Positions 1-54,522 of a stretch of DNA of 54,522 bases are shown here, in pieces. How positions within the stretch are numbered: the stretch's first letter is position 1; every line of letters begins with the position of its first letter. This DNA comes from Candidatus Vecturithrix granuli (GTDB taxonomy: Bacteria > Moduliflexota > Moduliflexia > Moduliflexales > Moduliflexaceae): positions 50,444 through 104,965 of the forward strand of contig DF820474.1 of NCBI GenBank assembly GCA_000739535.1, written 5' to 3'. The position numbers and the translations under genes are program-made. The notes below the pieces were generated by a model. That model was given only the letters and a program-made list of their open reading frames with translations, was not told where the DNA came from and did not search any database.

Positions 1-67
1 GAAACTCCAGTTTCGCGGCTGTCAACAATGCGCGAAACTGGAGTTTCGCGCTACATTTTCACAGGAG
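1..67. repeat. GCGAAACT nested palindrome, copy A (truncated by window edge)
   Basis: This is the first of four copies of one element. Each copy has a left palindromic arm (GCGAAACTCCAGTTTCGC), a short spacer and a right arm that is its reverse complement (GCGAAACTGGAGTTTCGC), followed by CTACATT. Each arm can fold alone, or the two arms can pair with each other. The copy ends in ACAGGAG, which resembles a ribosome binding site. The other copies lie at 149-213, 24005-24070 and 35913-35977. Confidence 0.85.
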
Positions 68-148
68 TCCATGCGAACGGGCGTTCACCTGGAGTTTCCA
101 GGAGATGTCATGAGTGAAACGCTCACCCGGCACAATGAAAATGAGAGA

Positions 149-213
149 TGTAATGCGAAACTCCAGTTTCGCGGCTGTCAACAATGCGCGAAACTGGAGT
201 TTCGCGCTACATT
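149..213. repeat. GCGAAACT nested palindrome, copy B
   Basis: This is a nearly exact second copy of the element at 1-67, lying between the first copy and the start of the first kinase. The tail after the right arm contains ACAGGAG at 216-222, close upstream of the ATG at 237. The kinase reading frame stays open through the whole repeat, so gene finders may wrongly extend the protein into it. Confidence 0.88.
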
Positions 214-236
214 TTCACAGGAGAAATGAGAGAGAC

Positions 237-2093
237 ATGCCAGCACGTCAACGGACAGGTATCTTCAGGAAAACATTTCTGCTTGCCTTTTTGCTGATGG
301 TCGTCATTATCTTGTTTTTTGCCACGCTCACGATTCCGCGGCAACGCAAGACCATTCTCAAGAGTATGGAAGCGCAGGCAAATGCCATTTCTTCGTCCAT
401 CGCGCAGGTGTGCGCCGATGCGATTGCCACGCAAGATTACCCATTTCTTGTGGAACACAATCTCAAAATGTTGCAAGGGAATCCCTCGATCCTTTATGTC
501 ATTGTGGCGTATCAAAACGGATTTTCTCTGGTGCTGACCCAAAATCGATGGGAACAGCGCGAGACGCTGGATGCGCGCTGGGAGATAGAAACGACAGAGG
601 TGGTCGCCGGTAAGATTCTGTACAGCGATTTGGTCCGGCAGAAGGTGTTTCACTATGCGTTTCCGCTGAGATATTCGTTTGTGTCCTGGGGTCATCTGTA
701 TTTAGGACTCTCATTGCACGACTTCAACAATGCCATTACGTCAATGTATGTGATTATGCTCCTGTTAAGCCTGGCTTGCCTCTTCATTGGGGTGTTTGGG
801 GCCTACTTGTTTGCCAAAACATTGACTCATCCGATTCTGGCCCTGCGCGAGGCCACAAATCAACTGGCGCGGGGGGATTTGACGGTCCGCGCCCGGATTA
901 TGACCAGGGATGAAATTGAGGAACTGGCGACGGCGTTCAACCAGATGGCGGAAAATCTTGAGAAGACCACGGTTTCGAAAGATTTTGTGCGCAATATCCT
1001 GGAAACGATGACGGAAAGCCTGGTAGTCACAACCGCAACCGGCCGGATTCGCATGGTCAATCAAGCGACTCTACAACTCCTGGGATACACGGAAGCCGAA
1101 CTTCTCGATCAGCCCTTACACCTTCTGTTCACCGGAGAAGACCCGTTGCTGAAAGACGCCTGGATTGACAACCTGGGGCAGTACGGGGACAAATATAACC
1201 ATGAGCGCATGTTGCGCTCCAAGACCGGCGTTGCGATCCCGGTACTGTTCTCTGCCGCGGTCATGTATCGTGACGACCAGGTACAGGGGATTGTGTGCGT
1301 AGCGTTGGATATTCGTCAGCGCAAAATCGCCGAAGAACAACTCCAACAGGCGTATCAAGATTTGAAAGAGACGCAGGGACAGCTTATCCAGACCGCCAAA
1401 CTTGCCTCGATCGGCGAGCTGGCGGCCGGGGTCGCGCATGAACTCAATCAGCCGTTGATGGTGATCCGGACGGCAATCCAATTTCTGACGCGCAGTCTCC
1501 AAAAACAGCGCATTGGCCTCCAGGAGGTGATTGAACATCTGGAACCAGTCGAACGGAATACGAAACGGATGATGAACATTATTGACCATCTGCGCGCTTT
1601 TTCCCGGCAATCGCAGACGCCGTTCGCCGCGATCAATGTCAACCAGGTGCTTGACGATGCTTTCTTGATGATCGGCGAGCAACTCCGCTTACGGAACATT
1701 ACGGTCGTAAAGCATTTCACCCCGGACCTGCCGACCGTCTCGGGCGACGCCAATCGCTTAGAACAAGTCTTTCTGAACCTGATCACCAACTCCCGCGATG
1801 CGATCACGGCCGCGCCCCACGCGAACGGCACCCTGAACATTACCACGCGCGTCTCCGAATCTCAAACGCACGTTGAAATTGTCATCCAGGATACGGGGGG
1901 CGGCATTCCCTCAGAATATCTTGACAAAATTTTTGATCCGTTTTTTACCACCAAAGAAGTCGGCCAGGGCACAGGATTGGGACTGTCCATCAGTTACGGT
2001 ATTATCAAAGAGCATCAGGGTGAGATTCAGGTGATGGAAACAGGATCTGAGGGGACGACATTTGTGATCAGATTACCGGTGGAAAGTGACTAA
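237..2093 (+). CDS. Membrane sensor histidine kinase (HAMP-PAS-HisKA-HATPase, NtrB-like)
   Basis: I start the protein at ATG 237 (618 aa) because the frame upstream of it is only translated repeat sequence. There is a transmembrane helix near residues 10-32, an extracytoplasmic segment of about 135 residues and a second helix near 170-193. A HAMP linker, a PAS domain (about 250-360) and a HisKA domain follow, with phosphoacceptor His401 in [10 protein letters not shown]. The HATPase ends with the [15 protein letters not shown] box. The HisKA/HATPase type resembles the NtrB/ZraS group. The next gene follows after 20 bases and begins with a receiver domain, so the two probably act together. The signal is unknown. 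Confidence 0.93.
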
Positions 2094-2113
2094 AATGCCA
2101 GGGAGAGGGAGCC

Positions 2114-3343
2114 ATGCCTGCAAAAATCATGCTCGTTGATGATGAACCGGAAATTTTACACATCCTCGAAACGACCTTGACAGCCGAAGGGTTTCAGGTT
2201 AGAAAGGCTTTGGGAGGCAGAGAAGCGATCACCCTCTGCCAATCTGAGTCCGTTGATCTGACTATTACCGACATAAAAATGCCGGGAATGGATGGGCTGG
2301 AGGTCATCAAACATCTGAAAGACATGGATCAGGATATGGAATTTATCGTCTTGACAGGGTTTGCCACGCTTGACAATGCGATAAAAGCCTTACAGACTGT
2401 CAGAGCCTTTGGGTTTCTGCAAAAACCCCTGGAAGACCTGGATGTGCTCTTTCATACGGTTCAGCAAGCTCTGGAAAAAAGAGCCTTGCGCCTCCAAAAC
2501 CGATTACTGATAGCAGAGTTGCGCCAGCACCGGGATCATCTTGAGGATCTGGTGGCGCAACGCACAGCCGAGCTTCGGCAAGAAATGGAGGAACGTCAAC
2601 GCCTCGAAGGACAACTTGTGCAAAGCCAAAAGATGGAAGCGATTGGGCAATTAGCCGGCGGAATTGCGCATGATTTCAATACGCTTTTAGGGATCATCCT
2701 GGGATATGGCGAAATGCTGCACGACGATCTGCCAAAAGGCTCGCTCCAGCGAGAGAACTTAGAGGAGATGGTCACCGCAGCGGGACGCGCAAAAGCGTTG
2801 GTCAGGCAATTGCTGGATTTCGCCAGGCCGAGCAAGCACAATCGCTATCCGCTTCGGATAGCGGATGTCGTCGCCGATGCACTCCGGCTGCTGCGGTCAT
2901 CGCTGCCGAAGACTGTTGCTATCCGTGAACGGATCGAGGCGGCGTCAACCCTGGTACAAGCCAATGCGGCGCAAATCTTCCAGGTGATCATGAATTTGGG
3001 ACTCAACGCCGGCGATGCGATCGGCGGAAGTAAAGGAGAAATCGAGATCGCATTAACTGATGTAACCGTCAAAAGTGAATGTGCTCGTTTGCACGCCGTG
3101 CCGCCAGGGCGGTATATCTGTTTACAGGTATGTGACACCGGGGGTGGTATGCCTACAGATATTGCCGCCCATATTTTTGAACCCTTTTTCACCACAAAAG
3201 AGGTCGGTCAGGGATCAGGATTGGGGTTGTCCATCGTGCATGGGATTGTCACAAGTCATGGAGGGTTTGTCACTGTGGAGAGTGAACCTGGGCAGGGTGC
3301 CAGGTTTCGTGTCTATTTACCAGGGATAGGGATTGAAGATTGA
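2114..3343 (+). CDS. Receiver-histidine kinase hybrid (REC-HisKA-HATPase)
   Basis: This is a soluble 409-aa protein with no membrane segment. It has an N-terminal receiver (Asp53 in TITDIKMPGMDG, Lys104 in LQKPLE), a coiled coil near 125-175, a HisKA domain with His186 in GGIAHDFNTLLG and a HATPase with GQGSGLGLSIVHGI. The usual HDFNNLL motif of this kinase subgroup reads HDFNTLL here. A strong ribosome binding site (GGGAGAGGGAG) precedes ATG 2114. It lies just downstream of a membrane kinase and upstream of a lone receiver, so a phosphorelay of kinase to REC-kinase to receiver is plausible but inferred. Confidence 0.93.
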   Translation: MPAKIMLVDDEPEILHILETTLTAEGFQVRKALGGREAITLCQSESVDLTITDIKMPGMDGLEVIKHLKDMDQDMEFIVLTGFATLDNAIKALQTVRAFGFLQKPLEDLDVLFHTVQQALEKRALRLQNRLLIAELRQHRDHLEDLVAQRTAELRQEMEERQRLEGQLVQSQKMEAIGQLAGGIAHDFNTLLGIILGYGEMLHDDLPKGSLQRENLEEMVTAAGRAKALVRQLLDFARPSKHNRYPLRIADVVADALRLLRSSLPKTVAIRERIEAASTLVQANAAQIFQVIMNLGLNAGDAIGGSKGEIEIALTDVTVKSECARLHAVPPGRYICLQVCDTGGGMPTDIAAHIFEPFFTTKEVGQGSGLGLSIVHGIVTSHGGFVTVESEPGQGARFRVYLPGIGIED

Positions 3344-3418
3344 AGTTTGCTTTTCGACTTCACGCAGAATGACATTTATGATAAGCAAAATTGACCGATT
3401 CCATTTTCAATCTTCAAT
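3332..3418. repeat. Inverted repeat with 13-bp perfect arms
   Basis: ATTGAAGATTGAA (3332-3344) is matched by TTCAATCTTCAAT (3406-3418). The left arm overlaps the last codons and stop of the REC-kinase. The pair could act as a weak transcription barrier before the lone receiver at 3434, or may simply be a repeat remnant. Confidence 0.6.
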
Positions 3419-3433
3419 TTTCAATAAAGAATT

Positions 3434-3832
3434 ATGGCACGCATTCTGATTATTGATGATGATGTCCAGTTTTTGAAGATGCTGCGGCAGATGTTGGAAC
3501 GCGAAGGGTATGAGGTGGTAGAAGCTCTGGATGGGAGAGTTGGGATTCGTTTGTTCCGAGAGCTGCGGACGGAACTTGTCATCACTGATATTTTTATGCC
3601 GGAAAAAGAGGGCATTGAAACGACTTTAGAACTCAAACGGGAATTTCCGGGCGTGCCGATCATCATCATGTCTGGCGGCGGCCGGGCGTATGACTTTCGT
3701 TACCTCGATATGGCCAGGGAATTCGGGGCGGATCGCGCCTTTATAAAACCGTTCGAACGGCAGGAACTTTTGGCTGCGATCCAGGAATTATTAGACGAGC
3801 GTGAAGCGCCGGATCGCCGCCAGTCATTCTGA
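3434..3832 (+). CDS. Single-domain response regulator
   Basis: This 132-aa CheY-like receiver has no output domain. The acidic pocket DDD (residues 8-10), phosphoacceptor Asp52 in VITDIFMPEKEG and conserved Lys105 in FIKPFE are all present. Its position directly after a kinase and a REC-kinase suggests it is a phosphotransfer intermediate or a protein-interaction output. No DNA-binding region is present. Confidence 0.93.
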   Translation: MARILIIDDDVQFLKMLRQMLEREGYEVVEALDGRVGIRLFRELRTELVITDIFMPEKEGIETTLELKREFPGVPIIIMSGGGRAYDFRYLDMAREFGADRAFIKPFERQELLAAIQELLDEREAPDRRQSF

Positions 3833-3942
3833 TTTGATTGGGGATGATACTCCGCGAAATTTACCCATACTCTCCAGCATCTTGAAAGTGAAAGCCGTTA
3901 ATAAACGATTTTCTCCGTGAGATTACATCCGAAAGGAGGACA

Positions 3943-6900
3943 ATGAACATACGACATTTTTTGGGACTGAACATTCTGGTTTGGGGCTATTTGATCATAT
4001 TCTGCTGTGGCGCGGCGTCTGCTGATGTTCCTGTTCGCGCACAACCCTCGGCCTTTGTGATTGGACAGCAGGGACAGGTTGCCCCCGGCGGCCCTTATAG
4101 CTTAGACGAGATGTTGACCATTTTGCCGGATGTCAACGGTGACTGGACCCTGGATGATGTGACATCAGCAGCTTTCACCGACCGGTTTCAGCCGAATGAA
4201 ACGGCGCGCTCCGGTTTGGCTGCGGACGCCCGGGCGTATTGGGTGCGCCTTAACATTGACAATCGTTCCGAGTATGATGAAGCGGTATTCCTGCAATTTG
4301 TGCCGGCGTTTGTTGTTGACCTGTATCTGCGACCGCCGTCAGGCGAGCCGATCCACCAACACGCCGGTCTCTTCGTGCCCTTTGCGGAATGGACATTCCC
4401 CCTCAGTGATTTTCGCTACCCCCTGTTTTCCGTGACCATTCCGAAACTGACCACGCAAACTCTCTACGCACGTTTAGCCATCGAACCTCGCTGGCTAAAC
4501 GCCGCAGAACGGCAGATTACCGCCACCATCCGGTTGTCGAAAACAGTGTTGCGCGATGTTGCCAACTTTCGGTATGTCCTGGGCGTCATGGTAGGCCTGT
4601 TCCTCGGTCTGGGGCTGTATCTTTTTGTGGTGTTTCTGAGCGTCCGGGATCGCGCGTATCTGTATTTTAGCATATATGTCTTATTGTATAGCCTGCTGGA
4701 TATTGTGGGGTATGGGATCGCATTGGAATGGTTGTGGCCCGGCGCCCCGCGCTGGAATGCCTTTAGCCTTCTTCTGCTGATGCTGCTTATTGCCCCGCCG
4801 TTTATCAGCTTTAGCCAGCTCTATTTGCAGACGCAGACCGTCATGCCTCGCCTGCACCGCTTGTTAACCCTTATAAAATGGTCATATCTTGTACCTTTTG
4901 GAGTTGTCCTGATTGCCCCTGGCCGCGGCGACGATCTGATCCAAATCTGGTTTATCGTAGCCAGCCTCATCTTGTTAAGTATTGCGGTGAAAAGTTGGCG
5001 ACAGGGCTTTCAGCCTGCACGGATCTATCTCAGTGCGAATCTGGCGTTGCTGCTCAGCATCCTGCTCTATAATCTGACGCCCATATTAGGATTTTCAGGC
5101 AGCTTGTTCCTGGGATACTGCGTTGATCTGGGCGTCTTGATCCAGATTATCCTCTCTGCCATCGGTTTAGCGCAACGGATTACGATCATGCGCCAGGAAA
5201 AAGATCGCACACAAACGACGCTGTTGCAACTTGCCCAGGAGCATACACGGCTGATCCAGGAACAGAATCGCCTCTTAGAGCAAGAAGTGGCAGAACGCAC
5301 CTATGCTTTACAAGAAAGCGAAGAACGTTTTCGGGCGTTAGCAGAAAATTCACTGGATACAATTATGCGTTTTGACCGGGAATACCGCCATCTCTACGTC
5401 AATCCTGTGGTGGAAACGCTGACCGGCCTCCCGGTCAATGCCTTTCCGGGTAAAACCCACGCGGAATTAGGGTTCCCTACGCGCTTAGTGGCGCTCTGGG
5501 AAGAGTCTATTGATAGCGTGTTTACGTCTGGCCAGCCCCATCGTATTGAATTTGAACTTCCCACACACATCTGGCTGGATTGGCTGCTTATCCCGGAGCG
5601 TGCGCCGGATGGAACAGTGCGCACCGTACTCGCCTCTGCCCGTGACATCACGGAATATAAACACGCGGTGGAGGCCTTGCGCGAGAGCGAAGAGCGATTC
5701 CGCAACATGTTTGAACGTCATAGCGCCGTCATGTTGCTCGTGAATCCCGAGACCGGCCGGATCATCACCGCCAACCAGGCGGCGGTCAATTATTATGGCT
5801 ATTCGGCCGAAGCGTTCCAGGGCATGCCTATTACCCAAATTAATCATCTCCCTTTCGAAAACATCCACGCGGCGATGCAGGTGGCGACCCACACGCAGCA
5901 GAATTATTTTCAGTTTCAACATCATCTGGCTGATGGCACTGTGCGGGAGGTCGAAGTGTATTCGACGCCCATCCCCTTTCAGGGCCAACAGATGTTATTT
6001 TCGATTATTCACGACATTACCGAACGCAAACGCGTCGAAGAGGCTTTACTCCAGGCCAAAGAAGCAGCAGAATTCGCCAATCTGTCCAAGACCAATTTCC
6101 TGCGCAGCGTCTCCCATGAACTGCGCACGCCGTTGAATCATATCCTGGGTTTTGCGCGGATTTTGGAAAGCCAGACTTCCGGCGCATTGAATCCGCGACA
6201 GGCAAAATATATTGCTACCATTCTTGCCAGCAGCGACCACCTTTTGAAGTTGATTGAGGACATTTTGATGCTGTCGCAGCTTGATTTCGAGAAAACTGAT
6301 GTGTATCTGAGTGATATCCCGCTCAAACGGCTACTGGAAAATAGTGTGAAAACGATTCGGGAGAAAGACCTGAAGCAAGCATTGACATTGACGATCAAGC
6401 TCCCTCCGGAATTGGAAACCGCCACGATTAAGGCGGATCAGCGTAAACTGATGCAGGTGCTCTTCCAATTGCTTACCAATGCTGTCAAATTTACACCCGA
6501 TGGCGGCGCAATTGTTGTTGACGCGGAATGCAACGGAGAGGATATTGTGATTCGCGTCACGGATACGGGCATTGGCATCGCGCCAGAAGATCAGGAACAC
6601 ATCTTTGCGCCGTTTTATCAGGTCCGGAGTGGGCTGGCTAACAAAACTCCGGGTACGGGGTTGGGCTTACCCATTGCCAGACGGCTGGTCGAATTGCATG
6701 GGGGAAAACTCTGGGTATCCAGCACAGGGCCAGGCGCAGGCAGTTGCTTCAGTTTTTCGGTGCCGCAGGGCGTCGCATCACAAATGGAAAATGCATATCA
6801 ACGGTTTGATGACTCATCGATCGTGTTCCAGGACGCCGAGGCCTTATCTGCGACATCAGCAGAAGTCGAGATCACCCCACCGCCGCGCGCGGATTTGGAA

Positions 6901-7077
6901 GCTCTACATGAAATGGCAATATTAGGCAAAGTGTTCGAAATTCAGGAGCATCTCCAACGATTAGAAGTGCAAGATGCTCGCTATAAGCTCTTTGCCCGCA
7001 AAGTGTGGGTGTTAGCGAAAGCGTTCGAAGTTCAGCAGATTGCAACGATGGTCAAATCGTATTTGGATCAATTATAA
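3943..7077 (+). CDS. 7TM-DISM sensor histidine kinase with two PAS domains
   Basis: The protein has 1044 aa and starts after a near-perfect AAAGGAGG site. The order is signal peptide (1-27), an extracytoplasmic DISMED2-like sensor domain (about 50-190), a seven-helix DISM membrane domain (about 205-410), coiled coil, two PAS domains (about 455-570 and 575-690), HisKA with His725 in [10 protein letters not shown] and HATPase with PGTGLGLPIARRL. It ends in a helical module of about 65 residues beginning [10 protein letters not shown]. The same module closes several other kinases in this window. DISM proteins are known receptors for extracellular carbohydrates and related ligands in other bacteria, but the ligand here is unknown. 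Confidence 0.94.
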   Translation: MNIRHFLGLNILVWGYLIIFCCGAASADVPVRAQPSAFVIGQQGQVAPGGPYSLDEMLTILPDVNGDWTLDDVTSAAFTDRFQPNETARSGLAADARAYWVRLNIDNRSEYDEAVFLQFVPAFVVDLYLRPPSGEPIHQHAGLFVPFAEWTFPLSDFRYPLFSVTIPKLTTQTLYARLAIEPRWLNAAERQITATIRLSKTVLRDVANFRYVLGVMVGLFLGLGLYLFVVFLSVRDRAYLYFSIYVLLYSLLDIVGYGIALEWLWPGAPRWNAFSLLLLMLLIAPPFISFSQLYLQTQTVMPRLHRLLTLIKWSYLVPFGVVLIAPGRGDDLIQIWFIVASLILLSIAVKSWRQGFQPARIYLSANLALLLSILLYNLTPILGFSGSLFLGYCVDLGVLIQIILSAIGLAQRITIMRQEKDRTQTTLLQLAQEHTRLIQEQNRLLEQEVAERTYALQESEERFRALAENSLDTIMRFDREYRHLYVNPVVETLTGLPVNAFPGKTHAELGFPTRLVALWEESIDSVFTSGQPHRIEFELPTHIWLDWLLIPERAPDGTVRTVLASARDITEYKHAVEALRESEERFRNMFERHSAVMLLVNPETGRIITANQAAVNYYGYSAEAFQGMPITQINHLPFENIHAAMQVATHTQQNYFQFQHHLADGTVREVEVYSTPIPFQGQQMLFSIIHDITERKRVEEALLQAKEAAEFANLSKTNFLRSVSHELRTPLNHILGFARILESQTSGALNPRQAKYIATILASSDHLLKLIEDILMLSQLDFEKTDVYLSDIPLKRLLENSVKTIREKDLKQALTLTIKLPPELETATIKADQRKLMQVLFQLLTNAVKFTPDGGAIVVDAECNGEDIVIRVTDTGIGIAPEDQEHIFAPFYQVRSGLANKTPGTGLGLPIARRLVELHGGKLWVSSTGPGAGSCFSFSVPQGVASQMENAYQRFDDSSIVFQDAEALSATSAEVEITPPPRADLEALHEMAILGKVFEIQEHLQRLEVQDARYKLFARKVWVLAKAFEVQQIATMVKSYLDQL

Positions 7078-7156
7078 TGATGTCGTAAACGATTGGATGG
7101 CGGAGAAAAAAAGCATGCGCATATTAACAATGATCACGAGCTGGAGAGAACATAAG

Positions 7157-9649
7157 ATGAATACATTGAGAACAACGCTGAAACAGATGTGTATGCTTTG
7201 TCTTGCACTATGGGGTGTTGGGGTTGTTTTGGCAATGGCGGCATTGGTAGAGGCGTCCGGCATTGCGGAAAAATTGAAATTTGAACACCTGACCATTGCG
7301 CAGGGGTTGCCGCATGATGTCGTCTATTCCATTCTGCAAGACCGGCAAGGGTTTATGTGGTTTTCCGGGGAAGGCGGCTTAGCCCGGTATGACGGCTATA
7401 GTTTCAAGGTCTATCAACACGATCCGTTAAACCCGGACTCGATTGCAAGTAATAATATCAGCCAAATTTTGAAAGACCGGGAGGGCGCAATCTGGTGTTC
7501 GACGTGGGGTGCGGGCGTGGATCGCTTTGATCCGCAAACGGAAACCTTTCAGCATTACAAGCATGATCCCGCGAATCCGAACAGCCTGAGCGATGACCGG
7601 GCGCATGTGATCTATCAGGACAACAGCGGCATCCTCTGGTTCGGCACGTTCGCCGGAGGCTTGAATCGCTTTGATCCGGCTGCTCGAATCTTTACGCGCT
7701 TTCAACATGCTGATGACGACCCGCACAGTTTGAGTCATAATCGCGTCTGGTCGGTTGTCGAAGATCAGGCCGGCAATTTGTGGATCGGGACGAGCGATAA
7801 ATTGAATAGACTTGACCGGGCGACCGGACAATTCACGCATTATCACCATGATCCGCAGAATCCTCGCAGCCTCAGTCACAACGAAACGCGCTGGCTGTAT
7901 GTTGATCAGACTGGAACACTGTGGGTGTCCACCGCTGGCGGCCTCAACCGTTACCACGCCGCGAGCGATGATTTCACCCGATATGCGCATGACCCGCAAA
8001 ATCCGCACAGTTTGAGCAACAACACCGCCTTCAAAATCTGTGAAGATCAGCAGCAGCGTTTATGGATTGGCACGAAAGGCATTGACGCCGGCGGCTTGAA
8101 TATGTTCGATCCGCAAAGCCAGCAATTTGTCAGCTATGCGTATGATCCGAATAACCCCAGCAGTATCAGCCACAATGATATTCGGGATGTGTTCATTGAT
8201 CGCAGCGGCGTGTTGTGGATTGGGACGCGCGGCGGCGGCGTGAACAAACTCGATCTCAAGCCCAAAAAATTCCACAGCGTCACGCGCAACCCGAACGCGC
8301 CCAACACCTTGCACGGTGCGTTAGTGTTCGCGCTCGCGGAAGACGTGGACGGCAATCACTGGATCGGCACGGATGGCGGCGGATTGAACAAGCATGATGT
8401 CCGAAGCGGGGTGTTTTCCTATTACGACTCCACGAACAGCGGCATCAGTAAGGACTCCGTGCTTGCTATCCAGCCCGATTCCGATGGGCGCCTCTGGTTA
8501 GGCACGAAAGGGGAGGGGCTGAATCATTTTGACCCGCAAACAGAGCAATTTGTGGTGTATAAACAGGATCCGAACAATCCGAACAGCCTGAGCAATGACC
8601 AGGTGTACTCCCTGTTGCAGGATCGTGAAGGGCGTCTGTGGGTTGGCACGGATAACGGCTTGAATCTTTTCCATCCGGAAGATCAGACCTTTACGCGCTT
8701 TCTGCCGGACAAACAAAATCCGAACAGTCTGAGCTATAAGGCGATCTTATCCCTCATGCAGGCGCGAGATGGCGCGATCTGGATCGGAACCTGGGGCGGC
8801 GGTGTGAATAGATTGGAATTTACTGAGGTTTCAGGGGTGAGGGAGGCACAATTCACGGTGTATCGGCGTGACCTGAACAATCCGAATAGTTTGAGCAATG
8901 ATGAAGTCACTGCCTTGTTAGAGGATCGCAACGGCGATGTCTGGATCGGCACGAATGGCGGCTTGAACAAATTCGATCCCCGTACCCATACCTTCACTCA
9001 CTATTTTCAGGCCGATGGATTGCCGAACAGCGAAATTGCCGGCTTGCTCGAAGATCATGCGGGCATGATCTGGATCAGCACCATTGCCGGGTTATCCCGT
9101 TTCGATCCGGCGGGCCAGACATTTCGCAATTATGATGTCGCGGATGGCTTGCAAAGCAATCAATTCAAGGACAACGCGTATTTCCGCAGCCGCTCCGGGC
9201 AACTGTTTTTCGGCGGCGTGAATGGCTACAGCTATTTCGACCCGGCGCAGGTGCAGGATAATCCGGTGCCGCCGCCCGTCGCGCTGACAAGTTTTAAGGT
9301 GTTTGAGCAGCCGGTCGTCTTGCCGCTGTCCGTGTCCTATCTGCAACACCTGAAATTATCGTATCGTGACAAATTTTTCGCCTTTGAGTTTGCGGCATTG
9401 GATTACACCAATACCGAGAAAAATCGCTACGCCTATAAAATGGAAGGCTTTGATCACGATTGGATTGCGGCCGGACAGCGGCGCTACGCCAGTTATACGA
9501 ATTTGGATGCGGGGCAATATATCTTTCGCGTTATTGCGTCGAATAACGATGGCGTCTGGAACAAAGACGGCGTGGCGGTTAACCTGACGATTCTGCCCCC
9601 TGGTGGGAAACCGCGTGGTTCAGAGGGCTGCTGGCGATTCTGGTCGTAG
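7157..9649 (+). CDS. Two-component propeller sensor domain, N-terminal part of a frameshifted hybrid kinase
   Basis: I choose ATG 7157 (830 aa), which has GGAGA upstream and a hydrophobic signal segment (LCLALWGVGVV) within the first 30 residues. The body is about 13 repeats of the Reg_prop type (WIGT...GLNRFDP...F..Y.HDP.NPNSLS), forming one or two beta-propellers. A Y_Y_Y-type Ig-like domain follows (about residues 720-815). The protein stops abruptly where the membrane helix should begin. One extra C in the C5 run at 9596-9600 would join it in frame to the kinase at 9652, giving the standard order of a periplasmic propeller sensor kinase. Confidence 0.93.
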   Translation: MNTLRTTLKQMCMLCLALWGVGVVLAMAALVEASGIAEKLKFEHLTIAQGLPHDVVYSILQDRQGFMWFSGEGGLARYDGYSFKVYQHDPLNPDSIASNNISQILKDREGAIWCSTWGAGVDRFDPQTETFQHYKHDPANPNSLSDDRAHVIYQDNSGILWFGTFAGGLNRFDPAARIFTRFQHADDDPHSLSHNRVWSVVEDQAGNLWIGTSDKLNRLDRATGQFTHYHHDPQNPRSLSHNETRWLYVDQTGTLWVSTAGGLNRYHAASDDFTRYAHDPQNPHSLSNNTAFKICEDQQQRLWIGTKGIDAGGLNMFDPQSQQFVSYAYDPNNPSSISHNDIRDVFIDRSGVLWIGTRGGGVNKLDLKPKKFHSVTRNPNAPNTLHGALVFALAEDVDGNHWIGTDGGGLNKHDVRSGVFSYYDSTNSGISKDSVLAIQPDSDGRLWLGTKGEGLNHFDPQTEQFVVYKQDPNNPNSLSNDQVYSLLQDREGRLWVGTDNGLNLFHPEDQTFTRFLPDKQNPNSLSYKAILSLMQARDGAIWIGTWGGGVNRLEFTEVSGVREAQFTVYRRDLNNPNSLSNDEVTALLEDRNGDVWIGTNGGLNKFDPRTHTFTHYFQADGLPNSEIAGLLEDHAGMIWISTIAGLSRFDPAGQTFRNYDVADGLQSNQFKDNAYFRSRSGQLFFGGVNGYSYFDPAQVQDNPVPPPVALTSFKVFEQPVVLPLSVSYLQHLKLSYRDKFFAFEFAALDYTNTEKNRYAYKMEGFDHDWIAAGQRRYASYTNLDAGQYIFRVIASNNDGVWNKDGVAVNLTILPPGGKPRGSEGCWRFWS
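9596..9600 (+). other. Single-base frameshift at a C5 homopolymer splitting one kinase gene
   Basis: The frame reads CTG CCC CCT GGT and ends at TAG 9647-9649. With six C instead of five it would read ILPPWWETAWF and then a hydrophobic helix (GLLAILVVGLVFGG) running straight into the kinase at 9652. The restored segment is exactly the expected Y_Y_Y-to-membrane-helix junction. The cause may be an assembly error, a real inactivating mutation or slippage-based switching. Confidence 0.9.
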
Positions 9650-9651
9650 GG

Positions 9652-11280
9652 TTGGTGTTCGGCGGGTTTCGCTGGCATATCAAATCGGTCGAAAACCACA
9701 ATCGCTGGCTGGAACAGGAAGTCGCTAAACGGACGCATGAGTTACACGAATCGAACCAACAGCTTGCGCTTGCCAAAGAGAAAGCCGAAGTCGCCAATCA
9801 TGCCAAAAGCGCGTTTTTGGCGAATATGTCGCACGAACTGCGCACACCGCTGACTGGCATTTTAGGCTACGCCCAGATTCTCAGTCGCCAGGATGATCTC
9901 GGTACATTGGTGCAAAACGGTCTGAACATTATCTATCAGAGCGGCCAGCATTTGTTGACGTTGATTAATGACATCCTGGATCTGGCGAAAATCGAAGCCC
10001 GCAAGTTAGATGTCTATCCGGAAGAAGTGAATCTGTCCGCATTTTTGGATCACATCGTCGGGATGATAGAGATGCGGGCGCAGGAGAAGCATGTCCGGTT
10101 TACGGTCGAACGTGACCCAACACTGCCAGCGGTGATTCTCGCCGATGAAAAACGCCTGCGCCAGGTGCTGCTCAATCTCCTGGGCAACGCCGTCAAATTC
10201 ACTGACAGCGGCGGGACGGTCACATTTCGGGTGGAGTGCCAAAGCTCTGCTTTGGCGCGTCAATGCTATCAGGAGTGCCAAAGCTCTGCTTTGGCGCGTC
10301 AATGCCGTCAGGAGTGTCAAAGCTCTGCTTTGACTTGCCAAAGCAGAGCTTTGACACTCCGTTTCGAAGTCACAGATACGGGCGTGGGGATAACGGCGGA
10401 ACAGATGACAAAACTCTTCAAACCCTTCGCACAAGTCGGTGACGTATCGCGCCGCGCCGAAGGCACAGGCCTGGGGTTGGCGATCAGCCAGCAGCTTGTG
10501 GAATTGATGGGTGGGCAGATTCAGGTCACGAGCGCGCCAGGGCAGGGTTCGACCTTCTGGTTTGAAGCCGCGTTTCCGACCGCGGACGCGGCCGTACAAC
10601 TGCCCGCGCCACCCCAGGCCATTGTCGGCTATACCGCTGATCGCCAACTGAAATTGCTGGTGGTTGATGATAACGCGGACATCCGCCTGATGCTGTTCCA
10701 TCTCTTGGCCCCGCTCGGGTTCGACGTGACGCTCGCGAAAGATGGGCAGGATAGCGTCAACAAAGCCCACATCCTCCATCCGGACGCCATCATAATGGAT
10801 TTGATGATGCCGGTCATGACCGGCTTCGAGGCTGTGCAAGACCTGCGGCGGCAGGCGGAGTTTCAGCAGACGCCGATCATTGCGATGTCCGCCAGCGTTT
10901 CTGGCGTGGATCAGGAGCAGAGCCTGGTCGCAGGCTGCAACGCCTTTGTGCCCAAACCGATTGATGTCCCCACATTACTTGATCTACTGGCCCGCCAGTT
11001 GCCCTTGAGTTGGCAATATGCCGACGCGCCGGCCGCATCTGTTCCTGATGAGAGAGATGCGGAAGTTATCCCGCCGCCGCGCACGGAGTTGGAGGCTCTG
11101 TACCACATGGCGATGTTAGGTCAGGTGTTCGACATTCAAGATTATGTCGAACGGTTGGAACGCCAGGACGTCCGCTACCAGCTCTTTGCCCGTAAAATCT
11201 GGATGATGGCGCAGGCATTCGAAGATCAGCAGATCGCGGCGTTGGTGAAACATTATCTGAATCTGGAGAACGGGTTATGA
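9652..11280 (+). CDS. Hybrid histidine kinase, C-terminal part of the propeller sensor gene
   Basis: This is the cytoplasmic half of the frameshifted gene. Its only local start is TTG 9652 with no ribosome binding site, which supports continuity with the upstream half. It contains coiled coil, HisKA (His61 in [11 protein letters not shown]), HATPase, receiver (Asp383 in IIMDLMMP) and the shared C-terminal helical module (from about 11071). Between HATPase strands, residues about 195-236 are encoded by palindromic repeats (10234-10360) and read as two 13-residue units plus a longer one (ECQSSALARQC...). The G-box [12 protein letters not shown] is intact. ATGA overlaps the next frame at its end. 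Confidence 0.92.
   Translation: MVFGGFRWHIKSVENHNRWLEQEVAKRTHELHESNQQLALAKEKAEVANHAKSAFLANMSHELRTPLTGILGYAQILSRQDDLGTLVQNGLNIIYQSGQHLLTLINDILDLAKIEARKLDVYPEEVNLSAFLDHIVGMIEMRAQEKHVRFTVERDPTLPAVILADEKRLRQVLLNLLGNAVKFTDSGGTVTFRVECQSSALARQCYQECQSSALARQCRQECQSSALTCQSRALTLRFEVTDTGVGITAEQMTKLFKPFAQVGDVSRRAEGTGLGLAISQQLVELMGGQIQVTSAPGQGSTFWFEAAFPTADAAVQLPAPPQAIVGYTADRQLKLLVVDDNADIRLMLFHLLAPLGFDVTLAKDGQDSVNKAHILHPDAIIMDLMMPVMTGFEAVQDLRRQAEFQQTPIIAMSASVSGVDQEQSLVAGCNAFVPKPIDVPTLLDLLARQLPLSWQYADAPAASVPDERDAEVIPPPRTELEALYHMAMLGQVFDIQDYVERLERQDVRYQLFARKIWMMAQAFEDQQIAALVKHYLNLENGL
10234..10360. repeat. In-frame palindromic repeat array inside a HATPase domain
   Basis: Two 39-bp direct units begin with GAGTGCCAAAGCTCTGC at 10234 and 10273. 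A third diverged unit at 10312 is closed by its own inverted copy, ending GAGCTTTGACACTCC. Each 39-bp unit encodes 13 amino acids, so the frame is preserved. The insertion lies between TFRV and LRFEVTDTG, a loop where the paralogue at 11574 carries a different repeat. Confidence 0.9.
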
Positions 11281-11546
11281 ACGCAGCATTAAAAACACTG
11301 TTTGTGAGGAGAGATGGATCGAAGACTGAAAATATTGCTTGCATTATTCGGTTCAAAAAATATGTTCTGAATGTTTTGCACAACCCAATGAGGCAGTCTT
11401 ATGAAAAAAAATATGATTTTTGCAGGTATTGGCGCAGCACCGTGAGAAGCGCCTATCGCGAATTAGACGCGCAAGGCATCTCCGCTATCATTGCAGGCAA
11501 TCTCAGTGTTTCATGACCGAGCAGACTTCACAGGTTTCTCAGTCCG
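11281..11546 (+). pseudogene. Intergenic stretch with possible gene remnant
   Basis: A frame starting at 11277 (ATGA overlap with the kinase stop) runs to 11516 and could encode 79 residues, but its composition is not convincing. A second start at 11401 (ATGAAAAAAAATATGATTTT) encodes a short secretion-like MKKNMIFAGIGAAP and then stops. The neighbouring frame continues with a plausible segment containing YRELDAQGISAIIAG. This pattern suggests the decayed end of a small gene. I do not recognise the family. Confidence 0.35.
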
Positions 11547-11573
11547 GTGAGGTTTCAACTCGTCAGTCAAACG

Positions 11574-13709
11574 ATGAATATGAACCAGCAGAGTATCCGC
11601 TTCCTGCACCGTAAAATCGGCTTTGTGCTGACCTGGAACTGGGGCATCTTTTTACTGGCCAATCTGGTCTTTTTGCTCCTCTTCATCGGCAGTGATTTCT
11701 TGCGCCTGAAAGAGGCCGCGGCCGCGTGGCAAAGCCTGTTTCTGAATCGCATACACCAGTTGGAACAGATGGTGGACGCCGGAACGACTGTGCCCTCCAT
11801 CCCGGTCGCGCATGAACTGGTCATCGGCGCGGACGGGATGATCAAAAAAACGCCAATCTCGACGCTGCAAGGCCTCATTCTGACTGTCAGCGGGTTCTTC
11901 GGCAAGATCCATCATTTACAGCCAGGCCGGCAGGCGGTTGTGCTGTTCCAGGATGTGGTGGACGGGCGGCAGCGCGTCCATTTTGTCAAACGCTACACTG
12001 ACGACTTTGTCGTGCATTCCTTTGCGACCGATAATTTTTTCCCCTTCTCTTTGACTGGCGCCACCCACCTGTCTATCGTAGAAGGCGGGATTACCTGGTT
12101 TTCCGATGACCCCCGCCGCATTGGGGATATGTATCAATATGCGCCCTTTGCCTTCGAATCCGGCCGCCTCTATGTCGCCTTCGCTGACCGGATTCCCAAT
12201 ATGGCGGCAGCGCGCCTGATTATCACGCAGGATATTACCGCGGAAATCAAAATACTGTTGTTAACGGCGTGCATGTTATTGCTTGTCTTCGACAGCGTCA
12301 GCCTGCGCACCAGGAAAATCCGCAAAGATTTTTCAATTCTGCAACGGGAACAGGTGGATCTGATGAAACTGATTCAAAACCTGTCGTCGGTGGTGCTGCG
12401 GCCTGGCGAAAATGTCTCGGATCGCCTGGAACATCTTGCGCCGGCTTTAAATCAATCGTTGCAGGACGCCGAGAAGACCCCCTTACAGTTCGAAGAAAAT
12501 CACCAGTATTATTTGTTGGTGCAAGAGTTTATCGGCGATATTCTTTTGTTGATTGACGCGGTCAAAACAGAAGAGGATAAACTACGCAAAAATGAACACG
12601 AGTTGAAGCAATACCAGGAGCATCTCGAAGACTTAGTTCGAGAGCGCACCGCCGAGTTGATCATTGCCAAAGAACAAGCGGAAGCGGCGAACCTCGCCAA
12701 AAGCGTGTTTCTGTCGAATATGAGCCACGAGCTGCGGACGCCGCTGAATGGCATTTTGGGCTATGCTCAGATTTTGCAACGCCGCCACGATGCGGACGCC
12801 GCGATTAAAGATGGGTTGAAGATTATTGCCCAGAGCGGCAATCACCTGTTGACGCTGATCAACGATATTCTTGATCTGGCGAAAATCGAAGCTCGCAAGC
12901 TGGAACTCTGCCCCGCCCCCATGCTTCTCAAAGATTTCCTGGTGGGAGTAATCGGCATTATGCGAATGCGGGCGCAGGAGAAAAACGTGCGTTTTGTTGT
13001 AGAACGCGACCCGCAGCTCCCGGCCGGCATCCAGGCCGATGAAAAACGCCTGCGCCAGGTGCTGCTGAATCTCCTGGGCAACGCCATCAAATTCACCGAC
13101 AGCGGCGGCGTGGTCACGTTTGTAGTGAGGCTCGTAGCGGAGCGGAGTGCCGTTATGAAGGAGAGCGAAGAACAACACTCCGAAGACTCCGTGCCTCACT
13201 ACGAACACGTTCGCTTTGAAGTCACGGATACGGGCGTCGGCATGACGCCGGAGCAATTGACGAAACTCTTCAAGCCTTTCGAACAGGTCGGCGACGTATC
13301 GCGCCACGCCGAGGGCGCCGGGTTAGGGTTAGCGATCAGCCAACAACTGGTGGAATTAATGGGCGGGCGGATTCAGGTCACAAGCGCGCCGGGGCAGGGT
13401 TCGACGTTCTGGTTCGAAGCGGCGTTTCCGGACTCAGCCGAAACGACAGCGGCAATCCTCACGTCTCAGAGCGAGGTGGTCAGTTGCACGGACGACGAGA
13501 TCGTCCCGCCGCCGCGCGCGGATTTGGAAGCCGTCTATAAACTCGCCATCGTCGGACGCGTGTTCGAAATTCAGGAATATGCTGAACGCCTGGAAACGCA
13601 GGACGCCCGCTACCGGCCATTTGCCCGCAAAATTTGGGCACTGGCCCAGGTGTTTGAAGATACGCAGATCGCGGCGTTGGTCCAACAGTATCTGGAGGAA
13701 ACGACATGA
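11574..13709 (+). CDS. Membrane sensor histidine kinase with shared C-terminal helical module
   Basis: The start may be GTG 11547, ATG 11574 or ATG 11580. I prefer 11574 because the membrane helix follows soon after. Two transmembrane helices (about residues 15-37 and 220-240) bracket an extracytoplasmic domain I do not recognise. A coiled coil, HisKA ([12 protein letters not shown], His near residue 385), HATPase ([12 protein letters not shown]) and the [10 protein letters not shown] helical module follow. The kinase core is a close paralogue of the one at 9652. At the same HATPase loop it carries a different in-frame repeat (13122-13202). The stop overlaps the next start (ATGA). Confidence 0.92.
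13122..13202. repeat. In-frame nested palindrome inside a HATPase domain
   Basis: Outer arms GTAGTGAGGC (13122-13131) and GCCTCACTAC (13193-13202) enclose a smaller inverted pair (GGAGTG near 13144 and CACTCC near 13176). The whole is translated as an insertion of about 27 residues between FVVR and [10 protein letters not shown]. The paralogous kinase upstream has an unrelated repeat at the same structural position. Confidence 0.82.
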
Positions 13710-16700
13710 ACGCAGAACAAGCGAACTCAACCATTTTGATCATTGACGATAATGCGACGAATTTAGGCGTTTTAACCGGTTATTTGCGCAGACATGGCTT
13801 TCAATTGATGATTGCCCGCAACGGCGCGGATGGCATTGAGAAAGTCCGATTGGGACAGCCGGACCTGATTTTGCTCGATGTGATGATGCCGGATCTGGAT
13901 GGTTTCGAAGTCTGCCGTCGCCTGAAAGCTGCGCCTGAGACCAGCGCGATCCCTGTCATCTTCATCACGGCGTTGCAGAGTGTGGAGGATAAGGTCAAGG
14001 GTTTTGCAGCCGGCGGCGTAGATTATCTCACCAAGCCGATCCAGGAAGAGGAAGTGCTGGCACGGGTGCGGACGCATGTGCAGTTGCAGGCGCAAAAGAA
14101 CCAACTCAAAACCGAAATCGCCGAACGTCAACGCACAGAAGCCGCGTTGCGGCAAAGCGAACAACGTTACCAGCAATTGGTCAATGTCTCGCCAGATGCT
14201 ATTCTTGTCTCTACTCGCGCCGGTCAGATTATTTTTGTCAACCCGGCGGGTATCAGTTTGTTTGGCGCAGCAAGCCCCCAGGACGTACTTGGCAAATCTA
14301 CTCTGGATTTTGTGCATCCGGATGACCATCACCTGATTTCGGAACATCAGAGGTTGGCGCTGGAAGGTAAAATCTCCACGACCTCCTTTGAGTGCAGACT
14401 GGTACGTTGCGATGGAGCGATCATGGATATTTCGGTGCTCAGCGTTCAGTTTACTTATCAGGACCAATCGGCAAATCAAATCCTTCTTCGTGACATCACT
14501 GAGCGCAAACGGGTGGAAGTGTCGTTACGCCAGGCCGCCGAAATTGTGGAACATCTTCGCATCGGCTTGCATATTTATCAGCTTGAAAACCTCGCCGATG
14601 ACCGGTCGCTTCGCATGATCTATGCTAATCCTGCGGCGGAACTCTTTACAGGGGTGAACGCGACCGAGATCGTCGGCAAGACATTGGATGAGAGTTTTCC
14701 GGGACTGCGCGCCAAAGGCATCCCGCAAAAATATGCCGAGGTCGTGCGAACGCAAACCATCTGCGAATTGGAAGATATCTATTATGGCGATGATCGCGTC
14801 ATTTTCGGCGCTTTTGCCGTCAAAGCCTTTCCTCTGCCAAATAATCGGGTGGGAGTGTCTTTTGAAAATATCACCGCCCGTAAACAGGCGGAAGCAGCTT
14901 TGCAAGAGAGCGAAAAGCGTTTCAAGAGCGCGTTTCAACATTCCGCGATCGGCATAGCGTTGGTGTCATTGGAAGGCAAATGGCTGCAAGTCAATTCAAA
15001 AGTGTGCGAGATTGTCGGGTATGCTGAAACTGAACTCTTCACCAAAACCTTTCAGCAACTGACCTATCCAGAGGATTTGGAGCGTGATTTGAACTATGTG
15101 CGCCAGATGTTGGCCGGAGAGATCGAAACCTATACCATGGAGAAACGGTATATTCACAAAAACGGGGGCATTGTCTGGGGCCTGCTGGCCGTGTCGCTAG
15201 TGCGCGATGAGGCCGGCGCGCCGTTGTATTTCATCTCGCAAATCGAGGATATCACTGAACGGAAGCAGGCGGAGGAGGCCTTGCAGGAGAGTGAGGTGCG
15301 GCTGCAATTTCTTGTGGCTTCAAATCCTGCCATTATTTATACAAGCCGGGTGTCAGGCGATTATGGCGTCACATTTATGAGTACGAGCGTCGCCGCTCTT
15401 CTGGGATACAAGCCGGAGGAATTTCTCAGGGATTCCAGGTTCTGGGTCAATCACATTCATCCTGATGACGCAGCCCGGGTATTGGCTGAATTCCCGGTGA
15501 TGTTCGAACAGGGGACCCTTACGCATGAATACCGGTTTCTGCATAAAAACGGCGATTGGCGATGGATGCGCGCTGAACTGAAAGTAATCCGCGACGTCGC
15601 GGGGAATCCAGTGGAAATAATCGGATCCATGATAGACATCACCGAGAGGAAGCAGGCAGAAGAGGCTCTGCAACAGGCCAAAGAGGCGGCAGAGACCGCC
15701 AACCGTGCCAAAAGCGTGTTTCTGGCGAACATGAGCCATGAACTGCGTACTCCGCTCAACAGTATTCTGGGTTATACCCAGATTCTCAAGCGCGACCCGT
15801 TTCTGAACGCCAAACAGGTGCAGGCCATCGAGACCATCCACCGCAGCGGAGAATATCTCCTGGCGCTGATCACTGAGGTACTTGATTTAGCTAAAATCGA
15901 AGCCGGGAAAATTACCCTGGAACCCGCCGAGTTTTCGCTCAAGACATGTCTTCAGACGGCGCTGGAGATGATCCGGATCAAAGCTGCGCAGAGGCAATTA
16001 ACGTTCTCCTATTGCCCCGAGGGAGAACTGTCCTACACGCTCCTTGGGGATGAGCGGCGGCTGCGGCAGGTTGTGCTCAATCTCCTCGGCAACGCTATCA
16101 AATTCACGTTAGCAGGCGGGGTGACGCTTCGAACGAGCATCCGTGATATTCCTCATTCAATCCCTTTGATGTGTCATCTCCATGTTGAGGTCGAAGATAC
16201 GGGGATTGGGATTCCGGCGGAGAAATTGACGGATATCTTCCGCCCCTTTGAACAGATGCATGATCCGCGCATCAGCGCTGAGGGCACGGGATTAGGTTTA
16301 GCCATCAGCGCCCAGATCGTGCGACTGATGGGGTGCGAAATTCAGGTTGAAAGCACGCCCGGGGTCGGCAGCCGTTTTTGGTTTGATGTTGAGCTGCCTC
16401 TGGTTGCCTCTCCTGCGTCGGATCAGGCCGGACACATCCGACCCGTCCGACAGGTCCGACGGGTAAGTGGCGTGAAAGGCCGCTCGCCCAACATTCTCAT
16501 TGTGGATGACCATGAGGACAATCGCCGGGTGTTGCGCGAGATGCTGGAGCCTTTAGGCTTTATTCTGGCTGAAGCAGAAAACGGACAGAAGGCTCTTGCC
16601 CAAGCCGCCACATTTCAGCCCGACATGATTTTCCTTGATCTCAAAATGCCGGTCATGAATGGGTATGAAGTTCTGGCGCGCTTGCGCGAGTGTAACCCGG

Positions 16701-17383
16701 TTTCCCTTCCGGTGATTATCGCATTCTCAGCTAGCGCCTACGACCATATCCGGCAGCAGAGTCTGGACGCCGGCTGTGATGATTTCCTGTCCAAACCGTT
16801 TCAAATGGAAGCATTACTTGACATCCTGGAACGCCATCTGCACCTGGAATGGGAGTTTGGCGCGGCCGGCAGCGAGACAGCCGCAGAGGATCAGGCCATC
16901 ACCCTGCCGCCTCAGGCAGAATTACAAGCGTTGTACGAAACTGCCATCATTGCTGATATTACGGCGATCAGAATGAAACTCTCCCAGCTTGAACAGATCG
17001 ATCCGGCCTTGAAGCCGTTTGTGGATATCCTTCGTCAACTGACTAACAGTTTCCGACTCGATCTGGTGCGTGAGAAACTTGACGAATTTTTGAAACAAGG
17101 GCAGCCCTCCGTTGAGATCGGGATGACTCATCCACAGGCAGCTCAGGAACTCACATCAGAGAGTTTGCACACCCTGCCAGAGGAATGGCGAATCAATCTG
17201 GAATACGCCGCGTTGCAAGGGAACATGGAGTCCATGGAGCATGTGATCACCCAGATTCGTACTCAGAATGTTTCTCTGGCTGAGAGGCTCGCAGCCCTGG
17301 CAAAGGAATTTGAATTTGGCAAAATTCTCACACTACTTCATACATCCAGGAGTGAAGACCATGAACACATTACAGAACGCTGA
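13706..17383 (+). CDS. Large hybrid kinase: REC-4xPAS-HisKA-HATPase-REC with two C-terminal helical modules
   Basis: This 1225-aa protein has no membrane segment. Its receiver (Asp58 in [13 protein letters not shown], Lys110) leads into a coiled coil, then four PAS repeats (about 150-275, 280-405, 410-530 and 535-655), several ending in the PAC-like D.TERK motif. HisKA follows with His678 in [10 protein letters not shown], then HATPase ([12 protein letters not shown]) and a second receiver (Asp978 in FLDLKMP). Two degenerate copies of the short helical module follow, near residues 1065-1130 and 1158-1215. Translation is coupled to the upstream kinase by ATGA. A repeat insertion at 16418-16464 lies in the linker before the second receiver. 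Confidence 0.94.
16418..16464. repeat. In-frame palindromic repeat in a kinase-receiver linker
   Basis: GTCGGAT (16418-16424) pairs with ATCCGAC (16436-16442), and ACCCGTC (16441-16447) pairs with GACGGGT (16458-16464). The stretch is translated as a basic linker rich in R, V and Q (PVRQVRRV) between the HATPase and the receiver. Confidence 0.75.
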
Positions 17384-20300
17384 AACGTCAAGCAGTATTC
17401 TGATTGTTGACGACCTGCCGGACAATCTGCGCGTGCTATCAGAGATGTTGCAACAACAGGGGTTTCGGGTCAGACTGTTGCGTGAAGGACAGATGGTGTT
17501 GCCATCCGTGCTGAATTCCCCTCCGGATATCATTTTGCTGGATATTATGATGCCTATCATGGATGGTTATAAAGTATGCCAGCAATTGAAGGCGGATGAT
17601 CGTACTCGTGACATTCCGGTTATTTTTCTCAGCGCGCTAGATGATATTACCGATAAGATGAACGCCTTTGCTGTTGGCGGCGTTGATTATATCACCAAGC
17701 CGTTTCAACAGGAAGAAGTGGTCAATCGTATATGCATCCATTTGAAACTGCAGCGTTTACAGAAAAGTTTGAAGGAACAGAATATCTACTTGCAGCAAAA
17801 AATCGTCGAACATGAACATGCAGAAAACGCCTTGCGAGAAAGCGAACAAAAATTTCGAGAACTCACGGAATTGCTGCCGCAAACCGTCTTTGAAATCGAT
17901 CTTAAAGGCAACTGTCTGTATGCCAACCAACAAGGTTTTGAGATGACCGGCTATACACCGCAAGACCGGGAGAACGGACTCAATATGTTGCAATTGCTGA
18001 TTCCGGAGGATCGCGAACGAGCAAAACAAGACATGAGCCGTATTCTCGAAACAACAGCCTCTGAATCTTATGAATACAGAGTAATGCGAAAAGATGGATG
18101 TATTTTGCCTGTGTTGGTGTATGCAGCCCCCATTATCAAGAATCACCACAAGATCGGAGTGCGCGGTATCGCCCTTGATATTACAGAACGGAAACGCGCT
18201 GAAGAAGCCTTGCAACAATCTCGGCAGCAACTTGAGGAATCCTACCAGCGTGAACAGGAACGCCGGCAGTTGTCTGATACCTTGCGCGAAGTCGCCCGAA
18301 TTGTCAGCAGCAGTCTGAACCCCGAACGAGTATTGGAAGCAATTTTGACGCAACTCAGGCAAGTCGTGATCTATGATCATGCGGCGGTCACCTTAGTAGA
18401 AGATGAGCACTGCACAGTGGTTGCCGGACGCGATGAACATGGGGGATATGTGAAACGGTCTGTGTTCTCGAAGGAAACCTATCCCTTGAATGTGGAAGCC
18501 TTGCAGAAAAAACATCCTATCCTGGTACCGGATGTCGCGTATGACGAACGCTGGCGTCCGGGATTCTCAAACGTCTCAACGCGTTCCTTTATCAATGCCC
18601 CCTTGTTAGTGCAAGATCGCCCGATAGGCTTGCTGGGAGTTGGGAGATCGGATCAGACGCCTTATACCGAAGATGAGGCTCGAACCGTGTTCGCCTTTGC
18701 CACTCAGGTCGCTATCGCGCTGGAAAATGCTCACTTAGTAGAACAAACCCAGGCAGCTTTGCGCGATTTAGAACAGGCCAAAGAAGCGGCAGATGCGGCC
18801 AACCGAGCCAAAAGCGACTTTCTGGCTCGGATGAGTCATGAAATTCGTACCCCCATGAATGCGATTATCGGTTTGAGTCATCTCGCATTACAGACCGCAT
18901 TATCGCCCAAACAGCAAGACTATCTCTCGAAAATTTACTCATCTGCATATTCGCTCTTAGGGGTGATTAATGATATTCTGGATTTTTCAAAAATTGAGGC
19001 CGGGAAATTGGACCTGGAACAAACCTCCTTTGATCTGGAGAGCGTGTTGGAAAATCTTTCCAATCTGGTCAGCATGAAAGCCGGTGAAAAAGGGCTTGAA
19101 CTGCTCTTTGCCACGTCCCGGGATGTCCCTCGTTTCCTGGTTGGCGATCCCTTACGACTCGGACAAATTCTTATTAATTTAACCAATAATGCTATCAAAT
19201 TCACTGAAACCGGTGAAATTATCGTGAGAACAGAGGTTGTCAGTAAACAGACAGGTTCTGTCGTACTGCGCTTTGAAGTGAAAGATACCGGTATCGGACT
19301 GACTCAGGAACACATTTCCAGATTGTTTCAATCATTTTCTCAGGGTGATGAGACCACGACGCGCAAATATGGCGGAAGCGGCCTGGGGTTGGCAATTTGT
19401 AAACGATTGGTTGAGATGATGGGGGGAACCATTTGGGTTGAAAGTCAGCCCGGGTTGGGGAGTACATTCATATTTACCACTGAATTTGGCTTACAGCAGC
19501 AAGACCAGAGCGGGCAGTTACTGCCTCCAAAGGAACTTCAGGGGATGCGGGTGTTGGTAGTAGATGATAATAAAACGTCGCGCAAGATTTTACATGACTA
19601 TCTGAATTCATTCTCGCTGCGAGTCACTGCTATGAATTCCGGAAAAGCGGCGATCAGAGAACTTGAACAGGCCAGTGAGACAGACCCGTATGCGTTAGTG
19701 CTTGTGGACTGGAAGATGCAGGAAATGGACGAAATTGAGGTCATCAACCGCATAAAAAATCATTCCTGGCTGCCTCATATCCCGAAAGTGATCCTGGTCA
19801 CGGCTTATGATCAAGAAGATATCCGTTATCAAGCTGAAAAGGCGCAGGTTGATGGATTTCTGATCAAGCCCGTCACCCCCTCTCTCCTGTTTGATGCCAT
19901 TATGGAAGTTCTGGGGCAAGACGTTTCCCGGGCAATCCCGGATTCAGAGCCAGGATTGGACATGGCAGAACGCATCGCCAGAGAAAAATTACAGGGCGCT
20001 CATATTCTCCTGGTTGAAGATAATGCCATTAATCAACAGATCGTTCGAGAGTTGCTAGAGGATGCAGGTCTCCGTGTCAGTATTGCGAATAATGGTAGGG
20101 AGGCGGTTGATGTAATTCAACGCAAACGCTTCGCCTTTGATGCTATTCTCATGGATATTCAAATGCCAGAGATGGATGGATATGAAGCCACAAGGCGCAT
20201 AAGGAATGACGAAGGACATACAAGAAATCACCCCTTTCCGATCATCGCCATGAGCGCCCATGCTATAAACGATGAACGCGAAAAATGTTTGCGTGCTGGC

Positions 20301-21053
20301 ATGAATGACTATATCAGTAAACCGATTACGCCAATACAGATGTTTTCTGTGTTAAGTCATTGTCTATCCTCTGATCAAAGCAGGCAGCCTCTGCAAAAGA
20401 ATAGCAAACTCGCGGAACGCGACCTGGGGCAGAATGCTAATTTTCCCGATCATCTGCCTGGTATCGATATCGAAACCGGATTGGCGCGTGTGGCAGGTAA
20501 TAGAGCTCTGTATATCAAACTTCTCCAAAATTTTGTGACGGATTTTGCCAACACCGCTCATACTATTCGTGAAGCTTTGAGGGAAGGAGACGAGTCTCAG
20601 GCCTGTCGTCTGGCTCATACACTCAAGGGGGTCGCTGGCAATATAGGGGCCTTCGTGTTACAAAAAGCTGCTGAGGAATTGGAAGCGAGCATTAATGCGC
20701 ATATCCGGTGCGACGATGAACGTCTTACCGCCCAACTCGAAAATGTGCTCAATCACATCGTAGCGTCTCTTTGTCGCCTGACATCTCAACCAGAGAAAAG
20801 TGAAGAAACAGGTGCGCCGCAGGCGGTGACCAATATTCCGGAGATACTCGATCTGTTGAATGAAGTGGCAGTACTTCTTGAAGAAGGGGATACCGAGACG
20901 CTTGAATATCTGCCCCCTATCAAAACAGTTTTGCAGGGAAGCGGACTTGATGAACAGGTTCTACGGCTCGATCAATATATCTATAATTATGATTTCGAGA
21001 AGGCCAGGGAAATTGTCGCTGAAATTACCAGAACGGTCCTGAAACAGTGGTAA
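17361..21053 (+). CDS. BarA-like multi-domain hybrid kinase with GAF, two C-terminal receivers and HPt
   Basis: ATG 17361 (AGGAG eight bases upstream) gives 1230 aa and overlaps the previous gene by 23 bases. The order is receiver (Asp61), coiled coil, PAS, GAF (about 310-455), HisKA (His493 in [10 protein letters not shown]), HATPase ([12 protein letters not shown]), receiver (Asp783 in LVDWKMQEM), receiver (Asp932 in [11 protein letters not shown]), HPt (His1086 in [13 protein letters not shown]) and a diverged C-terminal helical module. A complete His-Asp-His relay is therefore present in one chain, plus an N-terminal receiver that can take input from another kinase. The final acceptor is not visible. 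Confidence 0.94.
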
Positions 21054-21111
21054 TATCAAGGGAATGTCTGTCAGGAGTGCAAAACTTGCTGCAAGTCGAG
21101 GGAAGAGATGT

Positions 21112-22257
21112 ATGAATAAGAAAGAACAACCCAAAATTTTGCTTGTGGATGATGAGCGTTATAACATCCATGTGCTTGTCAATATCTTGAAAACCGATTA
21201 TCGCACCATTGTTGCCAAAAATGGAGAGGGAGCGTTGAAAAGAGCCTGTGCCACGCCGCTGCCTGATCTTATTTTACTCGACATCATGATGCCGGGGATG
21301 GATGGATATGAAGTCTGCCGACAATTAAAAGCCAATCCACAGACCAGAGAGATCCCGGTGATTTTCATCACGGCGATGAGTGAAATCCAGGATGAGACTC
21401 GAGGATTGGAGTTGGGAGCCATTGATTACCTTACCAAACCAATTAATCCGGCAATTGTACTGGCGCGAATCAAAAATCATCTGGCTTTACAAGCCGCTCG
21501 CAAGGAAATCGAGCAGCAAAAGCAACAGCTTGAGAAACAAAACAAAGAACTACGGGAAGCGGCTCGTCTCCGTGAAGATGTAGAACAGATTGCGCGCCAT
21601 GATTTGAAAACGCCGCTGAATGTTGTGATCGGGATGCCCAGAATGATCCTGGAAGAGGGCAACCTTTCTGACAGGCAAATAAAATATCTCACGATGATCG
21701 AAACCTCAGGCTATCGAATGCTGAAAATGATCAACCAGTCATTGAATCTCTTAAAGATGGAGCGAGGGTTGTATCAGGTGACGCCTGTTGCAGTCAATCT
21801 CTTGCAAGTGTTTTCAAAAATTTTGGCTGAGATACAAAATATACGTGATTCTCTGGATATCTCGTTAGATATATTTGTCAATGGCGATCATCCTGAACCA
21901 GGGGAAGCATTTTTTGTATATGGAGAAGAATTACTATGCTATTCGATGTTTGAGAATCTGCTGAAAAATGCTCTGGAAGCATCAAAGTCAGGAGAGCAAA
22001 TTACGATTTCATGTCTTGAACAGGATGCCAGAGCCGTAATTCACATCCATAACCAGGGCGTAATTCCTGCAAGTATTCGCGACAGGTTCTTTGACAAATA
22101 TGTGACTTATGGCAAAAGAACCACAGGGATAGGGCTTGGAACTTACAGCGCCAGACTCTTTGCTGAAACAATGGGAGGAACGATCAGCTTTGAAACCTCC
22201 GAAGAACACGGAACTACCCTGTTTGTTCAGTTACCCAGAAGCAAAAGCAATCCATAA
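21112..22257 (+). CDS. Receiver-histidine kinase hybrid, last gene of the signalling array
   Basis: The start is ATG 21112 after GAGGGAAGAG, giving 381 aa. The receiver (Asp57 in [13 protein letters not shown], conserved KP in YLTKPI) is followed by a strongly charged coiled coil (about 125-155), HisKA with His163 in ARHDLKTPLN and a compact HATPase with GIGLGTYSARL. The HDLKTPLN motif belongs to the HisKA subgroup seen in REC-kinases of anaerobes. The protein is soluble. It could be the acceptor or the phosphatase for relays in the upstream array. Confidence 0.92.
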   Translation: MNKKEQPKILLVDDERYNIHVLVNILKTDYRTIVAKNGEGALKRACATPLPDLILLDIMMPGMDGYEVCRQLKANPQTREIPVIFITAMSEIQDETRGLELGAIDYLTKPINPAIVLARIKNHLALQAARKEIEQQKQQLEKQNKELREAARLREDVEQIARHDLKTPLNVVIGMPRMILEEGNLSDRQIKYLTMIETSGYRMLKMINQSLNLLKMERGLYQVTPVAVNLLQVFSKILAEIQNIRDSLDISLDIFVNGDHPEPGEAFFVYGEELLCYSMFENLLKNALEASKSGEQITISCLEQDARAVIHIHNQGVIPASIRDRFFDKYVTYGKRTTGIGLGTYSARLFAETMGGTISFETSEEHGTTLFVQLPRSKSNP

Positions 22258-22345
22258 TTGCCGCACCACCGGGGCAGCACAGTGTTGTGCGCATGACGCT
22301 TCGTGGGCGCCGGCAGTTCATTCGATGGCAAATATGCTGCCTTCT

Positions 22346-22390
22346 GGGTATAAACAATTGACAAATTTCAATTGTCAATTGTTTATACCC
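22346..22390. terminator. Perfect 19-bp-arm hairpin between convergent genes
   Basis: GGGTATAAACAATTGACAA (22346-22364) is perfectly complementary to 22372-22390, with a 7-base loop. It lies between the + strand kinase array and the minus-strand URO-D gene, so a bidirectional stop of transcription is likely. It lacks a long T tract on either side and may also be a repeat element. Confidence 0.65.
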
Positions 22391-22422
22391 TTCTCTCAAA
22401 ACAGGTTGCTTGAGAGCGAGCA

Positions 22423-23688
22423 TTACTGGTATGACCAATTGGCTTGTAAGGCGTCGAACATCGCCAAAAGGTTCTCGACTGGAATACCTGATTGAATATT
22501 GTGGACATTATTAAACACAAATCCGCCGCCAGATTTGAAGATATTGACGTTCCGGCTCACTTCGGCGTGAACGACGTCGGGCGTGCTGAAGGGGAGGATG
22601 TGCTGCACATCTATTGCGCCGCCCCAGAACACAAATTTGTCGCCATATTGCGTTTTGAGCAGTTCCGGGTCCATCCCTTTAGCAGAAATCTGCACCGGAT
22701 TCAGAATATCAATCCCGGCTTCGTGGAAATCATCGAGGAATTTCACGATTGACCCGCAGGTATGGTAAAAGGTCTTCCAGTTCGTGTGCTGGTGAACCCA
22801 ATCATTCATGGCTGTGTGTAAGGGTTTATACAATTCCCGATAGGCTGCCAATGAAATAAAGGGGCCGTTCTGAGAGCCGAAATCGGTCCCGCTCATCACA
22901 ACGACTTCAATCCGATCTCCGACCGCCTGCTGATACAATTCCAAATTTTTCATTTGGAGTTCGAATTGATACTGGTAAATTTCTTTGACGTAGGATTTAC
23001 GCGTCACGGTGGACATATACCATTCCTGGGGATCGCGAATCCCTTTTGGGTCAAGAATTCCCGGCCCCGGCACAATCGCAATATCTCCAAAGCCCGCGCC
23101 CCAAAAATTGCCGATCAGGGCATAATCGCTGTTGTTGTAATAATATTGAGAGGTGTCTTCGATGAAGCGTAATTCTTCCTCAGTATAGAGGCTGTATGTT
23201 TGCTCAACCCATTCTTTCGGATCAAGTTTAGCTTCATCAATCGGTTCTTGCCGGACAATCGTATCGAAATAAAAACCGCCCTTTGGCATCCGTCCGGACG
23301 GCCGCGCGCGGCGATCCCCTTTCGGATATTGTACAATATCGCCATTTTCCAGCACATCGTATTCGAAATGCCCCGAAATCAAAACGTCTGTGCCATCAAA
23401 TAACCTGAAGGGTTTCCAGTTCTCGTTTTTATAGCCAAACAGCGTGGTTGGCAATTGAATACCAAAAGTATCAACTCCCAGGGCCTGCTTGACCGGTTCT
23501 TCTACCTCCGCCAGCATCTGGAAGGGATCATAGACTTTAATTGCGCCTTCCGTAATCCCCATCGCCTTTTTTAATCTGGCATACATACCGGCCTGAATGC
23601 CTGTGACCAGGGTGCTTGCCAGATCCACTGGCACCCGGTCGGCTTCCTGATGATTCAATACGCGTCGCACGCGTTCACGTGATGTCAT
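22423..23688 (-). CDS. Uroporphyrinogen decarboxylase (URO-D) family protein, probably not a heme enzyme
   Basis: The protein has 421 aa and starts MTSRERVRRVLNHQEADRVPVDL, the N-terminal motif of the URO-D/MtaA/CmuA superfamily. It also shows GTDFGSQNGPFIS and FYHTCGSIVKFLDDFHEAGIDILNPVQ. The latter H-x-C-G motif is typical of corrinoid-dependent methyltransferase relatives rather than HemE. Members of this branch often sit near sugar ABC transporters in anaerobes and their substrate is generally unknown. Here the sugar transporter begins about 1.5 kb away on the same strand, with an oppositely oriented exporter between them. Transport-linked metabolism is an inference. Confidence 0.88.
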   Translation of the reverse strand: MTSRERVRRVLNHQEADRVPVDLASTLVTGIQAGMYARLKKAMGITEGAIKVYDPFQMLAEVEEPVKQALGVDTFGIQLPTTLFGYKNENWKPFRLFDGTDVLISGHFEYDVLENGDIVQYPKGDRRARPSGRMPKGGFYFDTIVRQEPIDEAKLDPKEWVEQTYSLYTEEELRFIEDTSQYYYNNSDYALIGNFWGAGFGDIAIVPGPGILDPKGIRDPQEWYMSTVTRKSYVKEIYQYQFELQMKNLELYQQAVGDRIEVVVMSGTDFGSQNGPFISLAAYRELYKPLHTAMNDWVHQHTNWKTFYHTCGSIVKFLDDFHEAGIDILNPVQISAKGMDPELLKTQYGDKFVFWGGAIDVQHILPFSTPDVVHAEVSRNVNIFKSGGGFVFNNVHNIQSGIPVENLLAMFDALQANWSYQ

Positions 23689-24123
23689 AACAAATACCCC
23701 ATGTCCAGCACTCGTCCTCGTTTGCCCTTCCGCAGAAGACTGGCAGTTTCATTCGCACGGAACACAACCGGAACGTGTGTGATAGGTAACTCCTTTCCAG
23801 ACAATCAGTCAACGATTCTTATTGTGCACATTCCAGGAGAAAAGAATTCTGTCAAGAGATTGTCTGAACAATCTGATAACTTCAGAGGAATTCGATTTTT
23901 ATTGACTTTTCACCATCGCAACAATATTTGGCGTACCTGATTCTTCATCCAGGTATCAAGAGTCATGATGTGCCCGGCACTTGGACACACACAATGAAAA
24001 TGAGATGTACCGCGAAATTCCTTTTCGCGGCTGTTTCACTAGTGCGCGAAACTGGAGTTTCGCGCTACATTTTCAAAGGAAAGGATAATGGGCCAGGAAT
24101 GATGATGATTCCCGGCCGATGCC
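23689..24123. promoter_or_regulatory. Divergent intergenic region with a candidate operator
   Basis: No convincing gene is seen between the minus-strand URO-D gene and the + strand exporter. AGATTGT (23857-23863) and ACAATCT (23868-23874) form a perfect palindrome with a CTGA centre. On the minus strand it is followed at once by TTGACA (23849-23854), so the palindrome would flank the -35 box of a URO-D promoter. A repeat copy occupies 24005-24070. Confidence 0.5.
24005..24070. repeat. GCGAAACT nested palindrome, copy C (diverged left arm)
   Basis: The right arm and its CTACATTTTC tail match copies A and B, while the left arm has changed to GCGAAATTCCTTTTCGC, still partly self-complementary. 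The preceding ACACAATGAAAATGAGA also matches the sequence before copy B, so the repeated unit extends upstream of the hairpins. It ends shortly before the start of the exporter gene. Confidence 0.8.
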
Positions 24124-25050
24124 ATGATCAAGACAGCTATGTTGACGTTTCTTCCAGGAATCCTTTTGGGCCTTGTCGGGTCTTGCAATTTTTCCGTCGC
24201 CTTCCTTGGCTCCAGAATTTTTTATGAGAAATCCGGACAAAGTCCGTTCAATCTCTTGATCCTCTCCTATATTCAAATGGGGATATTTTCGATAGTATTA
24301 TTGCCATTTGTGTGGCAGAATACGCTGCTTTCCTGGCAGATTCTGCCCCCCCTGCTCGGCTTCGCCTTCTTCGGCATGTCAGGGCAATTGACCTTCTTTT
24401 TGGCGTTACGATACGCGCAATCGTCGCAAGTCACGCCGCTGTTAGCCCTGAAAATTCTGATCATTGCAGGCGGCAGCGTCCTGATTCTTCAGAAAAACCT
24501 GTCATTCCTGCAATGGCTGAGCGTGGCGATCTGTTTTACAGCCGCGTTGGCGCTCAATTTTTCCGGAGTCGCCATGCCTGTGCGCGCACTGCTCTACGTG
24601 ATCGTCACCTGCTGCGCCTATACCTGCGCCGATATTTGTGTTACTCTGCTGATCCGCCGCTTAGAATCGCTCGCAGTTGCCCACTCTGCGCTGTTGGCAA
24701 CCTGTCTGGCCTATGGAGTCTCCGGGATCGTCGGCGCGCTGTTGATGATCAAAATCTGGCAGGATCTGCGGTTGACTCGTCCCTGGAAATATGCGCTGTA
24801 CTTTTCAACCCCATATTTTCTGGCGGACATCTGTATTTTTGCCACGTTCAAACTCGTTGGCCCGGTCCTGGCCAATATTCTCATGTCCACCCGGGGCATT
24901 ACGTCAATTCTCCTGGCCAGCATCATTGCCCGGAAAAATATGGCCTATCTGGAACAACCGACTACAACCGCTGTGACCATACGCCGATTACTGGCTGCCG
25001 CGCTCTTGACGCTTGCCATTGCCTTGTATGTCATTGGCGAGCCAGCGTAG
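24124..25050 (+). CDS. EamA/DMT-superfamily transporter
   Basis: The protein has 308 aa and is almost entirely hydrophobic, with about ten membrane helices in two halves, the usual layout of drug/metabolite transporter exporters. ATG 24124 is the only in-frame ATG near a stop at 24106-24108, so the start is well constrained even though the ribosome binding site is weak. A GCGAAACT repeat sits just upstream. The substrate cannot be predicted. It is convergent with the sugar ABC ATPase gene. Confidence 0.85.
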   Translation: MIKTAMLTFLPGILLGLVGSCNFSVAFLGSRIFYEKSGQSPFNLLILSYIQMGIFSIVLLPFVWQNTLLSWQILPPLLGFAFFGMSGQLTFFLALRYAQSSQVTPLLALKILIIAGGSVLILQKNLSFLQWLSVAICFTAALALNFSGVAMPVRALLYVIVTCCAYTCADICVTLLIRRLESLAVAHSALLATCLAYGVSGIVGALLMIKIWQDLRLTRPWKYALYFSTPYFLADICIFATFKLVGPVLANILMSTRGITSILLASIIARKNMAYLEQPTTTAVTIRRLLAAALLTLAIALYVIGEPA

Positions 25051-25124
25051 CCCTCTGTCTGGCGATCAATCGCCAGTCTCAAAGCGGAAGGACGCTGAAG
25101 CGCCCTCCGGAATCCAACAGAGGG
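25051..25124. terminator. Nested palindrome between convergent genes
   Basis: Outer arms CCCTCTGT (25051-25058) and ACAGAGGG (25117-25124) enclose CTGGCGAT-CA-ATCGCCAG (25059-25076) and a second hairpin centred on CGCTGAAGCG. TTTT follows on the + strand. It probably ends transcription of the exporter and resembles the other nested repeats here. Confidence 0.65.
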
Positions 25125-25172
25125 TTTTCAGCCTGCTTCGGCTGTGAGACCTCTCATTGATGGTTGGGAATT

Positions 25173-26705
25173 TTATGCTGCCGCCGCTGTAATTTCATGG
25201 ACGTTATATGTCGCGCAGGCCATGATCACGTCTTCACTCAGTTGGCTGCGGTTCAGAATGCCAGTGACCTGACCTTCGCGCATCACGACCACGCGGTCGG
25301 ACATCAGCAGAATTTCAGGCAGTTCGGACGAAATCAACAGAATGCCGATCCCTTCCAGCGATAACTGGTGCATCAATTTATAAATTTCAACTTTCGCCCC
25401 TACGTCAATCCCATGGGTTGGCTCATCCAGAATTAAGAGCCTGGGTTTGGTGGCTAACCAACGCGCCAGAACGGTTTTTTGCTGGTTCCCGCCGCTTAAA
25501 CTGGAGACGGGATCATCAAAGTCGCCGAATTTCAAATTCAATTTGTTGACGAACTCGGTCAGAATCCGCGTGACGTTCGCATAATTGATAATACCGCTGC
25601 GGCTCATCGTCTGACGCGGCATTTCTGCCAGGGCCATATTAAACGCAATCGGCAGTCCCATAAAGAGCGAGAGTTTTTTGCGATCCTCTTGCACCATCGC
25701 CAATCCATGAGCAATGGCTTCGGCCGGGGAATGAAAACGCACGGGCTGCCCTTCAAACACAATTTCACCGGAAGTGAATGGATCCGCGCCAAAAATGGCC
25801 CGGGCAACCTCGCTGCGGCCGGCGCCGACTAACCCGGCAAACCCTACAATTTCCCCCTGTCGAATCGTAAAACTGACATCTGCAAAATGCGGACCGGTCA
25901 ACTTGCGCGTCTCCAATAAGACACCGCCTAAGGCATGACCTACATGGATATTTTCGCGGTGCAGCTCGCGCCCCACCATCATGCGAATAATTTTTTCTAC
26001 GCTCGCCTCGGCTTTCCGAATCGTGTCCACATACTCGCCGTCGCGCAATCCTGTAATGCGGTCGGAAATCCGCAGCACTTCTTCGATCTTATGAGAGACG
26101 TAAATAATGGCGACTCCTTGCTGTTTCAAGCTTTCAATCACGCTGAATAAACGTTCCGTTTCCGCGCCGGCCAGCGAGGAATTCGGCTCGTCCATTATGA
26201 TCAGGCTGGCATTGATTGAAATGGCTTTGGCGATTTCCACTAACTGGCGCTGCGAGATGCTCAGATCATTCACGATGGTGTAAGGATCAATCTCCAGGCC
26301 GACCTGCGCCAGGACGCGCCGGGTATCTTGTTCTGCAGTTAGCCAGTTGATGCGTCCGAAGCGGCTCGGCATACGTCCCATATACACATTTTCAATGACA
26401 TTCATCGTGGGCAGCATGGAGAGTTCCTGGTGGATGACGGACAACCCGGCCTGAATCGCTTCTATCGGCGAAATGAAATTGACTTCCTGTCCTCGAAAAT
26501 AGACCTTGCCGCTATCACGTTTTACGATGCCGCCCAAAATTTTCATTAAAGTGGATTTCCCCGCGCCGTTTTCGCCCACCACCGCATGAACCTCTCCGCG
26601 CTGCACGTCCAAATGGACATTGTGCAAGGCTTGTAATCCGCCATAGCGTTTTGAAATGCCTTCGATAATTAATATGCGATTATCCATAGCCTGGGTATCC
26701 TGCAA
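25173..26705 (-). CDS. Sugar ABC transporter ATP-binding protein (RbsA/MglA type, two ATPase domains)
   Basis: This 510-aa protein has two fused nucleotide-binding domains, as is usual for ribose/galactose-type importers. The N-terminal domain shows GENGAGKST, an LSISQRQ signature and IIMDEPNSSL. The C-terminal domain shows GLVGAGRSE, LSGGNQQK and LILDEPTHGIDVG. The reading frame may start at MQDTQAMDN or at the internal MDNRIL. It is the last gene of a minus-strand set after permease and binding protein, and energises import of a sugar or related ligand at the inner membrane. Confidence 0.95.
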   Translation of the reverse strand: MQDTQAMDNRILIIEGISKRYGGLQALHNVHLDVQRGEVHAVVGENGAGKSTLMKILGGIVKRDSGKVYFRGQEVNFISPIEAIQAGLSVIHQELSMLPTMNVIENVYMGRMPSRFGRINWLTAEQDTRRVLAQVGLEIDPYTIVNDLSISQRQLVEIAKAISINASLIIMDEPNSSLAGAETERLFSVIESLKQQGVAIIYVSHKIEEVLRISDRITGLRDGEYVDTIRKAEASVEKIIRMMVGRELHRENIHVGHALGGVLLETRKLTGPHFADVSFTIRQGEIVGFAGLVGAGRSEVARAIFGADPFTSGEIVFEGQPVRFHSPAEAIAHGLAMVQEDRKKLSLFMGLPIAFNMALAEMPRQTMSRSGIINYANVTRILTEFVNKLNLKFGDFDDPVSSLSGGNQQKTVLARWLATKPRLLILDEPTHGIDVGAKVEIYKLMHQLSLEGIGILLISSELPEILLMSDRVVVMREGQVTGILNRSQLSEDVIMACATYNVHEITAAAA

Positions 26706-26758
26706 TTTACAAACACCCGCGAGCCGGATCGATCTTCCGGCTCGCTTCTCGGGATCCT

Positions 26759-27790
26759 TTACTGACTTTCAGTCCAGTATTGATCAAGGTTGTCTTTGGT
26801 GACTAATTCGGATTTGGTTAACAGTTTCGCCGCTGGCGGCACCGTTCCGGAAACCAGATAATTGAACAGCCTGATTGCCGGATCATGCCCCTGGGCGTAA
26901 GGATTCTGACTAATCGTCCCGGTAATGACGCCTTCTTTGATCAGACGCATAACCTCATCCACGAAATCGTAGCAGACCACTTTAATTTGACCGGTTTTGC
27001 CAGCGTCTTTCACCGCGTTTCCAGCGCCGAATTGGCCGCCCGCAGCAACGAAGATTGCAGCTAAATCAGGATTCGCCGTCATAAAGTCGCGCGTTTGAGT
27101 ATAGGCCACGTCCGACTTATCATTGCTTTCCACTTCGCCCACAATTTGAATGTCAGGCGCTTCTTGCTTCAGGGCTTCAATAAACCCTTTACGTCGAAGT
27201 TCATGCCCTTCTACGGCGAAAAATCCTGTAATAATGGCGACTTTCCCTTGCTTGTTTAGCGCATCCGCCACAATCTTGCCGGCCGCTAGGCCCTGTTTAT
27301 ACAGGTCTGCGCCGACAAAGAAGAGCCGTTTATTGGGTTCAGCGGTTTCCACATTAAAGGTTGCCACCGGAATACCGGCCTCTACAGCCTTATTGATGTA
27401 CGGAACCAGTCCGCTATCGCCGGCAACGGTCGCAATCGCGTCATATTGCTGCACAATCGCGGATTCAATGGCTGACGCAAACACTTCGGTCGTATGTTGA
27501 TCCCCGGGCACGATCCAATCCACTGAGCCATTAAACTCCTTCAGTTCTTCATTCGCATCCAGCGCGCCCTGTTTCACCGGAATCCAGAAGGGATTGTTTT
27601 CAAGTCCCAACACGGCAATGCGAATAGGTTTCTCGGATTTGGCAATCGGTTTTGCCGCGCCTTCATCATCCATCGTAGCTTCGCTTGCAAACTCCGGGCC
27701 CGCCGGCAAGTTTTGAGCGAAAACAACTTGAGAGACGCAGAACGTCACGAACACGAACAACAATACCAGCATATTTTTTACAGGTTTCAT
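26759..27790 (-). CDS. Periplasmic sugar-binding protein of ABC importer (RbsB type)
   Basis: The protein has 343 aa with a clear signal peptide (MKPVKNMLVLLFVFVTFC, cleavage likely after VFA near residue 25). A type I periplasmic binding fold begins at IRIAVLGLENNPFW. The motif order (VDWIVPG, YDAIATVAGDSG, GIPVATFNVE, LAAIFVAAGGQFGAG) matches the ribose/galactose-type binding family. The ligand is not identifiable by eye. It lies 53 bases upstream of the ATPase gene and 176 bases downstream of the permease gene, with a hairpin repeat in the latter gap. Confidence 0.94.
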   Translation of the reverse strand: MKPVKNMLVLLFVFVTFCVSQVVFAQNLPAGPEFASEATMDDEGAAKPIAKSEKPIRIAVLGLENNPFWIPVKQGALDANEELKEFNGSVDWIVPGDQHTTEVFASAIESAIVQQYDAIATVAGDSGLVPYINKAVEAGIPVATFNVETAEPNKRLFFVGADLYKQGLAAGKIVADALNKQGKVAIITGFFAVEGHELRRKGFIEALKQEAPDIQIVGEVESNDKSDVAYTQTRDFMTANPDLAAIFVAAGGQFGAGNAVKDAGKTGQIKVVCYDFVDEVMRLIKEGVITGTISQNPYAQGHDPAIRLFNYLVSGTVPPAAKLLTKSELVTKDNLDQYWTESQ

Positions 27791-27828
27791 ACGTACATCC
27801 TCCCTGATGTCTTGTGGTTTTCCAGTTC

Positions 27829-27874
27829 ACCCCTCCCTGGACCCTCTCCTTTGGGGAGGAGTCAGGGGAGGGGT
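27829..27874. repeat. Nested hairpin repeat between permease and binding-protein genes
   Basis: ACCCCTCCC...GGAC (27829-27842) pairs with GTCAGGGGAGGGGT (27861-27874) around an inner CCTCTCCTTTGGGGAGG stem. A related unit lies at 35718-35788. In the transporter operon it could stabilise mRNA ends or attenuate, setting different levels of permease and binding protein. Confidence 0.7.
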
Positions 27875-27966
27875 TTTAAAAAGTCCAAGAATAGATTACT
27901 CATTTTTGAACATCCCTCTCATTTGCTGCTCTGAACAATCTCACCTCCCTTGCGACCGCCCTCATC

Positions 27967-28974
27967 TCAACTCCGCCCACTGGGTTTGCGGAGTTGATCG
28001 AGCGAAACGGCCAGAATAATCACGACTCCGATAGCGATGGTCTGCATGTACGCGGAAAAATGGAGCAAGACAAACGCATTACGCAGAATCGCCATGATGG
28101 CAGCGCCGATAATGGCCCCAATAATCGTGCCCTCGCCGCCAGCCAAACTCGCGCCGCCAATCACCACTCCGGCGATAACGTCCAGCTCTTTGCCCATGCC
28201 TGCATTGGTCGCGGCCGTCGAGAGCAAACCGCCATCCATAATGCCAGCGAGCGCACATAACCCACCAGTTAACAGATACACAAAAATTCTGACCCGGTCA
28301 ACATTGACGCCCGACAAGCGTGCGGCTTCCAGATTACTTCCCACCGCGTAAATCTGGCGTCCTAGCACGGTATGTTTGAGGAAGAGGCTGAAAATCAGCA
28401 CCAGGACAGCCATTTCAATGACCGGAAAAGGCACCGGGCCGATATAACCGTTCCCTAAAAAGTTGATCGCCTGATTGCGCATCGGGATATTACTCGCCAC
28501 TGCACCCTGGAGGCCGGTCGCAAGGAGGTAGGTTAACCCACGTCCGATACTGAGCATGGCTAAGGTCGTGATAAACGGGTTGACCTTGATCTTCGTAATA
28601 ATCAATCCGTTGGCAGCCCCAATAAGAAACCCTGTACCAAAACCGCCGATGAGGGCTGCGAAGGGGGGTAATTGGTGATAGAGTAACCGCGCCGTGACCA
28701 TGCCGGATACGGCAAGGATGGATCCGATGGAAAGATCGATCCCGCCCGTGATGATAATCATGGTCATGCCGATAGCCATAATCCCGACAGTGGACATGCC
28801 GCGCAGGATGTTGAAAATATTTTGCACGTTCAAAAAATAAGGACTGGCAAAACTCATAATTACAATCAGTGTGACCAGCGCAATAAAGACCCCCATTTCC
28901 CTGACCCGCAATAACCGGGTCAACAGATTCCGTCGTCCACCAGGTTTTGATACCGTTTGCATATCTGTTGTCAT
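27967..28974 (-). CDS. Sugar ABC transporter permease (RbsC type)
   Basis: The protein has 335 aa and about ten membrane helices. Family motifs include GMTMIIITGGIDLSIGS in the N-terminal half, the cytoplasmic-loop segment GRQIYAVGSNLEAARLSGVN that contacts the ATPase, and VIGGASLAGGEGTIIGA near the C-terminus. It is first in the minus-strand transporter operon. ATG 28974 follows AGAAGGGG with a short spacer. The 245-bp gap to the divergent activator contains a sigma-54 type promoter oriented into this gene. Confidence 0.95.
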   Translation of the reverse strand: MTTDMQTVSKPGGRRNLLTRLLRVREMGVFIALVTLIVIMSFASPYFLNVQNIFNILRGMSTVGIMAIGMTMIIITGGIDLSIGSILAVSGMVTARLLYHQLPPFAALIGGFGTGFLIGAANGLIITKIKVNPFITTLAMLSIGRGLTYLLATGLQGAVASNIPMRNQAINFLGNGYIGPVPFPVIEMAVLVLIFSLFLKHTVLGRQIYAVGSNLEAARLSGVNVDRVRIFVYLLTGGLCALAGIMDGGLLSTAATNAGMGKELDVIAGVVIGGASLAGGEGTIIGAIIGAAIMAILRNAFVLLHFSAYMQTIAIGVVIILAVSLDQLRKPSGRS

Positions 28975-29034
28975 TGTTGCCCCTTCTATAAAAGTGTGTG
29001 TTCCTGCTCATATTGCTCCATCTTTATATCTTTT

Positions 29035-29050
29035 AGCAAATCTGTTGCCA
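29035..29050 (-). promoter_or_regulatory. Sigma-54 promoter for the sugar transporter operon
   Basis: On the minus strand the sequence reads TGGCAACAGATTTGCT. The -24 GG and -12 GC are in the exact spacing of the sigma-54 consensus (TGGCACG-N4-TTGCW). It points toward the permease start about 60 bases away. The adjacent gene on the other side encodes a sigma-54 activator, which strengthens the call. Confidence 0.75.
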
Positions 29051-29124
29051 ACAGGTGAAGGATATATGAAAAAACCTCTAACTTATTGAAATGATAGAGA
29101 GTTACAGCAAAAGATGAAATAAGA

Positions 29125-29143
29125 GTTGACTTTCTCAGTCAAC
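29125..29143. promoter_or_regulatory. Candidate activator-binding palindrome (UAS)
   Basis: GTTGACT-TTCTC-AGTCAAC is a perfect 7-bp-arm inverted repeat. It lies about 75-90 bases upstream of the -24 element of the minus-strand sigma-54 promoter, a typical enhancer distance. It is also immediately upstream of the -35 box of the activator gene, so it could serve both activation and autoregulation. Confidence 0.55.
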
Positions 29144-29145
29144 CT

Positions 29146-29175
29146 TTGACACTGGAATGTGTTTCAAAATTATAC
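29146..29175 (+). promoter_or_regulatory. Sigma-70-like promoter of the activator-kinase operon
   Basis: TTGACA at 29146-29151 is followed after 17-18 bases by ATTATA/TTATAC (29169-29175). The start codon of the activator at 29220 lies about 45 bases downstream. Confidence 0.55.
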
Positions 29176-29219
29176 ATTCGCCATGAAACATGTATTTGAA
29201 AGAAACATAGGGACCCTGG

Positions 29220-30551
29220 ATGGAAAAATGTCTTCTGATTATTGATGACAATTCTCAATTGTGTCAAACGCTGGCGCAAAATTTTGCACGTTGCGGATAT
29301 CGCGCCTGCTATGCCATCAATCAGTCGGAAGCCCTGGAGATTGTTGCACGCCAGGCGCTTCAAGTGATATTGTTAGACATGATGCTGGGAGAAGATAATG
29401 GCCTTGACCTGGCACAGCAAATCCAGCGTATCTGCCCCCATATCCCGATTATTATGATTACCGGCTATGCCTCCATTGAATCTGCGGTACAAGCCATCAA
29501 ATTAGGAGCGTTCGATTATGTGAGCAAACCCCTGAAATTCGATCATCTCGTCGCCGTTGTCGAAAACGCTCTCAAAAGTGTTCATGCGCATGAGGTGAGG
29601 CCAGAGGCAGCAGACGCGCCAGGTATGGACTCTTTCCGCACATTGACCCATAATGCGCAGATGTTGGAGTTGGATGAGACAATTACCAAACTGGCTGCGA
29701 CGGATTTGCCAGTGTTGATTTGCGGCGAGCATGGCGTTGGCAAAGAAATCGTGGCGGATGTGCTCCATAGCCGTTCAACACGCCAGCACGCACGCATGTT
29801 GAAAGTCAATTGCGCAGCGTTTCCGGAAACCTTGCTGGACAATGAATTGTTTGGTCACGAAAAAGGGGCCTATACCGGAGCAACGACAGCCTTTAAAGGA
29901 GTGTTCGAACGCGCGAATCATAGTACACTCTTTCTCGACGAAATCGGCGACATGCCCTTAACGATTCAAGCCAAGATCTTGCGGACGCTTCAGAATCACG
30001 AGATTCGTCGTCTGGGAGGGCAGGCAACGATTCAGGTGGATGTCCGTTTTCTCGCAGCGACAAATCAAGACCTCAAAAAACTGATCCGAGAGGGGCAATT
30101 CCGGGAAGATTTGTTCTACCGGTTAAATGCGGCCACGCTTTACGTGCCACCCTTGCGGGAACGCAAGGATGATCTTCCGGTGCTGCTCAATCACTTTTTA
30201 GATGAACACGCCCATCTTACAACTACTCAGCGGAAATGCGTCAGTGAAGACGTCTTCCAGGTATTCTTGCAGTATCAATGGCCTGGCAATATCCGGGAAT
30301 TAAAGAATGTCATTCATTATGCGGCTGCAGTTTCGACCTTCGATACCATTGACCTCCGCGATCTTCCTTCGGATTTACGAAACCTTTCGCCGCAAGGCCA
30401 TACAATGAATATTCGGGAAGAAATGGAAAAAAATTTGATTCTCACGACCTTGCGCAACACCGATTATAACAAGAAAAAAACCGCTGAATTGCTGAATATG
30501 GGGCGCAAAACCCTGTATGACAAGTTAAAGAAATATGGCATCACCCTCTGA
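29220..30551 (+). CDS. NtrC-family sigma-54 response regulator
   Basis: The protein has 443 aa. The receiver (Asp53 in ILLDMMLGED, Lys103 in VSKPL) is followed by a sigma-54 AAA+ domain with Walker A GEHGVGKE (169-176), the sigma-54-contacting GAYTGA loop (216-221), Walker B LFLDE and the FREDLFYRLN and WPGNIRELKN motifs. A Fis-type helix-turn-helix closes the protein (KKKTAELLNMGRKTLYDKL). All elements of an active enhancer-binding protein are intact. It overlaps the following kinase gene by 17 bases, so the two form a cognate pair. The likely target is the divergent transporter promoter. Confidence 0.95.
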   Translation: MEKCLLIIDDNSQLCQTLAQNFARCGYRACYAINQSEALEIVARQALQVILLDMMLGEDNGLDLAQQIQRICPHIPIIMITGYASIESAVQAIKLGAFDYVSKPLKFDHLVAVVENALKSVHAHEVRPEAADAPGMDSFRTLTHNAQMLELDETITKLAATDLPVLICGEHGVGKEIVADVLHSRSTRQHARMLKVNCAAFPETLLDNELFGHEKGAYTGATTAFKGVFERANHSTLFLDEIGDMPLTIQAKILRTLQNHEIRRLGGQATIQVDVRFLAATNQDLKKLIREGQFREDLFYRLNAATLYVPPLRERKDDLPVLLNHFLDEHAHLTTTQRKCVSEDVFQVFLQYQWPGNIRELKNVIHYAAAVSTFDTIDLRDLPSDLRNLSPQGHTMNIREEMEKNLILTTLRNTDYNKKKTAELLNMGRKTLYDKLKKYGITL

Positions 30552-32370
30552 TTCGCGCGTCTTGCTGCGTTTGATTGACATCTGCCTGGATTATGGGGAA
30601 TGGCGTGCCTTGCACAAGGTGAATTTGACCATCGAGACCGCCCAGGTACACGCCATTGTCGGCGAACATGGCGCCGGAAAATCATCGCTCGGCATGGTGA
30701 TTGCCGGCATTCGGAAACCGCAGGCAGGCTTGATCACGTTTGACGGACGGTCATACCGAACTTTGACGTTAAAGGCTGCGCGTCAATTAGGCATTGCCAT
30801 TGTGCACCAACAAATCCTGTCGCTCAATGAACGGTTCACGGTGGCTGAGAATTTGTTCCTCAGCAGCGCCCCGTTCCACAGATTGATCTGGAAACAAAAA
30901 ACCGTCCAGGCTGTCGCAGATTTCTTCGCTCGCTATCATCTGACGCTGGATCCATGCATCCCGGTGGAAGAATTGAAGATTCCGGACCGAATTTTTGTGG
31001 AGATTCTGAAACATCTATACGCGCGTCCCCGACTCTTAATTCTGGATGAAGCCCTGGAAAAGCTCTCCGCGTCCGCGCTTCAACAGGTCTTGCAGATGCT
31101 TATGGAATTCGAGCAGACAGGCATGTCGGTCCTGTTTATTACGCACCGGCTTGATGATATTTATGAGTTTGCCGATAAAGTGAGCGTCATTAAACATGGT
31201 GAAATTTTAATCACGGATGATGTCTGGCAACTCGATAAATTAAATCTGATTAAAATCGCTTATACGCAAATTTCTCAGGAACCGACGCGGGAAAATCTGA
31301 ATCAAGAATTTTACCATCTGCTGAAATATAACGAAGCGATTCTGCGGAATCTGCCGGTCAATCTGCTGGTGACGGATCCCACGCATCGCATTAAGCTGGT
31401 GAATGACTATTGCCGGCAGTATTTTCGCCTGGAAACCGGAGCCTACGAAAATCTGCCGGTAACGCAGCTCGTACAGAGTCCCAATGCAGAGGTCGCGCAA
31501 CTGCTCGCGCCGCCAGACGTCCCTCGTGTAAGTCAAACCTTCTATCAAGCTCCGCTGACTATCAACGGCGTCAGGATCATCAGTAATATCAAAACCTTTC
31601 CTATTTACGATGGAAGCTTACTCATCGGCAATATTATCATTATCGAAGATATTACCGAATACGATCACATCCAGAAACAGTTATTTTTGTCGGAAAAATT
31701 GGCTTCAGTCGGCCTGTTAGCCGCCGGCGTCGCTCATGAAATCAACACACCTTTAGAAATCTTATACACTCATCTGGACTACATGAAATACCGGTTTCAT
31801 ACTGAGGAATTTCATGCGGCGATTGATACCCTCCACGAACAAATCGCCTATATTGCCAATATTGTAGGGAATTTACACTCTTTTTCCGACCATAAATCCT
31901 CCATCCCGAAAGAGATGGAACTCAATAGCGTCATACAGCGAATGCTCACTCTGGTCCGGCATCATGCGCGGCGACAACAAATTCGGATTCATTTTACCCC
32001 GTCCTCTGCGGAAGTGTTTATTCGCGCCAAGGACAATGAAATCAAACAGGTGATTTTGAATCTGCTGAAAAATAGTTTCGAAGCCATGCCCGCCGGCGGC
32101 GACATTTTTATTGCCACCGCATTAGTCCAGACTGATGGAGTCAATGCTGTGGAATTAACCTTTCGCGATACGGGCTGCGGCATCTGTGATGAGAACCCGA
32201 ATAATATCTTCTTGCCTTTTTATTCCACGAAAACGAAGGGCGGCAGCAATATCGGTCTGGGCTTGTCGGTCAGTTATGGCATTATCACGAAATATCAGGG
32301 AACGATCATCTTAGAAAATACTGCCGATTCAGGCTGTCAATTTCTCATCACGTTGCCTGTAGCGTCCTAG
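30535..32370 (+). CDS. ABC ATPase domain fused to a PAS-HisKA-HATPase sensor kinase
   Basis: The protein has 611 aa and no membrane segment. Residues about 10-235 form a single sugar-importer-type ABC ATPase domain, closely resembling the N-terminal half of the transporter ATPase at 25173. It has Walker A GEHGAGKS (43-50), Q-loop Gln92, Walker B LLILDE (167-172) and switch His204. The ABC signature, normally like LSIAQRQ, is degraded to LKIPDRI (147-153). A PAS domain (about 265-375) and an NtrB-like kinase follow (His401 in GVAHEINTPLE; G box NIGLGLSVSYGI). Retained nucleotide-binding motifs with a lost signature suggest sensing or docking rather than transport work. The gene is coupled to the NtrC-type activator upstream. 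Confidence 0.94.
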   Translation: MASPSDSRVLLRLIDICLDYGEWRALHKVNLTIETAQVHAIVGEHGAGKSSLGMVIAGIRKPQAGLITFDGRSYRTLTLKAARQLGIAIVHQQILSLNERFTVAENLFLSSAPFHRLIWKQKTVQAVADFFARYHLTLDPCIPVEELKIPDRIFVEILKHLYARPRLLILDEALEKLSASALQQVLQMLMEFEQTGMSVLFITHRLDDIYEFADKVSVIKHGEILITDDVWQLDKLNLIKIAYTQISQEPTRENLNQEFYHLLKYNEAILRNLPVNLLVTDPTHRIKLVNDYCRQYFRLETGAYENLPVTQLVQSPNAEVAQLLAPPDVPRVSQTFYQAPLTINGVRIISNIKTFPIYDGSLLIGNIIIIEDITEYDHIQKQLFLSEKLASVGLLAAGVAHEINTPLEILYTHLDYMKYRFHTEEFHAAIDTLHEQIAYIANIVGNLHSFSDHKSSIPKEMELNSVIQRMLTLVRHHARRQQIRIHFTPSSAEVFIRAKDNEIKQVILNLLKNSFEAMPAGGDIFIATALVQTDGVNAVELTFRDTGCGICDENPNNIFLPFYSTKTKGGSNIGLGLSVSYGIITKYQGTIILENTADSGCQFLITLPVAS

Positions 32371-32383
32371 CCATCAGTGGTTT

Positions 32384-33073
32384 TCATGTCCTTTCGAACG
32401 TGACTCGGTCTAAACGCAGGGCGTAATACAATCCGACGGCGCACAGATAGACCATGCCGCCGGCCCAGAGCACATCGCTGGCAAAATGCCCGCCTTGCAT
32501 CATGCGTACCAGCCCCATCAACAACCCAAACCCCAGGCCCAGGCCGAGAAAAATCCCGGCCCATTTTTTGAAACGATGACGCAATAGAAAGTAGGGGCTG
32601 AGCAGAAAGAAGCCCATGGAAGCATGGCCGGACGGAAAGGATGAGCCTTTGCCGGATTCGCCTTTTTGCCATACTGTTAAAAAAGACTGTTCCCCACCGA
32701 ATTGAATAACAGCCCGTGGTCGCGGTCGTCCCCAATGTTCTTTAAAAATAGTGTTGACCACCAGGCCCGGGCCGATGAGCATCACTAACACAAAAAACAG
32801 GAAGGCCTTGCGATAGGGAAGAAGCTGACGCTTCCAAAATGAGCCGATGAACGCCAGCAGGCAGACAATTGAGAGGAGTAGCGCGGGAAGCGTACCGTGA
32901 TCATACAGCGTGCGGCAAAGCGGCAGATCTGCATAGATCCAACCTTTGCCAGGGACAAAGAATTGACGTTGCAGGGCGAGATCAAGATCGCTCATCCAAA
33001 ACATCAGGGTCAATCCCATCAAAAGGGCAAGGGGGATCACAAGATCAAAAAGAAGAGCATGTTTGCGGTTCAT
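32384..33073 (-). CDS. PAP2-family membrane phosphatase
   Basis: The protein has 229 aa and about six membrane helices. The three PAP2/acid phosphatase motifs are visible: KEHWGRPRP, SFPSGHASMG and the R...GGHFASD motif (GLVRMMQGGHFASDV). Such enzymes dephosphorylate lipid phosphates such as undecaprenyl pyrophosphate, phosphatidic acid or lipid A at the membrane. The exact substrate is unknown. The start overlaps the stop of the upstream phosphatase gene by four bases, so the two are co-translated. It is convergent with the ABC-kinase gene and only about 13 bases separate them. Confidence 0.92.
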   Translation of the reverse strand: MNRKHALLFDLVIPLALLMGLTLMFWMSDLDLALQRQFFVPGKGWIYADLPLCRTLYDHGTLPALLLSIVCLLAFIGSFWKRQLLPYRKAFLFFVLVMLIGPGLVVNTIFKEHWGRPRPRAVIQFGGEQSFLTVWQKGESGKGSSFPSGHASMGFFLLSPYFLLRHRFKKWAGIFLGLGLGFGLLMGLVRMMQGGHFASDVLWAGGMVYLCAVGLYYALRLDRVTFERT

Positions 33074-33852
33074 CTGGCCTCCTTATTCACAAGCCACTGG
33101 CGATATTGTTTCACTGCATCAGGATGCCCGGCCAACATGCTTTGCGGCGCTTTGTGATTGACGAGCAGTTCTTTCAGAGAAAATAGAGACCCGTCGAGAT
33201 ACTCCAGAACGCCGTGATTCTGATGTACCATCGCCAATCCTGCCGCCAGATCCCAGAGTGAGACGCGCTGGATGAAAGCCGCATCGGCGCTGCCGGCCGC
33301 GACGTAACAAAGATGGGCAACCGTCGAACCCAAACTGCGAATTTTGCCGGGATAGTCCTGGCTGACAGCGTATTTTCGATAGAACCGCGCGCCGGTCAGT
33401 AAGACGGCTTCGCGGCTGAACGGATCGGGGCGGGGGATTCGAACAATCTGACCGTTATGTCGCACGGTGCCATCAGGCATGGTGTAATAAAAATCGTTGG
33501 TGGGTGGCAGATAAAAGAAACCGCCAATGGCTTCTGCGGGCGTCACTAAGCCAATAGCAATGCCCCAGAGCGGAAACCCTCTGGCAAAGGATGCCGTGCC
33601 ATCAATCGGATCAATCACCCAATAGCGATTGCCTGAGCGAGGGGGGCGGGAAAGATCCTGTTCTTCGGCAATCATGCCGTCGTCAGGAAAACGGGCTTCC
33701 AATTCTTTTTTCAGATATTCCTGCACCGCAATATCGGCGTCAGTCACGTAGGTCTGGTTATCTTTCCAGGTTGGCGTGACCTTCCTGAAATACGTCAATG
33801 CCAGTTGCCCGGCCGACGTGATTAACTCTTGCATGAGGTGTATGTCGTACAT
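33070..33852 (-). CDS. Inositol-monophosphatase/CysQ-family phosphatase
   Basis: The metal-binding motifs are EE (AEEQDLS), DPIDGTASFARGFP and WDLAAGLAMVHQNHG, all diagnostic of the IMPase superfamily. The frame is open to 33933, but family N-termini align from MQELITSAGQLALTYFRK, so ATG 33852 or 33834 is more likely. The extra upstream segment is made of inverted repeat sequence. Length is then about 254-260 aa, normal for the family. Substrates could be inositol phosphate, PAP or a sugar phosphate. It is first in an operon with the PAP2 phosphatase. Confidence 0.9.
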   Translation of the reverse strand: MYDIHLMQELITSAGQLALTYFRKVTPTWKDNQTYVTDADIAVQEYLKKELEARFPDDGMIAEEQDLSRPPRSGNRYWVIDPIDGTASFARGFPLWGIAIGLVTPAEAIGGFFYLPPTNDFYYTMPDGTVRHNGQIVRIPRPDPFSREAVLLTGARFYRKYAVSQDYPGKIRSLGSTVAHLCYVAAGSADAAFIQRVSLWDLAAGLAMVHQNHGVLEYLDGSLFSLKELLVNHKAPQSMLAGHPDAVKQYRQWLVNKEAR

Positions 33853-33891
33853 AAGTAGGGCGCAATTTCGGAAAATACGCACACGCTGTTC

Positions 33892-34059
33892 GTATTTCCG
33901 AAACTCTATGGACATATCGCTCAGCCCTTCCAAGACGACAACAGCGGATAGAAGGAATCAACGGATGAGAGGAGGAACGCCGACCACCATCCGAAGATTC
34001 CTTCTATCCGCTGTTGTCTTGCTGTCAAGGATTGCACGATATGTCCGTATTTCCGAAAC
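33892..34059. repeat. Large nested inverted repeat in the divergent intergenic region
   Basis: GACAACAGCGGATAGAAGG... (33937-33959) has a perfect 23-bp inverted partner at 33996-34018. Outside it, GGACATATCG (33910-33919) pairs with CGATATGTCC (34037-34046). GTATTTCCGAAAC flanks both sides as a direct repeat (33892-33904 and 34047-34059), and an inverted TTTCGG copy lies near 33862. Nothing in the enclosed spacer looks coding. It resembles a small non-autonomous mobile palindrome. Confidence 0.8.
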
Positions 34060-34227
34060 GCTGTATTCGTGCTCTCGTCAAAGTCTCTCTACCGAGACCC
34101 TCTGGAAGTGTCAATAATTTTCACGATAATTCGAAAAATTTTCATTTTTTGTATTTTTCTTCTTGACAAATTTTCAGAAAGTCATATTTTTGTTAGTAAA
34201 TAATAACTAACAAAAGGAGTTGCAGAA
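34060..34227 (+). promoter_or_regulatory. TetR promoter and leader region
   Basis: The region is AT-rich and non-coding. A promoter with TTGACA (34163-34168) and TATTTT (34185-34190), 16 bases apart, drives the TetR gene. The ribosome binding site is AAAAGGAG at 34212-34219. Confidence 0.6.
34188..34215. promoter_or_regulatory. TetR operator 1 (autoregulatory)
   Basis: TTTTGTTAGT and ACTAACAAAA are perfect 10-bp inverted arms around an 8-base AT centre. The site covers the -10 and transcription start of the TetR promoter, as expected of autorepression. The core GTTAGT-N8-ACTAAC recurs at 34853 and 38065. Confidence 0.78.
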
Positions 34228-34824
34228 ATGACAGGTTTGACAGCCCGACAGAAAGAGATTATTGAGGTTGCGGTGAAATTGATGGCTGAAGGCGGCATTC
34301 AGAATTTGACCATGAAAAATATCGCCCATGCAATGAACATTTCCGAACCGGCGATTTATCGGCATTTTGAGAGTAAAATGGATATTTTGCTCTCAATGCT
34401 CACGCAGTTCAAACAGCATTCTAACGATCATTTACGCAGCGCACGCGCCTTGAATGGGTCGCGATTGGCGCAGCTTGAAACGATCTTTCTCGAGCACGCC
34501 GGACGCTTTGCTAATCATCCCCACATGACCGCCGTGGTATTCTCAGAAGAAGCCTTTCAAGATGATCCGCGCCTGGCTGACCAGGTGGTTTCGATTATGA
34601 CGACGGCGGATGCAATCATTGCAGAAGTGATTGCCGAAGCCCAGCACAACGGCGAGATTCGCACGGATCTTCCCAAAGAACACCTGACCTTAATGATTCT
34701 GGGAACTCTACGTTTGATGGTCAAACGCTGGCGTTTGTCGGGCTATGCTTTTGACCTTCAGCAGGAAAGCCGGCAGGTCTGGAATTCGTTAAAAATGCTC
34801 TTAGCAGCATCTTCTTCGCCGTAG
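34228..34824 (+). CDS. TetR/AcrR-family transcriptional regulator
   Basis: The protein has 198 aa. The N-terminal helix-turn-helix shows the TetR pattern (EGGIQNLTMKNIAHAMNISEPAIYRHFESKMDIL). The C-terminal ligand-binding half is helical, without recognisable ligand motifs. It contains no cysteine cluster for an Fe-S centre, so NO sensing would have to be indirect or of a new kind. It precedes a nitrosative/oxidative defence cluster, and three promoters in that cluster share one palindrome that overlaps this gene's own promoter. Control of the cluster by this protein is therefore a strong inference. Confidence 0.94.
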   Translation: MTGLTARQKEIIEVAVKLMAEGGIQNLTMKNIAHAMNISEPAIYRHFESKMDILLSMLTQFKQHSNDHLRSARALNGSRLAQLETIFLEHAGRFANHPHMTAVVFSEEAFQDDPRLADQVVSIMTTADAIIAEVIAEAQHNGEIRTDLPKEHLTLMILGTLRLMVKRWRLSGYAFDLQQESRQVWNSLKMLLAASSSP

Positions 34825-34841
34825 GCGATACATAATTTTTT

Positions 34842-34872
34842 TTGACAGGTAAGTTAGTTAATGATAATTCAC
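34842..34872 (+). promoter_or_regulatory. Ferredoxin gene promoter with TetR operator 2
   Basis: TTGACA (34842-34847) is followed by GTTAGTTAATGATAATTCAC (34853-34872), which contains the probable -10 (GATAAT or TAATTC). The left half-site is identical to operator 1 and the right half is weaker. Placement between -35 and -10 suits repression. Confidence 0.68.
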
Positions 34873-34936
34873 AATAATTTATTTTGGGAATTGCGAGGAT
34901 TTATTCCCGAAACACCAGAGAAGAGGTAACAAATAG

Positions 34937-35713
34937 ATGAAAATCACACGCAAAATTATCAACATTGACGAAAATTTATGCGACGGATGCGGCTTGTGCA
35001 TTCCCTCCTGTCACGAACAGGCGATTCAATTGATAGAGACGCCCAACGGCAAAAAGGCACGTCTGGTGAAAGAGATTTATTGCGATGGTCTCGGCGCCTG
35101 TCTGGGAACCTGTCCGACCGGGGCCTTAACCATCGAAGAACGGGAAGCAGAAGCCTTTGATGAGGAAGCGACTCAACGTTACATTGCCGCAGAAACCGCT
35201 CACGTTGAATCCACAGAGGTCAGAAAAACGCAAGAAGTCCCGGCATTTCACGGCTGTCCCTCGGCCAGAGCGTTTCAATGGGGTGAACAAGCAGAGCCAA
35301 TCAAACAATCTGTTCAATCGTTAAAATCTGTGGTTCCGCAATCCGAGCTGCGACAATGGCCGGTACAGTTGCACCTTGTTCCGCCGAACGCATCCTATTT
35401 TCAGGACGCGAATCTGGTGATGGCGGCCGATTGCGTGCCTTTCGCGTACGCCAATTTTCATCAGGAATTTTTGAAAGGAGCAGAGAACGCGATAACGGTC
35501 GGATGTCCGAAACTGGATGATACACGCGCGTATCTGGAAAAATTGACTCAAATCATCCGGCTGAATCAACTCAAGAGCATCCACATTGTAAATATGGAAG
35601 TGCCCTGCTGTTTCGGGCTTGTGCGCCTGGTGCAGCAGGCCATTGAACGGGCCGGGGTTGACGTTCCAGTGAAGGTCACAACGATCAGTATCAAAGGTGA
35701 TAAACTGACGTAA
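34937..35713 (+). CDS. Two-[4Fe-4S] ferredoxin-like electron carrier, Hcp-associated
   Basis: The protein has 258 aa. The first cluster motif is CDGCGLCIPSC (with SCHEQAI instead of the common C..CP) and the second is CDGLGACLGTCPTGA. The remaining 180 residues form an extra domain with scattered conserved-looking cysteines (HGCPSAR, AADCVPF, VGCPKLD, VPCCFGL). Proteins of this layout commonly accompany hybrid cluster proteins in anaerobes and are presumed to supply electrons. It is transcribed from its own promoter with the shared palindrome and followed by a nested hairpin at 35718-35788. Confidence 0.92.
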   Translation: MKITRKIINIDENLCDGCGLCIPSCHEQAIQLIETPNGKKARLVKEIYCDGLGACLGTCPTGALTIEEREAEAFDEEATQRYIAAETAHVESTEVRKTQEVPAFHGCPSARAFQWGEQAEPIKQSVQSLKSVVPQSELRQWPVQLHLVPPNASYFQDANLVMAADCVPFAYANFHQEFLKGAENAITVGCPKLDDTRAYLEKLTQIIRLNQLKSIHIVNMEVPCCFGLVRLVQQAIERAGVDVPVKVTTISIKGDKLT

Positions 35714-35717
35714 TTTT

Positions 35718-35788
35718 AACCCCTCCCCAGCCCTCCCCGAAGGGGAGGGAGTCTCCCCTCTCCTTTGGAGAGGGGCCGGGGTGAGGTT
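35718..35788. repeat. Nested hairpin repeat after the ferredoxin gene
   Basis: Outer arms (35718-35732 and 35774-35788) enclose CCCTCCCCGAAGGGGAGGG (35731-35749) and a second stem with CTCTCCTTTGGAGAG (about 35755-35774). The family is the same as at 27829-27874. It could terminate the ferredoxin transcript. Confidence 0.75.
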
Positions 35789-35830
35789 CTTCAAAAAATC
35801 TCAGTATACGATAAATATTATGTAAAGTGC

Positions 35831-35858
35831 TTGACTCTCTTCTCTGAGGCATTATGAT
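35831..35858 (+). promoter_or_regulatory. Sigma-70-like promoter upstream of the hybrid cluster protein
   Basis: TTGACT (35831-35836) and TATGAT (35853-35858) are 16 bases apart. No copy of the GTTAGT palindrome is seen here. A GCGAAACT repeat lies between this promoter and the gene, so it would be transcribed into the 5' leader. Confidence 0.55.
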
Positions 35859-35912
35859 TTTTGTAGTGGTAGAAACCTTCAGAGAGGAAAATGACAACAA
35901 CCACTAAATCGG

Positions 35913-35977
35913 ATGTAGCGCGAAACTCCAGTTTCGCGGCGGTTAACAATGCGCGAAACTGGAGTTTCGCACTACAT
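35913..35977. repeat. GCGAAACT nested palindrome, copy D
   Basis: TGTAGCGCGAAACTCC... and its reverse complement ending ...TTTCGCACTACA flank GCGGTTAACAAT. This is the copy with the longest preserved outer arms. The sequence directly after it is AAAGGAGG, the ribosome binding site of the hybrid cluster protein gene. Confidence 0.88.
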
Positions 35978-35996
35978 TGACAAAGGAGGACCAATT

Positions 35997-37640
35997 ATGA
36001 GTATGTTTTGTTATCAGTGCCAGGAAGCGTTAAAGAACACCGGCTGTAACGTCAAAGTCGGAATGTGCGGGAAACCGGCGGATGTCGCCAACCTTCAGGA
36101 TGTACTAATTTTTGTTCTGAAGGGGATCGCAGTGTATGATCAAAAAGGTAAGGTTGCTGGAATCGAGCGTGACCCGGAGCTTGGCCGCTTTATGCTTGAA
36201 AGCCTGTTCACGACGATTACCAATGCCAATTTCGACGCCGCTCGCTTTGAACGTCAGATTGCCAAAGCATTAGAAATCCGCGACGCGCTGAAAGCAAAAG
36301 TCAAGACTGACTCTGCGCTGCCCGAAGCCGCGACCTGGAGTGCCAGCAATGTAAGCGACTATTATCAAAAAGGGGAAGAGGTGGGCGTGCTTTCCACTGA
36401 AAATGAAGACGTGCGTTCTTTGCGTGAATTGCTGACCTACGGCGTCAAAGGCATTGCGGCCTACGGCGATCATGCGTTGGTGCTGGGGGAGAAGAACGAC
36501 GACATTATAGACTTTGTAATGAAAGGTCTGGCCGCGACGACCAATGACAGCCTGTCAGCCGACGATCTGGTCGGTCTGGTGCTGGAATGCGGCAAAACCG
36601 GCGTGGATGTCATGGCCCTGCTCGATAAAGCCAATACTGAAACCTATGGGCATCCCGAACCGACGCAGGTGAACATCGGCGTGCGCAACAACCCGGGCAT
36701 CCTGATCAGCGGCCATGATCTGAAAGATATGCAGGAATTGCTGGAACAAACCAAAGGCACGGGCGTGGATGTTTATACTCACAGCGAGATGCTGCCGGCC
36801 AACTACTATCCGGCCTTCAAAAAGTACGACCATTTTGTCGGCAATTACGGCAATGCCTGGTGGAAACAGAAAGAAGAAATTGAGAAATTCAACGGCCCTG
36901 TACTCTTTACGACGAACTGCATTGTTCCTCCGAAAGATTCCTATAAGGATCGCCTGTTCACGACCGGCGCTGCGGGTTATCCCGGCGCGACCCATATTCC
37001 GGATCGCAAAGACGGCACACCCAAAGATTTTTCAGCGATCATTGAGATGGCTAAAAAATGTCAGCCGCCGCAAGAACTGGAAAGCGGGACGATTACAGGC
37101 GGATTTGCCCGCAATACGGTCATGAGCGTGGCGGATAAAGTGATTGAAGCCGTCAAATCCGGCGCGATCAAACGCTTTGTAGTTATGGCCGGCTGCGACG
37201 GGCGTCATAAAGAGCGCGACTATTACACCAAAGTGGCGGAAAATCTGCCCAAAGACACGGTGATTCTGACGGCCGGCTGCGCTAAATATCGCTATAACAA
37301 GCTGAATTTAGGCGACATCGGCGGCATTCCGCGCGTGCTGGATGCAGGGCAGTGTAACGATTCCTATTCCCTGGCCTATATTGCGCTGCAATTGAAAGCT
37401 GCCTTTGGCCTGGATGATATTAACGATTTACCGATTTCCTACGATGTCGCCTGGTACGAACAAAAAGCAGTGATCGTGCTGCTGGCTCTGTTGTTCTTAG
37501 GCGTGAAAGGCATCCGCCTCGGCCCGACTCTGCCCGCGTTTCTGTCGCCGAATGTAGCCAAAGTGCTGGTGGAAAAATTCGATATTAAACCGATTAACGA
37601 TGTAGAAAGCGACGTCAGCGCCATGATGACCGGCAAATAA
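35997..37640 (+). CDS. hcp: Hybrid cluster protein / hydroxylamine reductase
   Basis: ATG 35997 follows AAAGGAGG by eight bases and gives 547 aa. The N-terminal cluster cysteines are CYQCQ...TGC...GMC (5, 8, 17, 24). Hybrid-cluster ligands are visible in SGHDLKD (His), HSEML (Glu), [29 protein letters not shown] and WYEQKA. These enzymes reduce NO or hydroxylamine and can act in S-nitrosylation. The spacing of the first four cysteines fits the short-spaced class of anaerobes. A frame extension to 35949 is translated repeat and is rejected. The gene sits between the ferredoxin and cupin genes. Confidence 0.96.
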
Positions 37641-37649
37641 AGTCAACCC

Positions 37650-37682
37650 AGAAACCGGGTTTTTGCCAAAAACCCGGTTTCT
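37650..37682. terminator. Perfect 16-bp-arm hairpin after hcp
   Basis: AGAAACCGGGTTTTTG (37650-37665) and CAAAAACCCGGTTTCT (37667-37682) form a perfect stem with a one-base centre. It begins nine bases after the hcp stop and ends shortly before the cupin gene. It may act as a terminator or mRNA stabiliser. The sequence type is also common as a dispersed repeat in bacteria. Confidence 0.7.
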
Positions 37683-37707
37683 TCCATACATTAGGAGAAA
37701 CAACAGT

Positions 37708-38046
37708 ATGAAAATCATTGACGTCAAAAACACCGGGGAACTCAACAAGATTCATCAGGTCAAAACCGGAGTGCTTTACAATACTGAACACGCGATGGTA
37801 GTGCATATTACGCTGCAAGCCGGTGAAAAACTGAAAACGCATATTACCCCGGTTGATGTGTTTTTCTATGTGCTTGAAGGCATGCCGACGATTGAAATCG
37901 GAGAGGAAAAACAAAGGGTCGCCGCGGATCATCTGGTCGAAAGTCCGGCAAACATCAAGCATTGCATCTCTAATGAGACCGAGCAGGTCGCACGAGTGCT
38001 GGTGGTTAAAACGCCGCGACCGACAACTCAGACAAAAGTGCTGTAA
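37708..38046 (+). CDS. Small cupin-domain protein
   Basis: ATG 37708 with AGGAG upstream gives 112 aa. It is a single cupin barrel: VVHITLQAGEKLKTHITPVDVFFYVLEG is the first motif and PANIKHCISNETEQVARVLVV the second. The metal-ligand set is reduced (His in KTHITP and IKHCI). The function is unknown, but such cupins are often found in Hcp/hemerythrin clusters and may be sensors or small redox-related enzymes. The stop lies inside CTGTAAA...TTTACAG (38041-38059), a small hairpin. Confidence 0.85.
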   Translation: MKIIDVKNTGELNKIHQVKTGVLYNTEHAMVVHITLQAGEKLKTHITPVDVFFYVLEGMPTIEIGEEKQRVAADHLVESPANIKHCISNETEQVARVLVVKTPRPTTQTKVL

Positions 38047-38052
38047 ATTTTT

Positions 38053-38084
38053 TTTACAGTGAAAGTTAGTTAATATTAACTACC
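38053..38084 (+). promoter_or_regulatory. Hemerythrin gene promoter with TetR operator 3
   Basis: TTTACA (38053-38058) is followed by GTTAGTTAATATTAACTACC (38065-38084), a palindrome with one mismatch. Its arrangement relative to the -35 box is almost identical to the ferredoxin promoter at 34842. The -10 lies inside the palindrome, suiting repression by the TetR protein. Confidence 0.7.
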
Positions 38085-38101
38085 ACAAAAAGGTCATACT
38101 T

Positions 38102-38644
38102 ATGAAAACACTTCAAGATTTAGAACATGAACACGAAATTGTGAAACATGCGCTCACGATTTCGGAGAACATCTGTGAACGACTGGAAGGCGGGGAAACG
38201 CTCAATAAAGACGATATGTCCGAGCTCCTCGAATTTTTGACCGTATTTGTTGACCGCTGCCATCACAGCAAGGAAGAAGCGCACCTCTTCCCGGCCATCG
38301 AATCCGAGGCGAAACCGATGATTGCTCAAATGCTGTATGAACATGAAACCGGACGGGAGTTCGTCAGGCAGATCAAACAAGCATTTGAAGCGTATAAGTC
38401 CGGGAGTATGGATGCCCTGCCGACGCTGATTGGCAATTTACGCGGATATATCAAGCTCCTGCGCGAGCATATTGATAAAGAAGATCACGTGTTGTATCGC
38501 GTTGCTGAAAAACTGCTCTCTCAAGAACAGGATGAGCAGATGTTTATCGCTTTTGAGACGATTGAACGTGAACGCATCGGCGCCGGGAAACACGAAGCAT
38601 TCCACCAGATGATTCACCGTCTGGAGGCAGCTTATGTCAGTTAG
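38102..38644 (+). CDS. Hemerythrin-domain protein
   Basis: The protein has 180 aa and a four-helix hemerythrin HHE fold. Ligand candidates are His in LEHEHEIVKH, CHHSKEEAHLFP, YEHETGREF and LLREHIDKEDHVLY, which together give the five-His, two-carboxylate diiron site. Such proteins bind O2 or NO, or repair iron centres. Here it is placed between a cupin and a flavodiiron protein and has its own palindrome-bearing promoter. Confidence 0.93.
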   Translation: MKTLQDLEHEHEIVKHALTISENICERLEGGETLNKDDMSELLEFLTVFVDRCHHSKEEAHLFPAIESEAKPMIAQMLYEHETGREFVRQIKQAFEAYKSGSMDALPTLIGNLRGYIKLLREHIDKEDHVLYRVAEKLLSQEQDEQMFIAFETIERERIGAGKHEAFHQMIHRLEAAYVS

Positions 38645-38685
38645 TCACTGGCAAAAACTACTACTTTGTCAACATTTGAGTGACT

Positions 38686-38740
38686 GGTTCGTAGTAAACG
38701 CTTTAGCGTTTAAACGCCGCTTAAGCGGCTACTACGAACC
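38686..38740. repeat. Nested palindrome upstream of the flavodiiron gene
   Basis: Outer arms GGTTCGTAGTA (38686-38696) and TACTACGAACC (38730-38740) enclose two hairpins: AAACGCTTTAGCGTTT (38696-38711) and GCCGCTTAAGCGGC (38716-38729). The two-hairpins-in-an-outer-stem design matches other repeats in the window although the sequence is unrelated. It separates the hemerythrin and flavodiiron genes. Confidence 0.85.
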
Positions 38741-38842
38741 CGTCGGTCAAACCTTGACAAAACACTACCTATTTTTCGTAAACATGCTTATTATCACGGA
38801 CGCTTCAAAAACGTCCTGCAACAGAACGAAGGAGGACATATT

Positions 38843-40033
38843 ATGAGTACAGTCAGAAAAATACAATCAGGATATTATGCTGTTGGGGCGATTGATTGGG
38901 ATCGCCGTTTATTTGATGAACTGATCCCGCTGCCTGACGGCACCAGCTATAATGCGTATCTTGTGCAAGGTTCAGAGAAGACTGCGTTAATGGATACGGT
39001 CGATCCAGCGATGACGCACGTCTTGCTGCAAAATCTGGAACAGTTGCAGGTTAAAAAGATTGACTATGTGGTCACTCATCATGCCGAGCAGGATCACTCC
39101 GGGGCCTTGCCGCGTATATTGGAAGAGTATCCTGAAGCAATTGTCGTGTGTACGTCCAAATGCCGCGATATGATCATCGATTTGTTAGCGATTCCTGAAG
39201 ATCGTATCCGGACAGTTGACGACGGCGAGACGCTTTCGCTGGGGGATAAAACCATGCAGTTCATTCACACCCCCTGGGTTCACTGGCCCGAAACCATGGT
39301 GACCTATATTCCCGAAGACCGGATGCTCTTCACCTGTGACTTTTTCGGCTCACATCTGGCAACCAGCGATCTGTATGTCACCGACGAAGGGATCGTGTAT
39401 GAGGCCGCGAAACGCTACTATGCCGAGATTATGATGCCTTTCCGCAAAATTATCCAAAAGAACCTGGCGAAACTGCAACCACTTGACATCCGGCTCATTG
39501 CCCCCAGTCACGGTCCTATGTACGATAAGCCGGAATTCATCGTAAACGCCTATAAAGATTGGGTGTCCGATGCAGTGAAAAACGAAGTCGTGTTGCCGTA
39601 TGTCTCCATGCACGAGAGTACGCGCAAGATGGTCGAACATTTTGTCGGAGCCTTGATCACACGCGGCATTGGCGTCAAGCAATTTAATCTGGCAGATGCA
39701 GATATTGGCAAACTCGCGATTGCTCTGGTAGATACAGCGACTATCGTACTTGGTACGCCGACAGTGCAGGTCGGGCCGCATCCCAAAGCCGTCTATGCCG
39801 CGTATCTGGCCAATGCCTTGCGTCCGAAAGTCAGATTTGCCTCCGTGATCGGTTCGTACGGCTGGAGTACCAAAATGGTTGAACAAATCGCCGGGATGCT
39901 CTCAAATTTACAGATTCAAGTCCTGGAGCCTGTTGTCGCCAAAGGCTTGCCTAAAAGCGAAGATTTTCAGGCACTTGACCGGTTAGCGGACCAGATTGCT
40001 GCAAAACACCGCGAGATAGGGTTATTCATGTAA
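38843..40033 (+). CDS. Flavodiiron protein (A-type; NO/O2 reductase)
   Basis: The protein has 396 aa and a good ribosome binding site (GAAGGAGG). The N-terminal beta-lactamase-like domain holds the diiron site (HHAEQDHSG, WVHWPETM, CDFFGSH, SHGPMY). The C-terminal flavodoxin domain (from about residue 252) binds FMN (GTPTVQVGPHP, GSYGWSTK). There is no C-terminal rubredoxin or reductase fusion, so an external donor is needed, possibly the ferredoxin at 34937. It reduces NO to N2O and/or O2 to water in the cytoplasm of anaerobes. Confidence 0.96.
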   Translation: MSTVRKIQSGYYAVGAIDWDRRLFDELIPLPDGTSYNAYLVQGSEKTALMDTVDPAMTHVLLQNLEQLQVKKIDYVVTHHAEQDHSGALPRILEEYPEAIVVCTSKCRDMIIDLLAIPEDRIRTVDDGETLSLGDKTMQFIHTPWVHWPETMVTYIPEDRMLFTCDFFGSHLATSDLYVTDEGIVYEAAKRYYAEIMMPFRKIIQKNLAKLQPLDIRLIAPSHGPMYDKPEFIVNAYKDWVSDAVKNEVVLPYVSMHESTRKMVEHFVGALITRGIGVKQFNLADADIGKLAIALVDTATIVLGTPTVQVGPHPKAVYAAYLANALRPKVRFASVIGSYGWSTKMVEQIAGMLSNLQIQVLEPVVAKGLPKSEDFQALDRLADQIAAKHREIGLFM

Positions 40034-40359
40034 AAAGATGATGTGTCCGGCGCTGTTGAAGCGCCGGACACTAAAGAGCGTCAAAGCGTGGTCTTGACTT
40101 ACACTGCGACGCAGCGTGAACCGGAACTACTTGGTGTTTCTGTGAGTATGGCGTGTTTTGCGGACTAAGGGATCAATCGAACGAAAAATCGCTTGACAAA
40201 ACGATGGAGGCAGCCGATATTGAAAAACGTAATTATCCTATGACGCACACCGGATTAAACATCACAGATGCCTGGAATGTCAATTTTATTTTGTGAAATG
40301 CCGATTATTCAGGCAAATCCAGGTTTTTCCTCCATGCTGCATAAGAGAAGGTGATGGTT
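40034..40359. terminator. Terminator hairpin and otherwise empty intergenic gap
   Basis: GTGTCCGGCGCT-GTTGA-AGCGCCGGACAC (40043-40071) is a perfect 12-bp stem ten bases after the flavodiiron stop. It ends the defence cluster. I see no gene in the remaining stretch. TTGACA at 40193-40198 may belong to a weak promoter for the following Uma2 gene. Confidence 0.7.
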
Positions 40360-41118
40360 ATGATACAAACTCCTGTCAAAGAAAAACCCCGGGCCACACA
40401 GCGGCTATTGGTGTGTGAATTCCTCCATGAACTTGAGCAGATCCCTGATTACAGACGCCGCTTGGCGGCAGTCTTAGCGCAAGAGCATCCCCAACCGCAG
40501 CATGAACGCCTGTCGTATCAGGAGTTTTTGGAATGGGCTGACGAAGATACCCTGGCCGAATGGGTGAATGGAGAGGTGATTATGAGTAGTCCGGCGTCAT
40601 TACTGCATCAAGATATTGTTGATTTTTTGGCAAGTGTTATGAGAATGTTCGTGGCGTCAAGAGACCTTGGAATTGTCATAAGCGCTCCGTTTCAGATGAA
40701 AATGGAACAGGGCAGAGAACCTGATGTGCTCTTTATCGCCCGTGAACATCAAGACAGATTGAAACCCACATACCTGGACGGCCCGGCCGATCTGGTCATC
40801 GAGGTCATCTCCCCGGAAAGTGCGGGACGCGACCGCGGGGAGAAATTTTACGAGTATGAACGCGGCGGCGTGCCGGAATATTGGCTGATTGATCCGTTAG
40901 CGCAGCGCGTTGAATGGTATCAGGCCGAGGGCGGGCAGTATCATGGCATTCCGGTTGATGCGGAGCATCGTTATCATTCCCGGGTATTGCCCGGTTTCTG
41001 GCTGAACATTGACTGGCTATGGCAAATGCCCCTGCCTCATCCGGTAGAAGTTCTGGGAGAAATTGCCGGCATCCCGCCCCAGGAAATCGCACATTTTCTG
41101 GGGCGGTTGAAGGGATAG
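40360..41118 (+). CDS. Uma2-family (DUF820) putative nuclease-fold protein
   Basis: The frame opens at GTG 40351, but ATG 40360 has the better-placed GAGAAGG site. It has about 252 aa. The restriction-endonuclease-like core shows EWVNGEVIMSSPAS, EPDVLFI and ADLVIEVISPESAGRDRGEKFYEYERGGVPEYWLIDP, the PD-(D/E)xK pattern of Uma2 proteins. The N-terminal 60 residues are an extra helical region. Uma2 genes are numerous in cyanobacteria, Chloroflexi and similar genomes and their cellular role is unknown. No partner gene is seen here. Confidence 0.9.
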   Translation: MIQTPVKEKPRATQRLLVCEFLHELEQIPDYRRRLAAVLAQEHPQPQHERLSYQEFLEWADEDTLAEWVNGEVIMSSPASLLHQDIVDFLASVMRMFVASRDLGIVISAPFQMKMEQGREPDVLFIAREHQDRLKPTYLDGPADLVIEVISPESAGRDRGEKFYEYERGGVPEYWLIDPLAQRVEWYQAEGGQYHGIPVDAEHRYHSRVLPGFWLNIDWLWQMPLPHPVEVLGEIAGIPPQEIAHFLGRLKG

Positions 41119-41282
41119 GTAAAAAGAACAACTCAAAAATCTCAATCTCTCTGTAAATTTTTAGGACGTTCATTATGTCTACCGAAGAAATCATCTATGA
41201 ACGCTAAATATAACATGCTCATTTTGCTCCTTTTTGGCAAACGCGAATTTGCGATCCTAACTTACATTGGAGACAGGTAAAA

Positions 41283-42272
41283 ATGGATATTCAAGGAAAA
41301 AGAATTCTGGTGATCGGCGGAGCCGGACTAATCGGCTCTCATGTGGTAGAAGCCTTGCTGCAAGAGGATGTAAAACAGGTGTGCGTGTATGATAATTTTT
41401 GCCGCGGCACATACGAAAATTTAGCAGAGGCCCTGAAAGATGCGCGTTGTCGTATTTTTGAGATCGGCGGCGACATTCTCCAGACAGATATTTTAGAGGC
41501 GGCCATGAAAGAGGCGGATGCTGTCATCCATCTGGCTGCATTGTGGCTGCTCCAATGTCATGAGTTTCCTCGTGCGGCCTTTGATGTGAATATTCGCGGC
41601 ATGTTCAATGTGCTTGAAGCTTGCGTGGCCAATAAGATTGAACGCCTGATCTACTCTTCCTCAGCGTCAGTGTATGGCGATGCGGTCGAAGAACCGATGA
41701 CTGAGAACCATCCCTATAATAATTGGACTTTTTACGGCGCAACCAAGATTGCAGGTGAACATCTCTTCAAAGCCTATCATAAACGTTATGGACTTGAGGG
41801 GGTTGGATTACGCTATATGAACGTGTATGGCCCGCGTCAGGATTATAAAGGGGCATACATCGCAGTGATGATGAAAATTCTGGACAGACTTGATCAGAGG
41901 CTTCCACCAATCGTTTATGGCGATGGCAGCCAGGCGTATGATTTTATTTATGTTGGTGATACGGCGCGCGCTAATGTCTGCGCCTTGAAAAGCGATGTGC
42001 CATTTGGATTCTATAATGTCGGTCGCGGTGTTAAAACATCGATCAAAGAGCTTGCAGAAATCATGTTGAAACTGACTGGCTCAAACCTTAGTATTCATTA
42101 TGAGCCTACTGGCCAGACCTTTGTAACCAATCGCGTCGGCGATCCGTCCGCGGCCGCTCGTGACCTGGGATTCACCTGGTCAGTCGATCTTGCAGAGGGC
42201 CTACGACGCTTGATTACGTGGCGCACAGCCCACATCGAACAGGTGGAACAACGCAGGAAACGTGCATCATGA
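41283..42272 (+). CDS. NAD-dependent sugar epimerase/dehydratase
   Basis: This is a 329-aa extended short-chain dehydrogenase. The nucleotide motif is GGAGLIGSH, the catalytic residues are SSSASVYG and YGATKIAGEH, and the substrate-binding region shows YMNVYGPRQ. It probably acts on a nucleotide-activated sugar (UDP- or GDP-linked) and opens the surface polysaccharide cluster. Its stop overlaps the start of the aminotransferase (ATGA), which supports sequential steps in making an amino sugar. Confidence 0.92.
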   Translation: MDIQGKRILVIGGAGLIGSHVVEALLQEDVKQVCVYDNFCRGTYENLAEALKDARCRIFEIGGDILQTDILEAAMKEADAVIHLAALWLLQCHEFPRAAFDVNIRGMFNVLEACVANKIERLIYSSSASVYGDAVEEPMTENHPYNNWTFYGATKIAGEHLFKAYHKRYGLEGVGLRYMNVYGPRQDYKGAYIAVMMKILDRLDQRLPPIVYGDGSQAYDFIYVGDTARANVCALKSDVPFGFYNVGRGVKTSIKELAEIMLKLTGSNLSIHYEPTGQTFVTNRVGDPSAAARDLGFTWSVDLAEGLRRLITWRTAHIEQVEQRRKRAS

Positions 42273-43384
42273 GACCCATTCCCTTAATTCGTCCCTATAT
42301 CACTGAAGAGGTCAAAACAAAAGTCTGTGAGGTGCTGGATAGCGGGTATTTGACCGAAGGCCCTGTCGCCAAAGAGTTAGAAGAGGCATTTACAAGCTAT
42401 GTTGGCTGCAAACACTCAATTGCTGTCACTTCTTGCACGACCGGCCTTGAGATAGCACTGAGAGCCTTGCAGATCGGTTCTGGCGACGAAGTTATCGTGC
42501 CGGATTATACTTATCCGGCGACCGCCGATGTTGTCGCCATTGTCGGCGCGACTATCGTACTTGTTGACGTAAGTCCCGCAACGATGCTGATTGATTATGA
42601 CAGGCTTGAAGAGGCCATCACAGACCGGACAAAAGCGATCATCCCGGTGTCGCTGTTTGGCAACCCGCTCGATTACGACCGCCTCACGGCGTTACAACAC
42701 AAGTATGGGGTTGCTATCATCGAAGACGCGGCCTGCGCTATCGGGGCTGAATACAAAGGCGTCAAGGTGGGGAATCAGGCCGATATTGCCGTGTTCAGCC
42801 TGCATCCGCGCAAGTTTATTACCACGGGCGAAGGCGGGATGATCGTCACGAATCATTTTCAATCTGCCGAATGGATGCGTTCATATAAGCATTTTGGCAT
42901 GGGTGTGCAGGACTCACGTTTAACGACCTCCTTTGATCGCATTGGGACAAATTACAAGTTAAGCGACCTGCTTGCGGCGGTCGGCGTCGTGCAAATGCGG
43001 CATATTCATGAGCTCCTGCAACGTCGCCTGGAACTGGCGCACAATTATCGCAATCTGCTCCAGGGACGCTCTACGATTACGATTCCTGAAACGACCAGCA
43101 GCGGGGCACATTCGTATCAATCCTTCTGCATCCTGATCGAAGAGCGCAACCGCATCATGCAGCAGTTGCGAGCCGAAGGCATTGAAGTCCAGATCGGTAC
43201 ATACGCCCTGCACCAGCATCCGGCCTTTATTTCTGGGAATGCATGTCGAATTCATGGAAAACTGACTGGCAGTCAGTATGCCTTTGAACACTGTCTGACT
43301 TTGCCGTTGTTTCATGAACTGACCTACGAAGATCAACAAAGAATTGTTGACACATTATGCAATGCTCTGCAAGGACGTCTATGA
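42269..43384 (+). CDS. DegT/DnrJ/EryC1-family sugar aminotransferase
   Basis: ATG 42269 gives 371 aa. PLP-enzyme features are TSCTTGLEIALRAL near the N-terminus, VIIEDAACAIGAEYKG and the Schiff-base lysine in SLHPRKFITTGEGGMIVT. It transfers an amino group to a keto-sugar nucleotide. Coupling with the upstream epimerase suggests a shared substrate. The stop overlaps another ATG (43381) that begins a short frame of doubtful meaning. Confidence 0.94.
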   Translation: MRPIPLIRPYITEEVKTKVCEVLDSGYLTEGPVAKELEEAFTSYVGCKHSIAVTSCTTGLEIALRALQIGSGDEVIVPDYTYPATADVVAIVGATIVLVDVSPATMLIDYDRLEEAITDRTKAIIPVSLFGNPLDYDRLTALQHKYGVAIIEDAACAIGAEYKGVKVGNQADIAVFSLHPRKFITTGEGGMIVTNHFQSAEWMRSYKHFGMGVQDSRLTTSFDRIGTNYKLSDLLAAVGVVQMRHIHELLQRRLELAHNYRNLLQGRSTITIPETTSSGAHSYQSFCILIEERNRIMQQLRAEGIEVQIGTYALHQHPAFISGNACRIHGKLTGSQYAFEHCLTLPLFHELTYEDQQRIVDTLCNALQGRL

Positions 43385-43557
43385 GGTATGAAGACGTCTG
43401 GCGCGCCTATCGAGAGCGTTTGAATACTGTGTTGAAACAGATTGTGAGACTGAATGATGTTAACAGATCAGAAGATTTTTATTACCGGCGGCGCAGGATT
43501 TATCGCCAATACACTTATACGATACTATATCGAAAAGAACAGCATTTGCGTGTATGA
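43381..43557 (+). CDS. Doubtful short frame overlapping the aminotransferase stop
   Basis: ATG 43381 overlaps the aminotransferase stop and could encode 58 residues ([18 protein letters not shown]...), running over the start of the next epimerase. The first 30 residues look helical and protein-like, while the remainder is out of frame with the epimerase gene. It may be a remnant or a coupling leader. The epimerase is the real gene here. Confidence 0.2.
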
Positions 43558-44410
43558 CAATTTCCATCGCGATGCCCTCACCACAAGTGGTTTGCTGGAA
43601 CACCCCAATTTACAGGTGATTACAGGTGACGTTCTTGACGAGGCGTACTTGACCGATTCTATGCAGAATAGCGATATTGTAATCCATGCAGCGGCGATTG
43701 CTGGAATCGACACGGTCGTGCAGAACCCAGTGCATACGATGCGAGTCAATATACTGGGCACGGCTTACGCCCTTGAAGCTGCTCGCAAGCATAGAGTGAA
43801 AAAATTTCTTGATTTTTCGACGTCCGAAGTGTTCGGTTCGATGGCGTTTAGAAGTGCTGAATCTGACCAGACTGTCGCTGGATCTGCCGGTGAAGCGCGT
43901 TGGACCTATGCGGTCAGCAAGTTGGCTGGAGAACATTTGGCTTATGCGTATTACTGGCAGTATGGTTTGCCGACAGTCACGATCAGGCCCTTCAATGTTT
44001 ACGGCCCGGGACAAATAGGCGAGGGGGCCATGCAGATATTTATCAAGAAAGCCCTGAAAAATGAGACTATTCACATCTATGGCGACGGCAACCAGATTAG
44101 AGCGTGGTGCTATGTTGATGACTTTGTAGATGGTATCGTGCGATGTATTGAAAACCCTCAAGCTATCGGGGAGAGCTTCAATATCGGCAATACACGAGCA
44201 GTCATTACCATTTTAGGATTGGCGGAGTCTATACTTAGAGTGCTCAAATCAGATAGCCGCATTGTTTTTGAACCCCCACTATCCGCCGATATAGCTATTC
44301 GAATTCCCAGTGTGGATAAAGCACATAGCATTCTTGGGTTCAAGGCAAAAGTGGATTTAGAAGAGGGGATCAGAAGAACTGCCGAGTGGATGCAAGATCA
44401 CGTTCTCTGA
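43454..44410 (+). CDS. NAD-dependent sugar epimerase/dehydratase
   Basis: The protein has 318 aa. Motifs are [28 protein letters not shown] and [15 protein letters not shown]. The serine of the usual SS.SVYG is read as STSEVFG, as in dehydratase-like members (the GDP-mannose/dTDP-glucose 4,6-dehydratase group). It probably makes or reshapes a nucleotide-sugar intermediate for the cluster. ATG 43454 and 43457 are both possible starts. Confidence 0.92.
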
Positions 44411-44494
44411 TTGACATTGTAGGTAACTCTATCTTCTGTAAGTACGCGCTTACGCCTTGATGACACTTATATATACATAGGAAATGTCAATGCC

Positions 44495-45190
44495 ATGATA
44501 GGAATACTTTCAGACGCGCACGGCAATGCCCCTGCATTCGATCAGGCTGTCAGATTGCTCAAGAAAATTGGCGTCGAGCGTTTTGTTTTTCTTGGCGATG
44601 CCGTCGGCTACATACCGTTGAGGGATGTTATCAAGTCACTCCAGAAACTTGATTTGAAAATTCAATGTGTGCGTGGGAACCATGAAAACATGCTCCTACA
44701 AGGCATTTGTGATGCGGAGCGCGAGGACGTATATAAGCTTTCGGTCGTCAGATCAACTCTTGAACGCGAAGAATTGGATTTTCTACAGAAATGGCCAACT
44801 CACCATGTAGAGACCGTAGTGGGTAAGCGGTTGTTATTTGTGCATGGGAGCCCGTCCGATTACATCAACGGTTACATGTATATAGACACAGATCTTTCGA
44901 TGTTCGATGAAAGCTCAGATTTCGTTTTTATAGGACACAGTCATCATCCTTTCGTTCGACATCATGGAAGAGTGTGCTATGTCAACGTCGGCAGCTGTGG
45001 GATGCCTCGCGATGATGGCCGATTTGGCGCTGCTGCAACGTTTGATCCTGAATCAGGTTTAGTGCGTATCGTGAGGTTTGACATCACCGAAGCCACGCGC
45101 AAAGCTCTTTGGAATGCGTCTGGAGTACATGCGTCAGTTAAAGCGATTTTCGCACGTCGCAAAACATCAGTTTATGGAGATTTTTTATGA
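44495..45190 (+). CDS. Metallophosphoesterase (YfcE/ApaH-like)
   Basis: The protein has 231 aa. The calcineurin-like metal motifs are in order: SDAHGN, GDAVGY, GNHENM, VHGSP and GHSHHP. It hydrolyses a phosphate ester or nucleotide, with unknown substrate. Its stop overlaps the next start (ATGA), joining it to the ATP-grasp, methyltransferase and epimerase genes in one tightly packed unit. That context suggests removal of a phosphate in a biosynthetic route rather than housekeeping. Confidence 0.92.
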   Translation: MIGILSDAHGNAPAFDQAVRLLKKIGVERFVFLGDAVGYIPLRDVIKSLQKLDLKIQCVRGNHENMLLQGICDAEREDVYKLSVVRSTLEREELDFLQKWPTHHVETVVGKRLLFVHGSPSDYINGYMYIDTDLSMFDESSDFVFIGHSHHPFVRHHGRVCYVNVGSCGMPRDDGRFGAAATFDPESGLVRIVRFDITEATRKALWNASGVHASVKAIFARRKTSVYGDFL

Positions 45191-46284
45191 AAGATGAAAA
45201 AATCCCTGTTTTGGTGACTGCTATTGGAGGGGGTAGCTATGGTGGGCAGATCCTCAAGGCTATTCGCCTTGCTAAAGGGGAAAGGTACTACATTGTTGGG
45301 GCAGATACGAATCCGAACTGTCCTCAATTTGATTTGGTTGACAAGCGTGTTTTACTGCCTTTTGCAAGCGATCCTTCCTATTTGGACAAGCTCTTAGCAG
45401 TCTGTACGCAACATCACATCAGAGCGATTTTTCATGGTTGTGATCCGGAACTTAAGCTTTTTGCGCTCAAAAGAGAGGCGATTGAACATCAAAGCATTTT
45501 TTTACCTGTGAATCCCTGGTCAGTCATCCAGACCTGCATGAATAAGGAAGAAACCAGCCGCCGACTCAGGGAACTTGGCTTTGATCCGCCCCGGTTCATT
45601 CGCGTGACTTCAAAGGAGGAACTCAAAAAAATTGATTGGTTTCCTGTTGTTGTGAAGCCTTCGATTGGCAGCGGCGGCTCCGCCAATGCGTTCATTGCTC
45701 AAAATACGAGAGAACTCCTTGGCTTAGCTGACTATCTCGGAATAGAGACCGTCGCAGAACACTTTCTTGTGCAAGAATATGTTGGCGTCCCGGATGACGA
45801 ATATACTGTAGGAGTTCTCCATGATATGGATGGAAATTACGTGAACGCGATTGCCGTCAAACGATTGCTCTCAGGTCAATTAAATATTCGCATGACAGTT
45901 CCCAATCGAACGGAGCGCCATGACCTTGGCCCCAAATTGGTCATCAGTTCAGGCATAAGTCATGGATATGTCGGCCGTTTCCCTGAGGTCACAACGCCAT
46001 GCAAGGCAATTGCGAAAGCCCTTGGCGTGAAGGGGCCTGTCAATATCCAATGTCGCCTTATCGCCGGGAAGGTGAAAGTGTTTGAGATTAATCCACGATT
46101 TTCAGGTACGACCTCCATCCGGGCCATGGTTGGTTATAACGAACCAGATATCCTGCTAAGACGCCATGTGCTTCATGATCGTTCGATTCAGCCCGATTTC
46201 GAATATAATGAAGCCTTAATTTTACGTAATTTGATTGAGATTCCAGTCAAGAAAGATGAACAATACACAATGTCCGATTTGTAA
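45187..46284 (+). CDS. ATP-grasp ligase (CarB/PylC-like)
   Basis: The protein has 365 aa. A pre-ATP-grasp Rossmann region (VTAIGGGSYGGQILKAIR, GADTNPNCPQ) is followed by the ATP-grasp core (VVKPSIGSGGSANAF, VQEYVGVPDDEYTVG, FEINPRFSGTTSIR). Such enzymes form acyl-phosphate intermediates to join a carboxylate and an amine or thiol. In polysaccharide clusters they can attach an amino acid to a sugar. The substrate here is unknown. It overlaps the next gene by 29 bases. Confidence 0.92.
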   Translation: MKDEKIPVLVTAIGGGSYGGQILKAIRLAKGERYYIVGADTNPNCPQFDLVDKRVLLPFASDPSYLDKLLAVCTQHHIRAIFHGCDPELKLFALKREAIEHQSIFLPVNPWSVIQTCMNKEETSRRLRELGFDPPRFIRVTSKEELKKIDWFPVVVKPSIGSGGSANAFIAQNTRELLGLADYLGIETVAEHFLVQEYVGVPDDEYTVGVLHDMDGNYVNAIAVKRLLSGQLNIRMTVPNRTERHDLGPKLVISSGISHGYVGRFPEVTTPCKAIAKALGVKGPVNIQCRLIAGKVKVFEINPRFSGTTSIRAMVGYNEPDILLRRHVLHDRSIQPDFEYNEALILRNLIEIPVKKDEQYTMSDL

Positions 46285-47416
46285 AAAATATACCCTGGCG
46301 GAGATATTAAAAACCGATGGATCTGTTTCATCAGACGGCGTGTTTCAGCCATTCTCCATCAGTTTAACAACTTGTGAGTTTTGTGGAAATGCCCATATCC
46401 TCCAGGACGCCGGAATGCTTCAACACATTCAGAAGTTTTACCAACAAGAATATGCGTTTTTACTTAGTTCCGAAGAAGAAGAACCATGTGAAATCACGGA
46501 ACATACAGCTCGCAAGTATAGTGAGAGTCTTGTTTCTTTCTTTTCTGCATATATAGATTGCGCAGTGCACCATCGGATATTGGATGTTGGCGCAGGAAAA
46601 GGTAATTTTTTAACCGCATTGCATAAAAAGTACCCCAGTATTGAAAAACACGCAATTGAGCCGGGTCCCGCTTATAAACATCTCGTAAAGCATCCCTTTC
46701 TTAAAAGCGCTCAAAAGAATTTTTTTGATCCGTCTTTTTTTAATGAAAAATTTGACTTAGTATCTCTTTCATTCGTCTTGGAGCATGTATCATCACCCGT
46801 AGAGTTTCTCCGCAGTATAAAACAGGTGCTTACTGACAAGCATTCATTGGTCCTGGTTGAGGTTCCTAATTTTTCTCATAATAAAAGCGACTTACTGACT
46901 TTTGATCATTTGTTCAAATATACAGAAACGTCTTTTGAAAATCTTGTCTTCTGTTCAGGTTTTTCTATCGTGGCTCGTCAAGTTGACCCAAAGCGTGTTC
47001 CCATGCAGTTTGTCATTCAACCTGATATTAAACGATCTATTATTGCACGGTCAGAATTCCAGACCTTTATGAATGCCCATGAGTATCTTCAATTTGTCAC
47101 GTCAGAAGCAAACAAAATATCAACTGATCACATCGCAATCTACGGGCAAGGACTTCTATTGCCGTATTTTTTAGGTACTGCAGTTATTAAACTTAAAAAT
47201 ATCAAATGTATCATTGATGACAATCCACTCTATCATCATACATTATATCGCGGTGTAATACCAATTGTCTCACTTGATGAATTTTCAAAGGATCTCCATT
47301 TTGAAGTATCGGCCATATTGCTTGCCATGAATGATTGTTATCATGAGAATGTCTTATCGAAACTTCAGTCAAAAAATCTCAATATTCCAATTTATGGTCA
47401 ATGGGGTTCGATATGA
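46256..47416 (+). CDS. Zinc-finger/SAM methyltransferase of C-methyltransferase layout
   Basis: ATG 46256 gives 386 aa. An N-terminal CPICKKY...CEFCGN zinc-binding region is followed by a class I SAM domain (HRILDVGAGKGNF, LSFVLEHVSSPVEFL). A second Rossmann-like C-terminal domain (IYGQGLLLPYFLG, IDDNPLYHH, IPIVSLDEF) completes it. The three-part design is that of sugar C-3 methyltransferases (Methyltransf_13/14 type), so methylation of a deoxysugar nucleotide is a reasonable guess. Codon use is AT-richer than in the flanking clusters. Confidence 0.88.
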   Translation: MNNTQCPICKKYTLAEILKTDGSVSSDGVFQPFSISLTTCEFCGNAHILQDAGMLQHIQKFYQQEYAFLLSSEEEEPCEITEHTARKYSESLVSFFSAYIDCAVHHRILDVGAGKGNFLTALHKKYPSIEKHAIEPGPAYKHLVKHPFLKSAQKNFFDPSFFNEKFDLVSLSFVLEHVSSPVEFLRSIKQVLTDKHSLVLVEVPNFSHNKSDLLTFDHLFKYTETSFENLVFCSGFSIVARQVDPKRVPMQFVIQPDIKRSIIARSEFQTFMNAHEYLQFVTSEANKISTDHIAIYGQGLLLPYFLGTAVIKLKNIKCIIDDNPLYHHTLYRGVIPIVSLDEFSKDLHFEVSAILLAMNDCYHENVLSKLQSKNLNIPIYGQWGSI

Positions 47417-48309
47417 AAATATTATTAACAGGAAGCACCGGATTTTTGGGGACATTTATTCGAAATCGAACATCATTACAGAAGACCAACTTCATTTTCG
47501 GCTCAACCTCTGACTGTCATTCAAATCATGACCTGGTGCGATTTCAATCTCTTTACCAGGAAGCTGAAAAACTTATTAAAGATGATCTTTTCGCTATCAT
47601 CCACTGTGCGGCAATTATTCCATCTTCATTTTCTGCGGCAACGTATGAAGAAGTTTTTCTTCCCAATATTCAAATGATGGAAAACCTATGCCAATTAGCC
47701 TTCCAAAAACATATACGGAAATTCATTTATATATCGAGTTTTGGTTCAATGCAGACCCCAGAACAATTAGATATTCGCGACTATTACACGCTTGTTAAAA
47801 TTACGGGCGAGCTTTACTGTAGAATGCAAGAGGCTCATGGAATACAAACAGCCAGTTTGCGTATATCGTCCCCATTTGGAGAGTGGCAGCATCAACGCAC
47901 AGTTGTTCGAATTTTTGTTGAACAGGCGCTCAAGAATGAACCCCTGGAAGTTTATGGAACAGGTTCCAGAGAACAAAATTTTACGTATGCCGGCGATGTG
48001 TTAGCTGCTATTGAGGCGGTCGTGAAAGCTCCTAAGATCTCTGGAGTCTATAATATCGTAGGTCCTGAAAGCATTTCTATGCTGAAACTTGCGCAGACAA
48101 TCGTCAACATCTCTGGCTCAAGTGCACCCATTGTCTGTGGAAGGCAGCCCGATCCGCAAGAATTGTACCGACCAGAGTACAATTATACCAGAGCGAAAAG
48201 AGAGTTAGATTATTCACCGTGTTCACTCGAAAAAGGACTGACGCAATATATCGCCTGGATCAAGAAACAACAACAGGGAATCTTGCATGAGACAGTGTCC
48301 AGATGTTAA
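47413..48309 (+). CDS. NAD-dependent epimerase/reductase
   Basis: ATG 47413 (ATGA overlap) gives 298 aa. It shows GSTGFLGTF, YISSFGSM, YYTLVKITGE and RISSPFGEWQH. This is the extended SDR fold with catalytic Ser-Tyr-Lys intact. It likely reduces or epimerises the methylated keto sugar made upstream. It ends the overlapping four-gene unit. Confidence 0.9.
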   Translation: MKILLTGSTGFLGTFIRNRTSLQKTNFIFGSTSDCHSNHDLVRFQSLYQEAEKLIKDDLFAIIHCAAIIPSSFSAATYEEVFLPNIQMMENLCQLAFQKHIRKFIYISSFGSMQTPEQLDIRDYYTLVKITGELYCRMQEAHGIQTASLRISSPFGEWQHQRTVVRIFVEQALKNEPLEVYGTGSREQNFTYAGDVLAAIEAVVKAPKISGVYNIVGPESISMLKLAQTIVNISGSSAPIVCGRQPDPQELYRPEYNYTRAKRELDYSPCSLEKGLTQYIAWIKKQQQGILHETVSRC

Positions 48310-48773
48310 AACATCTGGCTGTATCAGGGCGGAAAAGCCATCGTTTGTGGTGAGCCATGGAAAGTTACACATCGCGTTTAATTTTTTGTTTCCCAGGAGA
48401 TCGCCATGTTTGTAAAGTGATCATGATCTAAGGTGTGCACCGTGTTGCGTAATTCGCAGATGCCAGGCATGATGGTAATTTCTGATATGGTAACTTTTAC
48501 CAGGTCAAAAATATATATTTTTTGTGTCTATATATGTTCGCCTTGTTATCTTCTGATAGCATGTATTATCGCCTTGATTTGCAGATTCTCACAATGTTCT
48601 TCCGGGCAAAAGCCTCGATTGGTCTGGAGGTCCACTCCGATCATCAACAATGTGTATTGGTCACGGGCAATGCGATTGGCAGGGTATCCATCTGAGGCTT
48701 TTACCAGAGGAACACTCAAATTTTCGTTCTATAGAAAATCGCTATGTTTGTAGATCGATTGAGAGGTGTGAGC
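48310..48773. other. AT-rich intergenic stretch
   Basis: I see no convincing gene. A frame at 48433-48753 is rich in Cys, Ile and Phe and lacks a ribosome binding site. ATCGCCATGTTTGTA (48400-48414) is nearly repeated just before the next gene (AATCGCTATGTTTGTA, 48737-48752), suggesting an insertion or a decayed gene between two copies of one start region. Confidence 0.4.
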
Positions 48774-50075
48774 ATGAAGTATAAAATTTTCATTGGAATG
48801 CGCGAAATTGCTGGATACTATACAAACTTATCGAAAGGGTTTCGCGCGAAAGGACATGATGTGACGCTGTTTGATTCAGTCCCGCACCCGTTTCAATATG
48901 AACGTGATGCTGAGACATTACCTCCCCTTCTAAAGGCGTATTCATATTTTGCCGGATTGCGTTCGCAAAGACCTAAGAAGTTTATGATGAGACAAATAGT
49001 GTATCTCATAGCAAGCTACGTGAGTAAAGGTCTTTTTTTTCTCTATAGTTTGTTTCGATATGATGCCTATATTTTCAGCTTTGGCACATCATTTTTTCCC
49101 AAAAATTTTGATTTGCTTATTTTAAAAATATTTCGCAAGAAGGTGATCTGTAACATTGCGCATGGCTCTGAAGCCAGACCGATTTATATTAATGGGGCAT
49201 ATCGTCATCCAGATCCACAATCCTCTCTCTCTACTCAACGGATCATACAAGATTCTTCACGCATGAAGCATAAAATCAAGTTTATTGAACGCCATGCTTC
49301 CCTTGTTATTGCGGCACCATTGTCATCTCAATTCATCAAAGGAAAAGTGATCAACAGTTTTTTTTTAGGGATTCCTTTTAGCAAAAAAACGACTGTCTGC
49401 TTTAAAAATAGGAAAACGGATATTGTCCGCATACTGCATTCACCATCCCATCCTGTTGCAAAGGGTACTCATCTCATACGTCAGGCTATTACTGCCTTGA
49501 GGAACCGAGGGTATGCGATTGATTATGTTGAAGTGATAGGTCAGCCTCATGACGTCGTCTTGAAAGAACTTGAACGATGCGATTTTGTTGTCGATCAGGT
49601 GTATAGTGATACTCCCATGGCTGGTTTTGCAACAGAGGCCGCTTTTTATGGAAAACCTGCAGTTGTAGGAGGGTATGGATGGGCAATGTTAAAAAACATC
49701 CTTCCCCCCCACATTTTCCCGCCAAGCCAAATTTGTCATCCGGATACTATAGAGGAAGCAATTGAACAGTTAATTGCTAATCCTGATTACTGCTTGGAAT
49801 TAAGCAAGCGAGCCCACGAATTCGTTACAGCGCATTGGCGAGCTGAACTCGTTGCTGAAAACTATATCCGGCTTCTTGAAGGTAATATTCTTGACGAATG
49901 GTGGTTAGACCCCAATACTGTTGTTTATGTAAACGGCATGGGGCTGTCAGAAAGAGACGCACAGAATCTTGTCGCAGAGGTTGTGAGGTATGGAGGCGCT
50001 TCGGCTTTACAACTTGATGATAAGCCACAATTGAAGCAAAAATTTTTAGAGTTTGCAAATATTATATTTGGATAA
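48774..50075 (+). CDS. Glycosyltransferase (GT-B fold, GT4-like)
   Basis: ATG 48774 with GAGAGGTG upstream gives 433 aa. The N-terminal half (KIFIGMREIAGYYTNLSKGFRAKGHDVTLFD) and C-terminal half (RILHSPSHPVAKGTHLIRQAI, DFVVDQVYSDTPMAGFATEAAFYGKPAVVGG) fit a GT-B enzyme with the E-x7-E region modified. A segment near residue 400 is unusual for the family. It would add a sugar to the lipid-linked repeat unit on the cytoplasmic face. Confidence 0.82.
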   Translation: MKYKIFIGMREIAGYYTNLSKGFRAKGHDVTLFDSVPHPFQYERDAETLPPLLKAYSYFAGLRSQRPKKFMMRQIVYLIASYVSKGLFFLYSLFRYDAYIFSFGTSFFPKNFDLLILKIFRKKVICNIAHGSEARPIYINGAYRHPDPQSSLSTQRIIQDSSRMKHKIKFIERHASLVIAAPLSSQFIKGKVINSFFLGIPFSKKTTVCFKNRKTDIVRILHSPSHPVAKGTHLIRQAITALRNRGYAIDYVEVIGQPHDVVLKELERCDFVVDQVYSDTPMAGFATEAAFYGKPAVVGGYGWAMLKNILPPHIFPPSQICHPDTIEEAIEQLIANPDYCLELSKRAHEFVTAHWRAELVAENYIRLLEGNILDEWWLDPNTVVYVNGMGLSERDAQNLVAEVVRYGGASALQLDDKPQLKQKFLEFANIIFG

Positions 50076-50083
50076 CAAGTATC

Positions 50084-51514
50084 ATGTCTTTTCTTGGTTC
50101 TTTTGTCCGCGATAGTGTTGTGTATGCGATTCCTTCCATGATCAGTCGTGGGTTGTCAATTTTTCTGGTGCCGCTTTATACCCGAGTACTTACGCCTGAT
50201 GATTATGGCGCTCTTGATCTGCTTACAGCGTTTGCGAGCCTGGTTAACCTTACTGTAGCCCTGGAGGTGTCCCAGGGAGTTGCCCGTTATTACGCTGGTG
50301 AACAGAATACTGACCGTAAGGTGGTTTATGCCTCCTCGGCATTCTGGTTCACTGTTTTCTGCTACACAGTATTTTTGGTAGTTTCGCTCTTTTTCAGTTC
50401 AGAACTGGCGATCCTTGTCATGGGGCGTGACGGGCTTGAGGTCTATTTTCAAATCGGAGTTATTTCCATCGGATTGAATGGTATTTTCTATCTCATACAA
50501 AACCAATTTCGTTGGGAACTTCGGAGTCGTCATTATGCTGTGGTCAGTATTATCGTCTCCTTTGTAACAGCGGGGCTTGCCGTTACCCTCGCTTATATCT
50601 TGAAGTGGGGTCTGAAAGGTTTACTTTATGGAATGGTTGGCGGTGCATTGGTTGGCTGCATCTACGGTTTATGGCATTTGCGTAACAGTTTTCGGTTTCG
50701 ATTCCAGTGGAAGCGTTTAAAAGAAATGCTGCTCTTTTCCGCACCGTTGGTACCATCCGGGGTTGCAGTGTTTATCAGCCACTATATCGATCGCCTGATG
50801 ATCAAGCACTATTTGTCGTTACATGAGGTCGGGCTGTATGGAATCGGGTTTCGGCTGGCGAGTGTTGTTGGCCTGATAATGGTTGGTTTTCAGGGAGCTT
50901 TAACCCCTTTGGTTTATGCCCATTATCGAGATCCGCAAACTCCTCGGCAACTTGCGCAAATATTTCGCCTGTTTTTAGTTTTTGCGTTGATGGTGTTTGT
51001 GATTCTAAGCCTCTTCGCTGAAGAGATTTTGGTTCTCATGACAACCCGTGCCTATTACTCTGCGGCTCAGATTGTCATGTTTCTAATCCCGGCCATTTTA
51101 CTCTCGAATATGTATATTTTCGCGCCTGGCATTGGCATCGCGAAAAAGACGCATCTTATTCTCTGGATCAATCTGTTTGGCGCGGGGTTAAATACATTGT
51201 TTAACCTACTGCTGATCCCGATTTATGGCATCAGCGGTGCCGCAGCGGCGACATTGATGGGTTATAGCTGCGTATTTGTTGTGTATATGCGATGTAGTCA
51301 AAAGTTCTATTTTGTGCCTCATGAGTGGAAGCGGATAGTTATCGCTGTGATACTGCTCTCGGGGCTTGCGTATTTGGTTCCCCAACTATCGTTATCTACC
51401 TGGTTGGTAATTGCGCTGAAGCTTGTCGGGATTGTTGCGGCATTGTTGGTGGTCTTATTGACTGGTTTGATCCGGATGTCAGAACTGCGTAATTTGCAGG
51501 ATTTGATTAAATAA
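50084..51514 (+). CDS. Wzx-type polysaccharide flippase
   Basis: The protein has 476 aa and about 12-14 membrane helices. The N-terminus FVRDSVVYAIPSMISRGLSIFLVPLYTRVLTPDDYG is characteristic of the oligosaccharide flippase family, which moves undecaprenyl-linked repeat units across the inner membrane. It lies between two glycosyltransferases, as in typical Wzy-dependent clusters. No Wzy polymerase is visible in the window, so the cluster likely continues outside. Confidence 0.93.
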   Translation: MSFLGSFVRDSVVYAIPSMISRGLSIFLVPLYTRVLTPDDYGALDLLTAFASLVNLTVALEVSQGVARYYAGEQNTDRKVVYASSAFWFTVFCYTVFLVVSLFFSSELAILVMGRDGLEVYFQIGVISIGLNGIFYLIQNQFRWELRSRHYAVVSIIVSFVTAGLAVTLAYILKWGLKGLLYGMVGGALVGCIYGLWHLRNSFRFRFQWKRLKEMLLFSAPLVPSGVAVFISHYIDRLMIKHYLSLHEVGLYGIGFRLASVVGLIMVGFQGALTPLVYAHYRDPQTPRQLAQIFRLFLVFALMVFVILSLFAEEILVLMTTRAYYSAAQIVMFLIPAILLSNMYIFAPGIGIAKKTHLILWINLFGAGLNTLFNLLLIPIYGISGAAAATLMGYSCVFVVYMRCSQKFYFVPHEWKRIVIAVILLSGLAYLVPQLSLSTWLVIALKLVGIVAALLVVLLTGLIRMSELRNLQDLIK

Positions 51515-51579
51515 CGATTTCTTCGAGAGACTTAAAACGGAATGCTACCTATCTCGATTGCAGTATTGGAAACCTGATT

Positions 51580-52746
51580 ATGAAACGTCAACGTATTCTT
51601 ATCCTTTCTTTTACACAAATTTACCGTACTCCGCGAGTGTATCGCCAGATCGTGTTTCTGAAGGACCTGTATGAGCTTGTTGTTGCGGGTTTCGGCGTAT
51701 TCGAGGCTGAAGGCGTCGAGTTTCATCAACTGACAGAAGTCCGCCCTCGCCATATAGCAGATCGGTTCCTCCGGAAAGGCCTACGAATATTACGCCTGAC
51801 AAGCCGGCAATTTGAACAATATTACTGGTCCATCCCAGAAGTCCGTGAGGTCCTTGCGACGTTTAAAGGTTCGCAGTATGATGTGATTATTGCTCATGAT
51901 CTGCACACCCTTCCGGTTGCTCTTGCTCTGGCAGCTAACAATGGAGCAAAAGTGTTGCTCGATGCCCATGAATATGAACCACGTCATTTTGATAACTCCT
52001 GGCGATTTCGCATGCTCTATCAACCCTATTGGGATTATATCTGTCGGCGGTATCTCCCGCGTGTTGATGCGATGATCACCGTGTGCCAGGGAATTGCAGA
52101 CGAATATGCTCGCGTTTATGGGGTAGCCTGTGATGTGCTGACAAATGCTCCGTTTTATGAAGATCTTTCTCCCGGCCCCACTGATGCAGAGTGTATCCGT
52201 TTGATTCACCATGGAGGGCTGCATCCATCCAGAAAACTTGAAAATATGATTTTCTTAATGGATCGGCTTGACGAACGATTTCATCTGGATCTCATGCTTT
52301 TACTTAATAGTCCTCGTTATGCACGCTATTTACAGCAGTTAAAAGAGCTTGCGTCCAGGCGGCCAAGAATTCAATTTTGTGAACCTGTGCCCATGCCTGA
52401 GATTGCTCGCTCTATTAACCAGTATGACCTTGGTATATATCTCATGTCGCCGACAAATTTCAATAATCGTATGGCGTTGCCGAATAAATTGTTTGAATTT
52501 ATTCAAGCACGGTTGGCGGTTGCGATCTGGCCATCCACGGAAATGGCGCGTATTGTTCGGGAACATGGCTGCGGCGTGATAGCTGCTGATTTTACGATAG
52601 AGGCCATAGCTGAAAAATTGAACAGTCTTTCTGTCCAGGAGATTGAGCGTTATAAACTTGGTTCTCATCAAGCGGCGCGGATACTCTCGGCCGAGAACAA
52701 TTGCCGGATTTTACGGGGCATCATCGCGGACTTAATAGGAGCGTAG
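51580..52746 (+). CDS. Glycosyltransferase family 4-like protein
   Basis: The protein has 388 aa and a GT-B fold. Features are ILILSFTQIYRTPRVYRQI at the N-terminus, DVIIAHDLHTLPVALALA, LLDAHEYEPRHF and the C-terminal LPNKLFEFIQARLAVAIWPS, the acceptor-proximal motif of GT4 enzymes. It probably adds a sugar to the growing repeat unit. Confidence 0.92.
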   Translation: MKRQRILILSFTQIYRTPRVYRQIVFLKDLYELVVAGFGVFEAEGVEFHQLTEVRPRHIADRFLRKGLRILRLTSRQFEQYYWSIPEVREVLATFKGSQYDVIIAHDLHTLPVALALAANNGAKVLLDAHEYEPRHFDNSWRFRMLYQPYWDYICRRYLPRVDAMITVCQGIADEYARVYGVACDVLTNAPFYEDLSPGPTDAECIRLIHHGGLHPSRKLENMIFLMDRLDERFHLDLMLLLNSPRYARYLQQLKELASRRPRIQFCEPVPMPEIARSINQYDLGIYLMSPTNFNNRMALPNKLFEFIQARLAVAIWPSTEMARIVREHGCGVIAADFTIEAIAEKLNSLSVQEIERYKLGSHQAARILSAENNCRILRGIIADLIGA

Positions 52747-52803
52747 TCTATCTAAATTTTCAGTTTGTCGAAATAATTACCATTTTATCGGAGGTTATCT
52801 CTT

Positions 52804-54405
52804 ATGAGCACATTATCATCAATAGCTGTGATCGGCGGCGGACACTGGGGTAAGCATCTGATCCGCAATTTTCAGCAAATCGGGGTTTTGAAACTAATCT
52901 GTGAAAAAAATGAAGACTTATTATGTCAGTTTGCCGAACAATATCCTGACATGGAAACCTGCTTGGCATTGAATGATGCGCTTGCGCATGAAGAGATTCA
53001 GGGCGTGGCGATTGCCACACCGGCCGAAACTCATTATCTGATCGCCAGGGAAGCTCTGCTGACCGGAAAACATGTCTATGTGGAGAAACCTCTGGTACTC
53101 AATGAAGCTGAGGCCGAAGAGTTGATCAAAATTGCCAATGACAAAAAATTGGTGTTAATGGTAGGACATTTGCTGCAATATCATCCGGTGTTTACGCACC
53201 TCAAAGAATTGGCCTTGAGTGGTGAATTAGGACGAATCAATTATATTTATTCCAATCGTTTAAATTTAGGGAAAATTCGAAGGGAAGAAAATATTCTTTG
53301 GTCTTTTGCGCCGCATGATATTTCCATGATTCTGGCCTTAGCCGGGGAAGAGCCGGAAAGCGTGTTGACGACCGGAGGGAATTATCTGCATCAAAAGATT
53401 GCGGATGTCACCACCACTCACCTGGAATTTCCATCGGGCCTGAAGGCGCACATTTTTGTCTCCTGGCTGCACCCGTTCAAAGAACAGAAATTGGTCGTGG
53501 TGGGAGATCGCAAGATGGCGGTGTTTGATGATATGCAGCCCTGGAAAGATAAACTCTTACTCTATCCGCACGAAATTCACTGGAACAATAACCTGCCTGT
53601 GCCGGCCAGGGCCGAGCCGGAACGGATTGCGATTCCTCAGGAAGAGCCGTTGCGGGCGGAATGTCGGCATTTTCTCGATTGTATCAGTCAGGGGAAACGT
53701 CCATTGACCGATGGAGAAGAGGGTTTGCGCGTGTTAAAAATTTTGAACGCCAGCCAGCGTTCTCTGGATTCTCAGGGACGCAAAATTTTGTTGAAGGACG
53801 AGTCCACTCAGCAAGCCCGGCCATCCCAGGCGAAACCGGACTATTTTGTACATGAGACCTCGCTGATTGATCAGAACGTGAGTATCGGGAAAGGGACGAA
53901 AATCTGGCATTTTTCACACGTCCTCTCAGGTTCGACAATTGGCGAACGTTGTAATATCGGGCAGAATGTGGTTATTGGCCCGGATGTGACGATTGGCCGT
54001 CAGTGTAAAATTCAGAATAATGTCTCGGTCTATAAAGGTGTGACATTGGAAGATGGCGTGTTTTGCGGTCCCTCGATGGTATTTACCAATATCATCAATC
54101 CTCGCGCAGAGTTGGTGAAAATGGATGAGCTGCGCCAGACGCTTTTGAAAAAAGGGGCCAGCGTGGGGGCCAATGCGACGATTGTATGCGGCGTGACTTT
54201 AGGACGCTATTGTTTTGTCGGGGCCGGGGCGGTGGTGATCCGCGATGTCCCGGATTATGCTGTCGTAGTCGGCAATCCAGCCCGACAGATCGGCTGGATG
54301 TGCGCCTGCGGCGAACGACTGGATGAGACATTGCGCTGTGCTGTATGTGGGAAAACATACCAACACGGCTCTCACGGGTTGGAAGAATATTCCTGCGCCA
54401 GATAA
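52804..54405 (+). CDS. Gfo/Idh/MocA dehydrogenase fused to a hexapeptide acyltransferase (WlbA-WlbB-like)
   Basis: The protein has 533 aa. Residues 1-330 form a Gfo/Idh/MocA oxidoreductase (VIGGGHWGKHLIRNF, GKHVYVEKPLVLNEAEA, WSFAPHDISM). Residues about 345-510 are a left-handed beta-helix acyltransferase (IGKGTKIWHFSHV, GVTLEDGVFCGPSMVFTN), and a short zinc ribbon closes the protein (CACGERLDETLRCAVCGK). The two enzymes match the separate WlbA (UDP-GlcNAcA 3-dehydrogenase) and WlbB (N-acetyltransferase) that make diacetamido uronic acids. The aminotransferase at 42269 could supply the middle step. Confidence 0.93.
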   Translation: MSTLSSIAVIGGGHWGKHLIRNFQQIGVLKLICEKNEDLLCQFAEQYPDMETCLALNDALAHEEIQGVAIATPAETHYLIAREALLTGKHVYVEKPLVLNEAEAEELIKIANDKKLVLMVGHLLQYHPVFTHLKELALSGELGRINYIYSNRLNLGKIRREENILWSFAPHDISMILALAGEEPESVLTTGGNYLHQKIADVTTTHLEFPSGLKAHIFVSWLHPFKEQKLVVVGDRKMAVFDDMQPWKDKLLLYPHEIHWNNNLPVPARAEPERIAIPQEEPLRAECRHFLDCISQGKRPLTDGEEGLRVLKILNASQRSLDSQGRKILLKDESTQQARPSQAKPDYFVHETSLIDQNVSIGKGTKIWHFSHVLSGSTIGERCNIGQNVVIGPDVTIGRQCKIQNNVSVYKGVTLEDGVFCGPSMVFTNIINPRAELVKMDELRQTLLKKGASVGANATIVCGVTLGRYCFVGAGAVVIRDVPDYAVVVGNPARQIGWMCACGERLDETLRCAVCGKTYQHGSHGLEEYSCAR

Positions 54406-54483
54406 CATAATTTGATGGGCGAAACCAGAACTTTCTGCCCCCAGGTGCATGATATTTGGTAGTGGTATCCTGTACATGATGCA

Positions 54484-54511
54484 CGTTCCCTGAGCGAAGT
54501 CGAAGGGAACG
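54484..54511. repeat. Short inverted repeat at window end
   Basis: CGTTCCCT (54484-54491) and AGGGAACG (54504-54511) enclose GAGCGAAGTCGA. This motif type is a common dispersed repeat in many bacterial genomes. It may serve as a terminator for the fusion gene. Confidence 0.6.
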
Positions 54512-54522
54512 CCTGCGTGCTC

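Follow-up and report, generated by a model that had tools for sequence, protein, structure and literature searches.

A locus in the genome of Candidatus Vecturithrix granuli is likely to be a single instance of a module, present at many loci, in which a histidine kinase, its partner regulator and sigma-54 turn on a CUT2 (ribose-type) ABC sugar importer. The window, which here means the whole stretch of DNA that was analysed, spans 54,522 nt (assembly GCA_000739535.1, contig DF820474.1, positions 50,444-104,965; G000:C10:50444-104965) of a genome of 8.38 Mb, denoted G000. We class it as a sigma-54 two-component system whose unusual sensor derives from an importer. In the proposed circuit, a soluble kinase carrying an RbsA-like ABC domain would monitor the importer, most probably either through contact with the permease at the docking site of RbsA or through nucleotide occupancy, and would phosphorylate its partner, an NtrC-type regulator. 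The regulator would then bind upstream DNA, probably at an inverted repeat at 29160-29190, and its AAA+ domain would drive opening by the sigma-54 RNA polymerase waiting at 29035-29050, allowing transcription of the importer operon. The sequence itself shows rpoN, the promoter and how often it recurs, the fusion kinase, the activator domain, and phosphotransfer residues that are intact. The circuit assembled from them appears well supported; within it, the action of the regulator at this promoter, its binding site, the signal sensed by the kinase and any docking on the permease are what we infer.

Gene content of the locus

The regulator and kinase form an operon that is divergent from the importer operon:

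22423-23688, minus strand: URO-D/MtaA-superfamily protein (Pfam URO-D), possible downstream member of the importer unit
25173-26705, minus strand: RbsA-like ATPase with two ABC domains (Pfam ABC_tran, two stretches)
26759-27790, minus strand: periplasmic sugar-binding protein (Pfam Peripla_BP_4, 5.9e-55)
27967-28974, minus strand: RbsC-like CUT2 permease, gene 1 of the importer operon (Pfam BPD_transp_2, 2.3e-43)
29220-30551, plus strand: NtrC-type response regulator with receiver, sigma-54 AAA+ domain with a GAYTGA loop, and Fis-type HTH (Pfam; loop and invariant residues)
30535-32370, plus strand: ABC-histidine kinase with RbsA-like ABC domain (~8-240), PAS-like domain (~262-375), HisKA and HATPase_c (Pfam, NCBIfam, predicted structure, Foldseek)

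The top NCBIfam model for the permease is the ribose permease, below the model cut-off, and the AraG, XylG and RbsA models for the ATPase all fall under theirs. The closest solved chains to the sugar-binding protein are CUT2-type sugar-binding proteins. A relative (43%) of the URO-D protein is the first gene of a sigma-54 operon at another locus (L051:6227-7483), and genes of this superfamily accompany CUT2 importer operons there, in the window, and at L185, L195 and L199. An EamA-family transporter gene (24124-25050, plus strand), oriented against the operon, separates the URO-D-like gene from that of the importer ATPase. At 46001-48000 the G+C content falls to 0.39, against ~0.50 across most of the window.

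A histidine kinase with an RbsA-like ABC domain

The fused build of the kinase, which the initial annotation did not mention, is the most unusual part of the locus. Residues ~9-240 are hit by NCBIfam models of CUT2 sugar ATPases (AraG, XylG and RbsA), in their first ABC domain, and residues 211-610 by AtoS (NCBIfam); Pfam reports ABC_tran, HisKA and HATPase_c. The predicted structure (pLDDT 78.9) has a PAS-like fold at ~262-375, and Foldseek searches with this model returned PAS/LOV histidine kinases together with ABC ATPases, with ZraS among the hits. The protein has no membrane-type hydrophobic stretch (peak 19-residue mean hydropathy 1.36); a peak of 1.6 is reached by 8 of 36 kinase relatives.

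At least 36 ABC-histidine kinases occur in Modulibacteria (KSB3) and Spirochaetota. An NtrC-type regulator adjoins the kinase in 36/36 loci, and an ABC ATPase gene lies within the stretch taken in 35/36. Among 40 genomes, mostly one per family, full-length relatives were confined to G000 (six copies, including the focal one) and to G001 of the same family (three); a phylum-level search found them in two of four genomes, and the 392 Spirochaetota genomes searched gave 25 matches in 16 genomes. In a contig scan of the collection, full-length fusions were again seen in KSB3 and Spirochaetota only, among the 80 loci kept from the matches listed. Two other phyla yielded no fusion kinase in 98 and 3 genomes, respectively, a weak test whose empty answer shows little. 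Kinases with at least 36% identity to the focal kinase are termed A-type (21) and the remainder B-type (15). Two kinase/regulator/importer systems, one A-type and one B-type, stand back to back within ~15 kb at L040 (G000:C8:160000-179900). An apparent remnant copy is found at G000:C19:188380-188835 (L047:4369-4815), where a 148-aa open frame corresponds to no more than the C-terminal part of the kinase, at ~60% identity. No ABC-domain histidine kinase appeared in the titles or abstracts of the open-licence papers searched, and the KSB3 genome paper (PMC4312070), in the parts consulted, stresses many sensory and transport genes and leaves the module unnamed.

The kinase portion has the features of a HisKA kinase, with HATPase_c and an H-box whose HE is kept in 36/36 sequences. 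In the ABC domain, the Walker A lysine, the Q-loop Q and the Walker B D are likewise present in 36/36, and the Walker B glutamate in 33/36. The H-loop histidine is kept in 24/36, and the signature helix has drifted, with Q at position 153 in 10/36 kinases versus 31/35 ATPases, as judged from column counts and from the alignment rows themselves; these 35 rows include one L040 protein twice and, for L041, a non-CUT2 ATPase. A regular-expression count of the ABC signature gave zero in the kinases and zero in real ATPases, and was left unused as uninformative. Walker A reads GEH in the kinases and GEN in the ATPases (H in 34/36 vs 0/35), and the second ABC domain of RbsA, AraG and XylG is missing from the kinases. 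With its H-loop and signature helix diverged, the domain departs from a functional ABC importer ATPase. Because the nucleotide-binding residues are kept while these two elements have decayed, it is an ABC-derived domain that would be expected to bind ATP and is improbable as a transport motor.

The partner regulator

In its receiver, sigma-54 AAA+ domain and Fis HTH, the focal regulator has the build of an NtrC-type protein, and the phospho-acceptor D53 is invariant in 34/34 aligned regulators. The GAFTGA loop of such proteins is the part that contacts sigma-54. A-type regulators carry it as G[AS][FY]TGA in 21/21 cases, and B-type regulators depart from GAFTGA in 9/15, six of these having GA[FY]T[DN]A and three being without the searched stretch. 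At L175, L176, L177, L178, L180 and L185, where the B-type loop is GAFTDA, GAYTDA or GAFTNA, the importers still have strong -24/-12 elements.

What the ABC domain may sense

The ABC domain of the kinase may take the place of RbsA on the permease, with no transport role of its own, and so let the kinase read transport occupancy directly, a tentative reading that lies on the doubtful side. A serious possibility, if somewhat short of probable, is that the same circuit operates but that the ABC domain never contacts the importer, serving as a cytosolic ATP/ADP or metabolite sensor with a borrowed ATPase fold. The decay of the signature helix and H-loop beside intact nucleotide-binding residues would suit such a sensor, as would the largely separate descent of kinase and permease. 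Over 30 of the 36 loci (L041, L052, L168 and L181 were dropped by choice, and L174 and L182 had no full permease or ATPase match), distances correlate at r=0.90 between kinase and regulator and at r=0.88 between permease and RbsA, compared to r=0.19 between kinase and permease and r=0.10 between kinase and RbsA. The low kinase-importer values indicate that the control pair has repeatedly been joined to different importers. Co-evolution of kinase and permease, tested as evidence for docking, is thus weak; the partial correlation between the kinase ABC domain and the permease is 0.13, which further disfavors a permease-specific contact, although a conserved generic contact may still occur. A sensor that ignores the importer is harder to reconcile with the identity of the domain, which matches one part of CUT2 sugar importers in particular, their first ABC domain, and with the position of the kinase genes, which adjoin CUT2 importers in nearly all loci. 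Furthermore, the segment following the Q-loop, which in importers lies on the permease side, is still RbsA-like in the kinases, with N106 in 32/36 of them and in 35/35 ATPases.

The sigma-54 promoter and its recurrence

Whatever the signal, the proposed module would act on the importer through one element:

29035-29050, minus strand (read 29050-29035): -24/-12 element TGGCAACAGATTTGCT, an exact TGGCA-N6-TTGCW, pointing at the importer

This promoter is real and conserved. As the initial annotation had stated, it faces the permease with correct spacing: the GG and GC are separated by 10, as in sigma-54 promoters, and 76 nt separate the first T of the element from the permease ATG. The consensus is quoted in PMC6510779. 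An equally good chance match in the focal interval has p=0.004 (500 dinucleotide shuffles). The gene rpoN, which the annotation had proposed to look for, is present in the genome (one Sigma54_DBD match, E 2.8e-64) and also in 5/5 further module-bearing genomes tested. TGGCA-N6-TTGC occurs 202 times in G000 versus 38 for the reversed pattern, so this promoter type is apparently widely used there.

Related loci were compared in 35 regions picked by hand after an initial scan, with hand-made score weights based on a consensus that agrees with PMC6510779; L041 was excluded since it has no adjoining importer, and for L177 the region scored was one, two genes past the kinase, in which a site was already known. 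In these regions, a -24/-12 element points toward the transporter at p<=0.02 in 33/35 fusion-kinase loci and on the opposite strand in 0/35, the first count becoming 31/33 when one of each near-duplicate pair (L167/L168, L179/L181) is dropped. The exact TGGCA-N6-TTGCW was counted in 22/35 by reading the scored output. Regulator and importer diverge in 27 loci and are codirectional in 8, where the site lies between kinase and importer. By comparison, other CUT2 importer loci serving as controls (19 from G000 and one from G001, under a lenient scoring that covered several gaps per locus) reach a site score >=21 in 2/20. One of these hits, L187, is ~8 kb from the orphan L041 kinase/regulator pair; at the other, L204, a different large sigma-54 activator lies upstream. 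This difference between related and control loci bears out the earlier claim that a sigma-54 promoter couples the importer to its divergent activator. Since the promoter is retained despite the nearly unlinked descent of kinase and importer, its persistence speaks for function and against mere inheritance.

The two exceptions are L046, where the -24/-12 element TGGTATTCTCTTTGCT reaches only p=0.038, and L174, which has p=0.63 before a transporter without a CUT2 ATPase match. Together with the lack of an adjacent importer at L041 and the nine B-type loop departures, they count against the circuit. It is unlikely that the regulator acts mainly on other targets and that the -24/-12 element serves a different activator: the abundance of sigma-54-like sites in the genome and the separate activator upstream of the two-site L204 importer would allow it, but in both phyla the sites go together with the fusion kinase/regulator pair. 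A chance match, which the single-locus probability by itself makes only moderately rare, is very improbable given the recurrence in related loci and its near absence from the opposite strand and the controls.

At L206:6510-11787 and L204, a CUT2 importer that is without the fusion kinase has two -24/-12-like sites. Upstream of this importer are a 639-aa activator (receiver plus sigma-54 domain) and a 1078-aa kinase-like protein.

Upstream elements

Between the promoter and the regulator gene, the following elements were considered:

29117-29130, plus strand: AAATAAGAGTTGAC, a -35-like element common to 6/6 KSB3 divergent loci (sequence comparison)
29125-29143, no strand: palindrome GTTGACT-N5-AGTCAAC of the initial annotation
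29146-29173, plus strand: possible sigma-70-type regulator promoter TTGACA-16-AATTAT, not above chance
29160-29190, no strand: candidate activator-binding dyad TGTTTCA-N17-TGAAACA (inverted-repeat scan)

The palindrome at 29125-29143 had been described as perfect and as enhancer-like. The repeat exists, but it is near chance, as at least one inverted repeat with arms >=7 and loop <=6 occurs in 8% of shuffles (p=0.08). Its mirror-read arm belongs to a generic -35-like element, AAATAANNSTTGAC, which is found in 6/6 KSB3 divergent loci, and the other arm is not shared among these loci; the enhancer role is therefore unsupported. AAATAANNSTTGAC itself occurs 20 times in the genome versus 3 for the reversed pattern. 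A module-specific operator is ruled out by 16 of the 20 sites, which lie away from the module with no -24/-12 score >20 within ~300 bases. A clean -35 box is doubtful, a -10 at 17 bases being absent in several loci, and an IHF site would be off by one from the consensus spacing at the KSB3 loci.

The dyad at 29160-29190 is a better enhancer candidate than the palindrome. Inverted repeats with 15-19 nt loops number 9 in 24 divergent regions versus 2.15 expected, with loop bins chosen after seeing the window, which makes the dyad a lead and not proof. It overlaps the possible -10 region of the regulator and would fit self-regulation. The sigma-70-like promoter that had been assigned to the activator is recovered with a score of 10/12, but a shuffled region is expected to hold 1.3 sites of this kind. 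At L040:13580-13665, the regulator and its -24/-12 element flank a 16-nt inverted repeat that encloses a 13-nt repeat, which makes this region longer than in the paralogues.

Relation to known systems

NtrB/NtrC, ZraS/ZraR and AtoS/AtoC resemble the focal pair in combining a receiver-AAA+-Fis regulator with a PAS-HisKA kinase, and AtoC and AtoS are the best NCBIfam models of the focal proteins, both below cut-off. The focal sensor differs from all of these in its ABC ATPase domain, the absence of a membrane segment and a CUT2 importer as target. To our knowledge, ABC sugar importers are not usual sigma-54 targets. The initial annotation had extended this to sugar importers in general, which is too broad, as sigma-54 control of PTS sugar uptake is published (PMC6510779). 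LevR-type PTS sugar operons are like the focal locus in that sugar uptake genes lie behind a sigma-54 promoter (consensus TGGCANNNNNNTTGCW), but they pair a PTS importer with a PTS-regulated activator, whereas the focal locus pairs an ABC importer with a two-component system (PMC6510779).

Kinases that read ABC transporters are known from BceS-BceAB and PhoR-PhoU-Pst (PMC6978683, PMC8534201). In BceS/BceAB, too, a two-component system both regulates an ABC transporter and senses how active it is; as outlined in those sources, BceS spans the membrane with two helices, lacks an ABC domain and serves exporter-type peptide detoxification, whereas the focal kinase is without a membrane segment and its module has a CUT2 importer and a sigma-54 promoter. 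The focal locus thus falls outside the Bce type, in which a membrane kinase lacking a sensor of its own goes with a BceAB-type exporter. In PhoR-PhoU-PstSCAB, as in the proposed module, the kinase is informed by the state of an ABC importer, but through a separate PhoU adaptor and the PstB ATPase, whereas the focal kinase itself contains the ATPase domain (PMC6978683).

Significance

Bacteria with dozens of similar sugar importers must choose which to make, and the module is a testable candidate answer, in which a kinase built from an importer part is coupled to the strictest on/off type of promoter. If the docking reading were true, it would represent a new class of transport-coupled sensor, setting the amount of importer by how busy the importer is, and an interchangeable control unit placed behind many different CUT2 importers. 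The locus also provides an annotation handle for uncultured bacteria, namely a GEH[GR]AGKS-like Walker A together with HisKA, and a -24/-12 element upstream of CUT2 genes, which would apply, among others, to relatives of the bulking filaments of wastewater sludge. Taken together, the recurrence of this arrangement in dozens of loci and two phyla suggests an undescribed way of tuning sugar uptake.

Follow-up and report, generated by a model that had tools for sequence, protein, structure and literature searches.

Histidine kinases with an RbsA-related ABC domain are encoded beside NtrC-type regulators and Rbs-type sugar importers

The genome of Candidatus Vecturithrix granuli (Moduliflexota/KSB3) encodes a soluble histidine kinase whose N-terminal part is a degenerate nucleotide-binding domain (NBD) of the ABC sugar importer type. 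This kinase belongs to a family that recurs with an NtrC-type response regulator and an Rbs-type importer as a conserved cassette. Given this conservation, the motifs of the regulators and the sigma-54 promoter elements found upstream of the importer operons, the kinase-regulator pair very probably controls the importer. The cassette lies in a stretch of 54,522 nucleotides (contig DF820474.1, positions 50,444 to 104,965 of the forward strand; henceforth referred to as the window), and its features are listed in Table 1.

Table 1. Features of the fusion kinase cassette, in positions of the window.
Feature	Position	Strand	Evidence or remark
RbsA-type double-NBD importer ATPase	25173..26705	-	Pfam, motif alignment
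Periplasmic sugar-binding protein (Peripla_BP_4)	26759..27790	-	Pfam
RbsC-type permease (BPD_transp_2), leads importer operon	27967..28974	-	Pfam
Sigma-54-type -24/-12 element, TGGCAACAGATTTGCT	29035..29050	-	76 bp upstream of permease gene, first of importer operon
Two dyads, GTTGACTTTCTCAGTCAAC; TGTTTCA-N17-TGAAACA	29125..29190	.	Sited where an NtrC-type enhancer would be
NtrC-type response regulator: receiver, sigma-54 AAA+ with GAYTGA, Fis-type HTH	29220..30551	+	Pfam, motif check
ABC(pseudo-NBD)-PAS-HisKA-HATPase fusion histidine kinase, 611 aa	30535..32370	+	ORF and Pfam
ABC nucleotide-binding domain, residues 8-228, RbsA NBD1-derived	30556..31218	+	Pfam, tree, motif alignment
PAS-like domain, about residues 261-375	31315..31659	+	PAS_4 in family members, 3a0r alignment
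HisKA domain, phosphoacceptor His401 in VAHEI	31711..31893	+	Pfam, motif check
HATPase_c catalytic domain	32035..32364	+	Pfam, motif check

The original prediction had described a soluble ABC-PAS-HisKA-HATPase fusion, paired with an NtrC-type activator and divergent from an RbsC-RbsB-RbsA-like importer, and all of this was recovered, with the kinase coordinates exact. Pfam identified ABC_tran (residues 26-174, 1.1e-18), HisKA (393-453, 6e-7) and HATPase_c (501-610, 6e-19), and no transmembrane segment was detected, the maximum hydropathy being 1.36 over 19 residues. The regulator gene overlaps the start of the kinase gene by 17 bp, and the importer genes are on the minus strand. The kinase chain contains one NBD, as against two per chain in RbsA. 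The PAS_4 domain, present in 17 of 20 family members by Pfam, falls below threshold in the window kinase, which aligns to the sensor protein structure 3a0r from residue 261 on. HisKA and HATPase_c were found by Pfam in all 20 members, each of which also keeps the ABC domain, and the kinase boxes (H-box His, N-box, D-x-G-x-G and GLGL) are intact in 35/35 members. By these box motifs, the window kinase and its relatives are orthodox HisKA histidine kinases. Because there are 35 intact full-length members in two phyla, the fusion is not an accident of assembly. A monomer structure model of the kinase, built from three sequences, had a mean pLDDT of 47.8, too low for the model to be informative.

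Six full-length copies of the kinase are present in this genome and three in one genome of the same family. A search of 296 Spirochaetota genomes found the kinase in 8, and a second query recovered it from 16 of 393. A wider sample of 385 genomes, mostly domain-wide, with few candidates scored per genome, gave only two others at E<=1e-55, so that at the sensitivity used the family looks restricted to Moduliflexota and Spirochaetota. A plasmid collection contained no relative at E<=1e-40. One stretch (L014, C8:158000-177999) carries two kinase cassettes within about 15 kb, which belong to different subfamilies and each have an importer. Elsewhere (C19:188380-188835; L018 5369-5815), a 148-aa ORF matches the catalytic C-terminal part of the kinase at about 60% identity and has none of the other domains; it is probably a decayed kinase copy.

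To which ABC proteins is the N-terminal domain related? In a tree of NBDs, all 20 from the fusion kinases fall into a single clade (support 0.996). This clade attaches to the N-terminal RbsA NBD (0.84), and not to the C-terminal NBD, a topology that supports descent of the kinase domain from RbsA NBD1. Without exception, the 35 members have the Gly-Lys of Walker A, the Gln of the Q-loop and the Asp of Walker B, and the catalytic Glu of Walker B is kept in 32 and the switch His in 23, the window kinase being one of these. Its Walker A reads GEHGAGKSS (residues 43-51), and the Walker B Asp/Glu are at 171-172. The replacement of GEN by GEH in Walker A is a mark of the family (His in 33/35). The signature glycine is found in 0/20 fusion NBDs (LKIPDRI stands in its place in the window kinase) and the D-loop PTSAL is replaced. 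The signature of RbsA NBD1 is weak too, and the LSGGN of RbsA NBD2 is invariant. Judged by what these motifs are known to do, the domain is expected to bind ATP without forming the canonical hydrolysing sandwich, and it looks like an ATP-binding pseudo-ATPase. The original prediction of an ATPase domain as sensor is thus in need of amendment, the nucleotide-binding motifs being kept while those for dimerisation and hydrolysis are lost, so that this is no normal ATPase domain. Residues around the Q-loop, the predicted docking site for the coupling helix, showed no special conservation among the fusion NBDs; retention of this segment is unremarkable, and it has therefore been left out as evidence for docking.

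The Rbs/NtrC neighbourhood, whose recurrence among homologues the original prediction had proposed to look for, is indeed recurrent. An NtrC-type regulator is adjacent to the kinase in 35/35 loci, often with overlapping genes, and 33/35 have an Rbs-type importer no more than 6.5 kb away. The first 20 loci had the regulator directly upstream in every case and an RbsA-type importer within 6.5 kb in 18. Another 15, collected once the pattern had been noticed, had both regulator and Rbs-type importer in 15/15, a count that includes two near-copies of one locus (L129 and L130) and an importer missed by ORF calling and recovered by tblastn (L128). There are two exceptions. At L017 the kinase is found by a Liv-type importer and an ilvE-like gene, and an Rbs-type importer (L079) is located about 10 kb off, with a sigma-54 element and as sister of the linked importer of L117. 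At L050 (7662-16130) kinase and regulator stand by araB/araD/araA-like genes (names read from the sequence) and a LacI-type regulator; the stretch read contains no importer, and a sigma-54 element was not found upstream. The L050 kinase has Ala for the Walker B Glu.

The phosphoacceptor Asp and a GAFTGA-like loop are kept in all 20 regulators checked, by which motifs the partner is an NtrC-type sigma-54 response regulator; rpoN (sigma-54) is encoded in this genome. A link to sigma-54 transcription had also been part of the original prediction, and it gained weight from the promoters. With weights hand-set from the consensus TGGCAC-N5-TTGCW, a -24/-12 element (score >=0.8) preceded the leader gene of 18 of 19 linked importer operons, versus 4 of 36 other RbsA operons, the latter almost all from this one genome (Fisher p 9e-10; rank test p 2e-8). 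Within this genome alone the figures were 5/5 for linked operons and 4/36 for controls. Among the later-collected loci, automatic scoring gave an element in 11/14; at L117, L120 and L125 sites of 0.92-0.96 were obtained after the leader gene or its start had been set by hand, and the L128 site scored 0.90. Of the four positive controls, two (L079 and L088) group as sisters with linked importers (support 100). The L088 stretch (C21:780000-790000) contains an Rbs-type importer from 3059 on, with a strong sigma-54 element and as sister of the linked importer of L049. No fusion kinase was found in these 10 kb, and control of the importer may come from another part of the genome. As for enhancers, no shared dyad could be identified in the importer-regulator intergenic regions of other loci, which makes the two dyads of the window weak candidates.

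The linked RbsAs do not group together in the RbsA tree, which shows 18 state changes, at least 14 of them forced by strong branches. This indicates that one kinase type has been joined repeatedly with different importers, or that importers have been swapped beside the kinase. Given that these polyphyletic importers each have their own sugar specificity, a sensor that reads the importer is a simpler explanation than a sensor of a single sugar. No convincing mark of the linkage was seen in the permease, in which the column best separating linked from unlinked proteins reached 0.581 (95% shuffle value 0.577), nor in RbsA, where the best column (0.55) was below the shuffle value of 0.568. At E<=1e-60, the neighbouring RbsA had no relative among solved structures.

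On the basis of the computed architecture, descent, motif loss, cassette conservation and sigma-54 element on the importer, and with ATP binding, phosphotransfer, docking and the exact readout as the parts that we infer, we propose a transport-coupled two-component system, a model to which we give an even chance. Its input module would be the former first NBD of RbsA, binding ATP and forming no normal hydrolysing sandwich. This NBD would dock at the coupling-helix site of the permease, or against RbsA, and thereby read the state of the importer. A state dependent on both nucleotide and dock could then pass through the PAS domain and a coiled coil to HisKA/HATPase, the kinase would phosphorylate its NtrC-type partner, the product of the overlapping gene, and this regulator would switch on the importer operon from its sigma-54 promoter, so that a feedback loop is closed. 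Docking on the permease or RbsA, suggested by descent, motif pattern and synteny, is itself evenly poised. Rather doubtful is the wider reading of a new sensor class, in which the pseudo-NBD was captured once and occupies the site of the real ATPase on the permease, so that phosphorylation, and with it sigma-54 transcription, would directly reflect whether the permease is empty or at work, for many importers. In this family, the ATPase fold itself seems to have been turned into a sensor, in a single fusion re-used with importers of many lineages. The fusion kinase would be a clean soluble system to study the conversion of transporter state into phosphorylation, and would mark which importer each kinase controls.

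A different way to account for the invariant Walker A, Q-loop and Walker B Asp residues (35/35) along with the loss of the sandwich motifs is a nucleotide switch, i.e. a free-standing ATP/ADP sensor, through which the kinase would report cytosolic energy charge and switch the importer without touching it. We consider this unlikely, as it leaves unexplained both the specific descent from RbsA NBD1 and the near-universal presence of Rbs-type importers, instead of energy genes, as neighbours. Similarly improbable is that the PAS domain senses an imported sugar or metabolite in the cytosol, with the ABC domain serving only as tether, dimeriser or relic. With a mean pairwise identity of 0.26, compared with 0.34 in the NBD and 0.41-0.44 in the kinase core, PAS diverges more than any other domain, which would suit a ligand sensor, and it could adapt to each sugar; however, an NBD that is present in all members, with ATP-binding motifs invariant in 35 loci, does not resemble a relic. 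The fusion might also act mainly on transport, the NBD replacing RbsA NBD1 against the LSGGN of NBD2 and so throttling the importer, with signalling secondary. The NBD1 descent, the intact Walker A and Q-loop and the invariant LSGGN of NBD2 would fit, but the intact kinase core, the conserved partner regulator and the presence of a sigma-54 target, together with the loss of the D-loop and of part of the switch histidines, make this very unlikely. That the pair is merely found near sugar importers that abound in these genomes (48 RbsA genes in this one) is hardly credible and was rejected, since about 1.2 of the first 20 loci were expected to be linked (13 kb times RbsA gene density, giving 0.015-0.085 per locus, summed over loci) as against the 18 observed, and sigma-54 elements are concentrated on the linked operons.

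Only a few kinases are known to tie the expression of an importer to its own activity. In the Bce-type system BceAB-BceRS of Bacillus subtilis, a histidine kinase reads the activity of an ABC transporter and induces the transporter genes (PMC6978683, PMC8534201). BceS, however, is a membrane kinase with two TM helices acting on a peptide-antibiotic transporter, whereas the window kinase has no membrane segment, contains an ABC NBD of its own and has an NtrC-type, sigma-54 partner; with a soluble kinase and such a partner, the window system falls outside the Bce family. A transporter-derived domain serves as sensor in KsAmt5 of Kuenenia, an ammonium transporter-histidine kinase fusion (PMC8534201). 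There the membrane-integral transporter itself is fused and no ABC importer is involved, in contrast to the domain derived from an ATPase subunit in the window kinase. The proposed system also resembles MalK-MalT of the E. coli maltose importer, in which the ATPase relays the state of the transporter to the activator of transcription of the importer genes. MalK is the real hydrolysing subunit and acts in trans on a STAND activator, while in the window a separate pseudo-NBD is fused to the kinase. Pst signalling requires PhoU, and PhoR is without the ABC domain that the window kinase has. In that system, PstSCAB-PhoU-PhoR, the state of an ABC importer is signalled to a histidine kinase (PMC6978683). 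Among PAS kinases of the AtoS/ZraS type with NtrC-type regulators, AtoS is the best NCBIfam match of the kinase half (192 bits, cut-off 646), and AtoC that of the regulator; AtoS matches only from residue 211 on, the N-terminal part being here the ABC NBD. In the literature searched, which covered few subscription journals, we found no paper on an ABC NBD fused to a histidine kinase, and a survey of histidine kinase domain organisation leaves ABC transporters unmentioned.

Further genes were noted in other parts of the window. A 443-aa ORF without a Pfam match at 1e-5 (48744-50075) is located downstream of epimerase and ATP-grasp genes. On the near side of it, at 34228-37640, are a TetR regulator (34228-34824), a ferredoxin-like ORF (34937-35713, read from the sequence) and a gene for a Prismane/hybrid-cluster protein (35949-37640). 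The region 114-22257 is a run of sensor kinases, comprising a HAMP-PAS kinase, receiver-HisKA kinases, a 7TMR-DISM kinase, a Reg_prop/Y_Y_Y propeller ORF followed by a kinase-receiver ORF, and two multi-PAS or GAF/Hpt hybrids of more than 1200 aa.
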